From NCBI RefSeq assembly GCF_003609605.1, contig NZ_MCHY01000011.1:1-64000 (forward strand): DNA of 64,000 nucleotides, given 5' to 3'. The DNA comes from Ammoniphilus oxalaticus. Lineage in GTDB: Bacteria > Bacillota > Bacilli > Aneurinibacillales > RAOX-1. The notes below the pieces were generated by a model. The model was not told where the DNA came from, made no database searches, and saw only the letters and a list, made by a program, of their open reading frames with translations. A program made the translations under genes and the position numbers. This document shows positions 1 to 64,000 of this stretch, in pieces (position 1 is the stretch's first letter; each line of letters starts with the position of its first letter).

Positions 1-128
1 CATTCATGAGAGCGACCAATTACTCGATTGCCAAACTTAAATAACAATAGAAGAACTGTATAATTAATTTAACACTCTCTTGTATAGGTTTATGTCGATC
101 GAACATCTTGTTCGTAGCGACAAGTAAT

Positions 129-157
129 AATATAACACGTATGCCTTGCGAATGCAA
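129..157 (-). promoter_or_regulatory. Putative rRNA-type promoter reading off the left edge
   Basis: On the minus strand a -35-like TTGCAT (152-157) is separated by exactly 17 bp from a -10 TATATT (129-134). An A/T-rich stretch lies upstream and the sequence downstream begins ATTACTTGTCGCT. Bacillales rRNA promoters often show TATATTATTA followed by GTCGCTG, so an rRNA operon may start beyond position 1. This is inference; no rRNA sequence is in the window. Confidence 0.4.
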
Positions 158-726
158 GACCTTTTTTTAAAAAGTTTACGAGTTTCAGTTTTAAACCAAA
201 CTCAATCCCGCCTCACGTATTAGCAAAGCATACAGGCAACATGTAATAGGCTACCATTCCCGCGCTCAATTTTCAAGCGCAGTCGTTTGCTACATTCTTC
301 CTCACTAAAAATCTACATAAATTTAATGGGGGGCCTTCCTATGCCTTCTTATCTTAGTATTTTGTTGTTGAGGTTGAAGGCATTCTAATCATTTGGATAG
401 ATGAATAACACAACCGTCGCTGGCAATTGTTACGCCATCTCCAGATGGCGGCAAATTCCGTATTTAATTGAACCAAATTGTTTTGTATAGCAAATAATCT
501 CACGTAGCGGTAACAATTCCAGATGGCCCCCCAAAAAAAGCCGCCTGATTTTCTCAATTTATCGAATAGATAGGCTTATTCATAGTTCTCTGACTTGATT
601 CGAATGTTTACATAGTTATTTCCTTTTTATTTATGAGCAACTTCTCGTTATACTCATATGATACAATACTCATAATACGATACGCGATATACGAGAGACG
701 CCGTAAATGACGGAGGTGAAGAATCG
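158..726. other. Non-coding region left of the first gene
   Basis: No convincing gene is seen in about 570 bp. It holds a possible structured or MITE-like segment at 328-533 and, at 640-726, the likely promoter and leader of the gene at 727, with the ribosome site CGGAGGTG. The only reading frame (354-557, minus) has no ribosome site and no recognisable protein character. Confidence 0.5.
328..533. repeat. Segment bounded by GGGGGGCC / GGCCCCCC inverted ends
   Basis: The segment begins GGGGGGCC (328-335) and ends GGCCCCCC (526-533). Inside are further inverted pairs: ATGCCTTC with GAAGGCAT, the palindromic GCCATCTCCAGATGGC, and CTGGCAATTGTTAC facing GTAACAATTCCAG. It could fold as a structured RNA or be a decayed MITE-like element. 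No target-site duplication is evident. Confidence 0.3.
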
Positions 727-1110
727 TTGAGTTCTGATTTTATTCGTGTGAAGGCCTTGGAAGGTGAGCTGAAGTTGTCGCAAGTGAAAAGCCGTTTCGG
801 TTGTTCAATTACGACAAAAGAGCTTGTTTTTCAAAAACCCCATCAATCATATCAAATACAGTTGTCAGATATCATTAGTATGAAACCGCACCATCTTGAG
901 GCAAGAGACATTGCATTTGCTGTTCATACGCCGCGACAAGAACCGGTCATTGCAACATTTGAAAAGAATTATTACTTAATCTCTGCGGAAAAAGTGACAA
1001 TCTATAATCGAAACGGTGTCTTTGAAAAGGGCCAAACCCAAGTCATTGCGCCGTTGAGCCAAAAGATACTGGAACATATTGCCTGTTACAGTAATTTAAC
1101 CGTCTTTTAA
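727..1110 (+). CDS. Hypothetical protein, 127 aa
   Basis: Starts at TTG 727, nine bases after a strong CGGAGGTG ribosome site. The protein is not recognised. It is soluble, with no signal peptide or membrane segment, and alternates short hydrophobic strands with polar turns as a small beta-rich domain would. A good terminator follows directly, so it is probably transcribed alone. The ribosome site, terminator and length make it a likely real gene; the function is unknown. Confidence 0.7.
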   Translation: MSSDFIRVKALEGELKLSQVKSRFGCSITTKELVFQKPHQSYQIQLSDIISMKPHHLEARDIAFAVHTPRQEPVIATFEKNYYLISAEKVTIYNRNGVFEKGQTQVIAPLSQKILEHIACYSNLTVF

Positions 1111-1125
1111 AACAGCGCTAAATCG

Positions 1126-1151
1126 AGTCCCCTTTGCTGGGGGCTTTTTTG
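1126..1151 (+). terminator. Rho-independent terminator
   Basis: AGTCCCC pairs with GGGGGCT and is followed by a run of T, 15 bp after the hypothetical gene ending at 1110. Confidence 0.75.
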
Positions 1152-1314
1152 TTTGATCGCCAGTTACCAATTAACAACGGATTGTCTTTTGCGCTAGTAG
1201 CAAATATACTTGATAAACAACTTAGGCAAAGTCGTTTACTTTTATAAAACTTTCACTCTTTATTCAAAAAAAGTGTTAAAATAAGATGATATCTAAACGT
1301 GTGAGGTGTAAATC

Positions 1315-3000
1315 ATGAAGAGAGAACTAAGAAGTGACATTATTAAAAGAGGATTTGATCGCGCTCCTCACCGTAGTCTTTTGCGAGCTACAGGAGTTAT
1401 TCAAGATGAATCCGATTGGGACAAGCCATTTATTGCGATTGCGAATTCATACATCGACATCATTCCTGGTCATGTTCACCTTCAGGAATTTGGAAAGATA
1501 GTAAAAGAAGCTGTCCGTGAAGCGGGCGGTGTGCCGTTTGAATTCAATACAATCGGTGTGGATGATGGAATTGCGATGGGACACATTGGTATGCGGTATT
1601 CGCTGCCAAGTCGCGAGATTATTGCCGACTCGATTGAAACTGTTGTTGACGCGCACGCTTTCGACGGACTGATTTGTATCCCTAACTGCGACAAGATTAC
1701 ACCAGGCATGATCATGGCGGCTTTACGCGTGAACATTCCTACAATTCTTGTTACTGGCGGTCCAATGAAGGCCGGTAAAACATCGGATGGGCGTTCGATT
1801 TCATTATCCTCCGTATTCGAAGGTGTCGGCGCTTTCCAATCAGGAAAGATTAACGAAGAAAGTTTGAAAGAACTTGAAATGTACGGCTGCCCAACTTGCG
1901 GCTCCTGCTCAGGCATGTTTACCGCAAACTCAATGAACTGTATTTGCGAAGTGTTAGGAATTGCTTTGCCTGGCACAGGCACAACACTGGCGGTTACTGA
2001 AGAGCGTCGTGAATTAGTAAAGCGCGCGGCAAGTCAAATTATTCGTTTAATCGATGAAGATCTAAAGCCTCGCGACATCATTACAGAAAAAGCTATCGAC
2101 AATGCTTTTGCGTTAGATATGGCGATGGGCGGTTCCACAAACACGGTGCTGCATACACTGGCCATCGCAAATGAGGCGGGCCTCTCTTATTCACTAGAAA
2201 GAATTAACGAAGTAGCAAAGCGCGTGCCGCATCTATCCAAAATTGCGCCAGCATCCGATCACCATATGGAAGATGTCCATGACGCGGGTGGCGTTACAGC
2301 AATCTTAAATGAATTGAGTAAAAAAGAAGGAGCCCTTCATCTTGACACATTGTCCGTAACAGGCAAAACTTTAGGTGAAAACATTGCGGGTTATGATGTG
2401 AAGAACAACGAAGTTATCCGTCCGTTAGACAATCCCCATTCTGAAACAGGCGGCCTATCCATTCTATTTGGAAACATTGCGCCTGAAGGGGCTGTGATCA
2501 AAACAGGCGCCGTCGAACCTGGCATTACCCGACATGAAGGACCTGCGATCGTATTCGAATCTCAGGAAGCCGCATTAGAAGGAATTGCTAATGGTGAAGT
2601 TAAAGAAGGACATGTTGTCGTGATTCGCTATGAAGGACCTAAAGGCGGACCGGGAATGCCTGAAATGTTGGCCCCAACCTCTCAAATCATGGGAATGGGC
2701 CTCGGCACCAAGGTAGCCCTCATTACGGATGGTCGCTTTTCAGGAGCCTCTCGCGGCATTAGTATCGGACACATCTCCCCAGAAGCTGCTGAAGGCGGGC
2801 CGATTGCTTTCGTTGAAGACGGGGATACGATCTTAATTGATATGGAAAAGAACATTTTAGAATTAAACATCTCTGAAGAAGAAATGGAAAAGAGAAAGCA
2901 AGCTTGGACTGGCTTTGAACCGAAGGTGAAGAGAGGGTACCTTGCAAGATACTCTAAACTTGTAACCTCGGCGAGCACAGGCGGAATCATGAAAATTTAA
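1315..3000 (+). CDS. ilvD: Dihydroxy-acid dehydratase IlvD
   Basis: Dehydrates 2,3-dihydroxy-isovalerate and 2,3-dihydroxy-3-methylvalerate to the 2-oxo acids, the third common step of branched-chain amino acid synthesis, in the cytosol. The 561-residue length is normal for the IlvD/Edd family. The Fe-S motifs NCDKITPGM (around residue 124) and [14 protein letters not shown] (around 195) are intact. The ATG follows GTGAGGTG at good spacing. It stands alone here, without ilvBNC or leu genes, between its own leader and a bidirectional terminator. No T-box or leader peptide was recognised upstream. Confidence 0.97.
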
Positions 3001-3040
3001 CGGATTGCTTATGCGTATAAAATTTAATAAAATAAAAAAA

Positions 3041-3067
3041 GTCTTGTCAATTGGCAAGACTTTTTTT
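3041..3067. terminator. Bidirectional terminator
   Basis: GTCTTGTC pairs with GGCAAGAC. An A-run lies on the left and a T-run on the right, between ilvD and the small minus-strand gene at 3078. Confidence 0.8.
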
Positions 3068-3077
3068 ATCGGCTTTA

Positions 3078-3257
3078 CTACTTATGTGATTTTAACTCAG
3101 CAATACGACGATTAATCATTTGAACTTTTTTGTACATTTCCATTCTTGAATTCCAATTCAGTTGCGGATTTGTGACTGAATCTTTGATTTTTGTTTTCTC
3201 TCTTAGCAAAGAACCTACATCCGTCGTCGCTTTAATTTCGGCTGAAAATCCAATCAA
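3078..3257 (-). CDS. Small protein, 59 aa, paralogue of the gene at 27441
   Basis: The reading frame begins with TTG at 3257, eight bases after GGGGG, and ends TAG at 3080. The second half contains NPQLNWNSRMEMYKKVQ followed by MINRRIAEL. This lines up without gaps with HPQLRWDERMILYKQVQ followed by LINERITQL in the 63-residue protein encoded at 27441-27632. Two independent short frames sharing this core argue strongly that both are real. The sequence is basic and probably helical, with no membrane segment or metal motif. The function is unknown, and its TTG start and short length make it easy to miss. Confidence 0.7.
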   Translation of the reverse strand: MIGFSAEIKATTDVGSLLREKTKIKDSVTNPQLNWNSRMEMYKKVQMINRRIAELKSHK

Positions 3258-3372
3258 GAATAGAACCCCCTATATACTATTTCTTCCTCGCCCACTAAAA
3301 TAGTATCAGATCTAGCTGATTCAGTCTACCATTTTATGTAAATTAACACACGAGCCATTTTAGTATTTAACA

Positions 3373-4095
3373 TTAACCCTTTAATAGAAGCAGTTCTTGT
3401 TCACTCAACTCCCTGTACTCTCCCAGCGTTAAAGCGGGATCAAGCTCTAACGGACCCATTTGAATTCGTTTCAAAAACACAACTTGTTTTCCCACCGCTT
3501 GAAACATTCTTTTTACTTGATGGAATTTACCTTCATAGATGGTCAACTCTATTTTTGAACGCGGGCCAGACTCTTTAATGTTTAATTGCGCGGGAAGTGT
3601 TTCATATCCATCATCTAATGTAACACCTTGTTCAAAGCGACGAGCGTCTTCTTCCGTTACGAAGCCCTCAATTTCAGCATAATACGTTTTCGCAACTTGT
3701 TTCCGCGGGGAAAGAAGTTCGTGCGCTAATTTACCATCGTTGGTTAAAAGTAATAATCCTTCTGTATCCTTGTCCAATCTTCCTACTGGAAAGACATGAA
3801 AATGGCGGTAGTCGTATTCAAGTAGATCAACGACCGTTTTTTCAACAAGGTCTTCGGTAGCGGAAATGACGCCTTGCGGTTTGTTCATTATTAAATAAAC
3901 ATGCTCACGATATTCAACACGTTCCCCGTCAAATTCAATCTGCTGTTTTTCTGGATTAATGTGTTGACTCGTATCCTTAACTGTTTTTCCATCGACGCAA
4001 ATGATGCCCATTTTTGAAAACTTTTTGATTTCTTTGCGCGTCCCAAACCCCATATTGGATAACATTTTATCTAATCTCATTTTAGCCATCGCCAT
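3373..4095 (-). CDS. RsuA/RluB-family rRNA pseudouridine synthase
   Basis: Isomerises a specific uridine in rRNA to pseudouridine. An N-terminal S4 RNA-binding domain (about residues 6-55) is followed by the catalytic domain carrying the family motif GRLDKDTEGLLLLTNDG, which includes the catalytic Asp. The length (240 aa) fits the RsuA/YtzG group that modifies the small-subunit decoding region better than the longer RluB proteins. The ATG at 4095 lies just after GGAAAGGAAG. It is downstream of, and in the same direction as, the hypothetical gene at 4169, but a terminator separates them. Confidence 0.9.
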   Translation of the reverse strand: MAMAKMRLDKMLSNMGFGTRKEIKKFSKMGIICVDGKTVKDTSQHINPEKQQIEFDGERVEYREHVYLIMNKPQGVISATEDLVEKTVVDLLEYDYRHFHVFPVGRLDKDTEGLLLLTNDGKLAHELLSPRKQVAKTYYAEIEGFVTEEDARRFEQGVTLDDGYETLPAQLNIKESGPRSKIELTIYEGKFHQVKRMFQAVGKQVVFLKRIQMGPLELDPALTLGEYRELSEQELLLLKG

Positions 4096-4135
4096 TTCTT
4101 CCTTTCCTAAACAAGCATTTGCTATATAAAGAAAA

Positions 4136-4159
4136 GGGTAATTCCGATCGGAATTACCC
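4136..4159 (-). terminator. Palindromic terminator, 24 nt
   Basis: GGGTAATTCCGA with its exact complement forms a perfect palindrome. On the minus strand it is followed by TTTTCTTT, just after the gene ending at 4169. Confidence 0.75.
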
Positions 4160-4168
4160 TAGATGTTC

Positions 4169-4486
4169 TCACTTATCCTGTTCGGGATACCAGTTATCAA
4201 GCACTTTCGCTTCAAGGACTTTATCCTTCACAAACTCAACTTGTTGCGCTGTAAATTGTGGTGTCCAATCAAGCCCCAGTTCCCCTGCCATCTGCGAGAC
4301 AGTCAGTAATTCCTGCCAGGCAACGTACCTTTTATACCAGAAGAATTGTGGATGCTCACTCATGTAGGGATATAGGTCATCAAATTCTGTATGCTTACAA
4401 TCAACGGCCCGCTCAAAAGTAACCTTTGCTTTTTCAATTCTTTCTCGGAAGTAGTTGGTAACTTCTTGATCCATTTGGATGGACAT
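4169..4486 (-). CDS. Hypothetical protein, 105 aa
   Basis: ATG at 4486 follows GGGAGGGGAAG. The protein is not recognised. It is small, acidic and probably all-helical, rich in aromatic residues (YPYMSEHPQFFWYKRYVAW near residue 40), without Cys clusters or membrane segments. It lies between the penicillin-binding protein gene and the pseudouridine synthase gene on the same strand, and its own terminator follows. The strong ribosome site makes it a real gene. Confidence 0.7.
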   Translation of the reverse strand: MSIQMDQEVTNYFRERIEKAKVTFERAVDCKHTEFDDLYPYMSEHPQFFWYKRYVAWQELLTVSQMAGELGLDWTPQFTAQQVEFVKDKVLEAKVLDNWYPEQDK

Positions 4487-4590
4487 CGCGCTTCCCCTCC
4501 CATGCTTCTTATCTATCTCATATTATAGTACAAAAGCATAAGCAAAATCGAACGATTTCGCGCATTCAAGGGATGAAATTAAAACCATCA

Positions 4591-7041
4591 TCACGGGTTC
4601 CCTCTGCCCCGTCCATCGCCCGTAGGTTGTTGAGCTGGCGCTTCCAACATACCTGGATCTGGGGACCCTGTCCCCCCGTCCGTATGAGGCGGAACCTGTG
4701 GCTCAGCATCTGGTTCTGGTTTTGAATCGGAATTGTTGGGCCTCCCTGAATTGCCGGGTCTCGGCCTTTCTTGATCTTGTTGCGATGGGTTAGGTCGCGT
4801 TAAATCCTCCTCATCAGACTCCTCTTCATCAAGTTCGTCATCTCCTTCCTCTGGTGGCAACAAACTAGGATCGATTTCTTTCGGGGAGATCTTCACCGTA
4901 TTAGATTGAGCCCCTTCCTTATCCAGCTTCGTGCTAAACGGAATGACCAGATAATGAATCGCCCGATCTGACGGAACCTCTAAGTCAACCCATTCATTGT
5001 AATCTACTTCTCCCAGGAACTCTGTCTGACCTGGATCATCAAAATAACGGTAAATGCGATAAATCATCCCTTCCTCCTGGGCTGACCAGGTAAGATGGAC
5101 CGAATCCGCGATTTGTTGGGCCTTCAAATCTGAAATCGAAGGCACTTCTATCGGCTTTCGTAATTCCTTCACATTGGACGGTTTATCAAATTGCTTTACT
5201 TTCTTTCCTTTTAACGCTTCGCTCATGACAGTACTAAAGAATTTTGCGGTAACGCCGCTTCCATCAACCAAGTACCCATCGGATGATCGTTCATATCCCA
5301 TCCAGATCGAACCGACATATTCAGGCGTATACCCGACAAACCAAGCATCTCGATTTCCTCTCGTGCCTTCCATCTGAGTGGTTCCTGTTTTTCCCGCAAC
5401 AGGTCGATTCATGCGGGCGCTTCTGCCCGTTCCTTCATCAACCGCTGATTTTAGCATTTGGGTCATATAATACGCATTTTGTTCGGACATAACCGTGGAA
5501 GTGGATATATCCGCATTGGCAACAACGACACCGCTATTATCTTCAACCCGTGTAATTGCGTGCGGTTCAATAATGACACCGCGATTCGCGAATGCGCTAT
5601 AGGCTTGAGCCATATCCATTGCGGATACGCCTGGCGTAAAGTCACCCAATGCGATACCTAATTTTCGATTCTTTTGTTTATCATATTCAAAACCAAAACG
5701 ATCTAAGTAGCGGAAACTTGTGTCGATGCCCAGTTCATTCAACAGCCAGACCGCAGAGACGTTCTTTGATCGTTTTACCGCATCGATCATCGTAACTCTG
5801 CCCCAATAGCCGTCGCCAGCCCAGTTACTTGGACTGTATCCGCCGGCAAACGTCATCTTTTCATCTTTTAAGGTATCATACGGTCCCCACCCATTTTCCA
5901 ATGCGGCCGTATAAACGGCAACAGGTTTAAACGTTGATCCCGGACTTCTCTCTGCTTGTGTGGCGAGGTTTCTGTCCCCCGTGTTATATTCCCTACGCCC
6001 CATCATCGCCGCGACTCCACCCGTTTTGTGATCTAAGATGACCATTGCTGCCTGTGGTTTATTTTCCTTCGAACTCCCTCTAGGAAACAATTTGTCGTTA
6101 TTAAAGGCGTTAAACATCGCTCGTTGCGCTTGCGGATCGAGCTGGGTATAAATACGGTAGCCGCCTCGGTATAAATCATTTTCTGTTAAATTGTATTTTT
6201 CCTGCGCTTCTTTAATGACATAATCGACGTAAGCGCGATATTCCGGTTTCCCGCGTTTCTCACGATTTGGATTAAGTTCCAATTCCTCAGCGCTCGCCTG
6301 CTCCATTTCTTCCTTTGTAATGGAGCCATTGCGATGCATGACACTCAGCACAACTTTACGCCGTTCTGCGGATCTTTCATAATTATTAAATGGTGAGTAC
6401 GCATTGGGCGCCTTTGGTAGACCTGCAAGCGTCGCGACTTGGGCCAAACTAAGTTCATTCAAGTCGGTAATCCCAAAATAATATTCAGATGCGGCTTTAA
6501 TCCCGTATACAGCGTCCCCAAACAATATTTCATTGAGATAAAACTCTAGAATCTGCTCTTTTGAATAATTTCGCTCTAAATTTAAAGCGATGACCGCTTC
6601 TTTTGTTTTTCGCCAAATAGATTTTTCATTCGTTAAGTATACGTTCTTCGCTAACTGTTGTGTAATCGTACTGGCGCCCTCTACCGCGCCCCGCGCCTTA
6701 ATATCTTTATAGATCGCGCGCCCAATCGCGATGACGTCCACCCCTGTGTGAGTGAAAAAGCGCTCATCCTCCACATTCACAAATGCCTTAACGACAAGCG
6801 GCGGGATGTCAGGGTATTCTACATACTCCCGATTCTGATCAACATACAACTTGTAAAATTCATTTTTATTAATATCAAGAAGGACTGAAGTCTGGCTCTG
6901 CTGTAATACTTTGTCTTTATCCATAATCACATTGCCGACAGACATCAATGCGGCGCAGCCGCCCAAAACGAGGAGCGTGAACAATCCCGCCAAACCGACA
7001 AACCATCTCAACCAATTGTTTTTCTTACGCTTCTTACGCAT
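4591..7041 (-). CDS. Class A penicillin-binding protein (transglycosylase/transpeptidase)
   Basis: A bifunctional membrane-anchored enzyme that polymerises and cross-links peptidoglycan. A basic cytoplasmic tail and one membrane helix (about 11-33) are followed by the glycosyltransferase family 51 domain with its catalytic Glu in EDERFF (residue 91) and ASTITQQLAKN. The transpeptidase domain has all three penicillin-binding motifs: STFK (369-372), SKN (425-427) and KTGT (551-554). A fibronectin-type segment near 650-720 and a Pro/Asp/Glu-rich tail resemble PBP1A/PonA and PBP2c types. The ATG follows GAGAGGAAG. It could be called PBP1A or PBP2A; the choice cannot be settled from motifs alone. 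Confidence 0.93.
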   Translation of the reverse strand: MRKKRKKNNWLRWFVGLAGLFTLLVLGGCAALMSVGNVIMDKDKVLQQSQTSVLLDINKNEFYKLYVDQNREYVEYPDIPPLVVKAFVNVEDERFFTHTGVDVIAIGRAIYKDIKARGAVEGASTITQQLAKNVYLTNEKSIWRKTKEAVIALNLERNYSKEQILEFYLNEILFGDAVYGIKAASEYYFGITDLNELSLAQVATLAGLPKAPNAYSPFNNYERSAERRKVVLSVMHRNGSITKEEMEQASAEELELNPNREKRGKPEYRAYVDYVIKEAQEKYNLTENDLYRGGYRIYTQLDPQAQRAMFNAFNNDKLFPRGSSKENKPQAAMVILDHKTGGVAAMMGRREYNTGDRNLATQAERSPGSTFKPVAVYTAALENGWGPYDTLKDEKMTFAGGYSPSNWAGDGYWGRVTMIDAVKRSKNVSAVWLLNELGIDTSFRYLDRFGFEYDKQKNRKLGIALGDFTPGVSAMDMAQAYSAFANRGVIIEPHAITRVEDNSGVVVANADISTSTVMSEQNAYYMTQMLKSAVDEGTGRSARMNRPVAGKTGTTQMEGTRGNRDAWFVGYTPEYVGSIWMGYERSSDGYLVDGSGVTAKFFSTVMSEALKGKKVKQFDKPSNVKELRKPIEVPSISDLKAQQIADSVHLTWSAQEEGMIYRIYRYFDDPGQTEFLGEVDYNEWVDLEVPSDRAIHYLVIPFSTKLDKEGAQSNTVKISPKEIDPSLLPPEEGDDELDEEESDEEDLTRPNPSQQDQERPRPGNSGRPNNSDSKPEPDAEPQVPPHTDGGTGSPDPGMLEAPAQQPTGDGRGRGNP

Positions 7042-7137
7042 GGCTTCTTCCTCTCATAGAAAAAAGTTGTTTCTACTTTGTCTGTTTAGTTATACTTCCA
7101 ACCGAAACGAAAGTTTCAAAAAATTGCAATAAAAGCA

Positions 7138-7166
7138 GTAGAAGACGCAAGTTCCGCGTCTTCTAC
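7138..7166 (-). terminator. Terminator overlapping the yqgQ stop codon
   Basis: GTAGAAGACGC pairs with GCGTCTTCTAC over a 7-nt loop. On the minus strand it leads into TGCTTTTATTG, and the yqgQ stop codon is part of the stem. Confidence 0.8.
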
Positions 7167-7384
7167 CGTGTAAATCTGCGATTTTGTTTTATATCAGAAA
7201 TCCGCTTTCGGATTGTCAGCAACGCAAAACGATAAAGGTCTTGGTCAGGAATCAAGCCAGCCTGATGGAGCTCTTTAAGTTCATCTTCCATTAACTCACA
7301 ATCAGCAATCGCATCACCTGTATAAATGAAGATCCCGAATGTTCTCAAAAGGTCCTTTACATCTAAAAAGGACATCCGCTCCAT
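7163..7384 (-). CDS. yqgQ: YqgQ-family (DUF910) small protein
   Basis: A 73-residue protein. Its pattern of DVKDLLRTFGIFIYTGD followed by a helical ELMEDELKELHQAGLI is characteristic of the YqgQ/DUF910 family, small cytosolic helical-bundle proteins of Bacilli of unknown role, possibly nucleic-acid binding. It starts 4 bp after queF ends, so the two are translationally coupled. Either of two nearby ATGs (codons 1 or 4) could be used. A strong terminator overlaps the stop codon. Confidence 0.88.
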   Translation of the reverse strand: MERMSFLDVKDLLRTFGIFIYTGDAIADCELMEDELKELHQAGLIPDQDLYRFALLTIRKRISDIKQNRRFTR

Positions 7385-7388
7385 TGCC

Positions 7389-7808
7389 CTAGTCCTCTCT
7401 TGTATACTCTACAACAACGGTCGTGCCCAATCCGCCGCGCTTGTTCCAATCTGCTTCAATTTTCATATAGAGCGGATCGCAACAGGCCACAAGATCATTC
7501 AAAATACGGTTAGTCGCATGCTCTTGATAAATCCCCACGTTACGGTAAGAAGTCAAGTAATACTTTAAAGATTTCATTTCGATTAATTCTTTATTTGGGA
7601 CAAACATAATCTTTATATCCGCAAAATCAGGTAATCCAGACCAAGGACAAACAGATGTAAACTCATTTGTCGGGATATTTACTTCTGTCCGTTTTCCTAC
7701 ATATTCATAAGGGATCGTTTCTAAAATATTGACCAAAATGACCGATTCATCTTGGGTGTCAAAACGAATGCCTTGATATTTATCATAATCGTGTTCAACG
7801 CGCGCCAT
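7389..7808 (-). CDS. queF: NADPH-dependent preQ0 reductase QueF
   Basis: Reduces the nitrile of 7-cyano-7-deazaguanine to the amine of preQ1 on the way to the queuosine tRNA modification. The 139-residue length is that of the single-domain (type I) enzyme. The catalytic Cys54 and Asp61 lie in TSVCPWSGLPDFADI, and the NADPH/substrate motif EMKSLKYYLTSYRN follows. The ATG is preceded by GAGGAGGAG. queC, queD and queE are not adjacent. No preQ1 riboswitch was recognised in the 117-bp leader, which does contain a GGGCC/GGCCC hairpin at about 7839-7856. Confidence 0.96.
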   Translation of the reverse strand: MARVEHDYDKYQGIRFDTQDESVILVNILETIPYEYVGKRTEVNIPTNEFTSVCPWSGLPDFADIKIMFVPNKELIEMKSLKYYLTSYRNVGIYQEHATNRILNDLVACCDPLYMKIEADWNKRGGLGTTVVVEYTRED

Positions 7809-7925
7809 CTTCTACTCCTCCTCAATTCCACGATGAATGGGGCCCTTATTGGCCCGCAAAACAACGCATACTAACCCATTTTATCTTTAATTATCGGTGA
7901 TTTCTTTTCAAAAAGCAACAAATGT

Positions 7926-8720
7926 TCACAGATCACGCTGGATAAATGAGAGCAGTTGCTTATGCAGTCCCGGATTTGAAGCGATCAACGGACCCGCTTC
8001 AAGGTAGGACAACGGAGCGTCTTCCCATGTCGTGATGACACCGCCCGCCTCTTCGACAATCATTTTCCCCGCGGCAAAGTCCCACGGGTTTAAATATAAA
8101 CTAATGTAAGCGTCTAACCGTCCAGCAGCGACGTAAGCCAATTCCAAAGCGGCGCAACCATAAACGCGAATTCCCCTGCAGTGTTTCGGTAGCTGATAGA
8201 TCATCTCTAACAACTTACTTTTTTCTATCCGTTCATTCCAGAACAATCCCGTGCAAATCAACGACTCTTCAAGACGTTCTAACCGCGTATTTTGCAGGCG
8301 TTGTTCGTTTAGATAGGCCCCTTCGCCACGCGCTGCCCAGAACAATTCATCGCGAGATGGATCATAAATGATTCCAAACACGCCTTTCTCCTTATGCGTG
8401 ACCGCGACGCTGATCACATAGTTGACCTGTTGGTGCACAAAATTAATGGTGCCATCGATCGGATCAATAATCCATAATGTATCAAATTCGTCAGGATCTT
8501 TTTCAAATGTTCCCTCTTCACCAACGATCCCATGATCTGGATAATGAGCAAGAATCTTTTCTATCAAAAATTTCTCGACCTCTTTATCCACCTTTGTTAC
8601 CAAGTCTGAATGCGATGTCTTATATGTAATATCCAAGCTCTGTTTCGATTTTTCAAAGCTCATCTCCCCAGCCTGGATCACCCATTCTTTAGCTTGCTTT
8701 AACATTTTATTGTAGTCCAT
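7926..8720 (-). CDS. suhB: Inositol monophosphatase family protein (SuhB-like)
   Basis: A Mg-dependent, lithium-sensitive-type phosphatase fold acting on inositol-1-phosphate or similar sugar or nucleotide phosphates. The metal site is visible as VGEEGTF, then DPIDGTINFVH, and WDFAAGKMIVEEAGG near the C-terminus, all intact. Length 264 aa is usual. The substrate in Firmicutes is often uncertain (inositol phosphate, histidinol phosphate or PAP). The gene is upstream of queF in the same direction, 117 bp apart. Confidence 0.92.
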   Translation of the reverse strand: MDYNKMLKQAKEWVIQAGEMSFEKSKQSLDITYKTSHSDLVTKVDKEVEKFLIEKILAHYPDHGIVGEEGTFEKDPDEFDTLWIIDPIDGTINFVHQQVNYVISVAVTHKEKGVFGIIYDPSRDELFWAARGEGAYLNEQRLQNTRLERLEESLICTGLFWNERIEKSKLLEMIYQLPKHCRGIRVYGCAALELAYVAAGRLDAYISLYLNPWDFAAGKMIVEEAGGVITTWEDAPLSYLEAGPLIASNPGLHKQLLSFIQRDL

Positions 8721-8894
8721 GTTGTTAACACACCCTTGTCTGTCATCAATTACGCCTCTTATAAATCTGTGACATCCGCAAGAGGCTTTAACTGGATTCG
8801 ACTGAATTCAGTTCATAATGGCCCTTGTCTTAATAGTATTCTCCTTTTCCCTAAAATGACCTATTCAAGCTTTTTCCAGCATGATCAAAAAAAA

Positions 8895-8923
8895 GAGTGA
8901 CCTTTCACCTTCAGTCACCCCTC
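8895..8923 (-). terminator. Terminator
   Basis: GTGAC pairs with GTCAC, extended by imperfect flanks. On the minus strand it is followed by eight T, downstream of the membrane-protein gene ending at 8979. Confidence 0.6.
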
Positions 8924-8978
8924 ATTTTATCAATTTATCATCCATAGATCGAATACCAACCGATCGACGCGAAAAGGG

Positions 8979-9740
8979 CTAGTTTAATTTTTTCCGCAAG
9001 CCGCGATGCATCGGATGTTGTTCAACAATCAACATTAAATTCTCCATCCATGCTTTCACCCCAAGTATATTCCTTAATTCTTGGTCGGTAAAGGACGTCA
9101 TATTCATAAAGCGCTCCATCTCGGCTACCCAGCTTTCCATTTGACGATCAAAGCCATTCCACTTCATCATTTGAAGCACTTCCGGGTTGCTATCCATCAC
9201 TTCTAACATAATCTGACGCGTATGCAAAATTCGTTGAATTGATTCGAAAGCTTGTTGTCGATACTCTAATGCCTGTTTACGCGACCGCGCGATCCGATCA
9301 CTGCGAGTGAAACTAAAATAGGCCGCAAAGTGTAAGAGGGTCAAGATTAAAACCGTCAGTGTGAAAGCGACCCCGAGTTTATAATAAAGGGGGGACCAGG
9401 AAGCGTAACTCATTAACCAGCCTGTAAAATGATAAAGTAATGATAACACCCAAAACGACATTATCATGTAATTAACGCGAATCACTTTATGTTCAATTTG
9501 GACAAATGTCTTCGTGGAAGCAACAATAAAAGCTAACAAGTATAAAATCAAAAAAAGCAAGCTCGTCATAAACAACAAAATTTGCATCGTTTGTTTATAC
9601 GCAAGATCATCTGGAATTTGGACAAATGAGCTGATCGGATAGGCAAGACAACCAAATAGTAAAATACCTAACAACCAACTTACATCTGTAACTTTTCTTT
9701 TCTCCACCTTGTGCTTTTCCGTTCTGGAGATCAATTCCAC
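8979..9740 (-). CDS. Four-helix integral membrane protein of unknown function
   Basis: GTG start after GGAGGGTGG. Four hydrophobic segments (about residues 22-42, 50-75, 88-110 and 122-146) are followed by a soluble, mostly helical C-terminal half of about 100 residues. A basic segment directly follows the last helix, so the C-terminal domain is probably cytoplasmic. No catalytic motif was recognised. It is monocistronic with its own terminator. Confidence 0.75.
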   Translation of the reverse strand: MELISRTEKHKVEKRKVTDVSWLLGILLFGCLAYPISSFVQIPDDLAYKQTMQILLFMTSLLFLILYLLAFIVASTKTFVQIEHKVIRVNYMIMSFWVLSLLYHFTGWLMSYASWSPLYYKLGVAFTLTVLILTLLHFAAYFSFTRSDRIARSRKQALEYRQQAFESIQRILHTRQIMLEVMDSNPEVLQMMKWNGFDRQMESWVAEMERFMNMTSFTDQELRNILGVKAWMENLMLIVEQHPMHRGLRKKLN

Positions 9741-9863
9741 TTTTTCACCACCCTCCCAACAAAACCTACAGATTCACTTCAACGTTTGACTCTTATTTTG
9801 GACCTTCCCCGACTCTGCTGGCAAGCTTTAAATAATGGGATTGTAATGTTGCGTTAAAAAAAA

Positions 9864-9888
9864 GAGAGAGGTTAGCGACTCCTCTCTC
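9864..9888 (-). terminator. Terminator containing the helicase stop codon
   Basis: GAGAGAGG pairs with CCTCTCTC, followed on the minus strand by CTTTTTTTTAA. The TAA stop codon of the DEAD-box gene (9872-9874) lies in the loop. Confidence 0.85.
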
Positions 9889-11254
9889 TAGCCTCCTGCT
9901 TCTTTTTGGAACGAATCGTTTGATTGATCGATTGACGAATCCGCTTTCTCTTCTCTTGCTGTTCAAGCCGCGCTTGCTCTAATTTCGCCTTTTTCTTATA
10001 GCCTGGTTTTACCTTCTCGTTGTTTTTCCTTTTTGGAGAGTTAACGACCAATTGCTTCGGCTCTGGCCGCGCGGATGTTCCGCCCCTTGGACGGCGGCGC
10101 CTGTTGCTCCCTTTTGATTTAGGGACCTCAACAAAACCTTTTGTTCCGAACAAGACGCGCTCCTCAATTTTTTGATGAATCGCGCTTTCAATTTTAGACA
10201 TAATTATCTTTTGGCGAGGGGACACGAATGTAATCGCCGTCCCGCTTTGCCCCGCTCTGCCCGTTCTGCCAACACGATGAATATAGCTTTCTGGATCGGA
10301 TGGGAGGTCAAAATTAAACACATGGGTGACCCCTTCGACATCGACCCCGCGCGAAGCAATATCAGTGCAGACCAAATATTGAAACTTCACTTGACGAAAC
10401 GCGTCCATCAAACGCTCTCTCTTATTTTGAGACAACCCGCCATGCAACGCCTCCGCCTCAAAACCTTCTTGTTGTAATTGTTCTGTAACAGAGTCCACCC
10501 GATTTTGCGTATTAACAAAGATAATGGCTAGAAACGGATTAAGCTCGCCTAACAATGTCTTCAGCGCTTCCAACTTTTCACTTTGATTAACAACATAAAA
10601 ATATTGATCTGTTGTTTCCGCTGTGGCTTGTTTCATATCGACTTTAATATGCGGCGGCTGAAACATAAAACGATGCGCCAGTTGACGAACCCGATCTGGC
10701 ATCGTCGCCGAAAATAACAAAGTTTGTTTTTGATGAGCCGTCTGAGCGATAATTGTTTCTACGTCTTCTTGGAAACCCATTTCCAACATTTTATCGGCTT
10801 CATCGAGCACCAACATTTTTAATCGTCCAAAATGGAGTGTTCCCCTTTGCATGTGATCCAAAATTCGACCTGGCGTACCGACGACAATCTGAACAGGCTG
10901 TTGTAGCTTGTTCATCTGCGCCCCAATATCGCGACCTCCATGCAACGTCAATACATTGACATCTAAATGCTTTGCTAAATCCGCTGCGTCTTGTCCAATT
11001 TGAATGGCCAATTCACGTGTCGGAGTCATAATCAACCCTTGAATAGATCGGTTGTCTTCATTTATTTTCTGTAACATCGGAATCACGAAAGCCGCGGTTT
11101 TACCCGTTCCTGTCTGAGCTTGTCCAATTAAATCTTTGCCCTCTAAAGCGAGTGGGATCGCCTTTGCTTGAATCGGTGTCGGTTCCTGAAAATAAAGATC
11201 TTTAATTCCTCTTATTATTTCTGCGCGAAGTCCAAACTTTTCAAATCCTGACAT
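9872..11254 (-). CDS. DEAD-box ATP-dependent RNA helicase (CshA/CshB type)
   Basis: Unwinds RNA duplexes in mRNA decay, ribosome assembly or cold adaptation. The motifs appear in order: the Q motif near residues 7-25 (PTPIQ), AQTGTGKTAAF, PTRELA, TPGR, DEAD, SAT, then HRVGRTGRAG. The last 100 residues are a Lys/Arg-rich tail that probably binds RNA. Length 460 is between the B. subtilis CshA and CshB proteins, and the exact orthologue is not settled. The ATG follows AAAGGAG. Monocistronic. Confidence 0.94.
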   Translation of the reverse strand: MSGFEKFGLRAEIIRGIKDLYFQEPTPIQAKAIPLALEGKDLIGQAQTGTGKTAAFVIPMLQKINEDNRSIQGLIMTPTRELAIQIGQDAADLAKHLDVNVLTLHGGRDIGAQMNKLQQPVQIVVGTPGRILDHMQRGTLHFGRLKMLVLDEADKMLEMGFQEDVETIIAQTAHQKQTLLFSATMPDRVRQLAHRFMFQPPHIKVDMKQATAETTDQYFYVVNQSEKLEALKTLLGELNPFLAIIFVNTQNRVDSVTEQLQQEGFEAEALHGGLSQNKRERLMDAFRQVKFQYLVCTDIASRGVDVEGVTHVFNFDLPSDPESYIHRVGRTGRAGQSGTAITFVSPRQKIIMSKIESAIHQKIEERVLFGTKGFVEVPKSKGSNRRRRPRGGTSARPEPKQLVVNSPKRKNNEKVKPGYKKKAKLEQARLEQQEKRKRIRQSINQTIRSKKKQEARERSR

Positions 11255-11399
11255 TATTAGACTCCTTTCTCTTTCAAACTATCTTAATTTTACATCATCT
11301 AGCGTGGATGACAACTTTTTCCGAATCCATTGTCTCAAACATGGTTAATCATTTCAGTCATATAGTATAATAAGGAAATAAACAAGAGAGGGGATTCCC

Positions 11400-12107
11400 A
11401 TGTTCTTTGTTGATACTTCCATATTACTGAAGTTAGGCGCGTCGACAATTTTAGGACTAGTGATTGGGTTAGAACGGGAACTCCAAAAGAAACCGTTAGG
11501 ATTAAAAACCTCACTCGTCATTTGTGTGAGTAGCTGCATCCTGACGATTGTCTCCATTGAGGCGTCCAACCACTATGCTGTTCCCTACCAAAAACCGATG
11601 GATCCCCTTCGTCTTGCCGCTCAGATTGTATCCGGTATCGGATTCCTCGGGGCAGGCGTCATTTTGCACAAACAAAACGATGTGATCATTGGACTGACAA
11701 CCGCCGCGATGATTTGGGCCGCTTCTGGGCTCGGTATCGCCGCCGGCGCAGGATTTTACTTAGAAGCTTTTGTCGCTGTATTCTTAATCATTGTTTCTGT
11801 AGAGTTACTTCCCCCGATTATAAAACGGATCGGCCCCAAATCTTTGCGTGAGCAGGAAATAAAGCTCGAACTCACCTTGAGCAAAGAAGATAATCGGGTA
11901 TTAGAGGTAATGGAAGCGCTTAAAGAGCGTCACATAAAAATTAAGTATATTAAAATACGGGATGTCTCAGCCAGTTCAGAACGAGGCGAAACCCATCAAG
12001 TTAACTTAATCGTGCACGTTGATGGTGAACGGTACAATGCCGACATTTACCATGAAATCAAGCAAATCCCTTACATCGTCAGTGTTCAAATTGAAACATT
12101 ATTATAA
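11400..12107 (+). CDS. MgtC/SapB family membrane protein
   Basis: An inner-membrane protein related to MgtC, linked in other bacteria to low-Mg growth and to modulation of ATP synthase. The N-terminal half has four to five hydrophobic helices with the family signature GLVIGLERELQKKPLGLKTS. The C-terminal ~80 residues form a soluble ACT-like domain. Length 235 is typical of MgtC. The ATG follows AGAGAGGGG. It is convergent with the next gene across a bidirectional terminator. No Mg riboswitch was seen in the short leader. Confidence 0.9.
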   Translation: MFFVDTSILLKLGASTILGLVIGLERELQKKPLGLKTSLVICVSSCILTIVSIEASNHYAVPYQKPMDPLRLAAQIVSGIGFLGAGVILHKQNDVIIGLTTAAMIWAASGLGIAAGAGFYLEAFVAVFLIIVSVELLPPIIKRIGPKSLREQEIKLELTLSKEDNRVLEVMEALKERHIKIKYIKIRDVSASSERGETHQVNLIVHVDGERYNADIYHEIKQIPYIVSVQIETLL

Positions 12108-12116
12108 GAAATACAA

Positions 12117-12136
12117 AGGGGTGCGCCCGCACCCTC
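12117..12136. terminator. Bidirectional terminator between convergent genes
   Basis: GGGTGCG pairs with CGCACCC across two bases, with A- and T-rich flanks, between mgtC and the acidic-protein gene. Confidence 0.6.
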
Positions 12137-12143
12137 TTCACAT

Positions 12144-13046
12144 TTATACATATTGCTGATTTTTCCCTCTTTCAAAGTGAAACCCATCCACCTGTTTCCC
12201 TTTAAAAAGCATGCGAATATTAATCCATTCAAACGACTCCGATAACACTTCTTGAAAAACAGTCTGCATCACATGATGCGTCGTATCTTCATTCGGCTTA
12301 ACCTTTAACTCCACTGTAATATCCGCGCCGTCATCCTCATAGTAACAACTCGCTTTGGCCAAGGGACGGTTTTCATTGTCCACTAAATCATAAATCGCAT
12401 CTGCTTCCATTTGATCGACAATAACTTCATCTCGTTCCGAACTCTCAGGCTCATCGTGTTCCAACTGTCCCATATGGGTCCCATCAACAAACAAGGTAAA
12501 TTGATACTGATCAATCAGATCGTGATCATAATCCTTCAATAAGATCGCTTCAATGTCTTCCATCTCTCGCGGCGAAGGCTCAAACGTAAAATGAATTTCA
12601 CCGACAACGTCCGTTCCCTTTATATCGACGATCGCTTCCGCGACAAGCTCCCCCGCCTGATCATAGATTTGATATTCGATGCCTTGTTCGCTTTGCCCAA
12701 CAATCCAGCGCTCGTATTCTAATCCCTCGTCCTCGCCTAACTCAACATCATCCGCATAATCCATATAATCATCTAGCATTGAATAAGACCCGTAAAAAAC
12801 GTGGACATGATGATCTTGAACACCAAGCGCAAACACAAGACTGGTTACATAGGATTCCAGCTGTTCTACAATCTCCCCGACCTGCTCTGGACTTACATAT
12901 TCTTCGTCCAACTGCACCGTCCCCAACAATTGATCCTGTTCCCGATAAATTAGATAGAGATCGCCGATCCAATCGCCATCTCTATGTATCGACAACGTTT
13001 CTCCGCCAGGTCCCCGCAATTCAGGTTGCAATTCAATTGTACCCAT
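12144..13046 (-). CDS. Acidic hypothetical protein, about 300 aa, with internal repeats
   Basis: The likely start is ATG 13046 (or 13049), because AAGGAG lies directly upstream. Starting six codons earlier would put the ribosome site inside the gene. The protein is very acidic (many Asp/Glu) and soluble. It appears to contain three related segments of about 90 residues (roughly 1-95, 120-205 and 215-290), each with a strand like YQIYDQAGELVAEA, a turn, then a helix and a final strand like FTLFVDGTHM. The family is not recognised. It is transcribed alone, convergent with mgtC. Confidence 0.7.
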   Translation of the reverse strand: MGTIELQPELRGPGGETLSIHRDGDWIGDLYLIYREQDQLLGTVQLDEEYVSPEQVGEIVEQLESYVTSLVFALGVQDHHVHVFYGSYSMLDDYMDYADDVELGEDEGLEYERWIVGQSEQGIEYQIYDQAGELVAEAIVDIKGTDVVGEIHFTFEPSPREMEDIEAILLKDYDHDLIDQYQFTLFVDGTHMGQLEHDEPESSERDEVIVDQMEADAIYDLVDNENRPLAKASCYYEDDGADITVELKVKPNEDTTHHVMQTVFQEVLSESFEWINIRMLFKGKQVDGFHFERGKNQQYV

Positions 13047-13218
13047 CATCCCACTCCTTCGCATACGTTCTCTTCTCTATTTTGGGATAATGAGGAGCCA
13101 GATATACTAAAGAATAAGCGGCGCGACAAACATCGCAAATTAGAATTAAAAAGCCGCTTGCAAATAAAGCGGGAAACGATTGAGCCTGCATGATCTAATT
13201 GAAATAGAAAATAAAAAC

Positions 13219-13280
13219 GCCGACAAGGAATTCGCGCCAAAAGTAACACCCGTTCACAGGCGCAACGCGACCTCGTCGGC
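13219..13280 (-). terminator. Long two-stem terminator after the moaD operon
   Basis: On the minus strand GCCGACGAGG pairs with CCTTGTCGGC (10 bp), enclosing a second stem TTGCGCC / GGCGCGA. The outer stem is followed by GTTTTTATTTTC. It is much longer than ordinary terminators, so a structured 3' RNA is also possible. Confidence 0.6.
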
Positions 13281-13327
13281 AATTCGCATATCTAGTTTTT
13301 CAGTAAATTTACACTAAGCGAACCGTG

Positions 13328-13573
13328 TTATCCCCCACTTACCGGAGGTATAAATGCCACCTCATCTGACTCGCTCACGAGTTGTTGTCCATCCGCGTAT
13401 TCTTGATTTACAGCTGCTAAACTATTTTTTAGCAGCGGCTCCATCGCGGGATACTTTTCGATAAGGATCGCTCTTACTTGTTCGATGGACAACGATTGTT
13501 GATCGGTCTCAATCAAAACGCTTGGAGAACCAGCAACTTCCGACAGACCGGCAAACAGCATCACACGAATCAA
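13328..13573 (-). CDS. moaD: Molybdopterin synthase sulfur carrier subunit MoaD
   Basis: A ubiquitin-fold protein whose C-terminal Gly is adenylated and thiocarboxylated to supply sulfur to molybdopterin synthase. It has 81 residues and the C-terminus ends VSGG, the diagnostic Gly-Gly. It starts 1 bp after moaE ends and is the last gene of the tatC-tatA-mobB-moaE-moaD operon. The partner MoaE is adjacent; moaA, moaB and moaC are not in the window. Confidence 0.95.
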   Translation of the reverse strand: MIRVMLFAGLSEVAGSPSVLIETDQQSLSIEQVRAILIEKYPAMEPLLKNSLAAVNQEYADGQQLVSESDEVAFIPPVSGG

Positions 13574-13574
13574 C

Positions 13575-14039
13575 TTATTTCTCTCCTTTCAATTCGGGTT
13601 GCCCCGTTGGATAGGCCACTTGTTCCTTTTGATCGCCGATCCAGGATTGTCCGTCTTCCCAGTTTTCCTTTTTCCAAATCGGAACAATTTCTTTAATGCG
13701 CTCAATTGCATAACGACTGGCCTCAAAGGCCGCGTCCCGATGTGGAGTAGACACCGCAATCGCAACAGCGACATCGGAAATATCTAGATGACCAACACGA
13801 TGATGAATCGCAACGCGAGCCTCTGGATGTTTTTCAATGATTTCATCGCCGATCTGTTTTAACTTTTTTTCCGCCATCGCGGCATACGCTTGGTACTCTA
13901 AATAAAGAGTCTTTTTACCTCGCGTAAATTCGCGCACCATTCCGATAAAAGTAGAGACAGCCCCTGCATGCGGATGTGTGACATGATCAATTAAAGGCTG
14001 GATCTCGATTGGTTTGTCCGTAATCGCATAACTTTTCAT
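13575..14039 (-). CDS. moaE: Molybdopterin synthase catalytic subunit MoaE
   Basis: Forms a heterotetramer with MoaD and inserts the dithiolene sulfurs into precursor Z to make molybdopterin. Family features present are GAVSTFIGMVREFTRG near the N-terminus, LEYQAYAAMAEKKL, the HHRVGHLDISDVAVAI segment, and the conserved basic region VPIWKKENWEDG with the catalytic Lys. Length 154 aa is normal. The start is 2 bp from the mobB stop codon, in a tight operon. Confidence 0.97.
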   Translation of the reverse strand: MKSYAITDKPIEIQPLIDHVTHPHAGAVSTFIGMVREFTRGKKTLYLEYQAYAAMAEKKLKQIGDEIIEKHPEARVAIHHRVGHLDISDVAVAIAVSTPHRDAAFEASRYAIERIKEIVPIWKKENWEDGQSWIGDQKEQVAYPTGQPELKGEK

Positions 14040-14041
14040 GT

Positions 14042-14551
14042 TTATTTGTTTCCCCCCATCTCATTTTGAACATAATCATAAATAATCGTAAACAATTCAG
14101 GAAATTGATCTATGTGAACAACAGGAATGGAAGGATGTTCGTAGGGAAACCAACTAGCAATCGCCATGATTTCTGTTGTTTCCTCAACCAGAGACAGATC
14201 CGATTCATTTCGCAAGAGGACAACCTTCGGATAATTCTCAAATTTATATCCTTCAATCACGACAAGTTCGATCCCATCCATCCGCTCAATTAAATGTTCC
14301 AAACGGGTCGGTCGCTGTTCCATAATCGCCGTTTTATGCTTCGAAGTAATCGCGACAACTGAGGCTCCCGCTTCCCGATGCAACCAAGTGTCTTTGCCGG
14401 GGTGATCAACTTCAAAATTATGGGCGTCATTTTTAATGCTTCCGACTTTCCAACCCTGCTCTACAAATCGTTCAATAATTTTACAGCATGTCGTTGTCTT
14501 CCCGCTGTTTTTGTAACCGACTACCTGAATGATTGCTTTCTTATTATCCAT
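14042..14551 (-). CDS. mobB: Molybdopterin-guanine dinucleotide biosynthesis adapter MobB
   Basis: A GTP-binding accessory protein for attaching the nucleotide to molybdopterin. The P-loop GYKNSGKTT is at residues 12-20. The start at ATG 14551 is chosen because ACGGAGTG lies 8 bases upstream; a GTG nine bases earlier overlaps that site. The product is about 169 aa. It sits between tatA and moaE, which fits maturation of bis-MGD enzymes such as nitrate reductase before Tat export. Confidence 0.94.
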   Translation of the reverse strand: MDNKKAIIQVVGYKNSGKTTTCCKIIERFVEQGWKVGSIKNDAHNFEVDHPGKDTWLHREAGASVVAITSKHKTAIMEQRPTRLEHLIERMDGIELVVIEGYKFENYPKVVLLRNESDLSLVEETTEIMAIASWFPYEHPSIPVVHIDQFPELFTIIYDYVQNEMGGNK

Positions 14552-14567
14552 GCTAATCACTCCGTAT

Positions 14568-14789
14568 TTAGTTAGTTCTTTCAGAAGTCCTTAAAACGGG
14601 CTCGGTCTCTTCCTTTTTCTCTACGCCTTCATCATCCATCAGCCCTTTAGAGGAACGTTTAAATTCTCTCAACGAGGAACCAAATGCTCGTCCGATTTCT
14701 GGCAATTTATGGGGGCCAAATACGATTAAAGCAATCACTAAAATTAAAATAAGTCCAGGAAAACCAATATTTTGAAACATCCCCTTCAT
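14568..14789 (-). CDS. tatA: Sec-independent translocase component TatA
   Basis: A small membrane protein that forms the pore of the twin-arginine export system for folded proteins. One hydrophobic helix (about 7-22) is followed by the hinge [21 protein letters not shown] and a charged tail. Length 73 is usual for TatA. Codon 1 or codon 4 (both ATG) could start translation. It follows tatC by 29 bp in a shared operon with molybdenum-cofactor genes, suggesting a dedicated molybdoenzyme substrate. Confidence 0.95.
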
Positions 14790-14818
14790 TTCCTCTCTTC
14801 CATTTTATTATTCTATAC

Positions 14819-15586
14819 TTATTCTGACTGATCCAGATGATTTTTCTCATCTTCACGCTGCTGTTTCTTATAGACTCTCTTCGATAGTATAATGCTCAAT
14901 TCATATAACAACAATAGTGGTCCCGCCACCAATATATCGGAAATAATTTCTGGCGGGGTAAGGATGACCGCGGTCACAATCAGCGTAAAGTATGCGAGCT
15001 TGCGCATCTTGGCTAGTCGCACCGGATTGAGCGCCCTGATTTTTGTCAGAAAGACAACAATCACAGGCAATTCAAACAAAACGCCAAAAGGGAACACGAT
15101 CGAAAACATAAAATTAAAGTATTGCGTCAGCCCGATCATTTCTTGAACTTGCAATGTTTTCGTCATGACCAACATAAACCGCGTAATCATTGGAAATAAA
15201 ATAAAGTAGGCAAAACCGAGCCCGATTACAAATAAGACGGTTGCCGCGGGAATAAACCGCAGAGCGATTTTTTGCTCTCTTTCCCGCAAACCGGGTTTTG
15301 CAAATGCCCATACTTGATAAAGGATAAATGGAACCGATAAAATAACACCGAGGGCGAGAGCGACTTTCATATAAACAGCAAGCGCGTCAGGCATAGCAAA
15401 CACGTGCAATTCAATTTGCTGGGCGACAGCCGTCCTTTTTAATTCATCGACAACCCGTCCCGCAAACACGAAGCCGATAATAACGGCCGCAGCAAAATAA
15501 ACCAGGCTGTAAATGATTCTTTTCCTCAATTCGCCAAGATGTTCAGTTAACGGCTGCTGTTGTTCATCCCTTGCCACAGCACTCAT
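14819..15586 (-). CDS. tatC: Sec-independent translocase component TatC
   Basis: The six-helix receptor for twin-arginine signal peptides in the cytoplasmic membrane. The diagnostic N-terminal LTEHLGELRKRIIYSL and later PFGVLFELPVIVVFL, with the TPPE turn before the last helices, are present. ATG 15586 is preferred over the upstream ATG (15604) because AGAAGGTGG lies before it and nothing resembling a ribosome site precedes the other. It is the first gene of the tat-moa operon, divergent from fnr. Confidence 0.95.
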   Translation of the reverse strand: MSAVARDEQQQPLTEHLGELRKRIIYSLVYFAAAVIIGFVFAGRVVDELKRTAVAQQIELHVFAMPDALAVYMKVALALGVILSVPFILYQVWAFAKPGLREREQKIALRFIPAATVLFVIGLGFAYFILFPMITRFMLVMTKTLQVQEMIGLTQYFNFMFSIVFPFGVLFELPVIVVFLTKIRALNPVRLAKMRKLAYFTLIVTAVILTPPEIISDILVAGPLLLLYELSIILSKRVYKKQQREDEKNHLDQSE

Positions 15587-15604
15587 AAGAGCCACCTTCT
15601 CCAT

Positions 15605-15734
15605 TTAAAGTATAATCAAATCAGACCTGACGTTATGACGCACAAAATTAAGAGGAATCACCTATAAAGCGCCTTTTAAATATGGTTAATACTATGGTAA
15701 TATTGTTATTATGTAACTAAAAGGAGGTAAGCCT
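15605..15734. promoter_or_regulatory. Divergent promoter region between tatC and fnr
   Basis: About 130 bp serve both the tatC-moaD operon and fnr. The fnr-proximal half is A/T-rich (ATGGTTAATACTATGGTAATATTG). No TGTGA-N6-TCACA Fnr site was found here. The fnr ribosome site is AAAGGAGGT. Confidence 0.5.
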
Positions 15735-16442
15735 TTGGAACCCTTAGCAGACAAAACCTTCTTCCAATTGATCCCTGATGAGTTTAAACGAGAGATTGAC
15801 TCCATCGCGGCGGATACATACTACGCCCAAGAAAGCATACTCTATCTGGATGGGGATCAGGCAAAACACCTCTATTTTATCCGAACCGGAAGTGTCAAGA
15901 TCAGCAAAACAACCTTGGAAGGAAAAGAACTCACCCTATATATTTGCAAGCCGGGAGAATTGATCGGCGAGCTTGCCTTGTTTCAATCCGACCTCACCTA
16001 CACAACCACAGCTATGCTGCTTGAAGCTGGGACCATTGGCGTGATCGAACGAATTGCGCTCGAGGAGTTACTTTCCAACAATGGACGATTTGCCGTCGAA
16101 TTTATGAAATGGATGGGGATCGCTTATCGTAGAAACCAATCCAAATTCCGAGATTTAGTACTGCTAGGAAAGCAAGGCGCGCTCTATTCCACATTGATTC
16201 GCATGACGAACACATACGGGATTCCTGTTGATAACGGTGTTCAAATCGACCTTGCCTTAACCAATAAAGATCTAGCTAGTTTTATCGGAGCGACACGCGA
16301 AAGTGTTAACCGCATGTTAAACGAGTTAAGAAAAAACAAAGTCATTGACATCGACAATGGATTTATTACTATCTATAATATCACATTTCTAAAACAGTTT
16401 TTAGAATGTGACGGTTGTCCCGAAGATATTTGTCACATCTGA
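15735..16442 (+). CDS. fnr: Anaerobic regulator Fnr (Bacillus type, Fe-S sensing)
   Basis: A CRP-family transcription factor that activates anaerobic respiration genes when its Fe-S cluster is intact. The N-terminal cyclic-nucleotide-type beta barrel (about 25-120) is followed by a winged helix-turn-helix (TNKDLASFIGATRESVNRML, about 176-195). The cluster cysteines are at the C-terminus, Cys225-x2-Cys228-x4-Cys233, the spacing known for B. subtilis Fnr and unlike the N-terminal cluster of E. coli FNR. TTG start after AAAGGAGGT. A candidate binding site lies at 36994-37009, near narK and moeA. Confidence 0.95.
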   Translation: MEPLADKTFFQLIPDEFKREIDSIAADTYYAQESILYLDGDQAKHLYFIRTGSVKISKTTLEGKELTLYICKPGELIGELALFQSDLTYTTTAMLLEAGTIGVIERIALEELLSNNGRFAVEFMKWMGIAYRRNQSKFRDLVLLGKQGALYSTLIRMTNTYGIPVDNGVQIDLALTNKDLASFIGATRESVNRMLNELRKNKVIDIDNGFITIYNITFLKQFLECDGCPEDICHI

Positions 16443-16459
16443 TGAGCCGAAAGTTCCTT

Positions 16460-16490
16460 AGAAGACAAGGGGTCTTTCTTACTTTTTAAT
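16460..16490 (+). terminator. Probable fnr terminator
   Basis: AGAAGAC pairs imperfectly with GTCTTTCT, followed by TACTTTTTAA. Confidence 0.5.
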
Positions 16491-16544
16491 CCGTCTTGGC
16501 GTAACCCGTCAAGCTTCAATATATATAAGAAGGGAGTTACAGGC

Positions 16545-16904
16545 ATGTCATCTCACCATTCCATTCATGAAGCCCTTGAACAGTTTCGATTTGCTGTTTT
16601 TATGGGAAGAAGACCGGGCGAAGTGGAGGCGCTTCTGACCCAGGAACAATACGTGCTTGCCTATGAACAGCAACTAGAGCGGGATCCAGCCAAAGAACGA
16701 ACACTCATGGAAACGTACTCGGCTCCACTGCTTCCCGTTTACAAAAAGATCATGGAACAAACTGCAAAAATGGAACAGCTGCTTTCAGGAGATACCACTC
16801 CGATCTCTTTTACAGATGAAGACGTATTGGATGAACTGTACGATGAAGTGTCCAATTTGGAGACCGAAGCGGAGTGGGAAGATTTTAAAAAACGCATCTT
16901 ATAA
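16545..16904 (+). CDS. Hypothetical protein, 119 aa
   Basis: ATG after AAGAAGGGAG. The protein is not recognised. It is acidic, soluble and probably all-helical, ending in a charged helix (EAEWEDFKKRIL). There are no Cys or His clusters and no membrane segments. It lies between fnr and the JAMM protease gene on the same strand, 60 bp before the latter. The ribosome site and uninterrupted frame support it as real. Confidence 0.7.
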   Translation: MSSHHSIHEALEQFRFAVFMGRRPGEVEALLTQEQYVLAYEQQLERDPAKERTLMETYSAPLLPVYKKIMEQTAKMEQLLSGDTTPISFTDEDVLDELYDEVSNLETEAEWEDFKKRIL

Positions 16905-16964
16905 CCCTCCTCCTCACTTTTGCGTATGATAGGTAAGAGACTCTGAATCCAAAGGAGTGAGGGC

Positions 16965-17453
16965 TTGAGATTGCAAGTTCTTATATTAGATAAAGCCTAT
17001 CGCCAAATTCAACGTGAAGTGAATCGTCATCCTGATGCGGAAACAGGCGGGATCATGGTGGGCTTACGGGCGCCTGACGCGTTGATCGTCACTGACGTAT
17101 CGGGTCCAGGCCCCGATGCGATTCATCAGCCGTTTTCAATTCGGTTTGATGAAAAATATTGCGAGCGGAAAGCGCGGCAATTGGAGCGTCGCGGAAAACA
17201 CTTGCGCTATATCGGCGACTGGCACAGCCATCCTTTCTCGAAGTTAAAGCCGAGTAAAGTTGATAAGCAGTCTTTTAGCTTCAAAGCAATGAACCATTAT
17301 CGCACGCCGACACCACTGATGATCATTGCAGGTCCAGGTCCATTGATTCCATTGCAGGCCTTTATTTTGACAAACAAGATCATCAATGTTCCTCCCACTT
17401 TAATCGACCAGGCGACGCTACGCCAATATAAAACGAAAGCCATCTCCACGTAA
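16965..17453 (+). CDS. Stand-alone JAMM/MPN+ metalloprotease-like protein
   Basis: A JAB1/MPN/Mov34-domain protein with a complete zinc isopeptidase signature: Glu26, His87-Ser-His89, then Ser97-x2-Asp100 (WHSHPFSKLKPSKVD). Such proteins cleave after C-terminal Gly-Gly of ubiquitin-fold proteins, and in bacteria they process sulfur-carrier or ubiquitin-like proteins. The product is 162 aa with no extra domains. TTG start eight to ten bases after AAAGGAG. It lies 3.4 kb from moaD, a ubiquitin-fold substrate candidate, but linkage is only inference. It could equally be an uncharacterised Mov34/MPN hydrolase. Confidence 0.85.
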   Translation: MRLQVLILDKAYRQIQREVNRHPDAETGGIMVGLRAPDALIVTDVSGPGPDAIHQPFSIRFDEKYCERKARQLERRGKHLRYIGDWHSHPFSKLKPSKVDKQSFSFKAMNHYRTPTPLMIIAGPGPLIPLQAFILTNKIINVPPTLIDQATLRQYKTKAIST

Positions 17454-17468
17454 GGCAGAGATGGCTTT
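17436..17468. terminator. Bidirectional terminator
   Basis: AAAGCCATCTC pairs with GAGATGGCTTT. The stop codon of the JAMM gene lies in the loop, and the convergent radical-SAM gene ends at 17471. Confidence 0.85.
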
Positions 17469-17470
17469 GC

Positions 17471-18436
17471 TTAACTATGCGTTACGACAGCAGGTTTCCA
17501 CAACCTTCCTTGCCACGAATTCCTGCTCTTTAACTCTTTGTCAATGCCATTGAGCACGTCCCACTTTCTCAAACTCCACATCGGCCCAATCAACAGCTCG
17601 CGGGGGCCATCTCCCGTTAAACGGTGAACAACCATTTCGGGCGGTAAGATCTCCAAGATATCTACTACCAATTGAATGTACGTCTCCTGGCTTAAAAATT
17701 CCAAACCGCCTTCTTCCCACAAACGAACAAGCGGCGTCTTCTTCAACAAGTGCAACAAGTGAATTTTAATTCCTTGTACAGGCAATTGAGCAACCGCTCT
17801 CGCTGTTTCCATCATCATCTCTATTGTCTCGCCGGGCAAACCAAGAATAATATGGGCGCACACGGAAATATCATGCGCTCTTAGTTTTTCAACCCCATCC
17901 ACAAACGTTTGATAATCATGAGCCCTGTTGATTACCTCAGCCGTCGATTCGTGAATCGTCTGCAAACCGAGTTCCAGCAACAGGTCCGTCCTTTGATTCA
18001 ATTCAGCCAAGTATGCGACAACATCATCAGGCAGACAGTCGGGTCTCGTGGCGATCGACAAACCGACCACATCCTCTTCGAGAATCGTCTCATAGCAGGC
18101 CCGCAACTGTTCAACTGGGGCATACGTATTGGTATACGCCTGAAAGAAACCGATATATTTCGCTTTTGGCCACTTTTTGTGCATTCGTTGCGCGACATCG
18201 CGAAACTGCTTTTTGAGATCATCTCTGCGAAAACCAGCGAAATCGCCCGATCCTCTTGCGCTGCAAAAAGTACAACCTCCTGTCGCTATAGAGCCATCCC
18301 GATTGGGACACGTAAACCCCGCGTCTAACATCACCTTAAACACTTTCTCTCCAAACTTTTGGCGTAGATGATAATTCAATGTATGGTATCGTTTATCGCC
18401 CCATAATAATGGCGTTGCTTGCGCTTGTTGATCCAT
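17471..18436 (-). CDS. Radical SAM protein of the YtqA/YhcC family
   Basis: The TIGR01212-type family, related to the Elp3 radical-SAM fold. The cluster cysteines are Cys43-x11-Cys55-x2-Cys58 (CPNRDG...GGCTFC), the spacing typical of this group and unlike classical Cx3Cx2C. Length 321 is usual. The physiological role is not firmly known; YtqA is usually described as a radical SAM protein possibly acting on tRNA. ATG after AAGGGGGAAG. Convergent with the JAMM gene. Confidence 0.9.
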   Translation of the reverse strand: MDQQAQATPLLWGDKRYHTLNYHLRQKFGEKVFKVMLDAGFTCPNRDGSIATGGCTFCSARGSGDFAGFRRDDLKKQFRDVAQRMHKKWPKAKYIGFFQAYTNTYAPVEQLRACYETILEEDVVGLSIATRPDCLPDDVVAYLAELNQRTDLLLELGLQTIHESTAEVINRAHDYQTFVDGVEKLRAHDISVCAHIILGLPGETIEMMMETARAVAQLPVQGIKIHLLHLLKKTPLVRLWEEGGLEFLSQETYIQLVVDILEILPPEMVVHRLTGDGPRELLIGPMWSLRKWDVLNGIDKELKSRNSWQGRLWKPAVVTHS

Positions 18437-18596
18437 TCGTCGCTTCCCCCTTCCCTATCATTATCATACTCTCCGCGCTGCTTGTTTCCTAGTCTGCGCG
18501 AGTGGTTTCAACTTTCGGTTAAGTGACTTCTTCATGTAGATACGGTAAAATAAGAAAAAATAGCAGGATACATAGTTTAGTGAGGATGTGGAAAAC

Positions 18597-18821
18597 ATGA
18601 ATTTAGAAAAACCTAGCAAAGAAAACATCGTGTATATTTTAAATGAATTGCAAAAAAAGCTGACCATGGCCAATGCCTCTGTAATGAATCCAGACTCGTT
18701 CGAATTAAATGTTTACGAAGATTTGCTCTACCTTTACCAAGTAGTAAATCGGATGGACAAGGTCAGCATTAGTGAGATGGAAGCGATTGTGAGCGAATTA
18801 GGCAGCTTGCGCAAAAAGTAG
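18597..18821 (+). CDS. yfkK: UPF0435 (DUF1128) protein, YfkK-like
   Basis: A 74-residue helical cytosolic protein matching the YfkK/DUF1128 pattern: KPSKENIVYILNELQKKL, then ELNVYEDLLYLYQVVN, ending SEMEAIVSELGSLRKK. The function of the family is unknown. ATG 18597 is chosen because GAGGA lies ten bases before it; the in-frame GTG at 18588 directly abuts that site. It is 34 bp upstream of the flavoprotein gene and probably co-transcribed with it. Confidence 0.85.
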   Translation: MNLEKPSKENIVYILNELQKKLTMANASVMNPDSFELNVYEDLLYLYQVVNRMDKVSISEMEAIVSELGSLRKK

Positions 18822-18855
18822 ACATAGAAACGTTTCTTTAGAAAGAAGGAATTTC

Positions 18856-20124
18856 ATGAAGGCAGAGATCGTGATCATTGGCGGGGGGCCTGCTGGTCTA
18901 ATGGCCGCTTACGCGGCGGGATTGGAAGGTTGCAAAGTGTTGCTCGTGGATAAAGGGGACAAGCTTGGACGAAAACTGGCTATCTCGGGCGGGGGACGTT
19001 GCAATGTAACGAATGCGGGTCCAATCGACTTGATCATTCGCAACATTCCAGGTAATGGTAAGTTTCTCTACAGCTCCCTTGCCCAATTTAGCAACCAAAA
19101 CATCATTCAGTTCTTTGAAAGTCTCGGCATTCCGCTGAAAGAAGAAGACCGCGGTCGCATGTTCCCGGTTAGTGACAAAGCGAAAGACGTTGTGCAGGCA
19201 TTGCTCGACAAAATCGCCGAATTGGGCGTGACCATCAAAACAAACGCGCCAGTCAAACAAATTGTGTACGATGATCAACGCATTACAGGCGTCCAACTCG
19301 CCACAGGTGAAACGATCGAAACGAACTGTGTCATCGTCGCTGTCGGTGGAAAATCTGTGCCTTATACCGGATCGACGGGAGACGGATATCGTTGGGCTGA
19401 AAAGGCCGGGCACACGATTACCGATTTATTTCCGACTGAGGTCCCGATCACATCCAGCGAACCGTTCATTCGCGACAAAACGCTGCAAGGGTTATCATTG
19501 CGCGATGTTCGACTCGCGGTAATGGATCCAAAGAGGAATCGACAGGTAATCGAGCATGATGGCGATCTTATCTTTACCCATTTTGGCATCTCAGGCCCCA
19601 TCGCTTTGCGCTGCAGTCAATTTGTCGTTAAGACACTGAAAAAGGGACACAAAGCAGCGTTGATGACGATTGATCTTTTCCCAACTAAAACAAAGGAAGC
19701 CGTTATTGCGGATATTAAACAGCGAGCGGAACAAGAAGCAAAGCGAGCAATCAAAAATGTGTTAAGAGGCTATTTGCCGGAAAGATTGATTCCGTTGTTA
19801 TTAACGAAGGCGAACTTGGATGAGGATACGACCTCGGCGCATTTACCGCGTGTTCCTTTAGATAATTTAGCTGAACTAATCAAACGTTTTCCACTCGAAG
19901 TCGATGGAACTTTATCGATCGAAGAAGCTTTTGTAACAGGCGGCGGCATTTCATTGAAAGAAGTTGATCCGAAGACGATGCAATCGCGCCTCATGCCTGG
20001 ACTGTTCTTCTGCGGCGAAGTGCTTGACATCCACGGTTATACGGGAGGGTTTAACATTACCGCCGCCTTTACGACGGGATACAGCGCCGGCAGGTCTTCC
20101 GCAGCCCACTGTCAAAGCATATGA
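18856..20124 (+). CDS. HI0933-like FAD-dependent oxidoreductase (YtfP/BaiN family)
   Basis: A flavoprotein of the NAD(P)/FAD-dependent HI0933 family. It has an N-terminal dinucleotide fold GGGPAGLMAA (residues 8-17) and the family signature GGGRCNVTN near 48. FTHFGISGPIALRCS lies mid-protein, and the C-terminus carries TGGGISLKEVDPKTM with GEVLDIHGYTGGFNITAAFTTGYSAG. Length 422 is normal. Family members have been linked to a reductive step on bile acids (BaiN) and to RdsA, but the role in Bacillales is not established. ATG after AGAAAGAAGGA. Confidence 0.9.
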   Translation: MKAEIVIIGGGPAGLMAAYAAGLEGCKVLLVDKGDKLGRKLAISGGGRCNVTNAGPIDLIIRNIPGNGKFLYSSLAQFSNQNIIQFFESLGIPLKEEDRGRMFPVSDKAKDVVQALLDKIAELGVTIKTNAPVKQIVYDDQRITGVQLATGETIETNCVIVAVGGKSVPYTGSTGDGYRWAEKAGHTITDLFPTEVPITSSEPFIRDKTLQGLSLRDVRLAVMDPKRNRQVIEHDGDLIFTHFGISGPIALRCSQFVVKTLKKGHKAALMTIDLFPTKTKEAVIADIKQRAEQEAKRAIKNVLRGYLPERLIPLLLTKANLDEDTTSAHLPRVPLDNLAELIKRFPLEVDGTLSIEEAFVTGGGISLKEVDPKTMQSRLMPGLFFCGEVLDIHGYTGGFNITAAFTTGYSAGRSSAAHCQSI

Positions 20125-20154
20125 TATTTGACATGAAATATGATAGATAAAAAA

Positions 20155-20187
20155 CGCCGTCTTCTTATCTTATTTGAGAAGACGGCG
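20155..20187. terminator. Bidirectional terminator
   Basis: CGCCGTCTTCT pairs with AGAAGACGGCG between two convergent genes, with A-rich sequence on the left. Confidence 0.85.
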
Positions 20188-20202
20188 CTCTCTATGCTAT
20201 GC

Positions 20203-20487
20203 TTAATGTTCGAGTCGCTTCATGACTCCTTGTTTAACCTCAATTCGCTTTGACGGGTGATCAATAGCAGGTCCATCCTCTTCCTCGTCTTCGTAATCTT
20301 GAGTTTTCATATTTGAAATGGCGCTAATTCCCATTAATAAGCTCGCTAAGCCGAAGCCGAATAAACCCCATCCAAATGGATTGTCCACTAAGTTTTGGCG
20401 TGGATTTACCCGCTTCATCGGCATCGCAAAAAGGCCTAATAACGTAAATGCCCCGCCGAGCAATATCATTAAGCGTCCCCTTTGCAT
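20203..20487 (-). CDS. Small two-helix membrane protein
   Basis: A 94-residue protein with two hydrophobic segments (about 6-23 and 39-57) joined by a short polar loop. An acidic C-terminal tail with DYEDEEEDG ends in a basic patch. ATG follows AAAGGAGGG. The family is not recognised. It is divergent from typA and convergent with the flavoprotein gene, so probably monocistronic. Confidence 0.75.
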   Translation of the reverse strand: MQRGRLMILLGGAFTLLGLFAMPMKRVNPRQNLVDNPFGWGLFGFGLASLLMGISAISNMKTQDYEDEEEDGPAIDHPSKRIEVKQGVMKRLEH

Positions 20488-20678
20488 GATTGCATCCCTC
20501 CTTTCTACTTTAGTATGAAAAGAACTCGTTTCGCTATCCTTGGCAACATTTACAGGTTGCCAGTTTCATCGTTGGACATTATTTTTCTTTACGGACTGCA
20601 ATAATAACGTGTATAATAATAAGGTTCTAAATTTGTTATGATCAGCTGCGTTCTGATTAAAAAGGAGTTTATAAAACA

Positions 20679-22511
20679 TTGAGAAGAGAAGACATTCGTA
20701 ATATTGCGATCATTGCCCACGTTGATCACGGAAAAACAACGCTGGTTGATAAATTGTTGCAACAATCTGGGATTTTCCGCTCACACGAACATGTAGAAGA
20801 TCGGGTGATGGATTCCAGTGATTTGGAAAGAGAACGCGGCATTACCATTCTTGCTAAAAACACGGCAGTAACCTATAAAGATCATACGATCAACATCCTC
20901 GATACCCCTGGACACGCCGACTTTGGCGGTGAGGTTGAACGGATTTTGAATATGGTTGATGGTGTGCTGCTTGTTGTTGACGCGTTTGAAGGCTGTATGC
21001 CGCAAACACGCTTTGTTTTGAAAAAAGCGTTGGAGCAAAATTTAACGCCGATTCTCGTCATTAATAAAATTGATCGTGAAAACGCGAGACCTGAGCAAGT
21101 CGTCAATGATGTGTATGATCTATTTATCGATTTGGACGCAACGGAAGAACAGATTGAATTCCCGGTTATATACGCGTCCGCGATGAATGGAACAGCAAGC
21201 GTTGAATCTTCGCGCCAAGACGAAAATATGGAATGTCTATATGATGCGATCATCGCGCACATCCCCGCTCCTGAAGCAGATCCTGCAGGACCTTTGCAAA
21301 TGCAGGCCGCCATTTTGGACTACAATGATTACCTCGGTAGAATCGGAATCGGACGAGTGCATCGCGGGATCATAAAAAGAGGCCAGATGGTTGCCCATAT
21401 GAAACGGGACGGATCGATCAAACAGGTAAGAATCGCTAAATTATTCGGATTCGCTGGGTTGAAACGAGTTGAGATCGAGCAAGCCAAGGCGGGCGATCTT
21501 GTTGCCGTACCTGGTTTAGATGAAATTAATGTCGGTGAAACAATCGCGGATCTCGATCACCCAGAAGCTCTTCCTTTATTAAAGATCGATGAGCCTACTT
21601 TAAAAATGACCTTTTCGGTCAACAATGGACCCTTTGCCGGCAAAGAAGGCAAGCACGTCACCTCAAGAAAACTGCGCGACCGTCTGTTTCAAGAGTTGGA
21701 AACGGATGTTAGCTTAAGGGTAGATGAATCAAGCGCAGATTCCTTCGTCGTTTCGGGGCGGGGGGAATTGCATCTGTCAATCCTTATTGAAACGATGAGA
21801 CGAGAAGGTTATGAATTTCTTGTTTCCAAACCGGAAGTCATCGTTCGCGAGATTGACGGGAAAAAGATGGAGCCAAGCGAGCGCGTTTTGATCGATGTTC
21901 CTGAAGAACATACGGGAGCGATCATGGAATCATTAGGCGCCCGAAAGGCTGAAATGGTTAATATGGTGAACAACGGGTTCGGTTCGGTGCGTCTTGAATT
22001 TATTATTCCTTCGCGCGGACTGATCGGTTATCAAACGGAGTTTATGAGCTTGACAAAAGGATACGGCATATTAAATCATTCCTTTGATAGCTATCTTCCG
22101 CTGATCCAAGGCGATGTGGGCGGTCGGCGTTCCGGGGTGTTAGTCTCACATGAAACTGGCTCAGCAACGACGTATGGCTTAATGTCTGTCGAAGATCGCG
22201 GGATCATGTTTGTGCATCCAAGCGCCGCAGTGTATGAAGGAATGATTGTTGGCGAGCACAACCGCGACAATGATCTAGTCGTCAATGTGTGCAAAGAAAA
22301 GCACGCGACAAACGTGCGCAGCGCCAACAAAGATGAAACCGTTAAATTGAAAACACCGCGCGATTTATCGCTTGAAGAAGCATTACAGTATTTAAACGAT
22401 GACGAATATTGCGAAGTGACACCGAAATCGATTCGTTTACGCAAAAGATATCTTAAGAAAAATGAACGTGAACGGGCGCAAAAAGATGCAAAGCATAGTG
22501 TCCACTCCTAA
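20679..22511 (+). CDS. typA: Ribosome-associated translational GTPase TypA/BipA
   Basis: An EF-G-like GTPase that binds the ribosome and helps large-subunit assembly and growth under stress or cold. The G1 motif [10 protein letters not shown] (about residues 12-21), [14 protein letters not shown] and NKID are intact, followed by domain II, an EF-G-type domain and the BipA-specific C-terminal domain ([20 protein letters not shown]). Length 610 is normal. TTG start eleven bases after AAGGAG. A strong terminator follows. Confidence 0.97.
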
Positions 22512-22524
22512 TGTAAATAAAAAA

Positions 22525-22555
22525 GGACCTGATAGTTTTATCAGGTCCTTTTTTT
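22525..22555. terminator. Bidirectional terminator
   Basis: GGACCTGATA pairs with TATCAGGTCC around GTTT, with an A-run on the left and T-run on the right, between typA and the convergent LCP gene. Confidence 0.9.
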
Positions 22556-22563
22556 GATTTCAG

Positions 22564-23982
22564 TTAATCTAGCGCTGGCGATGTTTCCGATCCGACTGGA
22601 GCAGAATTGACTGGCGGTTGTAGCATGCCAGCTGGATCCTCATTCGGTGTCGGCGCTGGCGTCCGCGGAGATTCGCTGTCCGAACGCGGTGGTGTTTTAG
22701 ACGGCTTTGCCGCTGCATCATCCGCTTCGAAATCAACGGAATCCGATGGTTTCTTACCGCTGCTCGATGAGTTCTTCTTGTCCACTTCGTTCTCAGACGA
22801 CTTCGGTTTTTCCGTTGTTTGTTTTTTAACTTCAGAAGCTTGTTGTTTTGGAGCGGCTTCCGCCGCTTTCTGTGTTGTGTTCGATTTAGGAGTCACATTA
22901 GCTTGTCTTTGCGAGCCTGGCGCTTCTACTCGAATCGTCGATCGAAACGTCTTACGCTCAATTCCCATTTCCTCTTGAAAAGCAAGTTGAATTTGTTCTA
23001 AATTTTCCTTCGGGATGATCGTATGCGATGAAGCGACATCCCAATACCCGCCGGTTTCTAGCCCGGCAATATTGTCGGAACCAATCGATTTAAAATCCAT
23101 AATTAAACCTTTAATTTGTTCCTTAGATAAGTCTGTTCGAATGTGGTCGCCAGCTACATCTAGCACATTGAAGAAACTAGCGATTCCAGTAAACGACTTC
23201 ATTTTATCAACGAGCGATTTGATCACGGTTTGTTGTCTTACGCCGCGATCGAAATCGGTGGAGTAATATTTAGGCCCGCGGTTGTCCTTACGATGACGCA
23301 CAAATCCGAGCGCCTGATCCCCGTCTAATCGTTGCAGACCCGCTTGCAAGTTAATATGGGTCCCATCGGTCGGATCATCATATTTCATACTTTTATCAAC
23401 CTCGATCTCCACTCCGCCTAACTCATCCACGACTTTTTCAAATCCTTCGAAATCGGTCATCACATAATAATTAATCGGAATGCCTAGCGCCTCTTCAATC
23501 GTTTTCTTTAAAAGCGTTGTGCCTGTTTCTGTCACTGGCTTTTTATTTCTTTCTGCGGCGCGCCGCGCAATTTCACCGCGGGCGTAAACGGAATTTATTT
23601 TATGATAACCATTATATCCAGGAATTTTAACACCCGTATCGCGCGGGATCGGCATCATCGTCACATGTTTAGTCTGTGGGTTTAATGCGGCGACAATAAT
23701 CACGTCTGTATTTGCCATGCCGAGATCGGCCCGTTCATCCGTCCCGATAATCACGAGCGAGATCGGTTCTTTATTATAAGCGACAGGTTCCTCGTTTTGA
23801 GTCAAATTAAGTTCGGTATCGCTGGCCACTTTCTTTAGTGTATCTTCCAACTTCCACCATGCAGCGCCAGCGGCAACCGCGCAAAAAACAAAAAACATTA
23901 AGATTGTCCCAAGTAAGATTCTTTTCTTTTTCAGTTTTTTATTGTTATATTTCATCTTACGATTCGGTTGTATTTGCATCGA
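22564..23982 (-). CDS. LytR-CpsA-Psr (LCP) family cell-wall polymer ligase
   Basis: LCP enzymes transfer teichoic acid or other anionic polymers from lipid carriers to peptidoglycan outside the cell. A lysine-rich cytoplasmic stretch and one membrane helix (about 22-42) precede the LCP domain, which has DVIIVAALNP, PIPRDTGVKIPGY, a KINSVYA segment, GGVEIEVDKSM and DRGVRQQTVIKSL. The last ~130 residues are low-complexity Pro/Ser/Lys/Glu, probably in the wall. ATG 23982 is preferred because GGAGGT lies ten bases before it. ATG 24039, with GGGGAG, would add 19 residues. Confidence 0.92.
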   Translation of the reverse strand, partial: SMQIQPNRKMKYNNKKLKKKRILLGTILMFFVFCAVAAGAAWWKLEDTLKKVASDTELNLTQNEEPVAYNKEPISLVIIGTDERADLGMANTDVIIVAALNPQTKHVTMMPIPRDTGVKIPGYNGYHKINSVYARGEIARRAAERNKKPVTETGTTLLKKTIEEALGIPINYYVMTDFEGFEKVVDELGGVEIEVDKSMKYDDPTDGTHINLQAGLQRLDGDQALGFVRHRKDNRGPKYYSTDFDRGVRQQTVIKSLVDKMKSFTGIASFFNVLDVAGDHIRTDLSKEQIKGLIMDFKSIGSDNIAGLETGGYWDVASSHTIIPKENLEQIQLAFQEEMGIERKTFRSTIRVEAPGSQRQANVTPKSNTTQKAAEAAPKQQASEVKKQTTEKPKSSENEVDKKNSSSSGKKPSDSVDFEADDAAAKPSKTPPRSDSESPRTPAPTPNEDPAGMLQPPVNSAPVGSETSPALD

Positions 23983-24250
23983 TCCTATTACCTCCACATT
24001 ACTGAGCGCGCCCGTTGTTTTGAGCGCCTTCTCCAGCATACTTGACTCCCCATATTTTCGCAATATACTTTCTCAAAGGTAATGTTAAATTTTTGTTGTC
24101 ATTAGGGATTTAGACGCATTTTTCAACAAAAGGTTGCAGAAAGTGAGATAAAAACCAAACTTTATACCGAATACTTCCACTTGATTGATGTTTTACCCAC
24201 CTATTAACTCCATTTTCGACAATCAAGCCCAACAATGTTCAAACAAAAAA

Positions 24251-24282
24251 AAGGATGCGCGAAGAGAATTTGCGGCATCCTT
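24251..24282 (-). terminator. Terminator
   Basis: AAGGATGC pairs with GCATCCTT. On the minus strand it is followed by a long T-run, just after the lysophospholipase-like gene. Confidence 0.8.
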
Positions 24283-25096
24283 ATTTGGTCGTTTCTATTC
24301 GTCCCATCCAGTTGATCATCTCCTGAATCACTTGCGCCCGTTCAGGTTCATTGAGCACTTCGTGATAAAGCCCAGGCCATTCCCGATACCATTTCTGTCC
24401 AATTGGTAACTGCTCCACCCACTTTTTTGTTTCTGATTTATCCGTAATCCGATCCCCTCCCGCTTGATGAACAAGCAATGGAATCTGTGGAATTCGATCA
24501 AGTTGTTGCCAATTTAATTGCATATGCAACAGGAGTTCATTGTACCAACGCACACTCGCTTTTTTGATTAAGTAAGGATCCGTTTCATCGCGTTTTATAA
24601 TTTGCTCGTTACGCGTAACGAGGTGGGAATCAATTTCTGAACCGAGCGTCAACTTCGGATACACAACATTCAACGCCTTAGCTAACGATTGTTTCCACGG
24701 TGGAACTTTCACACTCAAACCAAAACATGGAGACGATAAAACAACGCCGCGAACGATCGGTTGATGCGTTTCTAAAAAACGGGCGATAACAAGCCCGCCT
24801 AAACTATGACCAAACAGATACGGTGGAACTGAGTCGCGACACCTGAGTTCTTCATACCAATCAGCAACGGCCTCGATATAAGCTTCAAAGCGATCGATAT
24901 GACCCTTCTGTTTGCCGCTTGATCGTCCATATCCCGGCAAATCGCCGCCAAGCACATCATACCCCGCTCTATTCCACTGTTCGATCGCCCAAGCGTATCG
25001 GCCAATGTGTTCGCCAGCTCCATGCACGAGCAACAACGATCCAACTTTAGGAGCTGATGTCGGATAAAAGGTTTTATATGTTTGCAAATTTGTCAC
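24281..25096 (-). CDS. Alpha/beta hydrolase, monoacylglycerol lipase/lysophospholipase-like
   Basis: A serine hydrolase fold with LVHGAGEHIGRYAW near the N-terminus (oxyanion region), the nucleophile elbow GHSLGG (Ser near residue 94), and late Asp and His candidates in VHQAGGDRITD and GLYHEVLNEPER. This Pfam Hydrolase_4 pattern matches monoglyceride lipases and lysophospholipases. There is no signal peptide, so it acts in the cytosol or at the inner membrane face. 271 aa. The substrate is not determined. Confidence 0.88.
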   Translation of the reverse strand: MTNLQTYKTFYPTSAPKVGSLLLVHGAGEHIGRYAWAIEQWNRAGYDVLGGDLPGYGRSSGKQKGHIDRFEAYIEAVADWYEELRCRDSVPPYLFGHSLGGLVIARFLETHQPIVRGVVLSSPCFGLSVKVPPWKQSLAKALNVVYPKLTLGSEIDSHLVTRNEQIIKRDETDPYLIKKASVRWYNELLLHMQLNWQQLDRIPQIPLLVHQAGGDRITDKSETKKWVEQLPIGQKWYREWPGLYHEVLNEPERAQVIQEMINWMGRIETTK

Positions 25097-25199
25097 CCCA
25101 GGTTAAATAGAGAGCTTCTGTCTAAAAGTTTTTATTTGGTTTCCACCATAAAAAGATGTATAATTCGAGTTAAAGTGCTTTTTAAGGGGGAGATCTTCC

Positions 25200-26114
25200 G
25201 TGATCCATCTAGAAAACGTTGATACGAGATTAGAAGAACGTTTGACAGAATTATATAATATACACAAGGAGAGAGCAAAAAATATCGATTGGAGCTACCA
25301 CGAATTTGTTCCGTGGGACAAGGCCCGTTGTTTCAAAAGAGAGCCTTGGCATGAAAGCCAACGAACGCTGCCCTTTGCTGTTTATACAGCGGTTGAAACA
25401 GCCTTATTAACCGAAGTGAATTTACCATGGTTCACAACACATCTCCACGCGACGTTTAAAGGCGCATTAACACCAATCAAGGAATTCGTGCATACTTGGA
25501 CTGCTGAGGAAGACCAACACTCAAATCTACTCGAAACATATTTGATTGTAACCAGAAACGCGAATCCCCATGAATTGAGCAAATTGCGTTATCGGGTAGT
25601 CGAGCTGGGTTTTGAGTCTGAGTTCACTGCTCCCACACAAGTAATGGCTTATACAGCGATGCAAGAGTTAGCGACAATGGTCTACTACAATAACGTTGCT
25701 CGCGTGGCTCAAGAGCACGACCGCGATCTATCTACCCTGTTGCGTCGTCTAGCAAAAGATGAAAGCTTGCACTACGCATTTTACCGTGATGCCATTAAAG
25801 CTCATTTAGATTTAGAGCCTAACTATATTTATCACATCGCTTATGTGATGTTAAATTTTGGTATGCCTGGAAAAGACATGCCTGATTTTGAAGAGCGAAT
25901 GAAAATCATCGGCCAAGAGGCAAATTACGGTCCAGAGCAATATTTTGACCAAGTGCTAGATGTGCTTGTGAAGTTTTGGGAGATCGACCAATTAAAACCG
26001 ACAGATCCTGAGGCTGAAAAAGCGCGGCAAAGCATCCTTAAGCACCATTCCCGCTTGAAACGAATTATTGATCGTTCTCAGTCACGCAGACAAGTCAATT
26101 TACAAACCGAGTAA
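25200..26114 (+). CDS. Acyl-ACP desaturase (soluble di-iron, FA_desaturase_2)
   Basis: A soluble di-iron enzyme of the plant stearoyl-ACP desaturase/mycobacterial DesA type that introduces a double bond into acyl-ACP. Two ExxH iron sites are visible: Glu104-Asp-Gln-His107 (TAEEDQH) and Glu188-Ser-Leu-His191 (KDESLH). Further carboxylate ligands are Glu66 or Glu72 and Glu156. Length 304 is usual. GTG start after GGGGGAGA. Bacillus species normally desaturate with a membrane Des enzyme, so this type is unusual. It is monocistronic. Confidence 0.88.
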   Translation: MIHLENVDTRLEERLTELYNIHKERAKNIDWSYHEFVPWDKARCFKREPWHESQRTLPFAVYTAVETALLTEVNLPWFTTHLHATFKGALTPIKEFVHTWTAEEDQHSNLLETYLIVTRNANPHELSKLRYRVVELGFESEFTAPTQVMAYTAMQELATMVYYNNVARVAQEHDRDLSTLLRRLAKDESLHYAFYRDAIKAHLDLEPNYIYHIAYVMLNFGMPGKDMPDFEERMKIIGQEANYGPEQYFDQVLDVLVKFWEIDQLKPTDPEAEKARQSILKHHSRLKRIIDRSQSRRQVNLQTE

Positions 26115-26159
26115 ACTACCTGGTTTTTTGTACGGCCAGTCCTAAGCGCTCGAAACAAA

Positions 26160-26201
26160 AAAAGACAATCTAGCAAGCGACGCTTCTAGACTGTCTTTTT
26201 T
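26160..26201. terminator. Bidirectional terminator
   Basis: AAAGACAATCTAG pairs with CTAGACTGTCTTT (one mismatch) between the convergent desaturase and nitronate monooxygenase-like genes. Confidence 0.8.
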
Positions 26202-26204
26202 ATA

Positions 26205-27182
26205 TTAAGATACCGCATTTTTTTGTTGTTCTAAGTGATCGGCTAATTCTTCCATAATCGTATCAATGATCGTCTGTACGGGCAGAATTTGTTTGATTTC
26301 ATGAACCCTCGAACCCGCAAAAATAATTCCGTTGTCGACGTCTCCTTCGACCGTTCTCTTTAAAGAATCCAGCGTACAAAATTGGAAACTACATACCTTT
26401 AAGCACTGATCACAATAATCTATTTTAATTCGCTCTTGAGCTATTACTCGCTCAATAAACGGATTAATGATCGCTCGCCCCTCTAATCCGACCGTTGTTT
26501 TGACAAGCGCGGTTTGTCCTTCCCCACAATCAACATACTTCTGTTTAAATGAAGGATGGGCATCACATTCTTCGCTGGCGACAAAACGCGTTCCCATTTG
26601 TACGCCGACAGCTCCCATTGCCATTGCTTTCGCTACATCTTCACCTGTTAAAATACCGCCTGCCGCAATCACCGGGATATCGACCGCTTCGACCACTTCA
26701 GGTAGGATTTCAAATAAAGGTCGATCCGTTCCAAGGTGACCGCCTGCTTCACAACCTTCGGCCACGATTGCCGCTGCTCCCAATCTTTGAGCCAATCTCG
26801 CCAATTTACCAGAAGAGACAATCGAAATAATCGGAACGTCATACTCTCTTCCCCACTGGTACATGTCTCGTGAAAATCCCGCGCCTGATATAATAAAATC
26901 AACCTTTTCGCGCATGGCCACTTTTACAGTTTCTGCAAAATCACTCATCGCAAACAATACATTTACACCAATATAACCTTGTCCGCCGCTTAATTCCCTG
27001 GCGCATCGAATTTGTCTGATCAATTCTTCATGCGGAATTCCAGTTCCAGAAATAATGCCAATCCCCCCTGCATTGGCAACAGCCGCGGCCAAACCGCTAA
27101 GCGACACCGCTATGCCCATTCCTCCCTGAATGATCGGAACGCGTGGCGTCATATGCGCAATTTTCATTTGTGGAATATTCAA
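26205..27182 (-). CDS. Nitronate monooxygenase / FabK-like FMN protein
   Basis: A TIM-barrel FMN enzyme of the 2-nitropropane dioxygenase group. Family motifs are PIIQGGMGI at the N-terminus, EGCEAGGHLG near 140, IPVIAAGGILTGEDVAKAMAMGA and GVQMGTRFV. It could oxidise nitronates or be an enoyl-ACP reductase (FabK) relative; a Cys-rich CDQCLKVCSFQFC stretch near 277-289 is a feature of one subgroup. TTG start at 27182 after AGGGGG. 325 aa. Confidence 0.87.
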   Translation of the reverse strand: MNIPQMKIAHMTPRVPIIQGGMGIAVSLSGLAAAVANAGGIGIISGTGIPHEELIRQIRCARELSGGQGYIGVNVLFAMSDFAETVKVAMREKVDFIISGAGFSRDMYQWGREYDVPIISIVSSGKLARLAQRLGAAAIVAEGCEAGGHLGTDRPLFEILPEVVEAVDIPVIAAGGILTGEDVAKAMAMGAVGVQMGTRFVASEECDAHPSFKQKYVDCGEGQTALVKTTVGLEGRAIINPFIERVIAQERIKIDYCDQCLKVCSFQFCTLDSLKRTVEGDVDNGIIFAGSRVHEIKQILPVQTIIDTIMEELADHLEQQKNAVS

Positions 27183-27440
27183 ATTTTTTCCCCCTAATTA
27201 AATCGGAATTGGTCTAATTCCTCCCCAGGAATCTAAACTCTATTCTATCATAAACCAAAATGGTTCAATTAAGGAATAAGATCTATCACTTTAAAAGAAT
27301 TTTTTTGAAAAAATTACCGACAATCCTGCCTTCTGAGCAACGCGCAAGAAAAAAACCACACTGTTTTTGACTCTTTTTGTCATATTTTAATGGTTCCGCG
27401 GATAGACATGATTAAAGATCAAAAAAGGGAGTGTGGCACA

Positions 27441-27632
27441 ATGAAAGAATTCATGCTGCAAATCGAATCGATCACAAGCTGCTCGCAATTACAATCATTA
27501 AAAGAATCAATTAAAGACGAAGTCATTCACCCTCAGCTTCGCTGGGATGAACGGATGATTTTATATAAACAAGTGCAACTCATTAATGAACGAATTACCC
27601 AATTAACATTAACGGTCCAACCAACTTTATAA
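27441..27632 (+). CDS. Small protein, 63 aa, paralogue of the gene at 3078
   Basis: ATG 27441 lies nine bases after GGGAG. The protein core HPQLRWDERMILYKQVQ followed by LINERITQL is clearly related to the protein encoded at 3078-3257. A short variable N-terminal helix precedes it. There is no membrane segment, Cys motif or known domain. The family appears to be one small helical hairpin of unknown role. A strong terminator follows, so it is expressed alone. Confidence 0.75.
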   Translation: MKEFMLQIESITSCSQLQSLKESIKDEVIHPQLRWDERMILYKQVQLINERITQLTLTVQPTL

Positions 27633-27640
27633 CTAAAAAA

Positions 27641-27668
27641 GGTAGATGAACAAGTCATCTACCTTTTT
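27641..27668 (+). terminator. Terminator
   Basis: GGTAGATGA pairs with TCATCTACC, followed by TTTTTC. It also lies 18 bp past the end of the convergent HesB-like gene. Confidence 0.85.
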
Positions 27669-27685
27669 CTTTATATCATTTTCAC

Positions 27686-27973
27686 TTATATTTTCGTCAA
27701 TCTAAAATTCCCCTTGCCCGCGATTTCAACGTAGTCAATCTGATGTTTTTGGAAATATGGAATCGCATTGGCATGCAATAAGAATTTAACTCCTTCAAAC
27801 TCTAGAACTTCATCTCGGTACTCAACTGACTCCTCCAGAGTCAGATTCAATTGCGGACCGCCTCAGCTCATTCGTGTCGAGAGACGAACAAGATAGTCAA
27901 TGTCATCTTCTTGCGCCGCTACCGAATCGCGAATTACATTTAAAGCCGTTTCAGTTATATGAACCTGGATCAT
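27686..27973 (-). CDS. HesB/IscA-like protein with in-frame UGA, probable selenoprotein
   Basis: The frame runs from ATG 27973, six bases after AGGGGG, to TAA at 27686, 95 codons in all, interrupted only by UGA at codon 37 (27863-27865). Around it the protein reads LVRLSTRMS, then UGA, then GGPQLNLTLEES. In the HesB-related selenoprotein family (TIGR01911) this position, before Gly-Gly-Pro, is Cys or selenocysteine, matching the first conserved Cys of IscA/HesB. The rest (VEYRDEVLEFEGVKFLLH) follows the A-type carrier fold, but the C-terminal Cys-Gly-Cys is absent. A SECIS-like hairpin lies just after the UGA. The alternative is a pseudogene or sequencing error. Confidence 0.75.
27826..27844 (-). 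promoter_or_regulatory. Candidate bacterial SECIS hairpin
   Basis: On the minus strand CTGACTC pairs perfectly with GAGTCAG around the loop TGGAG. The stem begins 18 nt, and the loop 25 nt, after the UGA at codon 37. Bacterial SECIS elements need a short upper stem with a G among the first two loop bases at about this distance; here the second loop base is G. Confidence 0.6.
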
Positions 27974-28185
27974 AAAATACCCCCTGTTTGCTCATTTTCC
28001 ACTACTTTAACCTGTTCCAGGAAAATTGCGGAATCCCCGCTGCTCCCTCGCCCTTGCAAAAATGGCATTCAAACAGCGAGCTATTGCAACTTTCTTTCTA
28101 ATTTTACGTAACGATCTCTATTTTGTCTAGATTAAAAACTGTTTTCATAGTGGAAACGATAGAAGTTTAAAATAACGAAAAAAAA

Positions 28186-28212
28186 AGAGGTCGTCATCAC
28201 CCGACTTCCTCT
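28186..28212 (-). terminator. Terminator
   Basis: AGAGGAAGTCG pairs with CGACCTCT (with a small bulge). On the minus strand it is followed by nine T, after the zinc-ribbon gene. Confidence 0.75.
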
Positions 28213-28220
28213 CCTTTTAA

Positions 28221-28442
28221 CTATGAATAGAAAATATCATTCAAACAGGCCAACTCACCATTTTCATCCAATTCAAAAAATTCAATTGTCTTTCCTAATT
28301 TCATTTCAATAAAACAATCCGAACAGTAAAAATATTTAGGAGCGACTTGTCCAACGTTTACCCGCTGACAGTTTGGACAGCGCACAATCCGCTCACCCGC
28401 CACACACCGTTCCATCAATTGTTCTTGAGATAATGCCCCCAT
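28221..28442 (-). CDS. Small zinc-ribbon protein, 73 aa
   Basis: Two Cys-x2-Cys knuckles, CPNC (around residue 22) and CSDC (around residue 40), form a zinc ribbon, flanked by an N-terminal helix and an acidic C-terminal strand. The precise family is not recognised. ATG follows the strong ribosome site GCAAGGAGG. That site lies inside a 12-base stretch whose exact complement sits 68 nt upstream on the same strand, just behind oppF, suggesting translational control if transcripts read through. Confidence 0.8.
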   Translation of the reverse strand: MGALSQEQLMERCVAGERIVRCPNCQRVNVGQVAPKYFYCSDCFIEMKLGKTIEFFELDENGELACLNDIFYS

Positions 28443-28452
28443 CGACTTTATG

Positions 28453-28544
28453 CCTCCTTGCGAATATTATGCTTGGCAATAGTATCGACAGGATTGGTTT
28501 ATTTCATACTTTTTCCAACTCAGAAAGTGGTTTTCGCAAGGAGG
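28453..28544 (-). promoter_or_regulatory. 12-bp inverted repeat sequestering a ribosome site
   Basis: CCTCCTTGCGAA (28453-28464 on the plus strand, 28533-28544 on the minus strand) and its complement TTCGCAAGGAGG bracket 68 nt. On the minus strand the downstream arm is the Shine-Dalgarno sequence of the zinc-ribbon gene. The upstream arm begins 8 nt after the oppF stop codon. Only read-through mRNA would contain both arms. Confidence 0.5.
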
Positions 28545-28551
28545 TCTGTTT

Positions 28552-29523
28552 CTACGTGTAAAGATGACAGGCAACCGTATGATTGGGGGCAACGAGATCA
28601 AGCGCGGGGCGTTCCCCGATACACCGATCAAACGCGGAAGGACAACGATGATAAAAGGGGCATCCTTGTTCTCGCATAGCAACATCCGCCGCTTCTTCCC
28701 GCAAAAAAATCCGTTCCTTGCTTCGTTCGGGGTCTGGGATCGGCGCGGCGGCTAATAACGCGCGCGTATACGGATGGAGAGGCTGCTTGTATAGATCATT
28801 CTTACCAGCAACTTCAACAAGGCGTCCCGCGTACATCACACCAATCTGATCGCAAATGTGTTTTACAACACTGAGGTCATGAGAAATAAAAAGATAAGTC
28901 AGTTCAAACGATTGTTGTAAATCACGCAACAAATTAATGATCTGCGATTGAATGGAAACATCTAAGGCAGAAACAGGCTCATCAGCGATGACTAACTTGG
29001 GACGAGCGGCCAGCGCCCGCGCAATCCCGATTCGCTGCCTTTGCCCTCCTGAAAATTGGTGCGGATAACGTTTGGCGTGGTAATGATCAAGTCCGACTAC
29101 CTCTAATAATTGGCGAACTCGTTGCGCCCGTTCAACCACGTTTTCGACTTGATGAACTTTTAACGGCTCCTCAATGATTCGCTCGATCGTATGTCTCGGG
29201 TTTAAAGAGGCATACGGGTCTTGAAAAACCATTTGCATCTCTTTACGCGTTTTGTTCCATTGCTCTTTAGACAGCTTCGTTATGTCTGTCCCCTCAAACA
29301 AAATTTGACCCGCAGTCGGTTCAATTAACCGTAAAATCGCCCGTCCTGTTGTCGATTTTCCGCAGCCACTTTCGCCGACTAGTCCAAACGTGACACCGCG
29401 ACGAATACGAAAAGAAAGATCGTCGACCGCTTTGACAAACTGTCGTTCACGGGAAAAGCCCCGCCGCTTTATAGGGAAGCGCACCTTCAAACCCTCTACA
29501 GCCAATAACTCATCGGAATACAT
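28552..29523 (-). CDS. oppF: Oligopeptide/dipeptide ABC transporter ATPase OppF-type
   Basis: The second ATP-binding subunit of a peptide or nickel importer. Walker A GESGCGKSTTGR, ABC signature FSGGQRQRIGIARAL, Walker B LVIADEPVSALD and the switch His (ISHDLSVVKH) are intact. The C-terminal extension with CPFYHRCPSAFDRC is the Cys-rich Fe-S/oligopeptide-ATPase tail. 323 aa. It follows oppD by 22 bp, but no permease or binding-protein gene is adjacent. Confidence 0.92.
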   Translation of the reverse strand: MYSDELLAVEGLKVRFPIKRRGFSRERQFVKAVDDLSFRIRRGVTFGLVGESGCGKSTTGRAILRLIEPTAGQILFEGTDITKLSKEQWNKTRKEMQMVFQDPYASLNPRHTIERIIEEPLKVHQVENVVERAQRVRQLLEVVGLDHYHAKRYPHQFSGGQRQRIGIARALAARPKLVIADEPVSALDVSIQSQIINLLRDLQQSFELTYLFISHDLSVVKHICDQIGVMYAGRLVEVAGKNDLYKQPLHPYTRALLAAAPIPDPERSKERIFLREEAADVAMREQGCPFYHRCPSAFDRCIGERPALDLVAPNHTVACHLYT

Positions 29524-29545
29524 CTCGGTTTTCCCTCCATCTTTA

Positions 29546-30514
29546 CTATGTTGATGAAAGTAGCCAACAACGACAGAGATGATCTGAACCGACCCTCGTC
29601 ATCTCAGGCATTGCCTCAAAACATTGATTTCGGACTTTATCACAGCGCGGAGAAAAGCGACAACCGTTAGGCCAAGCCCGCGGATCGGGCACATTTCCAG
29701 GAATCGAGTAAAGGCGGTCAGCATCTTGATCCCAGCGTGGCGCCGATCGCAATAAGCCTTTCGTATAGGGATGTTGCGGATTTTTAAAAAGGGTTTTCAC
29801 CGTACCCGCTTCAACGACTTTACCCGCATACATGACGACCATTCGCTCGCACGTTTCCGCGACAACGCCAAGATCATGCGTAATAAGCATAATCGCAGTT
29901 CCGACCTCTCGATTCAGTGATTTCATTAGCGCTAAAATCTGAGCTTGGACTGTCACGTCAAGCGCCGTTGTCGGCTCATCGGCGATTAATAGCTGGGGTT
30001 TACGAGACATTGCCATTGCGATCATCACTCGTTGACGCATCCCGCCGGAAAGGCGATGCGGATATTCATCAACCAGCTGTTCGGGACGAGCGATCCCAAC
30101 CTTCTTTAACCATCCGACCGCTTCGAAACGCGCGTTTTTTTTGGACACCTTGCGCTGCAACCGAATCCCTTCAATCAGTTGCGTTCCGATCGTATAGGCG
30201 GGATTTAATGAGGTCATTGGCTCTTGAAAGATCATCGCAATCTCATTCCCTCGTAACTCCCGCATGCGACGGACTGATGCTTGCAACAAATTTTCTCCGT
30301 TAAATAGAATGCTCCCCTCCATAATTTTTCCAGGTTTAGGAATTAAACCGATAATCGATAAGGAGGTGACACTTTTTCCACAGCCCGATTCACCGACAAC
30401 ACCGACAATCTCCCCGCGATTAATCGAAAGATCAACCCCATCAATCGCTGGAACGATCCCCTCATCGGTCATAAAATGCGCATGGAGGTTATTAACTTCC
30501 AGTAATTTTTGCAA
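29546..30514 (-). CDS. oppD: Oligopeptide/dipeptide ABC transporter ATPase OppD-type
   Basis: The first ATP-binding subunit. Walker A GESGCGKSVTSLSIIG, the signature LSGGMRQRVMIAMAM, Walker B LLIADEPTTALD and the C-terminal CRFSPRCDKVRNQCFE tail are present. TTG start at 30514 after AAAGGGGGA. 322 aa. The pair oppD-oppF alone must work with OppB, OppC and OppA encoded elsewhere. Confidence 0.92.
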   Translation of the reverse strand: MQKLLEVNNLHAHFMTDEGIVPAIDGVDLSINRGEIVGVVGESGCGKSVTSLSIIGLIPKPGKIMEGSILFNGENLLQASVRRMRELRGNEIAMIFQEPMTSLNPAYTIGTQLIEGIRLQRKVSKKNARFEAVGWLKKVGIARPEQLVDEYPHRLSGGMRQRVMIAMAMSRKPQLLIADEPTTALDVTVQAQILALMKSLNREVGTAIMLITHDLGVVAETCERMVVMYAGKVVEAGTVKTLFKNPQHPYTKGLLRSAPRWDQDADRLYSIPGNVPDPRAWPNGCRFSPRCDKVRNQCFEAMPEMTRVGSDHLCRCWLLSST

Positions 30515-30655
30515 AAAATCCCCCTTTTCAAAAATTATTTCTATCTAAACACTCTTATTGTATTTACTTTATTTTCATGTCTGTGGCATAATGACTTTAA
30601 AATAAATATCAACGCTAAGCACCATAATAAGCGAAACGAATGGAGGAGTATAACA

Positions 30656-31228
30656 ATGCCACTTTCTGAGATCCTAAGGTACAATGAGGAGTTCGTTGCC
30701 AGCAAAGAATATGAAACATACCATACAGATAAGTTTCCAACGAAAAAAATGGTCATTTTAAGCTGCATGGACACACGGTTGATTGAACTACTTCCAAAAG
30801 CAATGGGACTGAAAAACGGAGATGCGAAGATTATTAAAAACGCGGGAGCGATTGTGAAGCAGCCTTTCGGCAGTATCATGCGCAGTATCCTCGTTGCGAT
30901 CTACGCCCTGAAAGCCGAAGATGTGTATGTGATTGGACACCACGAATGTGGCATGACAGGTCTTGAGTGTGGGCCTTTGCTCGATAGTATGAAAGATCGC
31001 GGAATCACGCAAGAGATGATCGAAGTACTATCGCATTCAGGAATTAATTTAGAAGGTTGGTTAAAAGGATTTAAATCTGTAAAAGAAGGCGTGGAAAACA
31101 GTGTGGAAATGATTCAAAACCACCCCTTGTTACCAAAAGGGACACCTGTACACGGCCTGATTATCGATCCAGACACAGGTAAACTTGACCTCGTTGTTGA
31201 CGGTTACGCCAATACTGTAAACGCTTAA
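30656..31228 (+). CDS. Beta-class carbonic anhydrase
   Basis: Interconverts carbon dioxide and bicarbonate. The beta-class zinc site is Cys37, Asp39 and Arg41 (CMDTR), then His95-x2-Cys98 (HHEC), all intact. Length 190 fits the small Bacillus YtiB-like enzymes. ATG 30656 is chosen because GGAGGAG lies before it; a longer in-frame start at 30509 has no ribosome site. A bidirectional terminator follows. Confidence 0.93.
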   Translation: MPLSEILRYNEEFVASKEYETYHTDKFPTKKMVILSCMDTRLIELLPKAMGLKNGDAKIIKNAGAIVKQPFGSIMRSILVAIYALKAEDVYVIGHHECGMTGLECGPLLDSMKDRGITQEMIEVLSHSGINLEGWLKGFKSVKEGVENSVEMIQNHPLLPKGTPVHGLIIDPDTGKLDLVVDGYANTVNA

Positions 31229-31242
31229 CAACGTGATGTTAG

Positions 31243-31277
31243 AAAAAGGGCCTGTAGCTACACACAGCCCTTTTTCT
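31243..31277. terminator. Bidirectional terminator
   Basis: AAAAAGGGC pairs with GCCCTTTTT between convergent genes. Confidence 0.85.
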
Positions 31278-31285
31278 TATTCGGA

Positions 31286-32071
31286 CTAAATAGATTTAAT
31301 CATACCGCCATCGATTAAAAACGCATTGCCTGTCATATAAGTACAAGCGTCGGAAACAAGAAATGCAACCACTTTCGCAAACTCTTGCGGCGTTCCATAT
31401 CTACCAAGCGGGATTTGCTTTTGTACCAGTTGCTCAACTTCTTCTCTGCTTACTCCTAATCGATCAGCCTGTAATTGATCCAACTGCGCCACACGATCAG
31501 TTGCAATTCGCCCCGGAGCAACCGTATGGATTAAAACGCCATAAGGAGCCAACTCTTCAGCTAATGTTTTCGTCAAGCCGACAATCCCTGTTCGAAATGT
31601 ATTCGACAAAATCAATCCAGGAATCGGCTGTTTAATCGATGCGGAAGCAATATTAATAATCCTGCCGTTTGATTTCTTTAATTCAGGTAGAGCAGCGCGA
31701 ATCGAACGAATATAGCTTAATAAGTTTAGCTCAAAGGTGTCCTGCCATTGTTCATCCGTAATTTCTTCAAACATCCCGCTCGGTGGTCCACCCGCATTAT
31801 TCACAAGGATATCTATCTTTCCAAATTGTTCAATTGTTGCTTTCATCAATTGCTCAAGTTCAGCAGACTTCGTAATATCTGTCTGTTGGAAAAGGACCTT
31901 TCCTTTGCCCAACCCTGTTAATTCGGACTGGACAGACGCCAATTTATCTGCGTCCCGACTGGCTAACATGACCGATGCGCCTTCCGTCACAAGTTCCGCT
32001 GCAATCGCCTTGCCAAGCCCCTGACTCGAAGCGAGCGCCAACGCAACCTTCCCTTTTAAATTTAGGTTCAT
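31286..32071 (-). CDS. Atypical short-chain dehydrogenase/reductase
   Basis: A Rossmann-fold SDR with ASSQGLGKAIA (cofactor glycine motif) and NNAGG. The catalytic Tyr-x3-Lys of classical SDRs is replaced: the region reads LILSNTFRTGIVGLTKTLAEEL, with Asn-Thr-Phe-Arg where Tyr-x3-Lys is expected. This matches a recognised divergent SDR subgroup often labelled 3-oxoacyl-ACP reductase. Activity may differ from classical reductases. 261 aa; the C-terminal TGNAFLIDGGM is normal. Monocistronic or upstream of nothing else on the strand. Confidence 0.85.
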   Translation of the reverse strand: MNLNLKGKVALALASSQGLGKAIAAELVTEGASVMLASRDADKLASVQSELTGLGKGKVLFQQTDITKSAELEQLMKATIEQFGKIDILVNNAGGPPSGMFEEITDEQWQDTFELNLLSYIRSIRAALPELKKSNGRIINIASASIKQPIPGLILSNTFRTGIVGLTKTLAEELAPYGVLIHTVAPGRIATDRVAQLDQLQADRLGVSREEVEQLVQKQIPLGRYGTPQEFAKVVAFLVSDACTYMTGNAFLIDGGMIKSI

Positions 32072-32113
32072 CTAGCTACTTACCCCCCTATCTGTCCATC
32101 ATCATACCCAAGT

Positions 32114-32887
32114 TTAATTAATCTGTTCAGCCAATTCAAGTTCATCAAACCAGCTTAACTTTTCTCGAAGACGCACGACTTCACCAACGATAATAATCGC
32201 CGGGTGTGAAATCTGAGCCTTGATCACTTCTTCTTCAATCGTTTCCAATGTTGCCGTAACCGTTCGCTGATTTTCCGTTGTGCCCCATGTAATTGCAGCA
32301 ACAGGCGTCTGCGCTGATTTCCCATTTGTAATCAATTGCTCACAAATGACTGGCAAATTGGAAACCCCCATATAAAAGGCAATCGTATCGATTCCTTGCG
32401 CCAAAGCCCGCCATTTCACATCCGAATCTTCTTTCCCTGCGCCCATATGTCCGGTCACCATTGCAAAATTTGATCCATAATCCCGATGTGTAATTGGAAT
32501 TCCCGCAAAAGCAGGAGCGGCAATCCCCGAAGTAATTCCGGGCACAATTTCAAATTTCACTCTATTTGAAGCTAACGCTTCAGCTTCCTCTCCGACGCGA
32601 CCAAACACACACGGGTCTCCCCCTTTGAGACGGGTTACAACTTTCCCTTGCAAGGCATGGTCGACAAGTAACTGATTGATACACTCTTGACGAAGCGTGT
32701 GATTATGCGGTAATTTTCCCGCGTATATTAACTCAGCCCGTTCATTTCGATGTTCCAATAAGATTGGATTCGCCAAACGATCATACACAATGACATCCGC
32801 TTCCTGAATACATTCCAATCCTCGTAAAGTAATCAATTTTGGATCGCCAGGCCCCGCCCCGACCAAATACACTTTTCCTTTGACCAC
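32114..32887 (-). CDS. cobA: Uroporphyrinogen-III C-methyltransferase
   Basis: Methylates uroporphyrinogen III at C2 and C7 using SAM to give precorrin-2, the branch point to siroheme and cobalamin. Family motifs are VYLVGAGPGDPKLITLRG at the N-terminus, then VTRLKGGDPCVFGR and VEIVPG-like KFEIVPGITSGIAAP. The 257-residue length indicates the stand-alone SUMT, without CysG or HemD fusions. Next to narK it may support siroheme for nitrite reductase. ATG preceded by GGGGGAAATAG. Confidence 0.95.
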   Translation of the reverse strand: MVKGKVYLVGAGPGDPKLITLRGLECIQEADVIVYDRLANPILLEHRNERAELIYAGKLPHNHTLRQECINQLLVDHALQGKVVTRLKGGDPCVFGRVGEEAEALASNRVKFEIVPGITSGIAAPAFAGIPITHRDYGSNFAMVTGHMGAGKEDSDVKWRALAQGIDTIAFYMGVSNLPVICEQLITNGKSAQTPVAAITWGTTENQRTVTATLETIEEEVIKAQISHPAIIIVGEVVRLREKLSWFDELELAEQIN

Positions 32888-33030
32888 ATCTATTTCCCCC
32901 TAAAACCCGCTCGTTCTTTTTCTGAGAGGTTGTTCGATTCCTGTTTGTTAATTAGAATATATCACACATCTATTTTTAATTCCACCTTTTCCTATGTGGA
33001 TTATAAAAGGGTCCATTTCCATGCAATGTA

Positions 33031-33063
33031 AAAAGGGCGTCTCCTCTTAGGAAACGCCCTTTT
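33031..33063 (-). terminator. Terminator after narK
   Basis: AAAAGGGCGT pairs with ACGCCCTTTT across 13 nt, directly behind narK on the minus strand. Confidence 0.85.
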
Positions 33064-33069
33064 CCTCTT

Positions 33070-34404
33070 CTAGCATTTGACCTCTGCATTCTTTCTCGCA
33101 TAATAGTACCAGCAGATCAACAGACTTAAGCCATAGTAACCAAGAAAAATATAGAGAGCAACATTGGCGGAACCGGTCTGACTAATCGACCAACCAAATA
33201 ATTTAGGGATCAGAAATGCCCCAAAAGCGGCAATCGCGCCCGTAAAGCCAAGCACAGGCGCGGCCTGTTTCGCCTCAAAAATAAATGGGATCATCCGAAA
33301 GGTAGAGCCATTGGCAATCCCTGTTGTAAAAAACAGTAAAATAAACATCGTCAAAAAACCAATAAAATGGTGTGTATTCAAGAAGAAAACGACCCCGATC
33401 GTAGCCAAAATCATGATCAATGTATCCCAAAACGTCACCATTGCCCCGCCCAGCTTATCTGATATCCAACCGCCAACAGGCCTGAAACTGGCCCCGACTA
33501 ACGGACCTAAGAAAGCCAATCCAACAGCATTCACTTCTGGAAACTCAGATTTGATCAATAAGGGGAACGCGGCAGAATAACCGATGAATGAACCAAAGCA
33601 CATCGTATACAACCAAGTCATAATCCACGTGTGCTTATTTTTAAATATCATCGCTTGTTCTGAAATGGATTGTTTGGCATTTGGCAGATTGTCCATTCCA
33701 AAAAATGCGGCAATCGTTACAATTACAATCGGTATGACCCACACATAAGCAGCGTTTTGAATCCATACCTCACCGCCTGTCGGCAGTTGTTGCGAAGCGC
33801 CTGCGATTCCCGTTACCATCCCCGCTCCAATCGCGATAGGCGTAATAAATTGAACGGCGCTGACGCCTAAGTTTCCGAGGCCCGCATTCAGCCCATTCGC
33901 TGTCCCCTTCGCTCTTCGCGGAAAAAAGAAATGTATATTAGCCATCGATGATGAAAAATTCCCTCCGCCAATTCCGCACAAAGCGGCCATAAGCGCCATC
34001 GTCATAAACGAAGTCTCCGGGTTTTGAATGGCAACGCCAATTCCAACCGCTGGAAGCAAGAGCGCAGCCGTACTGATCACTGTCCAATTTTTCCCGCCTA
34101 CTAAACCAGGCATAAAGGTAAAAAAAAGTCGACATGTTGCTCCGCTAAGTCCAGGTATAGCCGCAAGTGTAAATAGTTCCGTCTGGGTAAAACTAAATCC
34201 GACATCATTTAATTTAACAGCGATCACTGACCAGATTTGCCATACCGCAAAAGCTAAAAATAGAGCGGGTATCGAAATCCACAAATTTCGACTTGCATGT
34301 CTTTTTCCTTCCACTTCCCAAAAATGTTCATTTTCTGGATCCCAATCGGCTCCAATCCTCCCCTGTCGGACAGTCGATCCTGTCCTTTCAACCCCTGCTT
34401 TCAT
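33070..34404 (-). CDS. narK: Nitrate/nitrite transporter NarK
   Basis: A 12-helix major facilitator that imports nitrate, exchanging nitrite, for anaerobic respiration. The nitrate signature GIGGGNFSSSMANIHFFFP with RRAKGTANGLNAGLGNLG is intact, and a second Gly-rich segment FTTGIANGSTFRMIPFIF is near residue 350. 444 aa, with a longer polar N-terminus than usual (about 35 residues before helix 1). Its neighbours moeA, ywiC and cobA and the fnr locus elsewhere in the window fit nitrate respiration. narGHJI is not in the window. Confidence 0.94.
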   Translation of the reverse strand: MKAGVERTGSTVRQGRIGADWDPENEHFWEVEGKRHASRNLWISIPALFLAFAVWQIWSVIAVKLNDVGFSFTQTELFTLAAIPGLSGATCRLFFTFMPGLVGGKNWTVISTAALLLPAVGIGVAIQNPETSFMTMALMAALCGIGGGNFSSSMANIHFFFPRRAKGTANGLNAGLGNLGVSAVQFITPIAIGAGMVTGIAGASQQLPTGGEVWIQNAAYVWVIPIVIVTIAAFFGMDNLPNAKQSISEQAMIFKNKHTWIMTWLYTMCFGSFIGYSAAFPLLIKSEFPEVNAVGLAFLGPLVGASFRPVGGWISDKLGGAMVTFWDTLIMILATIGVVFFLNTHHFIGFLTMFILLFFTTGIANGSTFRMIPFIFEAKQAAPVLGFTGAIAAFGAFLIPKLFGWSISQTGSANVALYIFLGYYGLSLLICWYYYARKNAEVKC

Positions 34405-34673
34405 ATCCCATCTTTCCCTTTCCCGCGTTCATATTTTCCTCTTTGCTTTGAATCATACCCCTGAGCTGTAACGCGCCATTATAGATGACCCACACTTGCT
34501 TATCCCCGCACGTCACCAATCACACATATTTTCAAACGTAATAACATTAAGTATATAGCTATATGTATTTTTGCGCTTGTCTAGATAAGGGGATTTTTAG
34601 TCTATCTACCTTGAACGAGTCAATAATGGGGCCCATTTTGCGAAAAATAGCTGGGGATTTGTTCATAAATAAA
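34405..34673 (-). promoter_or_regulatory. narK upstream region
   Basis: No gene is seen. The region holds an exact 12-bp palindrome ATATAGCTATAT (34553-34564) that could be an operator, and a lone TGTGA half-site (about 34508-34514, minus strand) without a partner. No complete Fnr box was found. Confidence 0.4.
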
Positions 34674-34700
34674 GGCAAGATTACAATTCGTAATCTTGCC
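34674..34700 (-). terminator. Terminator after moeA
   Basis: GGCAAGATTAC pairs perfectly with GTAATCTTGCC over a 5-nt loop. On the minus strand it is followed by TTTATTTATG. Confidence 0.85.
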
Positions 34701-34737
34701 TACTTTATTAAAAAGATTGTTATGATTGTCTAATCCT

Positions 34738-36018
34738 TTACTTCGTTTGGTCCCATGGCCATTCCGCCCCGTCATGATCTTCGAGCAAGAGCACATCAAC
34801 TATGTCTCCTATGGCGAATCCTCTTGTTCCGCCAGGCAACACGATAAACGAATTGCACAACGCTAGTGAAGATACGATGTTCGATTTATCAGCTCCACTT
34901 GGAGCGACATATAGCTGACTGTCTTCGTAAAAAATCTTGCTCCTCACAAAACGCGTAAACGGATTCACCTTTGGGAAATCTTCCGCTAAAATAGCTTTAG
35001 TCCGTTGCAGATGCGGCTTTTTGGAACAAAGCAACGTTTTAACAATCGGACGCGCGTAAAGTTCGTAACCGACATAACAAGCAGACGGATTGCCGGACAA
35101 GCCAAACAGTATTTTTCCATTCCAGTGAGCAACGGTCGTGACACTGCCAGGACGCATCGCAATCTTGTTAAACAAAACATCTGCGCCAAGTCTATCATAA
35201 ATAATCGGGAGGTAATCAAAGTCTCCAACAGACACCCCGCCTGTTGTGACAAGTATATCAACATCAGCCAACGCTTTTGTTATGGCCGCAAACGATGCTT
35301 CTAAATCATCCGCCAACTTGCCAAAATAGACAGGTTCCGCGCCCGAACGAATGATTTGAGAAATAATCATATAGGCATTGCTATTTCTAATTTTACCGGG
35401 AACCAATGGCTCGTCCACATCCAACAGCTCTGAACCCGTCGCAAATACGCCGACCTTCGGCTTCTTAGCTACTTTCACTTGATGATAACCGAATGTCGCC
35501 AATAACGCTTTGACCCCTGGATTAATATACGTCCCCTTTTCCACGATCGGCGTTCCCGCCTTCATATCTTGGCCACGGTAGGTGACATAGTCCCCTTGTT
35601 CTATGAATCGTTTCGCTTTGACCTTTGTTTTACCTTGATCTATAAACGTTTCCGTTAATTCAAGCGGGATCACCGCGGTTGCTCCGACAGGCATTTGGGC
35701 TCCTGTCATAATTCTCACCGCTTGGTTTAATCCTACCGTTTTCAGCGGCACATCGCCCGCTCCAATTTCCTCGACTACTTCAAGGATCACCGGATTTTCA
35801 GAAGTCGCCCCTTCTATATCTTCCGTCCGAATCGCAAATCCATCAAAAGCGGAACGGTCAAAGTTAGGCACGTCATCAGTGGCAACTAAATCTTCACCCA
35901 AATATCGTCCATCGCAGTCATTGATTGACACTTGCTCGATCTGCGCTTCACCCGCATACTTCATCACTCGCGCAACGGCTTCGCTAACTGGAATTGACGT
36001 TCTTCTCTCTAGCAACAT
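34738..36018 (-). CDS. moeA: Molybdopterin molybdenumtransferase MoeA
   Basis: Inserts molybdate into adenylated molybdopterin. The family features NFDRSAFDGFAIR, a GTGASGSELLDVDEPLVPGKIRNSN-like segment (read here as FATGSELL... NSNAY), VTTGGVSVGDFD, and MRPGSVTTVAH with FGLSGNPSACYVGYEL are intact. 426 aa from the preferred ATG 36018, which sits after TGGAGTG; ATG 36021 is equally possible. It is 24-39 bp downstream of ywiC and probably co-transcribed with it. Confidence 0.95.
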   Translation of the reverse strand: MLLERRTSIPVSEAVARVMKYAGEAQIEQVSINDCDGRYLGEDLVATDDVPNFDRSAFDGFAIRTEDIEGATSENPVILEVVEEIGAGDVPLKTVGLNQAVRIMTGAQMPVGATAVIPLELTETFIDQGKTKVKAKRFIEQGDYVTYRGQDMKAGTPIVEKGTYINPGVKALLATFGYHQVKVAKKPKVGVFATGSELLDVDEPLVPGKIRNSNAYMIISQIIRSGAEPVYFGKLADDLEASFAAITKALADVDILVTTGGVSVGDFDYLPIIYDRLGADVLFNKIAMRPGSVTTVAHWNGKILFGLSGNPSACYVGYELYARPIVKTLLCSKKPHLQRTKAILAEDFPKVNPFTRFVRSKIFYEDSQLYVAPSGADKSNIVSSLALCNSFIVLPGGTRGFAIGDIVDVLLLEDHDGAEWPWDQTK

Positions 36019-36056
36019 CATCACTCCATCCACTCATAATCTCGTCAACTAGAATT

Positions 36057-36770
36057 TCACAAATAAACGAGGCACATGATTATAAAATAAACTGAGTTTA
36101 CAACTTCAACTATTCCAACACCCTTGATGGAAAGAGGTTTTCCATAAAATGCTGTACTCCTTATTGTACTTGGTAAAAACGCAAAAAACAACCAAGGAAC
36201 GCCCAGCGCCCAACTAATCACAAGCAGCAGAACGTGATAGCCCGAAGATATGACTCGAAACATTATGTTCCTTTTTTCCCGAATCATCGACTTTACAAAA
36301 AAGAGACTACCTGTAAAAAACAACACAGAAAGGGCCCAAACGATAGCCGCCTTATTGTCAAGATAGCCAGTTCCTAAATAATAACTGGCTAAACCACCGA
36401 TTGAAAAGATAACCGTCGCGCACAGTCCATTAATGAATGAGCGTTCTCGATTTTTCTTCGCATAATACAGATTAACGAGAAAGAAGGGAAGCATCAGCAA
36501 GCCAATCAACAACAATCGCCAACTATACACTAGCGTAACACTTAAACAGAGCAGAGCAGGAATAAGGTAAGTGAGAATAGAGCGGAAGTAAGAACGAAGA
36601 TCTTCTCTTTTAAACGCTAACAAAATCGGATAGGTCGCTAAATAAAGCAAGGTCCAACCAATGAATAAAGGAACATGATAGCCAATAAAACCACATGCTC
36701 CAACCCCTATCACAAACGGGGCAATAAGCATCGCCCATGCTCCATGTTGCTTCGGTATCACTAATTTCAT
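36057..36770 (-). CDS. ywiC: YwiC-like membrane protein
   Basis: A 237-residue protein with about eight hydrophobic helices that opens with the family signature IPKQHGAWAMLIAPF. The YwiC family is found beside fnr, narK and narGHJI in Bacillus. Its biochemical role is unknown; the HGAWAM motif recalls UbiA-like prenyltransferase-fold proteins. It is first in a ywiC-moeA operon with a good promoter at 36946-36973. Confidence 0.85.
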   Translation of the reverse strand: MKLVIPKQHGAWAMLIAPFVIGVGACGFIGYHVPLFIGWTLLYLATYPILLAFKREDLRSYFRSILTYLIPALLCLSVTLVYSWRLLLIGLLMLPFFLVNLYYAKKNRERSFINGLCATVIFSIGGLASYYLGTGYLDNKAAIVWALSVLFFTGSLFFVKSMIREKRNIMFRVISSGYHVLLLVISWALGVPWLFFAFLPSTIRSTAFYGKPLSIKGVGIVEVVNSVYFIIMCLVYL

Positions 36771-36945
36771 TCCTTAACACACCCCTTTACTTTACTTACT
36801 TCCGATTCGTTTTGGCATCATCGATCTACAACCGATCGACTGAGTATTCCCCTGCATGAATGGCTCCCCGCCTGTAAACACTAACGATGGACTGCCTATT
36901 TCATTCAACAACCCCACTTACCGCCATCTTGATTCGGTTGAACAC

Positions 36946-36973
36946 ATTATAACTGTTCTACCAACGTTGTTAA
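36946..36973 (-). promoter_or_regulatory. Promoter of the ywiC-moeA operon
   Basis: On the minus strand TTAACA (36968-36973) and TATAAT (36946-36951) are separated by 16 bp. The Fnr-like box at 36994-37009 is centred about 62 bp upstream of the predicted start, an activator distance seen for CRP/FNR proteins. Confidence 0.6.
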
Positions 36974-36993
36974 GTGAGAGACATCACAAACTT

Positions 36994-37009
36994 GGTGACA
37001 CATGTCACA
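36994..37009. promoter_or_regulatory. Fnr/CRP-type binding site
   Basis: GGTGA-N6-TCACA differs from the Bacillus Fnr consensus TGTGA-N6-TCACA by one base. It lies between the divergent ywiC-moeA and DUF2249 operons. Relative to a likely -10 (CATTAT or TATAAA at 37033-37041) for the plus-strand operon, its centre is near -42 to -46, the class II activator position. Confidence 0.65.
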
Positions 37010-37075
37010 TACAACGAAATAAAAACGATTATCATTATAAATATAAGCAGTATGATGATTGAGGAGGTTGTAGGT

Positions 37076-37309
37076 ATGAGTGAACCAAAAACAATCGAAT
37101 TGGACGTTCGCGAGGATTTAAAAAATAAGCTTGATCCTTATCAAAAAATTATGGATGCAATACGATCGTTTGAATCGGGGGATATTTTCATCTTGCATGT
37201 CTCCCTCAAACCGCTTCCCTTATTCACTGTCATGAAAGCAAAAGGTTTTACGCATAAAGCTGTTCAGTTGGATAACAAATATTGGAAAGTAACATTTACG
37301 AAGAATTAA
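37076..37309 (+). CDS. DUF2249 protein, 77 aa (first copy)
   Basis: A small TusA/SirA-like alpha-beta protein of the DUF2249 family: IELDVREDLKNKLDPYQKI, then SFESGDIFILHVSLKPLPLF, and KGFTHKAV at the C-terminal end. The family is associated with denitrification and hemerythrin-like proteins, but the reaction is unknown. ATG 37076 follows GAGGAGG; longer in-frame starts lack a site. First gene of a five-gene operon behind the Fnr box. It has no Cys, so sulfur transfer like TusA is unlikely. Confidence 0.88.
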   Translation: MSEPKTIELDVREDLKNKLDPYQKIMDAIRSFESGDIFILHVSLKPLPLFTVMKAKGFTHKAVQLDNKYWKVTFTKN

Positions 37310-37335
37310 TAGTAATTCGGAAGGGAAGATGACGG

Positions 37336-37542
37336 ATGATTTTAGATAATAGAGGGTTGCAACCCCCTGAACCGATGATGAGAACATTGAAAGCGCTCGA
37401 TGAATTACAGGTCGGACAGCGTCTAAGTATCATCAACGATCGCCGTCCGATGTTTTTATATGAGGAGTTAGAAGAACGCGGATTTTCCCATCAGACGATC
37501 GTACGGGATGATGGGGGCTATCAAATTGATATTACAAAATAA
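37336..37542 (+). CDS. DUF2249 protein, 68 aa (second copy)
   Basis: A second DUF2249 domain: LDNRGLQPPEPMMRTLKALDELQVGQ, then LSIINDRRPMFLYEELEERGF. It is closer to the canonical family pattern (LD.RGL.PPEPM) than the first copy, and the two share only the fold-level outline. ATG after GGAAGGGAAG. It is 26 bp behind the first copy and 15 bp before the membrane-protein gene, so clearly in one operon. No Cys residues. Confidence 0.88.
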   Translation: MILDNRGLQPPEPMMRTLKALDELQVGQRLSIINDRRPMFLYEELEERGFSHQTIVRDDGGYQIDITK

Positions 37543-37557
37543 AGGGGGCGCCGCGGG

Positions 37558-38796
37558 ATGTTGGCTCAAACAAACACGGAAACAAACATCAAGCTACCTT
37601 TCGCCTTTATTTTTTATAGTTTAGTCGCCTTTGTTCTCTCGCAGGTGATGATCATTTGGAGAGGGGCGGATCTGTTGGATGGGGCCTTCCGACAACCCGT
37701 CATCTGGTCTGCCGCGCACCTCTTGTTACTCGGTTGGGCATTGATGGCGGCGATGGGTTCGATGTACCAACTGGTTCCTGTCGCTTTTCTAACGCCGATT
37801 TGGAGTGAAAAATTTGGATTCTTCCAGTTTGCTGTCACCTCATTAGGAATTACCGTATTTTCGATCACGCTCGCATGGGTTCCATTGTACGCTTATTGGG
37901 GCGGAATCCTAACGCTCATTGGCATTTTACTCTTCTTATTTCAAATGTGGATGACTCTTAAGAAGCAAACGGAAAAAAGTATCATCACCCTGTTCGTTGG
38001 TTCCGCCTTGTTTTGTTTGTTTGTTACAATTGGACTAGGTATTCTGCTCGCTCTGAACATAAGCGGATTTTCGATACTCGCTAGTGATGGACTGCTAAAA
38101 GGACACATTTTACTCGGGCTATGTGGGTGGTTTACGTTATTAATCTTCGGGTTTTCCTACAAAATGGCGCCGATGTTCTCTTTGGCCCACGGTTTTCAGA
38201 TGGAATTAAGTCGAACTGTGTTTGGTGTCTATACCGCTGGCCTCATCCTCAGCTTCGTGTCCCTGTTTAACACTAGCCACCTTTTGTTATCGTTAGGATT
38301 TCTGCTGTTATTCGTCGGATTTCTGCTGTTTAGCATCCACATGCGACAGGTGATCCAAAAACGAGTGAAGAAAAAGTTGGATCGTCCTTTTGTCTTCTCT
38401 TTGATTGCGATTGGATTTGGACTTGTGATTCACCTACTCGCGTTTATTTATGCGATTGCCCAGCCAACACCCCTTGCGTTTATCGTTTTGGCTTGCGCCT
38501 ATATCATCGGATGGATCGTTTTCAGTCTAATTGGTTATCTTATCAAAATTGTTCCATTCTTATGGTGGACCCATCGATACAGTCAACAAGTAGGGAAAGA
38601 GAATGTGCCCGCTTTAAAAGATATGATGGATGATCGCTTGATTCACCCGTTACTGATCATCCTCCCTGTCTCTTTTGCGGGAGTGATCATTAGCTTTCCA
38701 ATCCATTCCCAATCGCTATTTTGGACCAGCCAGACAATCTTTACCGCAGGTTCTGTATTATTTTGTTACATCATCATTATGGTTTTAAAAAAATAA
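37558..38796 (+). CDS. NnrS/heme-copper-oxidase-like membrane protein
   Basis: A 412-residue protein with about twelve membrane helices. Conserved-looking His in HLLLLGWALMAAMGSMYQLVPV (around residue 62) and GHILLGLCGWFTLLIFGFSYKMAP (around residue 180) resembles heme ligands of NnrS and heme-copper oxidase subunit I relatives. IKIVPFLWW is near residue 330. NnrS proteins are membrane heme/copper proteins linked to nitric oxide tolerance. Assignment to a named family is tentative. ATG after AAAGGGGGCG. It is third in the Fnr-linked operon. Confidence 0.7.
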   Translation: MLAQTNTETNIKLPFAFIFYSLVAFVLSQVMIIWRGADLLDGAFRQPVIWSAAHLLLLGWALMAAMGSMYQLVPVAFLTPIWSEKFGFFQFAVTSLGITVFSITLAWVPLYAYWGGILTLIGILLFLFQMWMTLKKQTEKSIITLFVGSALFCLFVTIGLGILLALNISGFSILASDGLLKGHILLGLCGWFTLLIFGFSYKMAPMFSLAHGFQMELSRTVFGVYTAGLILSFVSLFNTSHLLLSLGFLLLFVGFLLFSIHMRQVIQKRVKKKLDRPFVFSLIAIGFGLVIHLLAFIYAIAQPTPLAFIVLACAYIIGWIVFSLIGYLIKIVPFLWWTHRYSQQVGKENVPALKDMMDDRLIHPLLIILPVSFAGVIISFPIHSQSLFWTSQTIFTAGSVLFCYIIIMVLKK

Positions 38797-38814
38797 GAGG
38801 GGAATGAGCCAAAT

Positions 38815-39108
38815 ATGACTCAAATCGAACAAGTATATGACCAATTGCGAAAAGTAATTGATCCCGAATTAAATATCAATGTCGTTGATTTAGGGTTAAT
38901 TTATGATGTCAAGCTCGATCAAGGCAAACTTGAAATTGCAATGACGTTAACGACACCTGGTTGTCCGCTCCATGACAGCATAGTAAATGGCGTCAAATAT
39001 GCGGTATCGACTGTTGAAGGAGTAGAGCAGGTCGACGTTGAACTTGTCTGGTCTCCTCCTTGGACTCCTGACCACATGACCGAAGCAGGAAGGAGAGCCC
39101 TCGGATAA
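38815..39108 (+). CDS. DUF59/MIP18-family Fe-S assembly factor
   Basis: A 97-residue protein of the SufT/PaaD/MIP18 family: DPELNINVVDLGLIYDV, the Cys motif TLTTPGCPLHDSI, and LVWSPPWTPDHMTEAGRRALG. Such proteins help insert Fe-S clusters into target proteins. The position in the operon suggests service to a local metalloprotein. It ends 4 bp before the next gene. ATG after AGAGGGG. Confidence 0.92.
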   Translation: MTQIEQVYDQLRKVIDPELNINVVDLGLIYDVKLDQGKLEIAMTLTTPGCPLHDSIVNGVKYAVSTVEGVEQVDVELVWSPPWTPDHMTEAGRRALG

Positions 39109-39112
39109 ACCA

Positions 39113-39613
39113 GTGAAACATATAATTTGGATTGCAATAAATGTGTTGTTTTTGTTAGTGAGCACGATCTACATTTGGGTATTTCAAAAGCCGGACACAC
39201 TTTTTATAGGCGCAGGCGCGTTACTCGGTCAAGTGGCCGTTGTATTATTTCTGATTAATGTGAATATGTATTTTATCTTTTTAGTCATCAGAAAATCAAC
39301 GAAACGAAATGTAAGAGTGACCCTAGCTAAAATCGCGAGGCGGATGATGAAAAGGCATATTACGATTGCTGTCTTAGCAACGACGATCATTCTCATCCAC
39401 GCCTTTATTATGCTGACACAGCTCGGACCACTGATCGGATTTTTTGGTCCAAAAATGATCAGTGGATACGTAGGGCTCGTTGTTTTAACATTAACGTTAA
39501 TTGGCGGATACCGCAGACACCGCAAAGCGACCGGCTTTCGCAGGAGATTCCATTTGACGATGGCAATGATCTTCACTGCTGTATTTGTTATCCATTTGTT
39601 TATGCCTTTTTAA
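39113..39613 (+). CDS. Four-helix membrane protein with paired histidines
   Basis: A 166-residue protein with four hydrophobic segments. His residues sit near membrane boundaries in RRMMKRHITIAVLATTIILIHAF and RRRFHLTMAMIFTAVFVIHLF, two per helix and about a heme spacing apart (13-15 residues). This suggests a b-type cytochrome like ferric-reductase or DUF4405-like proteins. No family is assigned with certainty. GTG start 4 bp after the DUF59 gene; the nearest ribosome site GGAAGGAGAG is somewhat distant. Last gene of the operon. Confidence 0.7.
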   Translation: MKHIIWIAINVLFLLVSTIYIWVFQKPDTLFIGAGALLGQVAVVLFLINVNMYFIFLVIRKSTKRNVRVTLAKIARRMMKRHITIAVLATTIILIHAFIMLTQLGPLIGFFGPKMISGYVGLVVLTLTLIGGYRRHRKATGFRRRFHLTMAMIFTAVFVIHLFMPF

Positions 39614-39619
39614 AAAGTT

Positions 39620-39666
39620 GGGCGTGATTGTTCAGGGGTATTCACCCCGACGATTACGCCCTTTTT
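39620..39666. terminator. Bidirectional terminator
   Basis: GGGCGT ... GGGG pairs with CCCC ... ACGCCC through a long imperfect stem, followed by TTTTTATTT; between the DUF2249 operon and the convergent dedA gene. Confidence 0.8.
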
Positions 39667-39682
39667 ATTTATCCTTTCCCTT

Positions 39683-40288
39683 TCACACAGCTTGCCCGCC
39701 CGCCTTTTTCATTTTTCTTACAATAAAAATAGACAGAGCGATAATCAGGCAAACGAAGCCGAAAATCCAACCAAAACGTGTAACATATTGACTAACGAGC
39801 TCAATCGAATGACCAAAGTACTTCCCTACCATGAACAGGGCCAAAGTCCAAATAAATCCAGTGGAGTACGAAAATAGCGCATATCGAAAAAAGCTCATTC
39901 TGTTAACGCCAACGATATAAGGAACGATATGTCGAATAACTGGAAAGAGGTAACTAATTACGAGCGAGAAAGCTCCATAACGATCTATAAAATGGTGGGC
40001 TTTTTCAATATATTTGGCCGTTTTCCGCTTGCGCATCAAATAATGTAAAGCGGGCGGTCCAATGATTCGGCCAATGCAATAACCAATCGTGAGCCCTGAT
40101 ATAACACCCGCATACGTAAGCGCAAAAGCGGGAAGCGGTTTAAGTATGCCAAGCGAAGTCACAAACCCGCCGCTCATTACGATAACCTCATCTGGTATTG
40201 GCAACCCTACGATCCCAAGCCACAGGAAGAAAAAGAGGGCGGCGTACCCATATTGCTCTATCCCGCCCAGCAAGAAGTCGAGGTACAT
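39683..40288 (-). CDS. DedA-family membrane protein
   Basis: A membrane protein of the DedA/SNARE-associated family, proposed lipid-carrier flippases or proton-dependent transporters. Family features are GLPIPDEVIVMSGG near residue 28, the Gly-rich GRIIGPPALHYL, and FPVIRHIVPYIVGVNRMSFFRYALFSYSTGF. 201 aa with about five helices. ATG after GAAGGAGGAG. It is 3 bp downstream of the methyltransferase gene. Confidence 0.93.
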   Translation of the reverse strand: MYLDFLLGGIEQYGYAALFFFLWLGIVGLPIPDEVIVMSGGFVTSLGILKPLPAFALTYAGVISGLTIGYCIGRIIGPPALHYLMRKRKTAKYIEKAHHFIDRYGAFSLVISYLFPVIRHIVPYIVGVNRMSFFRYALFSYSTGFIWTLALFMVGKYFGHSIELVSQYVTRFGWIFGFVCLIIALSIFIVRKMKKAGGQAV

Positions 40289-40291
40289 AAG

Positions 40292-40864
40292 TTACTCCTC
40301 CTTCTTGCCGAAGCACGTATAAACAAAGGCGGGAGGAACATTGCGCATTTCAAAGTTGATCGCTACGCGGTTAAAATGCTCTTTTAACATGTTCTTCATC
40401 TGCAACGAGTATTGAAACGCAATAAACACACCATCGGGTTTTAGACACTCTAGGACAACGCTCATGATTTCGCTCCTTAGCTGCGGCGAAAAATTAGCGA
40501 ACGGCAACCCAGATATAATACAATCAACTTGAGGTGTATGTAACTTTTTAAGCAAACTAGCCATCCCTGCCGCATCCGAACCAAAGTAAAAGGAGGGGTA
40601 CGTTTCCTGCAAAGCTTGTCTCATCTGCGCATCCTTTTCAATAATGACAGCCGTTGTTGCATCCGCCATATGTTCAAAGATGTAGTTTGTAAATACGCCG
40701 GTTCCGGCGCCCAACTCAACAATTGCGTCCACCTCGTCCCAAGCTACATGATCAAACATCTTTTTGGTTAAATAAATGGAACTAGGGGTTATGCTCCCAA
40801 CCTGTCCCGGGGATTGGATAAATTTATTTAAAAAGGTTAAACGCCGATTCGTTAAGCTGATCAA
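40292..40864 (-). CDS. SAM-dependent methyltransferase (phospholipid/KsgA-like group)
   Basis: A Rossmann methyltransferase with VELGAGTGVFTNYI (SAM-binding, around residue 49) and ISGLPFANFSPQLR (post-I acceptor motif, NLPF-like). The opening FIQSPGQVGSITPSS matches the PmtA-like phosphatidylethanolamine N-methyltransferase group as well as relatives labelled rRNA methyltransferases. 190 aa. It is the first of a pair with dedA, both probably acting on membrane lipid; the substrate is inferred. Confidence 0.85.
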   Translation of the reverse strand: MISLTNRRLTFLNKFIQSPGQVGSITPSSIYLTKKMFDHVAWDEVDAIVELGAGTGVFTNYIFEHMADATTAVIIEKDAQMRQALQETYPSFYFGSDAAGMASLLKKLHTPQVDCIISGLPFANFSPQLRSEIMSVVLECLKPDGVFIAFQYSLQMKNMLKEHFNRVAINFEMRNVPPAFVYTCFGKKEE

Positions 40865-40970
40865 TTCCCCTCACTCCTTCTACATTTCATAGTTATATAA
40901 TAATCCTTTTATCCTAAAACGCCTACACAATTTTTATTAAGAAAACCTTAAATTTTTAACAAAACAAAAA

Positions 40971-40988
40971 CCCACTCCTAAAAGTGGG
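40971..40988 (-). terminator. Terminator
   Basis: CCCACT pairs with AGTGGG. On the minus strand it is followed by TTTTTGTTTTG, after the NlpC/P60 gene. Confidence 0.7.
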
Positions 40989-41002
40989 CTAAAACGAAAA
41001 GA

Positions 41003-41893
41003 CTATGGTCGTTTGGCAAATAAAAGTCTTTGTTCCCAATATCCGGCTAGTTCGCTTTTCGTCACACCAGGGTCCCCATATGTATGGATGATTTCTCCAT
41101 TTCCAGCGTACATCGCGACATGCCCAACCATGCGATTACTGGCATAGCGACCGGGTGTGAAAAAGAAAAGCAAATCGCCCGGCTTGAACTGATCCGCGCT
41201 GATTCGCCGTCCGACACTTGCCTGTTCTATTGAACTTCGCGGAACTTCAACGCCAAATCGTTCTAGCACATACTTTACAAAAGAGGAACAATCAAAAGCT
41301 TTTGTTTCCCGGTAATCATCCGCTCCAAATTCATACGGCGTCCCTAAAAACCTTTCCGCAAAACGAATGACTTCAGCGCCATTCACGTTTCCGCTCGATT
41401 GAATCGAGGCTGACTTTTGTCCCTCATCTGTCGAGAGTAGCGTAGGCGCGACGAGACTTAACTTCCTCTTATTAGCATCCCACTTGATTTCAGTATTTAA
41501 TAACGCTGACAACGCCTCAACCGTCATAAACAATTGATCATTTTGCGCGCGCGGAGCGCGCGGCAACATGATTCTCCGATCTCCGACTGTTGCGGAGATG
41601 TCCCCTGCCTTTACAGTATAAATCGGATCGGTATAACCAATTTGGTAGGTTTCGCCAGCTTGTTGCATTCTGAGATCTAAGGCGTTCATTGTCTCTTGTA
41701 CAGCGACCCACCTCTTACCCGTATGTTCAATTTGGAGCGGGATGACTCGATTCGTTTTTTGGCCATCGATCGTTAGCTGGGCCGATGCGCTCATTTGTTT
41801 AACGGGAGGAGATGTAGCTTGGCAAGCCCCAATTAAAAACAAACAACACAGTGGCAACCAGCGGCGCGCTAACTTTTGCATAGAAAAAACCAA
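41003..41893 (-). CDS. NlpC/P60 lipoprotein with copper-amine-oxidase N-like domain
   Basis: A secreted cell-wall hydrolase that cuts peptide bonds in peptidoglycan. A lipoprotein signal with lipobox LIGAC (Cys near 24) is followed by a copper-amine-oxidase N-terminal-type domain (about 35-155, VAVQETMNALDLRM ... WDANKRKLSL) and an NlpC/P60 domain. Its catalytic Cys is in AFDCSSFVKYVLERFG, with His in GHVAMYAG and IIHTYG. TTG 41893 is preferred: AAGGAG lies nine bases upstream, while TTG 41902 abuts it and ATG 41881 is too far. Confidence 0.9.
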   Translation of the reverse strand: MVFSMQKLARRWLPLCCLFLIGACQATSPPVKQMSASAQLTIDGQKTNRVIPLQIEHTGKRWVAVQETMNALDLRMQQAGETYQIGYTDPIYTVKAGDISATVGDRRIMLPRAPRAQNDQLFMTVEALSALLNTEIKWDANKRKLSLVAPTLLSTDEGQKSASIQSSGNVNGAEVIRFAERFLGTPYEFGADDYRETKAFDCSSFVKYVLERFGVEVPRSSIEQASVGRRISADQFKPGDLLFFFTPGRYASNRMVGHVAMYAGNGEIIHTYGDPGVTKSELAGYWEQRLLFAKRP

Positions 41894-41967
41894 GCGGTTC
41901 AACTCCTTAGCATTATTCTAAACTTAGTTTGTTTAGAAACAGAAGGATTATCCCCGATTGAAAAATA

Positions 41968-42390
41968 TTATGACTGAATCAGTTCAGCATAAGCTACTTT
42001 GATACAATAATCCATGATAACCGACATTCCATGTTGTTTACACAAGGCGGCAGCCTCTTCATGAACCAACCCTAACTGCATCCAGAACACTTTGCCTTGT
42101 CCGTATTCAACCGCTTCTTCGGCAACGGGCATAATTTGATCCACACGTCGGAACACATTAATAATGTCGACAGGTTCTTTAATCTCCGTCAAGGTCGCCA
42201 CTGCTTTTTCGCCTAATGCTTCCTTAATCATCGGATTAACAGGGATGATCTTATACCCATAGCTTTGCATTCTTTTAGCCACTTGATAACTGATTCGATC
42301 CGGGTTATCAGACAAGCCGACAATAGCAATCGTTTTCGCGTCTACTAAAATTTGTTTAATTTCTTCTTTCGATGGATTTTGCATCGCCAT
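41968..42390 (-). CDS. CoA-binding protein (YccU family)
   Basis: A 140-residue stand-alone Rossmann domain of the CoA_binding_2 family: TIAIVGLSDNPDRISYQVAKRMQSYGYKIIPVNP, ending with a Cys in MDYCIKVAY. Related domains bind CoA or NAD; the physiological ligand and role are unclear. It is 3 bp downstream of the aminopeptidase gene, so probably in an operon with it. Confidence 0.9.
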   Translation of the reverse strand: MAMQNPSKEEIKQILVDAKTIAIVGLSDNPDRISYQVAKRMQSYGYKIIPVNPMIKEALGEKAVATLTEIKEPVDIINVFRRVDQIMPVAEEAVEYGQGKVFWMQLGLVHEEAAALCKQHGMSVIMDYCIKVAYAELIQS

Positions 42391-42393
42391 TAT

Positions 42394-43911
42394 TTATTCC
42401 TCCGTTCGATTTGCGGAACGCCCCATGGCTAGTACAGCCAACGTCCTTGTCATCGCCCCAGTCCCGCCTTGCGGGGATAGTTCTTCTTGTTTATCAGCCC
42501 AAGAGGTACCCGCGATGTCCAAATGAACCCACGGCGTTTCTTCAGCGAATGCCCCGATAAATAGTCCGCCGGTAATACTGCCGGCATTGCGTCCGCCTGT
42601 ATTTTTCAAATCAGCGACCCGACTCTTAATTTGTTCCTTGTATGGCTTAAAGGAAGGCAATTGCCACACGAGTTCCCCCGCATCAGCCGCAGCATGTAAC
42701 ACTTCATCCACAAAATCGTCGTCATTCGTCACAACACCTGTCGTACAGGTTCCAAGCGCGACTAACACGGCTCCTGTTAACGTCGCAACGTCAACGATGT
42801 AATCCGCGCCTAGCTTTTTTGCGTAACTGACGCCATCAGCGAGCACCAAACGACCTTCCGCATCCGTATTCAACACTTCAACAGTCCGCCCGCTCATCGT
42901 CGTAATGATATCACCTGGTTTTAAGGCTGTTCCTGAAGGCATATTTTCTGCGCTTGGAATGACAGCCAACACGTTTACAGACGGTTTTAAACGTCCGAGC
43001 GCTTCTAAAGCGCCAATTACCGCAGCCGCCCCACCCATATCGCCAATCATCTCTTCCATTTTCAGTCCCGGCTTTAAAGAAATGCCTCCCGTATCAAAAC
43101 TGATACCTTTTCCAACAAAACCAAGCACATCGTCCCAATTTTGGGCGCCTTTATATTTAATCGCAATTAATTTCGGTGGCTGAGCGCTCCCTTGGGCGAC
43201 CCCAAGCAGCCCGCCCATACCGAGCTTTTCCATATCCTCTCGTTCAAGCACTTCATATTCCATCCCGTAACGTTGCGCTACCGCAACAGCGGCGTCGGCG
43301 ATTTGAGCTGGCGTCATCTTATTGCCCGGCGTATTCACTAAATCTCTCGCCAAATTTGTGCCCGCGGAAAACGCTTCTGCAATTTGCGCTCCTCGGCTCA
43401 CTTCCGCCTCTTGGTCGCTCAAACTCGTGGCAATCACAACGCTGTCGACTTGATGGTATTCTCTCTCCTCCCAAGCATATCCTTTAAACCGATACCCGCC
43501 TAGAGCCGCGCCTTCCCCAAGCGCATGCGCCATTTCTTGCGCTTGCGTTGTATCGATCAGATAACTTTCCAAGCAAAATACAAGCTGATCCACTTTATCG
43601 TTTAAACCAATGCGGATCGCTGTAGCAGCAGCCCCGCGAACAGATTCAAAGGTGGGTTCTTTGCCAAGTCCAACTAACATAATCCGTTTACTTGGCAGTT
43701 TTCCGAATGTATATAATGTAAGCGTTTCTTTATTCTTTCCTAAAAAATCACCTTCAGCCAGCAAGCTCGAAATTTGACCTTCTAATTTTTGATCAATTTG
43801 ACTGAGCGCGCCTTCCGGCTTTTTTTCCCCTTCCAAGACCCCTAACACGAGACAGTCTGTTTGAAGATCTACTATCTCTTGAACCGTCGTTGAAATTTTC
43901 ATTTGTTGCAC
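42394..43911 (-). CDS. pepA: Cytosol (leucyl) aminopeptidase PepA
   Basis: A family M17 hexameric two-metal aminopeptidase removing N-terminal residues from peptides. The signature NTDAEGRLVLADGVSYA is intact, with FVGKGISFDTGGISLKPG (metal Lys/Asp) and DMGGAAAVIGALEA upstream. 505 aa is normal for M17 enzymes. ATG after GGAGGTG. First of an operon with the CoA-binding protein. Confidence 0.97.
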   Translation of the reverse strand: MQQMKISTTVQEIVDLQTDCLVLGVLEGEKKPEGALSQIDQKLEGQISSLLAEGDFLGKNKETLTLYTFGKLPSKRIMLVGLGKEPTFESVRGAAATAIRIGLNDKVDQLVFCLESYLIDTTQAQEMAHALGEGAALGGYRFKGYAWEEREYHQVDSVVIATSLSDQEAEVSRGAQIAEAFSAGTNLARDLVNTPGNKMTPAQIADAAVAVAQRYGMEYEVLEREDMEKLGMGGLLGVAQGSAQPPKLIAIKYKGAQNWDDVLGFVGKGISFDTGGISLKPGLKMEEMIGDMGGAAAVIGALEALGRLKPSVNVLAVIPSAENMPSGTALKPGDIITTMSGRTVEVLNTDAEGRLVLADGVSYAKKLGADYIVDVATLTGAVLVALGTCTTGVVTNDDDFVDEVLHAAADAGELVWQLPSFKPYKEQIKSRVADLKNTGGRNAGSITGGLFIGAFAEETPWVHLDIAGTSWADKQEELSPQGGTGAMTRTLAVLAMGRSANRTEE

Positions 43912-44074
43912 CTCCGTGATTTAAAACAACATGTTTATTTTACCAATTTATGACTAGCTTGTACAACAAGCGCTTATTTTTAAAAAGAAGCGTTTCATTT
44001 CTCTTCAAATTTAGTTTGCAATCCCTTATGATGGAGTATAGCTAAAGGTTCGATAATAGAAAGGAAGAATGCGC

Positions 44075-44554
44075 ATGTCGATTTTTCACAACTACCCGCT
44101 ATGGTCTTCCCTTATAGCCATTGGTTTAGCGCAATTTTTAAAAATTCCCATTCATTTCTTCACTCATCGCGCTTGGAAATGGGGACTGTTATTCAGCACA
44201 GGAGGGATGCCCAGTTCCCATTCAGCGGCCGTGACCGGTTTAGCCACATCCATTGGCTTATCAGAAGGGTTTGCTTCTTCCTATTTTTCAATCGCAACGA
44301 TCTTTGCGGTGATCGTGATGTTTGATGCTGCTGGGGTACGTAGACACGCGGGAAAACATGCGGCCCTATTAAACGTTTTGCTCGAAGATTTTAATATGAT
44401 GAAGGAAGAGTTGAAACTTTTACGTTTCAAACCAGAACATGAAAAACGTGAACAATTAAAAGAACTGCTCGGTCATAAACCGATTGAAGTGTTAATCGGA
44501 GCCTGGCTTGGAATTATTCTTGCAATTGGACTCGGCTATCTATTTGAGTTTTAA
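44075..44554 (+). CDS. yuiD: Divergent PAP2 family protein (YuiD)
   Basis: A membrane protein with a divergent phosphatidic-acid-phosphatase-like fold: GGMPSSHSAAVTGLATSIG matches the Ser-His part of the PAP2 signature and FDAAGVRRHAGKHA the later Arg-His part. Four helices, 159 aa. The YuiD family is widespread in Bacilli; its substrate is unknown. ATG 44075 has better spacing to GAAAGGAAG than ATG 44069. A strong terminator follows. Confidence 0.88.
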   Translation: MSIFHNYPLWSSLIAIGLAQFLKIPIHFFTHRAWKWGLLFSTGGMPSSHSAAVTGLATSIGLSEGFASSYFSIATIFAVIVMFDAAGVRRHAGKHAALLNVLLEDFNMMKEELKLLRFKPEHEKREQLKELLGHKPIEVLIGAWLGIILAIGLGYLFEF

Positions 44555-44571
44555 ACGTGCCGAAAAGAGAA

Positions 44572-44610
44572 AAAAGGTAGAACATCACCCATGATATTCT
44601 ACCTTTTTTT
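44572..44610 (+). terminator. Terminator
   Basis: GGTAGAA pairs with TTCTACC, with A-run before and T-run after, behind yuiD. Confidence 0.8.
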
Positions 44611-44627
44611 AATTTAAACAACCAAAA

Positions 44628-44647
44628 AAGACACGTTTTCGTGTCTT
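44628..44647 (-). terminator. Terminator
   Basis: AAGACACG pairs with CGTGTCTT around four bases. On the minus strand it is followed by TTTTGG, behind yuiB. Confidence 0.8.
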
Positions 44648-44648
44648 C

Positions 44649-44906
44649 TTAGAACATTCGGTACCCTCTTTGTCTTAGCATCTTAATCACAACGCCGCTC
44701 AGCGCCGCCCCCGTTAGTCCAGATGTTAAAATCGTGTAATCAACCGCTTTTAAAGCGCCCATGCGGATGAATAAGTAAACAATCAATAATGCATACATCA
44801 CTAACGGTAACCACGTGGTCTTGATTAACATATTTAAAACAAATCCAATCCCAAACGCAAGAAACAGAAACAGCGGGACGGATATAATGAGTTGAACGAT
44901 ATTCAC
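44649..44906 (-). CDS. yuiB: YuiB-like membrane protein
   Basis: An 85-residue protein with two to three hydrophobic helices, matching YuiB in size, character and genomic position next to yuiD. GTG 44906 is chosen because GGAGGTG lies seven bases before it; an in-frame ATG 84 bp upstream has no ribosome site. The function is unknown. Confidence 0.78.
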   Translation of the reverse strand: MNIVQLIISVPLFLFLAFGIGFVLNMLIKTTWLPLVMYALLIVYLFIRMGALKAVDYTILTSGLTGAALSGVVIKMLRQRGYRMF

Positions 44907-45129
44907 GTTACACACCTCCAATAACCAGTTTACTTTATTTTTTATAGCTTGGTCAATAACAAACATTGCCCCCGAATGTAAAGTGATCATAATGCGCTTG
45001 ATTCACTCAATTCGGACAAACCTATTTCATTTAAATCAACATTCGTTAACTAACAAATGAATAATCATGAACACTTCGCCATACTTATTTAAATGATACG
45101 AAATAGTACTTTAAGGATAGGTGATTTGT

Positions 45130-47196
45130 ATGGATCATTCTTCATCGAGAAACAAAAAGGGAATCGACGGGAATCAGCAGGATGCGAAGCAGGAACAATT
45201 AGATCAATACCGTATCCAAAACACCGGCAAGCCGATGACGACAAATCAAGGCCGAACAATATCCAACGATGAGCAAATTTTAACAGCCGGTGAACGCGGT
45301 CCTGGCCTACTTGAGGATTGGCATTACTTTGAGAAAATGACACACTTTGTGCAAGAAGAAGAACCTGAAAGAGTCGTTCATGCTAGAGGTTATAGCGCCT
45401 ATGGAGAATTTGAATGCTATCAGTCGATGAAACATGTGACCAAAGCAGGCTTTCTGCAGGAACCAGGGAAAAAGACTCCTCTTACAATCCGTTTTTCTAC
45501 CGTCCAAGGACCAAGGGGATCTTATGATACGGCAAGAGATTTACGTTGTCAGGGTGTGAAATTTTACACAGAGGAAGGAAATTACGATCTTACGACCATT
45601 GCAATGCCCGTCTTGATTAATAACGACCCGATGAAATTCCCAGATGCGATGCATGCGTATCAAGCTAAATCAGATGACGATATCCCAACAGCAAGCGGAG
45701 CCCATGACCGATTTTGGGATTATGTAGCTAACAATCCGGAGTCGATTCATATGGTGACGTGGATCATGTCCGATCGCGGCATTATAAGAAGTTACAGAAT
45801 GATGGAATCGTGGTCGATTAACACGTACTTATTTGTAAACGAAAAAGGAGTCGCAACCTTTGTTCGTTTTGTCTGGAAACCCATGCTAGGGGTCCATTCC
45901 TTCCTTCAGGATGAGGCATTAAAAATTGGTGGTATTGATCCCGATTTCCATCGCAAAGATCTGAGAGAAGCAATTGATTGCGGGGCCTACCCTGAATATG
46001 AACTCGGCGTTCAACTCATTCCGATGGAAGATGAATTTAAATACGATTTCGATGTGCTCGATCCTACAAAGTTTTGGCCAGAAGAACTCGTCCCTGTCCA
46101 CTCGATCGGGAAGATGACTTTAAATCGAAACATTGATAATTATCATACAGAATCAGAACAAGTCGCATTTAATCCCGCGAATGTCGTTCCAGGTATTGAT
46201 TTTTCGAACGATCCCGTCCTGCAAGGAAGATTAATCGCTTATCATAATGCGCAAGTACACCGAATTGGTCCCAATTTCCAAGAGTTACCCATCAATAGAT
46301 CACTTTGTCCTTTTCATAATAACCAGCGCCGAGGCCCCATGAGATTTCGAATTGATGTCGATCAGGTTAACTATCATAAAAATTCATTAGCAAATAACAC
46401 ACCCTATACAACACCCCCAGAAGAAGGCGGATACGAGCATTATCCAAAAAAGGTAGAAGGACACGTCACCCGTAACCGAAGCGCTTCGTTCACAGATTAT
46501 TTTACGCAACCCCGCATTTTTTGGAATAGCTTAACACCTGTCGAAAAGCAGCACACCATTGAAGCGTTTAGCTACCAACTTGGAAAGGTTAAGAGTGAAT
46601 CTGTCCGCCAACAAAACGTTAATCTATTGGTTAATGTAGATCAGGAATTAGCCTGTATTATTGCCGATAATATAGGGGTAGAGCGCCCAAGCGGAACCCA
46701 TATCTCTGTTTCAACAAGCTATCCTTCCCTTAGCCAGGCAAATACACCCCGCTATGCCAATACACTAAAAGTTGGTGTTTTGATTGGAGATGGCTTTAAC
46801 GGAAAAGAAGTAACAAGCGCGCTCCAGTTCCTGCAAAAGAATGGGGTTTTCATCGAGATAATCAGTGAGAAATTGGGATTCGTCACTGGGGCCGACGGAA
46901 TCAAGATTAAAGTCAATAAGACCTTTCTCACATCTAGTCCTTACTTGGTTGACGCCATTTACATCGTTGGAGGAAATTCACAGTACCAAGCAAAATTTAT
47001 GCAAGACGTTTTAGGGTTTGTGCATGATGCCTATAAACACTACAAACCGATTGGTCTTGCTTCAACGGGGCAATCGTATATTCAAACCTCGCCAAACAAC
47101 AACTTAGCTGGTGTTGTTTTTGCCGCTAACAATCCCAACTTTCCTCAAGATTTTACAACTGCAATTGCTCAACAGCGCTTTTGGAATAGAAAATAG
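45130..47196 (+). CDS. katE: Large-subunit catalase (KatE/HPII type)
   Basis: Breaks down hydrogen peroxide with a heme. The catalytic His motif ERVVHARG (around residue 78) and the proximal Tyr motif RLIAYHNAQVHRIG are present, the latter with Asn where Asp is usual. FPDAMHAYQ carries the distal Asn/His region. The last ~150 residues (TLKVGVLIGDGFNGKEV...) form the class I glutamine-amidotransferase-like domain of large-subunit catalases. 688 aa. ATG 45130 follows AGGATAGGTG. Resembles B. subtilis KatE and KatX; no sigma-B or PerR site was recognised. Confidence 0.93.
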   Translation: MDHSSSRNKKGIDGNQQDAKQEQLDQYRIQNTGKPMTTNQGRTISNDEQILTAGERGPGLLEDWHYFEKMTHFVQEEEPERVVHARGYSAYGEFECYQSMKHVTKAGFLQEPGKKTPLTIRFSTVQGPRGSYDTARDLRCQGVKFYTEEGNYDLTTIAMPVLINNDPMKFPDAMHAYQAKSDDDIPTASGAHDRFWDYVANNPESIHMVTWIMSDRGIIRSYRMMESWSINTYLFVNEKGVATFVRFVWKPMLGVHSFLQDEALKIGGIDPDFHRKDLREAIDCGAYPEYELGVQLIPMEDEFKYDFDVLDPTKFWPEELVPVHSIGKMTLNRNIDNYHTESEQVAFNPANVVPGIDFSNDPVLQGRLIAYHNAQVHRIGPNFQELPINRSLCPFHNNQRRGPMRFRIDVDQVNYHKNSLANNTPYTTPPEEGGYEHYPKKVEGHVTRNRSASFTDYFTQPRIFWNSLTPVEKQHTIEAFSYQLGKVKSESVRQQNVNLLVNVDQELACIIADNIGVERPSGTHISVSTSYPSLSQANTPRYANTLKVGVLIGDGFNGKEVTSALQFLQKNGVFIEIISEKLGFVTGADGIKIKVNKTFLTSSPYLVDAIYIVGGNSQYQAKFMQDVLGFVHDAYKHYKPIGLASTGQSYIQTSPNNNLAGVVFAANNPNFPQDFTTAIAQQRFWNRK

Positions 47197-47210
47197 AGAT
47201 TTATAAGGGA

Positions 47211-47248
47211 AAAATCCTAGAGAAGCATCTAGCCCACTCTAGGATTTT
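47211..47248. terminator. Bidirectional terminator
   Basis: AAAATCCTAGAG pairs exactly with CTCTAGGATTTT. It overlaps the 3' end of the convergent gene at 47239. Confidence 0.85.
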
Positions 47249-47487
47249 GTCGTGTCCTCATCTAGTTGTTGGATAAAGTCTTGATTCATGCGATCCCTTT
47301 CTTTACTCCCCTCTTTTAACCGTTCGATTGCGGGAGAGATTAAATATTCAATTTCCTTTTGAACATGGTACGCTAAATCATATTTATTTTGACTTTCAAG
47401 AAACTTTCCAATTTCAAACAAGTTCTCATACCGTTCTAATTCATCTGAGGTTAGTTTCGCTCTAACCTGCACACTTGCATGTCGCAT
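47239..47487 (-). CDS. Hypothetical protein, 82 aa
   Basis: A short charged, all-helical cytosolic protein (LTSDELERYENLFEIGKFLESQ ...) with no known domain. It starts 12 bp downstream of ndh, so it is probably co-transcribed with it. ATG after GGTGGGGAACG. A shared terminator overlaps its end. The family is not recognised. Confidence 0.65.
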   Translation of the reverse strand: MRHASVQVRAKLTSDELERYENLFEIGKFLESQNKYDLAYHVQKEIEYLISPAIERLKEGSKERDRMNQDFIQQLDEDTTKS

Positions 47488-47498
47488 ACGTTCCCCAC

Positions 47499-48689
47499 CT
47501 AAAACTTAGATTTCTTCATGACAAGGCCGATGCCGCCAATTTTATAAAGGTAACGATGATCAATCACTTCTTTGAGCATAGCGGCTGTCGAGCCGAACAC
47601 CTTTTTATTTCCGACGATACCAATCCCTTCCCCTTTGCCAAGAGAAGCTACTGTCCCTTTTAGATCAGGTTGAAACTTAGTTATTTGACCGCCCCGGATT
47701 GACTTTGCCAGGTTTTCGGCCAACGCTTCTCCTTGTTGCATCGCGATCTGCGCGGTTGGCGGAAACGGTCGATTTTGCGTTTCGTCGATGACAAGAGAAC
47801 CATCGCCAATTACAAACACATCATCATAACCAGGCGCCCGCAAATACTCATCTACCTTCACTCTGCCGCGAATGACTTCAAAACCCGACTTTTCGATGAC
47901 CGAATTGCCGCGCACGCCACCCGTCCAAACGACCGTCTTTGCTTTAATTTCTTCGCCATCCGCCAATACGACACCGTCTGGCGTACATTCTTTAATCGGC
48001 GTGTTGATTTTAAAAGTAACGCCTTTACTGCTTAAAAGCTCGACAGCATAATCGATTAAATCAGGATCAAAACCTGGTAAAGCAGTTGGAGCCGCTTCAA
48101 CATTGTAAATTTGGACATGGGCGGGATCTACATCGAATTCTTTGCACAATGCGGGGATACGATCACATAATTCACCAACGAACTCCATCCCAGTAAAGCC
48201 TGCTCCGCCTACGATAAACGTGAGATAATCGGCGCGATCCGGTTCTTGCGTAAATTTCGCAAACATATAGTCAATATGCTCTTTGATTAGCCGAACGCTG
48301 TTGATATTGCTAATCGTGAACGCATGCTCCTTCAATCCCGAAATCCCAAACGTTTCTGGTTCGCTGCCTAGACCGACGACAAGATAGTCGTAGTCAAGAA
48401 CGCGACCGTCCGCTAAACTAACTTGCTTGTTGTCCGGTTGAATGCTTTCAACTGTCCCTTTGACAAAGTTAAATTGATTCGTATCTATAATTGACTCGAT
48501 ATCAATTCGACAATTATCGTGATGGATCGTTCCAGCAGCTGGCAAGTGTAACCAGGTCGTTAAATAATGATAATCATGCTGATTCACAACGGTGACCTCA
48601 GCTTCATTATAATTCAAAATTTTTTGCAACTTTACCGAGGTCATTACCCCACCATACCCAGCACCAAGAATAACGATTTTTGTACCCAT
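47499..48689 (-). CDS. ndh: Type II NADH dehydrogenase
   Basis: A single-subunit, non-proton-pumping NADH:menaquinone oxidoreductase on the inner face of the membrane. Two dinucleotide folds are visible: VILGAGYGGVMTSVKLQ (FAD, residues 6-22) and FIVGGAGFTGMEFVGEL (NADH, near 160), with FVIGDGSLV and PPTAQIAMQQGEALA near the C-terminus. 396 aa, like B. subtilis YumB/YutJ; the surrounding synteny suits YumB. Two TTGTGAA-type half sites lie about 85-100 bp upstream. Confidence 0.93.
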   Translation of the reverse strand: MGTKIVILGAGYGGVMTSVKLQKILNYNEAEVTVVNQHDYHYLTTWLHLPAAGTIHHDNCRIDIESIIDTNQFNFVKGTVESIQPDNKQVSLADGRVLDYDYLVVGLGSEPETFGISGLKEHAFTISNINSVRLIKEHIDYMFAKFTQEPDRADYLTFIVGGAGFTGMEFVGELCDRIPALCKEFDVDPAHVQIYNVEAAPTALPGFDPDLIDYAVELLSSKGVTFKINTPIKECTPDGVVLADGEEIKAKTVVWTGGVRGNSVIEKSGFEVIRGRVKVDEYLRAPGYDDVFVIGDGSLVIDETQNRPFPPTAQIAMQQGEALAENLAKSIRGGQITKFQPDLKGTVASLGKGEGIGIVGNKKVFGSTAAMLKEVIDHRYLYKIGGIGLVMKKSKF

Positions 48690-48771
48690 CCCATCACATC
48701 CAGTAACTTATTTTTGTTTATGAGAATTGCTTTTCGCAATTTTAAATTTTAACCTAAATAATGAGAATTTT

Positions 48772-48789
48772 TTCACAAACTATTCACAA
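48772..48789 (-). promoter_or_regulatory. Paired TTGTGAA half-sites upstream of ndh
   Basis: On the minus strand TTGTGAA occurs twice in direct orientation, 4 bp apart. Rex operators are TTGTGAA-N4-TTCACAA, so this is only a half match. Rex is known to control ndh in B. subtilis. Confidence 0.3.
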
Positions 48790-48931
48790 TTCTTATTGTA
48801 TAGCCGCGCTACGGGTTTAGCAAGGCTATTTTTCAAACAAAAACAAATTGATTACGGTTTTTACTATACTAGAACGAAACAATGAAAAAAGACCATCCTA
48901 TTCGGACAGCCGTATTGTTATCTGTTATATT

Positions 48932-49291
48932 CTATTCGTCACAATCTTCTGGCGTACCAGCGTCGGCCGCTGTTCGGAAACTTGTTCCGCACCCACACGT
49001 TGCGGTCGCGTTCGGATTTTCAATCGTGAACCCTCCGCCCATCATCGTTTCTTGGTAATCAATCTGTGTGCCTTTGATCAGTTTTAAACTGTCTCCGTCA
49101 ATGACAACCTTAATGCCTTGGATGGAAAAGGTTTCATCCTGTTCTGTTTCTTCTTCGTCAAAACCCATCCCATACGTAAAGCCGCTACAACCTCCACCCT
49201 GCACTCCAACACGCAAAAACACACTCGGGTTTTCTTGTTCGGCCAATAATTCTTTAATCTTCGTTCCAGCGCTTTCCGTTATTTCTATCAT
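48932..49291 (-). CDS. yutM: A-type Fe-S carrier (YutM/ErpA/SufA family)
   Basis: Receives and delivers Fe-S clusters. All three cluster cysteines are present: GGGCSGFTYGM (around residue 42) and TCGCGTSF near the C-terminus. 119 aa from ATG 49291, which follows AAGGAGGG; upstream in-frame ATGs lack a site. It is the canonical family member, in contrast to the Sec-containing HesB-like gene at 27686. Synteny with yuzB and nifU downstream supports YutM. Confidence 0.93.
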   Translation of the reverse strand: MIEITESAGTKIKELLAEQENPSVFLRVGVQGGGCSGFTYGMGFDEEETEQDETFSIQGIKVVIDGDSLKLIKGTQIDYQETMMGGGFTIENPNATATCGCGTSFRTAADAGTPEDCDE

Positions 49292-49333
49292 TGCTTTGTC
49301 CCTCCTTAGCAGGGTTAACCCACTCATAATCAC

Positions 49334-49680
49334 ATCATTTCCATATATCTAAATTATAATGAACGTCAGTCGATTTCACAAGACTACAACTACCCAAATT
49401 ATGGTTAAAGTGTCAGTCATGTCCCTGTCACAAAACATGCAAGTATCTTGTTCTTTCATCTGTTTAATTTTATAATAAATAGAATTGAGACAATTCGGCA
49501 AAAATTACGTTCAGACTTTCTTAATAACACTCAAAAGTTTGTGTAATCCGCCGAAGACTTTAACTAAGGTTCAACGACATGTTGAAGTTGAACCCGACTT
49601 AAAGGTTTCCTTTTTTCAAACACATACTAAAATAACCCTTACTGCTTATATTTTATTCGTTGTATTAAAAGGAGGACCCT
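49334..49680. promoter_or_regulatory. mqnE upstream region with hairpin
   Basis: No gene is seen. At 49568-49595 GGTTCAAC and GTTGAACC form an 8-bp stem; about 20 nt later comes TTTCCTTTTTTC, so an attenuator-like leader is possible. The ribosome site of mqnE is AAAAGGAGG. Confidence 0.4.
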
Positions 49681-50784
49681 ATGACACTATTAACGGAGAA
49701 CCCAACGGATCGTTCATTGCTGCCAATTATTGAAAAAGTGCAAGCGGGGCAACGTCTATCCGTTGAAGACGGACTTACGCTTTATGAATCGAATGATTTA
49801 TTAACGATTGGCCAGTTGGCTAATTCCGTCAATTTAAAGAAAAATGGCAACCACGTCTACTTTATTGAGAACATGTATATCAATCCGACAAACGTTTGTG
49901 AAGCAAACTGCAAATTTTGCGGGTTCCGTCGCGATCCTGATGAAGAGGGCGCCTACACGATGTCGACGGATGAGCTACTTCATTATGTAGAAAAAAACTG
50001 GAAGCCAACGATTCGAGAATTCCATATTGTCGGCGGACATAACCACACGGTTTCGTTTGATTATTACCTAGACACGATCCGTGTCTTGAAAGAACATTAT
50101 CCGCAAGCAACGATTAAGGCATATACGGGGGCTGAAGTTGTGTTCTTCAGTCAACTCTCTGGTCTATCCGTAGAAGATGTATTAAAAGAATTGATTAAGG
50201 CAGGCTCAGAGTCTTTGACAGGCGGCGGAGCTGAAATCTTAACCGAAAATTATCGAGCGAAGATGAGTCCTGAAAAAGCAAGCACAGATGAATGGCTCAA
50301 TGCCCACCGCGTCGCTCACGGGCTCGGGTTGAAAACACATGCGACGATGCTGTATGGATCGATTGAGAGCCTAGAAGAACGCCTGATCCATATGGAGCGC
50401 CTGCGCCTTTTGCAAGATGAAACGAACGGGTTCATGGTTTTCATTCCGCTAGCGGTCCAGCCAAAACAGGCAAGCGCGGGGATCAAAAGAAGGACATCCG
50501 CTTTCGACGATATGAAGACGATCGCAATTAGTCGTCTCATGCTAGATAACTTCCAACATATCAAAGCCTATTGGATTAACATCGGCACTCAATTAACGCA
50601 AATGGCGTTATCGTTTGGTTCATCCGACATTCATGGCACGCTTGTTGAAGAAAGAATAAGCCATTCCGCAGGCGCGCTAACCCAATCTGCTTTGACTCGG
50701 GACGAGCTCATCTGGTTAATCAAAGGAGCTGGCAAACAGCCAGTTGAACGAGACACTTTTTATAACATTATTAAAGAATATTAA
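49681..50784 (+). CDS. mqnE: Aminofutalosine synthase MqnE
   Basis: A radical-SAM enzyme that joins 3-[(1-carboxyvinyl)oxy]benzoate to SAM to make 6-amino-6-deoxyfutalosine, in the futalosine route to menaquinone. The cluster motif CEANCKFCGFRRD is near residue 73. EFHIVGGHNHTVSFDYY, TGAEVVFF and GSESLTGGGAEI match the MqnE/MqnC group, and 367 aa fits MqnE. B. subtilis uses the classical Men pathway instead. mqnA, mqnC and mqnD are not adjacent. Single gene. Confidence 0.92.
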   Translation: MTLLTENPTDRSLLPIIEKVQAGQRLSVEDGLTLYESNDLLTIGQLANSVNLKKNGNHVYFIENMYINPTNVCEANCKFCGFRRDPDEEGAYTMSTDELLHYVEKNWKPTIREFHIVGGHNHTVSFDYYLDTIRVLKEHYPQATIKAYTGAEVVFFSQLSGLSVEDVLKELIKAGSESLTGGGAEILTENYRAKMSPEKASTDEWLNAHRVAHGLGLKTHATMLYGSIESLEERLIHMERLRLLQDETNGFMVFIPLAVQPKQASAGIKRRTSAFDDMKTIAISRLMLDNFQHIKAYWINIGTQLTQMALSFGSSDIHGTLVEERISHSAGALTQSALTRDELIWLIKGAGKQPVERDTFYNIIKEY

Positions 50785-50911
50785 GCGGAGATTCTCCTGT
50801 TAAAACGGAAAATCGAACGATATTCAAGCGGCATGCTCAGAGTAATCTAGGATCGCGAGGAATTAAGCGGAGATTCTCCTGTTAAAACAGAAAATCGAAC
50901 AATATTCAAGC
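50780..50911. repeat. Pair of 50-bp direct repeats behind mqnE
   Basis: Positions 50780-50829 and 50862-50911 are identical except for two G-to-A changes, 82 bp apart. Each starts ATTAAGCGGAGATTCTCCTG, which contains the small stem GGAG-ATT-CTCC. The first copy includes the mqnE stop codon. The intervening 32 bp are unrelated. No other copy was seen in the window. Confidence 0.85.
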
Positions 50912-50924
50912 CAGCCCTCATATA

Positions 50925-50970
50925 AAATAGGCAGGTGTAGCGATTTTTACTTTGCTATACCTGCCTATTT
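50925..50970. terminator. Bidirectional terminator
   Basis: AAATAGGCAGGTGTAGC pairs with GCTATACCTGCCTATTT (one mismatch) between mqnE and the convergent yuzB. Confidence 0.9.
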
Positions 50971-50975
50971 CAACT

Positions 50976-51245
50976 TTAAAATCCCAACTCGCGCCATTGA
51001 CGGTCCAACTCTTCTTTTTTCTTTATGAACGCTCTGATTTCTGTAAGCAACGCATCAGGTGTATCCGCGGCGACGACCTCGCCTTCCACGATCGCAAACG
51101 GTTGCGCGAAACATTGCTCGCAATTTCCCAAGCACTCTGATTCCATCACTTCCGCATCAGACCATTCAGGATCATGCCCAAGTTGCTCAAAAACCGATTT
51201 AGTCCATAAGGCCATATTACTTTGGCAAAACTCAATGAAAATCAT
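50976..51245 (-). CDS. yuzB: YuzB-family (DUF1450/UPF0349) protein
   Basis: An 89-residue cytosolic protein. The Cys pattern VMESECLGNCEQCFAQPFAIVEGEVV is characteristic of YuzB/DUF1450, possibly a small thioredoxin-like or metal-binding protein. ATG directly follows GGAG ATTCAG. It is 13 bp downstream of yuzD, in the same order as in B. subtilis. Role unknown. Confidence 0.92.
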   Translation of the reverse strand: MIFIEFCQSNMALWTKSVFEQLGHDPEWSDAEVMESECLGNCEQCFAQPFAIVEGEVVAADTPDALLTEIRAFIKKKEELDRQWRELGF

Positions 51246-51258
51246 CTGAATCTCCTAG

Positions 51259-51573
51259 TTATTCTATTTTACGAATTCCAAGCTCGTTTAATTCTTTATA
51301 AATTAGTTTTAAATCCGGGTTGCCTTCAGTTATGACTTGATCATGAATCACAACGACCGGATACCATAACTCTTCCTCAAATACACGCGTGGAAAACGCC
51401 TTTTCTTGTTCCGATTGGGGATCATAAATGTCGACATAGCGAACCTTAAAAGCCGCTTGATCATATACTCTTAATAAGGCAGCTTCCAACCAACTCGCCG
51501 TTTCGGTTGATGATGGGGCATTGATGCAACTTGCGCATCGCTCCTCGGCTCCGTAAACTAAAATCTCAAGCAC
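51259..51573 (-). CDS. yuzD: YuzD-family (DUF1462) protein
   Basis: A 104-residue protein with a redox-like motif GAEERCASCINAPSS at the end of its first strand, matching the DUF1462/YuzD thioredoxin-like family. GTG start after GGAAGGGG. It is transcribed with yuzB and divergent from the NifU-like gene, suggesting a redox or Fe-S role, but no function is established. Confidence 0.92.
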   Translation of the reverse strand: MLEILVYGAEERCASCINAPSSTETASWLEAALLRVYDQAAFKVRYVDIYDPQSEQEKAFSTRVFEEELWYPVVVIHDQVITEGNPDLKLIYKELNELGIRKIE

Positions 51574-51721
51574 AACGACAACCCCTTCCCACTTTTAGTC
51601 TTCACTTATAAGTTGATTTTAACATGATTACAACGGATTCACGAATCGTCAATGTGCTTTATTTATGGATTTATAGTTAAAAGGATATTATAATAGGTAA
51701 TATGAAAGGAGTGTTTGAAAA

Positions 51722-51952
51722 ATGGCTGAAATTAATGCGCAAGTAACAGAAGTCCTAGATAAACTACGTCCCTTCCTACAACGTGACGGAGGCGACTGTG
51801 AATTAGTTGATGTAGAAGATGGTATTGTAAAACTACGCCTTTTAGGCGCTTGCGGTAGTTGCCCAAGCTCCACAATCACGTTAAAAGCGGGTATCGAACG
51901 CGCTCTAATGGAAGAAATTCCAGAAGTGAAAGAAGTTCAACAAGTATTCTAA
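51722..51952 (+). CDS. yutI: NifU C-terminal-domain Fe-S scaffold (YutI)
   Basis: A 76-residue NFU-type domain: [21 protein letters not shown], then the cluster motif [18 protein letters not shown]. It is used as a Fe-S scaffold or carrier. ATG after GAAAGGAG. Divergent from yuzD-yuzB. A bidirectional terminator follows. Confidence 0.95.
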
Positions 51953-51971
51953 AGAACGATCTGAAATAAAC

Positions 51972-52017
51972 AGAGGACACGCCTATGCGAAAGCTAGGAA
52001 TGTCCTCTTATTTTTTT
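51972..52017. terminator. Bidirectional terminator
   Basis: AGAGGACA pairs with TGTCCTCT across an imperfectly paired interior, followed by TATTTTTTTA. Confidence 0.8.
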
Positions 52018-52022
52018 ACCAT

Positions 52023-53099
52023 TCAACTTAATTCTCCTATCTCTACAAGTGGCGGCAAGCTCACTCCGAAATAACGCCGCGCAAATAGAGGAAAGTCTTG
52101 GATCAACAGCTCAGCTCGCCTCATTTCAGTATAGGCAACTTCCGCCGTCATTGTTTCTGTTTCTCCCCTATACAGTTCCAAATGAGTCGTTTCCGAACGA
52201 AATAATGAAGGGCGATAATAGAGAGTTTCAACCTTTTTTAAAAGTCGGCCTGGCAATAAGATTAAGGCATACATTAACTGAAATTCATTTGGGGTAATCG
52301 GGGAAACGGCATGATAAGCGGCCAAAAAAGTGTAGATACGGCTCGGATCCCAGCCGTACAAACGAACATCCGCTTTTATAAACTGGGCGAGATCGCGGAC
52401 CCGTGTATCTTCGACGAGCGAAAATGGATCGGTAAAAAAGGGCTGACCAAATTGATTGAGGGTAATTGTTTCATAACTAAAATTGGTGAAGCTTAATCTG
52501 CCAAATGGAAACGTATCGTCACAAATCGCCTCATAATCGCATGTCTCTAAACGCATAAGCGAAAGTTCCGTAAGCTGGCGAAAATAGGCGGCGTTGTTTA
52601 CAAAAAATGCATCAAATGGATCCTGCTCCTCTGTCCCTATCCGCGCTTGCGCAACCGATTCGAATCGTTCCAATTGCTCGTATTTGCTCTGCCATGCTCG
52701 CGGCCATCTGCCGATTTCAGAAAAAGAATCTGTGACCCCTTCAAGACATTCTACGCTTATACTATGAAATTCCGCCAACCTAGAGCCGAGTTTACCATAA
52801 TCGACCCAGCTCGAAGAAGAAATCGGCGAGCCGATCATAAAGTACGCTTGCTCGCCGATTTGCGTCACAATTTCACCCTCCGAATTTTTAAGTATCGGAA
52901 ACATTAAACTCGTTCGTTGCAACTTTAGATTCACTTTATAAACAAACTCCGCTTTTGGAAGAAAGGCAACTGGAAGGGACTGGAACACCATCGCTCCCCG
53001 ATTCGTTTCCAGCCAAATGCCGCGAAGCGTCTTCACATATCGATAAATCACAATCCCATATTGACGCTGTAGCGAGGATAACCATCCTGACACGAACAC
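52023..53099 (-). CDS. yutH: Spore coat protein YutH-like (CotS-type kinase fold)
   Basis: A 358-residue protein of the CotS/YutH spore-coat family with a phosphotransferase (APH-like) fold. Degenerate kinase motifs SFTNFSYETITLNQFGQPFFTDPFSLVEDTRVRDLAQFI replace the usual HxDxxxxN and DxD, so catalysis is doubtful. Deposited in the spore coat during sporulation. Position before the Nudix and yutG genes matches yutH in B. subtilis. Confidence 0.8.
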   Translation of the reverse strand: MFVSGWLSSLQRQYGIVIYRYVKTLRGIWLETNRGAMVFQSLPVAFLPKAEFVYKVNLKLQRTSLMFPILKNSEGEIVTQIGEQAYFMIGSPISSSSWVDYGKLGSRLAEFHSISVECLEGVTDSFSEIGRWPRAWQSKYEQLERFESVAQARIGTEEQDPFDAFFVNNAAYFRQLTELSLMRLETCDYEAICDDTFPFGRLSFTNFSYETITLNQFGQPFFTDPFSLVEDTRVRDLAQFIKADVRLYGWDPSRIYTFLAAYHAVSPITPNEFQLMYALILLPGRLLKKVETLYYRPSLFRSETTHLELYRGETETMTAEVAYTEMRRAELLIQDFPLFARRYFGVSLPPLVEIGELS

Positions 53100-53127
53100 T
53101 CAACTCCCGTTGATCGTTTTATATATA

Positions 53128-53610
53128 TTATGTGGGCAGTTGGATTTCAGTGCCTAGCTTTTTTTGAATGGAGGCAAATACAATATCCTTCATATAAGGA
53201 CTAAATTGTGGCTGATTCGTATTAATATCTAATCCAAATAAAGCCGCATCGTCTGTTTCAAACCCCTTCGGTCGCGGGCCGATCGAGACGACCTTGGCTA
53301 GATAAATCGCTTTTATAAATCCGACTTGTTCGTTTGATTCAACCCGATACTCACCGATCTGTTTTGGAGCCAATATTGTGGCCCCTGTTTCCTCCCACGT
53401 TTCACGAATCGTTGCTTGACTTGCCGTTTCGCCCGGTTCAATCTTTCCGCCTGGCAGCTCCCACCCACGTTCACTGTGGCAGGTAAAAAGTAACTTCCCT
53501 TCATAAATAGGAATTACGAGCACATGATCTGGACGCTCTGAGAATAAATCAGGCGAAAATGTGAGATAAATATGCTGATCGGGATTTTCCTGAACTATTT
53601 TTTCAGCCAT
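53128..53610 (-). CDS. Nudix hydrolase, YtkD-like
   Basis: A Nudix box [24 protein letters not shown] (around residues 57-80, read in parts) with all catalytic Glu is present. Flanking sequence [11 protein letters not shown] and IGEYRVES resembles the YtkD family, which hydrolyses oxidised nucleoside triphosphates such as 8-oxo-dGTP. 160 aa. It starts 48 bp before the divergent yutG gene. Confidence 0.85.
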
Positions 53611-53658
53611 TCTTTTTACTTCCCTTCTGTAACTAACTCAAATTAAGGAGGCTTAAAT

Positions 53659-54168
53659 ATGCCGGATCCATCTCCTATTATAGTCGTTTCCGATGAAGTT
53701 CTTGGAGAAAAAGCGCGTGAACTTCTTGAATTTCGAGGTGTCGAAATGGATGACTTAGCAGATTTAGTGTACTACCTTCAAAAGGATTATTGTGAAGGTT
53801 TAACGAGAGAAACATGTATCTACCATATTCAAAAAGTATTAGCTAAGCGTGAAGTCCATAACGCAATTATTACTGGAATCCAACTTGATATGCTCGCTGA
53901 ACAAGAAAAGTTAATGGAGCCGTTGCAAACGATCATCTATAGCGATGAAGGACTATATGGCATTGATGAAATTGTAGCGCTATCGATTGTGAACGTCTAC
54001 GGTAGCATCGGTCTAACCAATTATGGGTACATCGATAAGGTGAAGCCCGGTATTTTAGAAAAGTTAAATGATAAAACAGACGGAGAAAACCATACATTCC
54101 TAGACGATATCGTTGGAGCCATTGCCGCTGCGGCTTCAAGCCGACTTGCGCATAGTATGACTTGTTAA
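53659..54168 (+). CDS. yutG: Phosphatidylglycerophosphatase A-family protein (YutG)
   Basis: A 169-residue protein of the PgpA/YutG family, which dephosphorylates phosphatidylglycerophosphate or a related lipid. The Bacillus branch, as here, lacks most of the transmembrane helices of E. coli PgpA. DEIVALSIVNVYGSIGLTNYGYIDKVKPGIL and FLDDIVGAIAAAASSRLAHS match the family. ATG after AAGGAGG. Its own terminator follows. Confidence 0.85.
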   Translation: MPDPSPIIVVSDEVLGEKARELLEFRGVEMDDLADLVYYLQKDYCEGLTRETCIYHIQKVLAKREVHNAIITGIQLDMLAEQEKLMEPLQTIIYSDEGLYGIDEIVALSIVNVYGSIGLTNYGYIDKVKPGILEKLNDKTDGENHTFLDDIVGAIAAAASSRLAHSMTC

Positions 54169-54171
54169 AAA

Positions 54172-54206
54172 GAAAGATGGCCAACCCCAATTGGTCATCT
54201 TCTTTC
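54172..54206 (+). terminator. Terminator after yutG
   Basis: GAAAGATGGCCAA pairs with TTGGTCATCTT around CCCCAA, followed by CTTTCCTATTTTG. Confidence 0.7.
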
Positions 54207-54261
54207 CTATTTTGTCCAAGCCGCCACGTCATACTCCATTTGATTTTTAATAAAACAAAAA

Positions 54262-54291
54262 AGAGCAACCTTTACAATGAAAGGCTACTCT
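54262..54291 (-). terminator. Terminator
   Basis: AGAGCAACCTTT pairs imperfectly with AAAGGCTACTCT. On the minus strand it is followed by TTTTTTG, at the end of the SufR-like gene. Confidence 0.7.
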
Positions 54292-54929
54292 AGCTCGGAC
54301 TCGTTGATCGGTTTGATCACATATACACACTTATCTTCCCCTTGAGCAATGCACTCGTTTCGCTCCACATGCGCTTCAAGCACTTTCTCAAACAGAGACA
54401 GCTCACAATCACAGGCCTCGTTATATTCCTTGGCCACTTGCGAAATCGGGCAATTATATTCCTTTAAAATAAAACTCCCGCCAGCGGGTCCCTCTTCTAC
54501 TTCAACCATGTAGCCTTTTTCATTTTGTAGCTCAGCAAGTTGACTGACTTTCTCCCTCAACGTTTCCCCTTTTACTTGCTTCTTATATTTTTCCGACATA
54601 CGCTCTTCGCGTCGGTCAAACAACCGTTTGATTTTTTCTTGACCTTCCAGTTCCTCAAGGTCTTGCAAAAAATCCAAGGCAAATTCTGAATAATGACGGG
54701 GAAACAAATGATCCGCTTCTTCTGTCAAGGAATACACGTTTGTCGGTCTTCCCATTGCTTGCCTGACCATCTTGGAAGCAATCAGATCATCTCTTTCCAG
54801 TGTATTTAAATGACGTCGCACCGCCATTTCAGTGATCTGTAGCTGACTTGCCATCCCGCTGACGGTAAGTGATCCATGGAGCTTCAACATATTTAGAATT
54901 TCATTACGAGTAGAATTTCGTCTCGACAT
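54285..54929 (-). CDS. SufR-like Fe-S-binding transcriptional regulator
   Basis: An N-terminal winged helix-turn-helix (ILNMLKLHGSLTVSGMASQL then EMAVRRHLNTLERD) is followed by a coiled-coil-like helix and a C-terminal domain with Cys160-x12-Cys173, Cys175, Cys193 and Cys201. This resembles SufR, a repressor sensing Fe-S cluster status in cyanobacteria and actinobacteria. 214 aa. A role in sensing Fe-S supply for this Fe-S-rich region is inference; targets are unknown. Confidence 0.85.
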   Translation of the reverse strand: MSRRNSTRNEILNMLKLHGSLTVSGMASQLQITEMAVRRHLNTLERDDLIASKMVRQAMGRPTNVYSLTEEADHLFPRHYSEFALDFLQDLEELEGQEKIKRLFDRREERMSEKYKKQVKGETLREKVSQLAELQNEKGYMVEVEEGPAGGSFILKEYNCPISQVAKEYNEACDCELSLFEKVLEAHVERNECIAQGEDKCVYVIKPINESELE

Positions 54930-55047
54930 GATATCCCCACCGCCTTTCCCTTTATCTATATTCTACTTGATTTATACACATAAGTAAATTTATAAACTAA
55001 AATATATAATAAACACACTAATGTTACTAAAGTAGCGATAAAAAAAG

Positions 55048-55092
55048 AAAGGTGACGTAAAAGTTGCCTCGTCCAACTTTTACGTCACCTTT
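55048..55092 (-). terminator. Terminator after yutE
   Basis: AAAGGTGACGTAAAAGTTG pairs exactly with its complement over 8 nt. On the minus strand it is followed by CTTTTTTTATC. Confidence 0.9.
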
Positions 55093-55532
55093 CACCACAA
55101 TTCCTTTGCCAAGTATGTTCTGATTATTTCTGGGTAACGCTCAATCACTGCCAACGATTGATGATAGCTTGAATAAAGTTGTTCCCGATGATTGTCTATG
55201 TATTCGACAACTAAATTTTTCCTTAAATAAATAATTTGCTTAAAAATCCGCGCTTCTTCAGCCGCATACACCCGTTCATCTTCCATAATATCCACGATAT
55301 CATCGTAGCCGCCTGGATCGCGCATAATAAAACCATCAATAAGCGTATTACCGATATCTGTCATCCCTTCGATGAACAAATGAAACAATCGCTCCGCCGC
55401 AAACCCCGCCGTCTCATCCGCTAAAAATTGTTCTTGCGAGGTAGACATCGTTTGCCGCATCGTTGGAAAGATACAATCCGTCATATAGGTTAGAATATTA
55501 TTGATTTTTTCAGTATCAACCTTATACATCAC
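55092..55532 (-). CDS. yutE: YutE-family (DUF86/HepT-like) protein
   Basis: A 146-residue helical-bundle protein. The segment LIDGFIMRDPGGYDDIVDIMEDERV is shared with YutE of B. subtilis. DUF86 proteins include HepT toxins, but the HepT catalytic R-x4-HxY motif was not seen, so a toxin role is doubtful. It is 8 bp downstream of the 33-residue membrane protein gene. Confidence 0.9.
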   Translation of the reverse strand: MMYKVDTEKINNILTYMTDCIFPTMRQTMSTSQEQFLADETAGFAAERLFHLFIEGMTDIGNTLIDGFIMRDPGGYDDIVDIMEDERVYAAEEARIFKQIIYLRKNLVVEYIDNHREQLYSSYHQSLAVIERYPEIIRTYLAKELW

Positions 55533-55540
55533 CTATCAAC

Positions 55541-55642
55541 CTACTTTTTCCTTTTTTTTATTTTAGCTGATATAATCGCAATCCCGAATGTAAGAGCAAC
55601 CGCCAGCAAAATAACGAGCACATGGCCTGAGTTCTCATCCAA
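55541..55642 (-). CDS. Single-helix membrane microprotein, 33 aa
   Basis: A TTG start at 55642 follows AGGAGGGGGAGA. The protein reads MDENSGHVLVILLAVALTFG followed by IAIISAKIKKRKK: a short acidic N-terminus, one hydrophobic helix, and a basic tail that predicts a cytoplasmic C-terminus. It ends 8 bp before yutE. The ribosome site and classical topology make it credible despite its size. The function is unknown. Confidence 0.6.
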   Translation of the reverse strand: MDENSGHVLVILLAVALTFGIAIISAKIKKRKK

Positions 55643-55766
55643 TCTAATCTCCCCCTCCTGTATTCCGTATCTACAGTATACAAAACAGGGCGAAGCGCGT
55701 ACAACCCTTCCATTTCGATAGATGTTCGGAACAAAAATGAGACAATCCAGCGCCTGTTGAATTGCC

Positions 55767-56078
55767 TCATGTTTGGATGTTTGTTTTTGATTTGTCTCCT
55801 TTTTGCTCTTCTACCTTTTTTAGCAAAAAGTAAGGACAACCAAAGTTGCAATATTCCAATATATACTCATCTTTAAAACTAATCCGGTTGTCGAACGTCC
55901 CTTTTGGATGACTATCTTCAAAAAATCCTTTCAGACGGAGTTGCCCATATCCCCAGTCCCCAACGATATAATCAAACTTGCTTAAAATATCACTGTAGCG
56001 GTCTTTAAAAACGTCTGGATTCCATCCTTCGCGGAAATTTTCCAGCAATTTGAAGGAATTGCCTTGAATGCGTATCAC
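55767..56078 (-). CDS. yutD: YutD-family (DUF1027) protein
   Basis: A 103-residue protein: FKDRYSDILSKFDYIVGDWGYGQLRLKGFF and the ILEYCNFGCPYFLLKK Cys motif are typical of YutD/DUF1027. GTG 56078 is chosen because GGGAGG lies eight bases upstream; the longer in-frame TTG would contain the ribosome site. It follows lipA on the same strand. Role unknown. Confidence 0.92.
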   Translation of the reverse strand: MIRIQGNSFKLLENFREGWNPDVFKDRYSDILSKFDYIVGDWGYGQLRLKGFFEDSHPKGTFDNRISFKDEYILEYCNFGCPYFLLKKVEEQKGDKSKTNIQT

Positions 56079-56122
56079 ATTTTTTCCTCCCAATCTGCCC
56101 TAAATTACATCGTATCTCTTTT

Positions 56123-56989
56123 TTATACATGCCCCGCTAATTGCCCTTGTTCATGGGCGCGATAGGAACTTCGCACAAGCGGACCCGATTCAACATGGTC
56201 AAATCCCATTTCCATGCCCTCTTCCTTAAAACGAGCAAATTCATCGGGATGCCAATATTTTTCAACAGAAAGATGTCGTCTAGTTGGCTGTAAATATTGA
56301 CCGATTGTCACGATATTCACACCAACAGCGCGTAGGTCCCGCATCGTTTGTCTAATTTCCTCCGCCGTTTCGCCGACTCCGATCATAATGCTTGATTTTG
56401 TTGGGATCGTTGGATTGATTTGTTTGGACGTTTCCAAAAGTTCAAGCGATCGACGATAAGTCGCTTTTGAACGAACGCGGTCCGATAAACGTTCTACCGT
56501 TTCGATGTTATGATTTAATATCTGCGGGTTCGCGTCTAAGACCGTCCGCAAAGCGTCCCAATTACCTTGGAAATCTGGGATTAACACTTCTACACTACAA
56601 AGCGGCAGTCGCTTACGGATCGCGTGAATCGTCGCGGCAAATAAGGAAGCCCCGCCATCCTGTAAATCATCTCTAGCTACAGCTGTTACAACTGCGTGTT
56701 GTAAGCCCATCTTCTCTGCCGCCTCCGCGACATTTTCTGGTTCAGCCAAGTCAAGTTCAGTTGGGAGCCCTGTATTAACCGCGCAAAAGCGACAAGCCCG
56801 CGTACAAATTTTTCCATTAATCATAAATGTCGCCGTGCCATGGGACCAGCATTCAAATATATTTGGGCATTTCGCTTCTTCACAAACGGTATGTAACGTT
56901 TTCCCTCGCATCATGTTTTTAATTTCTGTAAAATTCTCGCCTGTTGTTAACTTGATCTTCAACCAGTCTGGTTTGCGTTCAAATTTCAA
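56123..56989 (-). CDS. lipA: Lipoyl synthase LipA
   Basis: Radical-SAM enzyme inserting two sulfurs into octanoyl groups of lipoyl-dependent enzymes. Both clusters are intact: auxiliary Cys36-x4-Cys41-x5-Cys47 ([12 protein letters not shown]) and radical-SAM Cys62-x3-Cys66-x2-Cys69 (CTRACRFC), with the C-terminal RSSYRA serine motif. TTG 56989 is preferred since AGGGGGG lies six bases before it and it starts where B. subtilis LipA does; ATG 57022 is an alternative. 288 aa. Confidence 0.95.
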
Positions 56990-57158
56990 CCCAATCCCCC
57001 CTATCGTTGCCTTATTACTCATTTTAGAGCTTGCTGTTCTAAATTGCAACAGAGCTACGGTTCAAGTTAAAACTGTCTTTCCGCTTTTTTCCTCGCATTA
57101 TAAAATGAGAACTAAGCAAAACTATTTGGTGAAAAGACATTGGGATGAAGGTGAATGA

Positions 57159-58172
57159 ATGCCTAAGTTGGTATCTTTCTTGCTAATCATTGGTCTTTCC
57201 GTTAGCGTTTCATGGACAAGCGGTCAAGATATTAGCGCCGCGCAAGAAACAGAACAGACAGATCCCGCGCAACAAAAATTAGATCTCTTTCACCAGATGG
57301 AAATGTTGACAAACGTTCCTTGGTTCTATTTAGCGGCGATGGATCAATACGAAAAAAACATTCGCCCTTCTCAACAGGAAGATAAAGAAAAAAAGCAATT
57401 GTTATCGATTCAAATTCCTCCCGAGGAATGGGTAGGGCCGCAGAATCCAGATGCCGAAGATACCTCGCTGGCCAGCATCGAATTCTTTAATGGAGCTGGG
57501 ATGGATGGGGATGGGGACGGACTCGCGGACCCAACAAACGATTTTGATCTATTATTTACAGTCGCCACTCGTCTCGCTCAACATGGCTTTACCGAAGATG
57601 ATATCCGCATTGGTATATGGGAACATTATCGCAGCCATAAAGCCGTAAAACTCATCTCGGAATTTGCAAAAGTGTATAAAACGTTTAATACGATTAAACT
57701 TGAGGAGCGGGCCTTTCCTTTGCCGATTCATTCAACTTATAGTTACAGAAGTACCTGGGGAGCAGCCAGAGGTTGGGGCGGCAGAAGGATTCATGAGGGA
57801 ACCGATCTGTTCGCGCATTATGGAACCCCTGTAAAAAGTGTTTGCTATGGCGTAGTGGAAGTCAAAGGGTGGAATCGGTTTGGCGGCTGGCGCATTGGCA
57901 TTCGGGACTTAAACAATGTGTATCATTATTACGCCCACCTTGGCGGATTTAATAAGGACCTAAACATTGGCGATGTCGTTAAGCCGGGAGATGTCGTCGG
58001 TTGGGTCGGTAGTTCCGGATATGGGAGCCCTGGGACGTCTGGGAAATTCCCACCGCATCTCCATTATGGCATGTACAAATATAATGGAAAAACGGAATGG
58101 GCATTTGACCCTTTCCCGTCCTTGAAACGATGGGAACGCCAAGAATGGGATAAGAGGAGGAAGAAGAAATAA
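57159..58172 (+). CDS. yunA: M23-family metallopeptidase (YunA-like)
   Basis: A secreted peptidase with signal peptide (about 1-26), a helical middle domain, and a C-terminal M23/LytM domain with the zinc site HEGTDLFAHYG (His and Asp), YYAHLGGF and HLHYGMY. It probably cleaves peptidoglycan cross-links or acts as an activator. ATG follows GATGAAGGTGA. 337 aa. Position after lipA (divergent) corresponds to yunA. Confidence 0.9.
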   Translation: MPKLVSFLLIIGLSVSVSWTSGQDISAAQETEQTDPAQQKLDLFHQMEMLTNVPWFYLAAMDQYEKNIRPSQQEDKEKKQLLSIQIPPEEWVGPQNPDAEDTSLASIEFFNGAGMDGDGDGLADPTNDFDLLFTVATRLAQHGFTEDDIRIGIWEHYRSHKAVKLISEFAKVYKTFNTIKLEERAFPLPIHSTYSYRSTWGAARGWGGRRIHEGTDLFAHYGTPVKSVCYGVVEVKGWNRFGGWRIGIRDLNNVYHYYAHLGGFNKDLNIGDVVKPGDVVGWVGSSGYGSPGTSGKFPPHLHYGMYKYNGKTEWAFDPFPSLKRWERQEWDKRRKKK

Positions 58173-58199
58173 GCAATCTCGCTTATTTCTTCTCCTCCT
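58155..58199. terminator. Bidirectional terminator with long stem
   Basis: GGAGG-A-AGAAGAAATAAGC pairs with GCTTATTTCTTCT-CCTCC, one bulge, between convergent yunA and yunB. Both stop codons lie in the stem. Confidence 0.85.
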
Positions 58200-58917
58200 T
58201 TTTTAAATCAGTATCATCCATTTGAAGTGGCGGTAACAAGGATGGATTGGAATGGCCATCACCACCCGTATCGCCTTTAAAATAATAGTCAGGAACTTCC
58301 CCCATAAACAAGCCTTGCGTTAACGGTATTTGCGTTTTGACGATTGTTGGTTTCGTCGCGAATGGAATCACAACATTGACCTTTGCTTCCACATCCATAT
58401 GCACGTTCACATGGACTCCGTTAATCCCCACCTCACGCACTTCCGGGATGAGGTTCACTTTAACCGAACCCATCGGAACCATTGTGATCGGTACATCGGG
58501 GCCAATCGTCGCCAATATATTGCTGTTTAAAGCCTGCCCAAGCGGTATCACTAATGGAACTGCTTCTAATTCCTTCAAGGTATTGCTCACTCGCGCTGTC
58601 GCTTCCCCCACAATTCGGGTTTGTTCATTATAATTAAACAGGACCGCTTTGATTTTGCCGTCGCCATCTTGCTTAAAATAGACGAGATCTTTAAAATCGG
58701 TCCCATCCGCGATCTTCATCCGTATCGCTTCATTAATGGCTCCCGCCGCTAATTGTTCCACTTTCGTATTTGCAATGTTTAGCATTGCAGGCTCAATCCT
58801 TTTCTCAATAAAGAGGAAGGTCTGGATGGAGATCACTAAAAAAATGGCAAGGGAAATCAAGATCGCTGTCTTAAAGCTTAATGGTTTTATTCTTTTTCTT
58901 GTTCGAAACCCCGCCAA
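58183..58917 (-). CDS. yunB: Sporulation protein YunB
   Basis: A 244-residue protein with one N-terminal membrane helix (about 15-33). It has an extracellular domain with repeated strands such as MVPMGSVKVNLIPEVREVGINGVHVNVHMD. This matches YunB, a sigma-E-dependent sporulation protein needed for normal spore morphology and involved in germination-related assembly in B. subtilis. Convergent with yunA. Confidence 0.85.
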   Translation of the reverse strand: MAGFRTRKRIKPLSFKTAILISLAIFLVISIQTFLFIEKRIEPAMLNIANTKVEQLAAGAINEAIRMKIADGTDFKDLVYFKQDGDGKIKAVLFNYNEQTRIVGEATARVSNTLKELEAVPLVIPLGQALNSNILATIGPDVPITMVPMGSVKVNLIPEVREVGINGVHVNVHMDVEAKVNVVIPFATKPTIVKTQIPLTQGLFMGEVPDYYFKGDTGGDGHSNPSLLPPLQMDDTDLKKEEKK

Positions 58918-59045
58918 AAAAGCTCCCTCCTCCCCGAAAAAAACTGCTCATTCATGTGTATGCTATTTGGGAAGAAGCATATGCCTGTCAATTCCGAGGA
59001 AAAGGAGTAAGTGGCTTATCGTTCAACTTGGCAGCAGACTCCGTA

Positions 59046-59540
59046 TTATTTTTTTCGGTCGTAAACTAAAAATTGATGCGGATACTGATTTTTTTCGTCT
59101 TGAACACCTGGTTCACTTGCGGTCAATTCCCATTCCGCTTCTGTTACCTCAGGAAAAAACGTATCGCCCGCGAAAACTTCATCAATCGTCGTAATATAAA
59201 GGCGATCAGCAATCTCCAACGTCTGCCGAAACAGTTCGGCGCCGCCAATTACAAAAACCTCTTGATTTTTAAACTCTGCTTCACACAGCGCTTCCAGTTC
59301 GGCAACCGAATGAATCACCCTGCAACCTGGGGAAGTATACGATGGATCGCGCGTCAACACGATATTCTCCCTGCCAGGCAAGGCCCGTCCAATCGATTCA
59401 TGTGTTTTTCTGCCCATAATGATCGGCTTACCCATTGTCACCCGTTTAAAATAAGCCAAATCGGCTGGTAAATGCCAAGGCATCTCATTATTAACGCCGA
59501 TCGCCCGATTTCTATCCATAGCAACAATAAAGGAAATCAT
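59046..59540 (-). CDS. dfrA: Dihydrofolate reductase
   Basis: Reduces dihydrofolate with NADPH, regenerating the cofactor consumed by ThyA. The N-terminal FIVAMDRNRAIGVNNEMPWHLPADLAYFK holds the active-site Asp (around residue 27); MGRKTHESIGRALPGREN and IGGAELF are intact. 164 aa. It lies just downstream of thyA on the same strand, a common Bacillales pair, with a terminator between. Confidence 0.96.
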   Translation of the reverse strand: MISFIVAMDRNRAIGVNNEMPWHLPADLAYFKRVTMGKPIIMGRKTHESIGRALPGRENIVLTRDPSYTSPGCRVIHSVAELEALCEAEFKNQEVFVIGGAELFRQTLEIADRLYITTIDEVFAGDTFFPEVTEAEWELTASEPGVQDEKNQYPHQFLVYDRKK

Positions 59541-59591
59541 TTATGCCAACTCCTATCATCCGATTTTATATGCTCTCATCATACAAAAAAA

Positions 59592-59619
59592 AGAAGCCTG
59601 AAACAATGTTCAGGCTTCT
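59592..59619 (-). terminator. Terminator between thyA and dfrA
   Basis: AGAAGCCTGAA pairs with TTCAGGCTTCT. On the minus strand it is followed by eight T, directly behind thyA. Confidence 0.85.
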
Positions 59620-59621
59620 GA

Positions 59622-60572
59622 TTATACAGCGACTGGGCCGGAGATGGGAGGGTGCGGATCGTAACCGACAAGCTCAAAATCGTCCACATTAAATGAAAAA
59701 ATAGAATCGATAGCCGCATTCATCTTTAATGTAGGCAAATTCCTCGGTTCACGCCCTAATTGTGTTTCAATCTGTTCAAGGTGATTCAGATAAATATGCG
59801 CATCGCCAATCGTATGCACGAATTCCCCCACCTCTAGCCCGCATTCATGGGCGACAAGGTGAGTCAACAAGGCATAGCTTGCTATATTAAACGGAATGCC
59901 TAGGAATGAATCTCCACTTCGCTGATACAGCTGACAAGAGAGCTTGTTGTCGGCAACGTAAAACTGATACAGCGTATGGCAGGGCGGTAATGCGGCTCGA
60001 GCGGGGAGCACATCCTCAGGAGACCAGCTCGATACGATGAGTCTACGCGAATCAGGATTCGTCTTAATTTCGTCAATCACATTTTTAAATTGGTCGATCG
60101 TTTCCCCTCGCGAAGTTTCCCAACTCCGCCACTGTTTGCCGTATACGTTGCCTAATTCACCATAAACGCGGGCAAACTCAGGCTCGCTCAAGATTCTTTG
60201 TTTAAAAAGATCCATCTGCTGTTCATACGATTGTTTAAAAGATAGATCTGTTTGCGAACGGTGACCAAAATCCGTCATATCAGGGCCTGTATAATCGCTG
60301 CTCTCTACCCACTTTTTAAAGGCCCACTCATTCCAAATATTATTGTTATGTTCCAATAAATACTTTATATTTGTATCGCCTTTTATAAACCAAAGCAACT
60401 CGCTAACGATTAATCGAAAGGGAACCCTTTTGGTTGTCAGCAAGGGAAAACCTTGTTTGAGATCGAATCGCATTTGATACCCAAAGGTGGCGATCGTTCC
60501 TGTCCCTGTTCGATCGTCCTTTTTTACACCATGTTCAACTATATATTGCAGTAAATCTAAATAAGCCTTCAC
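59622..60572 (-). CDS. thyA: Thymidylate synthase ThyA
   Basis: Methylates dUMP to dTMP using methylene-tetrahydrofolate. The catalytic Cys is in [25 protein letters not shown] and [11 protein letters not shown] are conserved. A ~50-residue insertion (about 90-140) gives 316 aa, as in Lactobacillus casei ThyA, against 264 aa in the E. coli form. GTG 60572 is chosen: GGGAGGG lies upstream and the protein then starts [11 protein letters not shown]. It overlaps or abuts the fhuF gene. Confidence 0.96.
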
Positions 60573-60602
60573 CACTTTACCCTCCCTTTCGCCTTCCTTC
60601 AT

Positions 60603-61385
60603 TTAGCCGCGTTTTTTATTCGGACAAGTCGAACAATACTCTCTGTCCGCGGACACTTCATAATAAAAGCAACACGTTTTTCGAATGCGTACTGGCTGTT
60701 CCACGGTAATCGGCTTATAAAACTTCGTGAGTGGATTTTGCGATTGACCAAATAAGACGCCAGGCGCTTCGTGAACAAGATAATGGTAGTCCTGTTCAAT
60801 CCGTCGTTGTTGCAACTCGGTTCGTTCTGCTCCTATTCTTCGTTCATATAGCGAGAACAGGCGCACCGCTGTATTCTCCCATAAAAGTTCCATTGGAATA
60901 CGCGCCGAAGCGGACAAGGACTGCCACAATGGCTCAAGTTGATCAACAAACATACTTTTGATCAAAGCATCGCGCCATGCGGCGCGCCCCTGTTCAGAGA
61001 TCGGCTGAGAGATTTGCATAGGTATTAATCGAACATGAGATAACCAGTCGGATGGCTGGTCTGTTTCCAGTTGGCAATTTTGCAAAGAAATATGCATCCC
61101 TTTATTAAACATCGTCATTGCATATAGATTAGGAACAATCGCAAACAAAGCAAACCGCTTGGCAAATTGTGAACCTGTTACAAAACGAGACGGAGAACCT
61201 AATTTCCCCGTCAGTTCATCTAAGTAAGTGTTTAGTTGACTCCCATCAAGCAAATCGTTTCCTGTCACCAACACCTGAGTTTGGTCTTTAGGTTGCCCAA
61301 TTTTAACACTGAATTTATTTTCTAAGTCGGCTATTTCCTCCGTATGAAGAGAGGAAGCTGCTCCCATTATTTTGTCCATCGTCAC
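60603..61385 (-). CDS. FhuF-like ferric siderophore reductase
   Basis: A 260-residue protein with the C-terminal [2Fe-2S] motif Cys238-Cys239-x11-Cys251-x2-Cys254 (TCCFYYEVSADREYCSTC), characteristic of FhuF and related (2Fe-2S)-binding siderophore-iron reductases. It releases iron from ferric siderophores in the cytosol. Starts at GTG 61385 or ATG 61379. thyA follows about 30 bp on. A flavodoxin, possible electron donor, lies upstream. Confidence 0.85.
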   Translation of the reverse strand: MTMDKIMGAASSLHTEEIADLENKFSVKIGQPKDQTQVLVTGNDLLDGSQLNTYLDELTGKLGSPSRFVTGSQFAKRFALFAIVPNLYAMTMFNKGMHISLQNCQLETDQPSDWLSHVRLIPMQISQPISEQGRAAWRDALIKSMFVDQLEPLWQSLSASARIPMELLWENTAVRLFSLYERRIGAERTELQQRRIEQDYHYLVHEAPGVLFGQSQNPLTKFYKPITVEQPVRIRKTCCFYYEVSADREYCSTCPNKKRG

Positions 61386-61511
61386 CTTTCCCCTCCATTG
61401 GTCTCAAGCGATCACGCCGAATAGGCATTTAACGCATCTCAATTGTACCATCACCGCAGCACGCTTACGAGCATTTATGTATCGTGGGTCACCCCCCGCT
61501 GAAAAACGAAA

Positions 61512-61541
61512 ACAAGGCTCTAGTGGATCCTAAAGCCTTGT
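61512..61541 (-). terminator. Terminator after flavodoxin gene
   Basis: ACAAGGCT pairs with AGCCTTGT. On the minus strand it is followed by TTTCGTTTTTC. Confidence 0.7.
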
Positions 61542-61565
61542 CATTGTCTGATCCATTTTATATTT

Positions 61566-62030
61566 TTAAGCGGTTACCGCGAATAGACTTGTTACAAAAT
61601 CTTTTCCGAACTGTTTGCACTTTTCTTCCTCTTCATCCCCGTCTGGCGCAAATTCAACTCTTAGGCCTTCAAGGGTTAACTCGGCTCCTAGTTCCGTTAA
61701 TTTTTCCTCCAGAACATCGACACCCCCGCAAAAATGCTCATAGGATGTATCTCCTGAACCAAACACAGCCGCTTTTTTCTCACTTAAGTCCAACGCGTCC
61801 AACCCTTCATAAAACTCTATATATTCATCAGGCAACTCTCCATCGCCCCAGGTGTAGGATCCTAACAAAATACCATCATACTCCAGCAGTTCTTCCGGTG
61901 TTACAGACTCAACTTCCTTCATGTCAACCTCAAAGCCATCTTCATGAATGCCGGCTGCAATCACGCTCGCAATTTCCTCTGTATTTCCAGATAAGCTTGC
62001 ATAAACAATGAGTAGTTTAGGCACAGTCAT
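61566..62030 (-). CDS. Flavodoxin
   Basis: A 154-residue short-chain flavodoxin: the FMN phosphate loop YASLSGNTEEIA (around residues 9-20) and the second FMN loop GSYTWGDGELPDEY (around 57-70) are typical. It carries electrons in place of ferredoxin when iron is low. The promoter overlaps two Fur boxes, which fits that role. ATG after GAGAGGGGGAAGG. Followed by its own terminator. Confidence 0.94.
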   Translation of the reverse strand: MTVPKLLIVYASLSGNTEEIASVIAAGIHEDGFEVDMKEVESVTPEELLEYDGILLGSYTWGDGELPDEYIEFYEGLDALDLSEKKAAVFGSGDTSYEHFCGGVDVLEEKLTELGAELTLEGLRVEFAPDGDEEEEKCKQFGKDFVTSLFAVTA

Positions 62031-62052
62031 GTTTCCTTCCCCCTCTCTTCTT

Positions 62053-62077
62053 GAAGGTGATAATGATTATCACCTTC
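62053..62077. promoter_or_regulatory. Fur box 1 (25-nt perfect palindrome)
   Basis: The core TGATAATGATTATCA (62058-62072) matches the 7-1-7 Fur consensus exactly. Flanking GAAGG/CCTTC extends it to a perfect 25-nt palindrome, between the -10 box and the ribosome site of the flavodoxin gene. Confidence 0.9.
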
Positions 62078-62083
62078 ATCTAT

Positions 62084-62112
62084 ATAATACAATCATTGAT
62101 AATGATTGTCAA
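62084..62112 (-). promoter_or_regulatory. Flavodoxin promoter
   Basis: On the minus strand TTGACA (62107-62112) and TATTAT (62084-62089) are spaced by exactly 17 bp, a near-consensus vegetative promoter. Confidence 0.85.
62097..62111. promoter_or_regulatory. Fur box 2
   Basis: TGATAATGATTGTCA matches the Fur 7-1-7 consensus in 14 of 15 bases and overlaps the -35 and spacer of the flavodoxin promoter, so Fur would block RNA polymerase. Confidence 0.85.
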
Positions 62113-62323
62113 TTAGTTTGCGCGCATTCTTTCAAATTATGTACCGTTATTAAAAGCCAATTCGAAGCAAACGACTGATTAGAGCAGGGTGTCGTTTTGA
62201 TCGGAAATGTAAGCATTGTATTAGCGGAGTTATTTTTCACTAAATTGGCAAAAAAGAATGGACGATCTAGAGAAGCTAGCTATGCCAACCCTTCTATCTC
62301 GCCCATTTATCATCTTGCCAAGC

Positions 62324-62626
62324 TTATACCATTTTGAGAATCGCATCTTTTCCGGTCATTCCCGCTTTAATTCCCAAATCCTCCGCCGTCTTTGTCACGG
62401 ACTCTAGCGGGGCTTCAAGCAATTGTTCAATCGTGCGCACGCCTAATGAACGGCCTGCAATAATATTTCGATCACTCAATTTTTCATTCAAAAGAGCGAC
62501 ATCAAGCGCTCCGCACATAATATAACCGCGATCGGTTGTAACGATCAACAGATTTGTTTTTGGCAATTGCACAGAAATGGAAACGACTTGGTGTCCTTCA
62601 ACGATGATGGGTTTCACTTCAACCAC
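62324..62626 (-). CDS. yunC: YunC-family (DUF1805) protein
   Basis: A 100-residue protein with TTDRGYIMCGALDVALLN and IAGRSLGVRTIEQLLEAP, typical of YunC/DUF1805, a small alpha-beta protein of unknown role. GTG start after GGAGGGGATC. Synteny with yunD upstream on the same strand supports the call. Confidence 0.92.
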   Translation of the reverse strand: MVEVKPIIVEGHQVVSISVQLPKTNLLIVTTDRGYIMCGALDVALLNEKLSDRNIIAGRSLGVRTIEQLLEAPLESVTKTAEDLGIKAGMTGKDAILKMV

Positions 62627-62699
62627 TTTTGATCCCCTCCAAGAAACATAACATTATGGTTAGTCTATGTTCTTAGAAGAGAATCGGTGCAACAACAGA

Positions 62700-62954
62700 T
62701 CAATGATATGTATTTGGGGGCGTATCGAGCGTTGTATTGCCTACCCCTTCGGTTGCCATCTTTCGTCTCATCATTTCTACAAGAAACATACTCAGCATTT
62801 GAAATACTTCCCCTTCATTCATTTGCTTAATTAAATTAAGCAAATCTTCTTCATCCTGATCTTGTAAAACGCCAAGCACGATCGCAATCGCATCTTCTTC
62901 ATCACCGGTTAAATGGTCGCGGTAAAGATTGTAAAGATCATCGATAAACTTCAT
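62700..62954 (-). CDS. Small acidic helical protein (possibly DUF6154)
   Basis: An 84-residue protein opening MKFIDDLYNLYRDHLTGDEEDA and continuing in amphipathic helices. This resembles small Bacillales proteins grouped as DUF6154, but the assignment is from memory. ATG after GGAGGGTG. It lies 26 bp behind yunD and is probably co-transcribed. Role unknown. Confidence 0.7.
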   Translation of the reverse strand: MKFIDDLYNLYRDHLTGDEEDAIAIVLGVLQDQDEEDLLNLIKQMNEGEVFQMLSMFLVEMMRRKMATEGVGNTTLDTPPNTYH

Positions 62955-62980
62955 TTTTCACCCTCCATCAACATTACTTC

Positions 62981-64000
62981 TTAACGCCCCTCATTCATTA
63001 AAATCCATCTTTTTTTAGCGCTCCGTTCTAGAGCATCAACGCTGCTCAATTCCTTCGCTAATACATCACGGATAAATTCTGGAAAAAAGTATTCGATCTC
63101 TTCCGCTTCCCTGAACAGCGGGAAAATCCATCCGAACGTAAACATATCAACCGTGCCTACTGAGTAAACTCGTTCATCTTGAAAAGGCACGCCCTGCACA
63201 TACATCTCCGTAATGCGCCGCCCGACCTGTCGCCGCGGATGATAATGGACGGATAGGCCATCGATACACATCCACCCCATCACTTTTCCCCTAAAACCGA
63301 GTCCTTGCACCTCAAGATGAATCACCGCTTCATCAAGCGCCTGTTCTAACAGTTGCTTTATATACTTTCCTTTAATCATCACTTTACACGGATTAATCGG
63401 ATGAGGACATAACGCGAGCAGATCTTTTCTCGTCACTCTTCCTTGCGGTAATGAAAATAGAAGCTGTCCAGCGTTGACCATTGATAGTTCCGCCTCAACC
63501 CAACTACGCAATCCTTCCGCAAGCAAATTACCAAGCGGTGATTCCTCCTCCCAATCGTTCACCAGCGGGTGGGCCAATTCTGTAACTAAAGAGTTCAGTG
63601 TGTGGTCCGCTTCCTGTCTTTTTTGCTCAATCAACGCGGATAGTTGTTGATCGGGAGCAAATTGCGTCGCTTCGCGGCAAATGCCTGACACGCCTATAAC
63701 ACGCTTTGTATTCATGTCAATTGAGATTGTCGTATGTCCGAGATAGTTCCCAAACTTTCCAGCTTGAATGATAAATGTTCCATTTTCTACGACACCCGAT
63801 TGTAAAAGATGATGACTGTGCGCCCCGATAATGAGATCGACCCCTTCTAATCTATTGGCTAGCTCACGGTCCATTTTATAGCCCAAATGAGACAACACGA
63901 TAATGACATCTGTCTGTTGACGTATTTGCGCAACTATCTGTTCAATCTGATCGAACGGATCAAGAATCTGCCAGCCTAACATTTCATAGACAGGATAGGG
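62981..64000 (-). CDS. yunD: 5'-nucleotidase/UDP-sugar hydrolase family protein YunD (5' end outside window)
   Basis: The C-terminal two thirds of a metallophosphoesterase-type nucleotidase; the frame stays open to 64000, so the start is outside. Visible are part of the metal domain (IVLSHLGYKMDRELANRL then LIIGAHSHHLL) and the C-terminal 5'-nucleotidase domain (SMVNAGQLLFSLPQGRVTRKDLLALCPHPI). Cytosolic or exported cannot be judged without the N-terminus. Matches YunD by position and character. Confidence 0.88.
   Translation of the reverse strand, partial: PYPVYEMLGWQILDPFDQIEQIVAQIRQQTDVIIVLSHLGYKMDRELANRLEGVDLIIGAHSHHLLQSGVVENGTFIIQAGKFGNYLGHTTISIDMNTKRVIGVSGICREATQFAPDQQLSALIEQKRQEADHTLNSLVTELAHPLVNDWEEESPLGNLLAEGLRSWVEAELSMVNAGQLLFSLPQGRVTRKDLLALCPHPINPCKVMIKGKYIKQLLEQALDEAVIHLEVQGLGFRGKVMGWMCIDGLSVHYHPRRQVGRRITEMYVQGVPFQDERVYSVGTVDMFTFGWIFPLFREAEEIEYFFPEFIRDVLAKELSSVDALERSAKKRWILMNEGR

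Follow-up and report, generated by a model that had tools for sequence, protein, structure and literature searches.

A predicted cysteine-free HesB-like selenoprotein of Ammoniphilus oxalaticus, with relatives that often adjoin sulfane-sulfur genes

HesB-like selenoproteins have been known since the 2000s (PMC1794560) and were already listed as a known family in 2005 (PMC1088965); Table 1 of a 2026 review gives the family with the motif UxGP (PMC13188914). Mutagenesis and 75Se labelling reportedly identified the Methanococcus maripaludis member, and the function of this protein was called not clear (PMC11097638). The A-type carriers IscA, SufA and ErpA (PF01521) are the related proteins with a C-terminal CxC pair of Cys residues. 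An IscA-like fold in a sulfur-metabolism setting is also found in DsrR of Allochromatium vinosum, a protein found mainly in Pseudomonadota (PMC11406059) and described in the title of its paper as without Fe and Fe-S binding. A further point of comparison in Bacillus licheniformis is the yrkD-pdo cluster, a relative of the Staphylococcus aureus cst system. This cluster of 11 co-transcribed genes is repressed by a sulfane-sulfur sensor (PMC9918477). It includes the CstR-like YrkD, the DsrE-like YrkE, the rhodanese YrkF, the PDO-like YrkH, the TusA protein YrkI and the TauE protein YrkJ, and HesB is not mentioned in the main text of that paper (PMC9918477).

Here we analyse a hesB-like gene in a stretch of 64,000 nucleotides of Ammoniphilus oxalaticus (the window; positions 1 to 64,000 of contig NZ_MCHY01000011.1). 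The predicted product has in common with HesB-like selenoproteins, represented by the models TIGR01911 (HesB_rel_seleno) and NF038090 (IscA_HesB_Se), the domain, a similar length, selenocysteine (Sec) in a UGGP motif and a SECIS-type hairpin. That such selenoproteins were already known had been pointed out in the preliminary description of this DNA, and the literature agrees. A Cys-free subgroup was not foreseen there.

A hesB-like gene with an in-frame UGA

The gene lies on the minus strand at 27686..27973 and comprises 95 codons: 36 from the ATG start (27971..27973), an in-frame UGA as codon 37 (27863..27865) and a further 58, followed by a TAA stop (27686..27688). The assignment follows from translation, a PF01521 match and UGA-bearing homologues. 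The predicted product is MIQVHITETALNVIRDSVAAQEDDIDYLVRLSTRMSUGGPQLNLTLEESVEYRDEVLEFEGVKFLLHANAIPYFQKHQIDYVEIAGKGNFRLTKI, with U at codon 37. A ribosome-binding site, AGGGGG, was seen directly 6 nt 5' of the ATG (27980..27985, minus strand). The preliminary description had reported this frame with its ribosome site, lone UGA and TAA, and translation bore it out. It had also placed the span correctly but left the strand unstated; a plus-strand reading of 27686-27973 was rejected, since that strand has stops within the span.

Upstream on the minus strand, a promoter-like site (TAGACA-17-TAAAAT, 28101..28129) was called by consensus match only, and is weak in that four such sites were found against 2.0 (s.d. 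1.8) in shuffled sequence. Between the gene and a convergent plus-strand ORF (27390-27632) stands a terminator-like hairpin (27636..27668), called on the plus strand only. It is nearly symmetrical and could serve both strands. An Rfam scan of the window gave no match above the gathering score.

ATG frames interrupted by a single UGA, with at least 30 codons before and at least 50 after it, number 13 in the 64 kb window. The single-UGA frame is therefore weak evidence alone, and the case for the gene is built on homology, RNA structure and the content of the genome. As judged from sequence comparison, the gene is raised above chance by homology on both sides of the UGA, by UGA in the same column in other genomes and by the downstream hairpin. 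Elsewhere on the minus strand, a 73-residue ORF at 28221-28442 carries CPNC and CSDC pairs and looks zinc-ribbon-like by eye, with no Pfam match, and the stretch 32114-36033 holds, also by eye, a run of a siroheme-type methyltransferase-like protein, a nitrate-transporter-like protein and MoeA.

Selenocysteine machinery and the SECIS-type hairpin

The genome searched was the window's own assembly, which is 99.93% complete. The Sec system that the preliminary description had predicted for the host is present, with all four components above cut-off: selA at 588.7 bits (cut-off 267.9), selB at 391.1 (242.25), selD at 428.7 (125) and tRNA-Sec (selC) at 64.6 (47), whose anticodon UCA was confirmed by ARAGORN. 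UGA also stands within at least three further genes of known Sec families in this genome, namely selD and two fdhA genes. The selD gene (G000:C9:181052-181981) has its in-frame UGA in AGUGCKIG. FdhA is represented by four genes above cut-off, two of which have UGA in NRTUHAPS (G000:C11:121322-123331 and C9:617821-619827), while the remaining two contain no internal stop. The selD gene lies near selA, and both are close to a region of ribosomal-protein, EF-G and EF-Tu genes (neighbour names by eye). A reading of UGA as Trp was rejected: one tRNA-Trp was seen, with anticodon CCA (L012 and L021 scanned), and the genome has tRNA-Sec.

Among 61 genomes, our own included, selA was above cut-off in all ten with a UGA-bearing match, one of them the uninspected match of G013 (C44), against 16 of the 51 others (Fisher 5.9e-5; 1.4e-4 with our own genome left out).

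Bacterial SECIS elements, according to the legend of Fig. 2 in the 2026 review, have a loop of 3-9 nt with G in its first two places, a stem of 4-16 bp, a distance of 16-37 nt from the UGA and an MFE of at most -7.5 (PMC13188914). The hairpin downstream of codon 37, CUGACUCU-GGA-GGAGUCAG (27826..27844, minus strand), agrees with this model in its GGA loop, its 8 bp stem and the 26 nt between UGA and loop; the 45-nt fold that contains it has an energy of -13.8 kcal/mol. Taken alone, the window's hairpin is less distinctive, with a stem of at least eight pairs in 230 of 5000 synonymous shuffles. The energy of nt 4-51 was -16.0, compared with -7.2 ± 2.8 in shuffles (p 0.006), and the minimum-energy fold of this stretch is a different, longer structure than the SECIS-type hairpin. 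Over 17 clade members (see below) the single-gene p values ranged from 0.004 to 0.25.

As the single-gene evidence is moderate, we relied on the alignment of 17 clade sequences. Here 97.8% of the cells of the hairpin are paired and seven cells show changes on both sides; these two values and the covariation score were each reached in 0 of 500 shuffles, the three pairs with two-sided change in 32 of 500 and the further pair types in 29 of 500. Over a wider set of 128 genes, with the clade's codon use applied to all in the synonymous shuffles, the mean energy z-score was -1.73 just after the UGA and -0.39 further downstream (n 125). Given the complete Sec system and the SECIS-type hairpin, we infer that SelB with tRNA-Sec would insert Sec at codon 37. 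The Sec system, the conserved UGA column and the hairpin all support the proposal, made in the preliminary description, that this organism reads the UGA as Sec.

Fold and the Cys-free clade

The protein matches PF01521 (Fe-S_biosyn) over residues 3-91 at 28.6 bits, above the gathering cut-off of 26.3. It lies far below the equivalog cut-offs of the A-type carriers, scoring 27.3 bits for IscA (cut-off 150.6), 27.2 for ErpA (117) and 26.9 for SufA (136.2). An AlphaFold2 model built on the clade alignment had a pLDDT of 90.2 and a pTM of 0.79. Its best solved match was IscA (1r94; Z 12.7, 92 residues, 2.1 A), and DsrR (Z 11.9, 92 residues, 2.5 A), which to our knowledge is not a selenoprotein, AQ_1857 and SufA (Z 11.8 each) were tied with it within 1 Z. 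We therefore regard it as very probable, from sequence and model, that the product is a translated HesB-like selenoprotein of 95 residues, folded like the A-type carriers (IscA/SufA/HesB).

What it has in common with the A-type carriers is the domain, the fold and the position of the first Cys, occupied here by Sec: when the genome's own SufA-like protein and solved A-type proteins are aligned with it, U37 falls in the column of their first conserved Cys. The C-terminal CxC pair of those carriers is missing. Indeed, the protein contains no Cys at all and Sec is its only Cys/Sec residue, so that of the three Cys ligands of an A-type Fe-S carrier only the first place is filled, by Sec. The genome has two HesB matches, both on contig 11, and the second, a SufA-like gene on the minus strand of the window (49022-49291), encodes all three Cys.

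Homologues were found in all three same-family genomes searched besides our own, with 39-42% identity and UGA in the same column, and UGA occupied the aligned column in eight of the eight relatives taken into the alignment. A degenerate pattern starting TGA-GGN-GGN-CCN, scanned over a species-level genome collection, gave at least 119 matches in at least 117 contigs, and all the matches listed were recognised as HesB-like by hmmsearch (E 7e-35 to 3e-10). The hosts among the matches listed include Bacilli, Clostridia, Thermodesulfobacteriota, Myxococcota, Gemmatimonadota and Atribacterota.

Together with the window and the eight relatives, the 119 matches listed make a set of 128 Sec proteins. 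HesB-like selenoproteins mostly have a Cys after the Sec (105 of these 128, among the matches listed), whereas the window's protein has none; the 23 without one include four cut by contig or locus ends. In a tree of 124 Sec proteins and two SufA-like rows (109 columns; many forks unresolved according to the tool's warning), which omits the cut proteins L077, L140, L167 and L091, the window's protein falls in a clade of 17 rows with support of 100/99. All 17 are Cys-free and the two remaining Cys-free rows lie outside this clade, among the matches listed. L091 resembles the clade and carries a Cys immediately before the Sec. None of the complete clade members seen has the C-terminal CxC ligands. 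The clade records that bear a name come from Bacilli, apart from one for which Bacillota is the only label. In a subgroup of loci (L119, L151 and L208-L211), the gene stands near one for a second HesB-fold protein that has VRYGGFS or VRYGGYS at a possible Cys position and that we take to be YneR-like.

A profile of the clade, run over 398 genomes of the class, matched ten genomes (our own included) at E<=2.3e-28, the next match being at 9.2e-17. UGA stands in the motif in all ten, and the five that were new to the clade have Cys-free proteins too. One divergent homologue, L186, comes from another genome of the order (G007), which has selA; in this protein the UGGP motif is replaced by RHSCFMKL, with a Cys and no GGP. 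We do not claim that the position is always Sec, because this homologue carries the Cys form.

The SUGGP at codon 37 agrees with the UxGP motif of the HesB-like selenoprotein family, as the preliminary description had recognised from the Gly-Gly-Pro after the UGA; the membership of TIGR01911 that it had implied does not hold by score. The window's protein reached 23.7 bits against the TIGR01911 cut-off of 66.35 and 32.8 bits against the NF038090 cut-off of 85, and membership of either model by score was rejected. Three other clade members scored 36.0-40.3 bits with NF038090; across the four clade members scored, TIGR01911 gave 18.4-23.7 and NF038090 32.8-40.3 bits, at most half of the cut-offs. 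Both models do match all 16 proteins in the clade alignment, with best E values of 1.4e-6 (TIGR01911) and 3.4e-12 (NF038090). Sec proteins with Cys after Sec can also fall below: L068 (50.5 bits), L066 (51.5) and L134 (35.0) miss TIGR01911, and L068 (74.1) and L066 (47.6) miss NF038090, which L134 (123.4) passes. The curated cut-offs are thus no sharp border of the Sec family, since members with Cys after Sec fall short as well; among the proteins compared, the Cys-free clade lies furthest from the models. This is a practical gap in annotation: with these two models the gene would probably be missed altogether or ended at the UGA.

Sulfane-sulfur neighbours and possible function

To describe the gene neighbourhood, eight seed proteins, of which L205 gave seven and L169 one, were searched by tblastn (E<=1e-6) within 4.5 kb of each gene, or about 5 kb for the regions taken from the class genomes. 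The loci were the 119 pattern matches listed, the window, nine clade regions and ten of 14 further UGA-bearing matches of the class (those of G203, G036, G332 and G190 were left out), and 40 random regions came from gene-bearing contigs of eight of the nine clade genomes. Of 23 clade loci, the tree placed 17; five were assigned from their profile scores and L091 by eye. Nine of the 23 clade loci (the clade taken among the matches listed) had one or more sulfane-sulfur genes nearby, compared with one of the 40 random regions, the kinds being rhodanese, TusA, CstB-like, DsrE, TauE and CstR. With the two seed-giving loci removed the comparison was 7/21 against 1/40 (p 0.0016), to be read with the caution that the loci are related rather than phylogenetically independent and many are cut short. 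The other 14 clade loci, among the matches listed, had no sulfane-sulfur gene nearby.

Among Bacilli loci of the C-terminal-Cys type, three of 13 have such genes nearby, as do seven of ten further same-class loci (mostly with Cys after Sec) and three of 93 other HesB-Sec loci; the clade, C-terminal-Cys Bacilli and further same-class loci pooled give 19 of 46, the Bacilli and other loci again counted among the matches listed. Two or more kinds together were seen at 4/23 clade, 2/13 C-terminal-Cys Bacilli and 6/10 class loci, and at 0/93 other loci and 0/40 random regions, among the matches listed. The sulfur link is not special to the Cys-free clade, because other loci of the class show it no less often (7/10).

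In two same-family genomes (G002 and G003), the selenoprotein gene lies a few tens of bases 3' of a rhodanese gene and closes a series of genes on one strand, for MBL-rhodanese, TusA, TauE, DsrE, CstR and rhodanese, which in G002 starts with a TusA-rhodanese gene (Pfam names for G002). The gene kinds beside clade genes match those of the yrkD-pdo cluster. The third same-family genome (G001, L204) gave no seed match, and neither did the 9 kb around the window's gene (4.5 kb on each side), which is not beside a yrk/cst-type cluster. In our own genome the sulfur genes and the selenoprotein gene are on different contigs. On contig 6 (L227:6465-9582) TusA-rhodanese, CstB-like, TauE and DsrE genes stand in a row, and no CstR match was found in the 15 kb stretch that holds them.

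Because Sec replaces the first Cys and the complete clade proteins have no Cys, the usual three-Cys iron or cluster site is impossible here; an internal selenylsulfide is likewise impossible, Sec being the only Cys/Sec residue. With no classical cluster site, and with neighbours of the relatives that point to persulfide chemistry, we tentatively propose that the protein takes part in persulfide (sulfane-sulfur) chemistry and not in Fe-S assembly, and give this somewhat less than an even chance. The lone selenolate, held in the UGGP turn, would handle sulfane sulfur by accepting or reducing persulfide sulfur carried by rhodanese, TusA, DsrE or similar partners through an R-Se-SH intermediate, and a second reductant would come from another protein or a low-molecular thiol. 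It is conceivable, if a shade more doubtful, that the Cys-free HesB-like selenoproteins form a distinct functional branch of single-selenolate proteins that keep an Fe-S-carrier fold, have left iron chemistry and serve the bacterial persulfide (yrk/cst) system as acceptors or reductases of sulfane sulfur. If true, this would link Sec to reactive-sulfur homeostasis. In the open-licence literature searched we found no Sec-to-reactive-sulfur (persulfide) link for HesB-like proteins and no IscA-like selenoprotein of Bacillus, nor was HesB mentioned in the open-licence papers on rhodanese, TusA or sulfane sulfur among the matches listed. Three things are new as far as our literature searches go: the clade without Cys, its scores below the curated cut-offs and the link to sulfur genes.

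A general thiol or peroxide-redox role, in which the protein handles peroxide, disulfide or selenite and the sulfur neighbours are incidental, seems to us rather unlikely. The 2026 review deems redox functions likely for most uncharacterised selenoproteins (PMC13188914), and several clade loci (L143 and L160 among five; names by eye) have TlpA/ResA-like thioredoxin genes nearby; yet the protein lacks a CxxU or UxxC pair as well as a resolving Cys, and sulfane-sulfur neighbours are enriched over random regions. Somewhat less likely still is an iron or Fe-S carrier in which two or more subunits join their Sec ligands. The fold and homology of A-type carriers, with Sec at their first ligand Cys, would suit it, but there is no Cys to complete a site, the CxC ligands are absent throughout the complete clade members seen and the genome already has the three-Cys SufA-like protein (C11:49022-49291). 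We consider it improbable that the protein is a DsrR-like regulator or scaffold of sulfur metabolism whose Sec senses reactive sulfur with no turnover: DsrR, which has a part in the regulation of sulfur oxidation (PMC11406059), ranks with the best structural matches, but a shared fold shows no function, and IscA, SufA and AQ_1857 match as well. Finally, a lone in-frame stop looks like a sequencing error, which the preliminary description had thought unlikely, or like a recent nonsense mutation in a pseudogene; we reject both with near certainty, given UGA in the same column of homologues from many genomes and genera, the complete Sec system and the covarying hairpin.

The Cys-free subgroup narrows the question of what HesB-like selenoproteins do: the three-Cys site and the internal selenylsulfide are excluded, and the neighbours suggest sulfane sulfur. 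That relatives often adjoin reactive-sulfur genes is a testable clue to the role of the protein family. Cultured, named hosts put tests of the Cys-free clade within reach, among them Neobacillus vireti DSM 15602 and Robertmurraya massiliosenegalensis JC6, and Cytobacillus firmus DS1 represents the C-terminal-Cys type. In Neobacillus sp. Marseille-Q6967 (L100), two Sec HesB-like genes lie about 2.1 kb apart.
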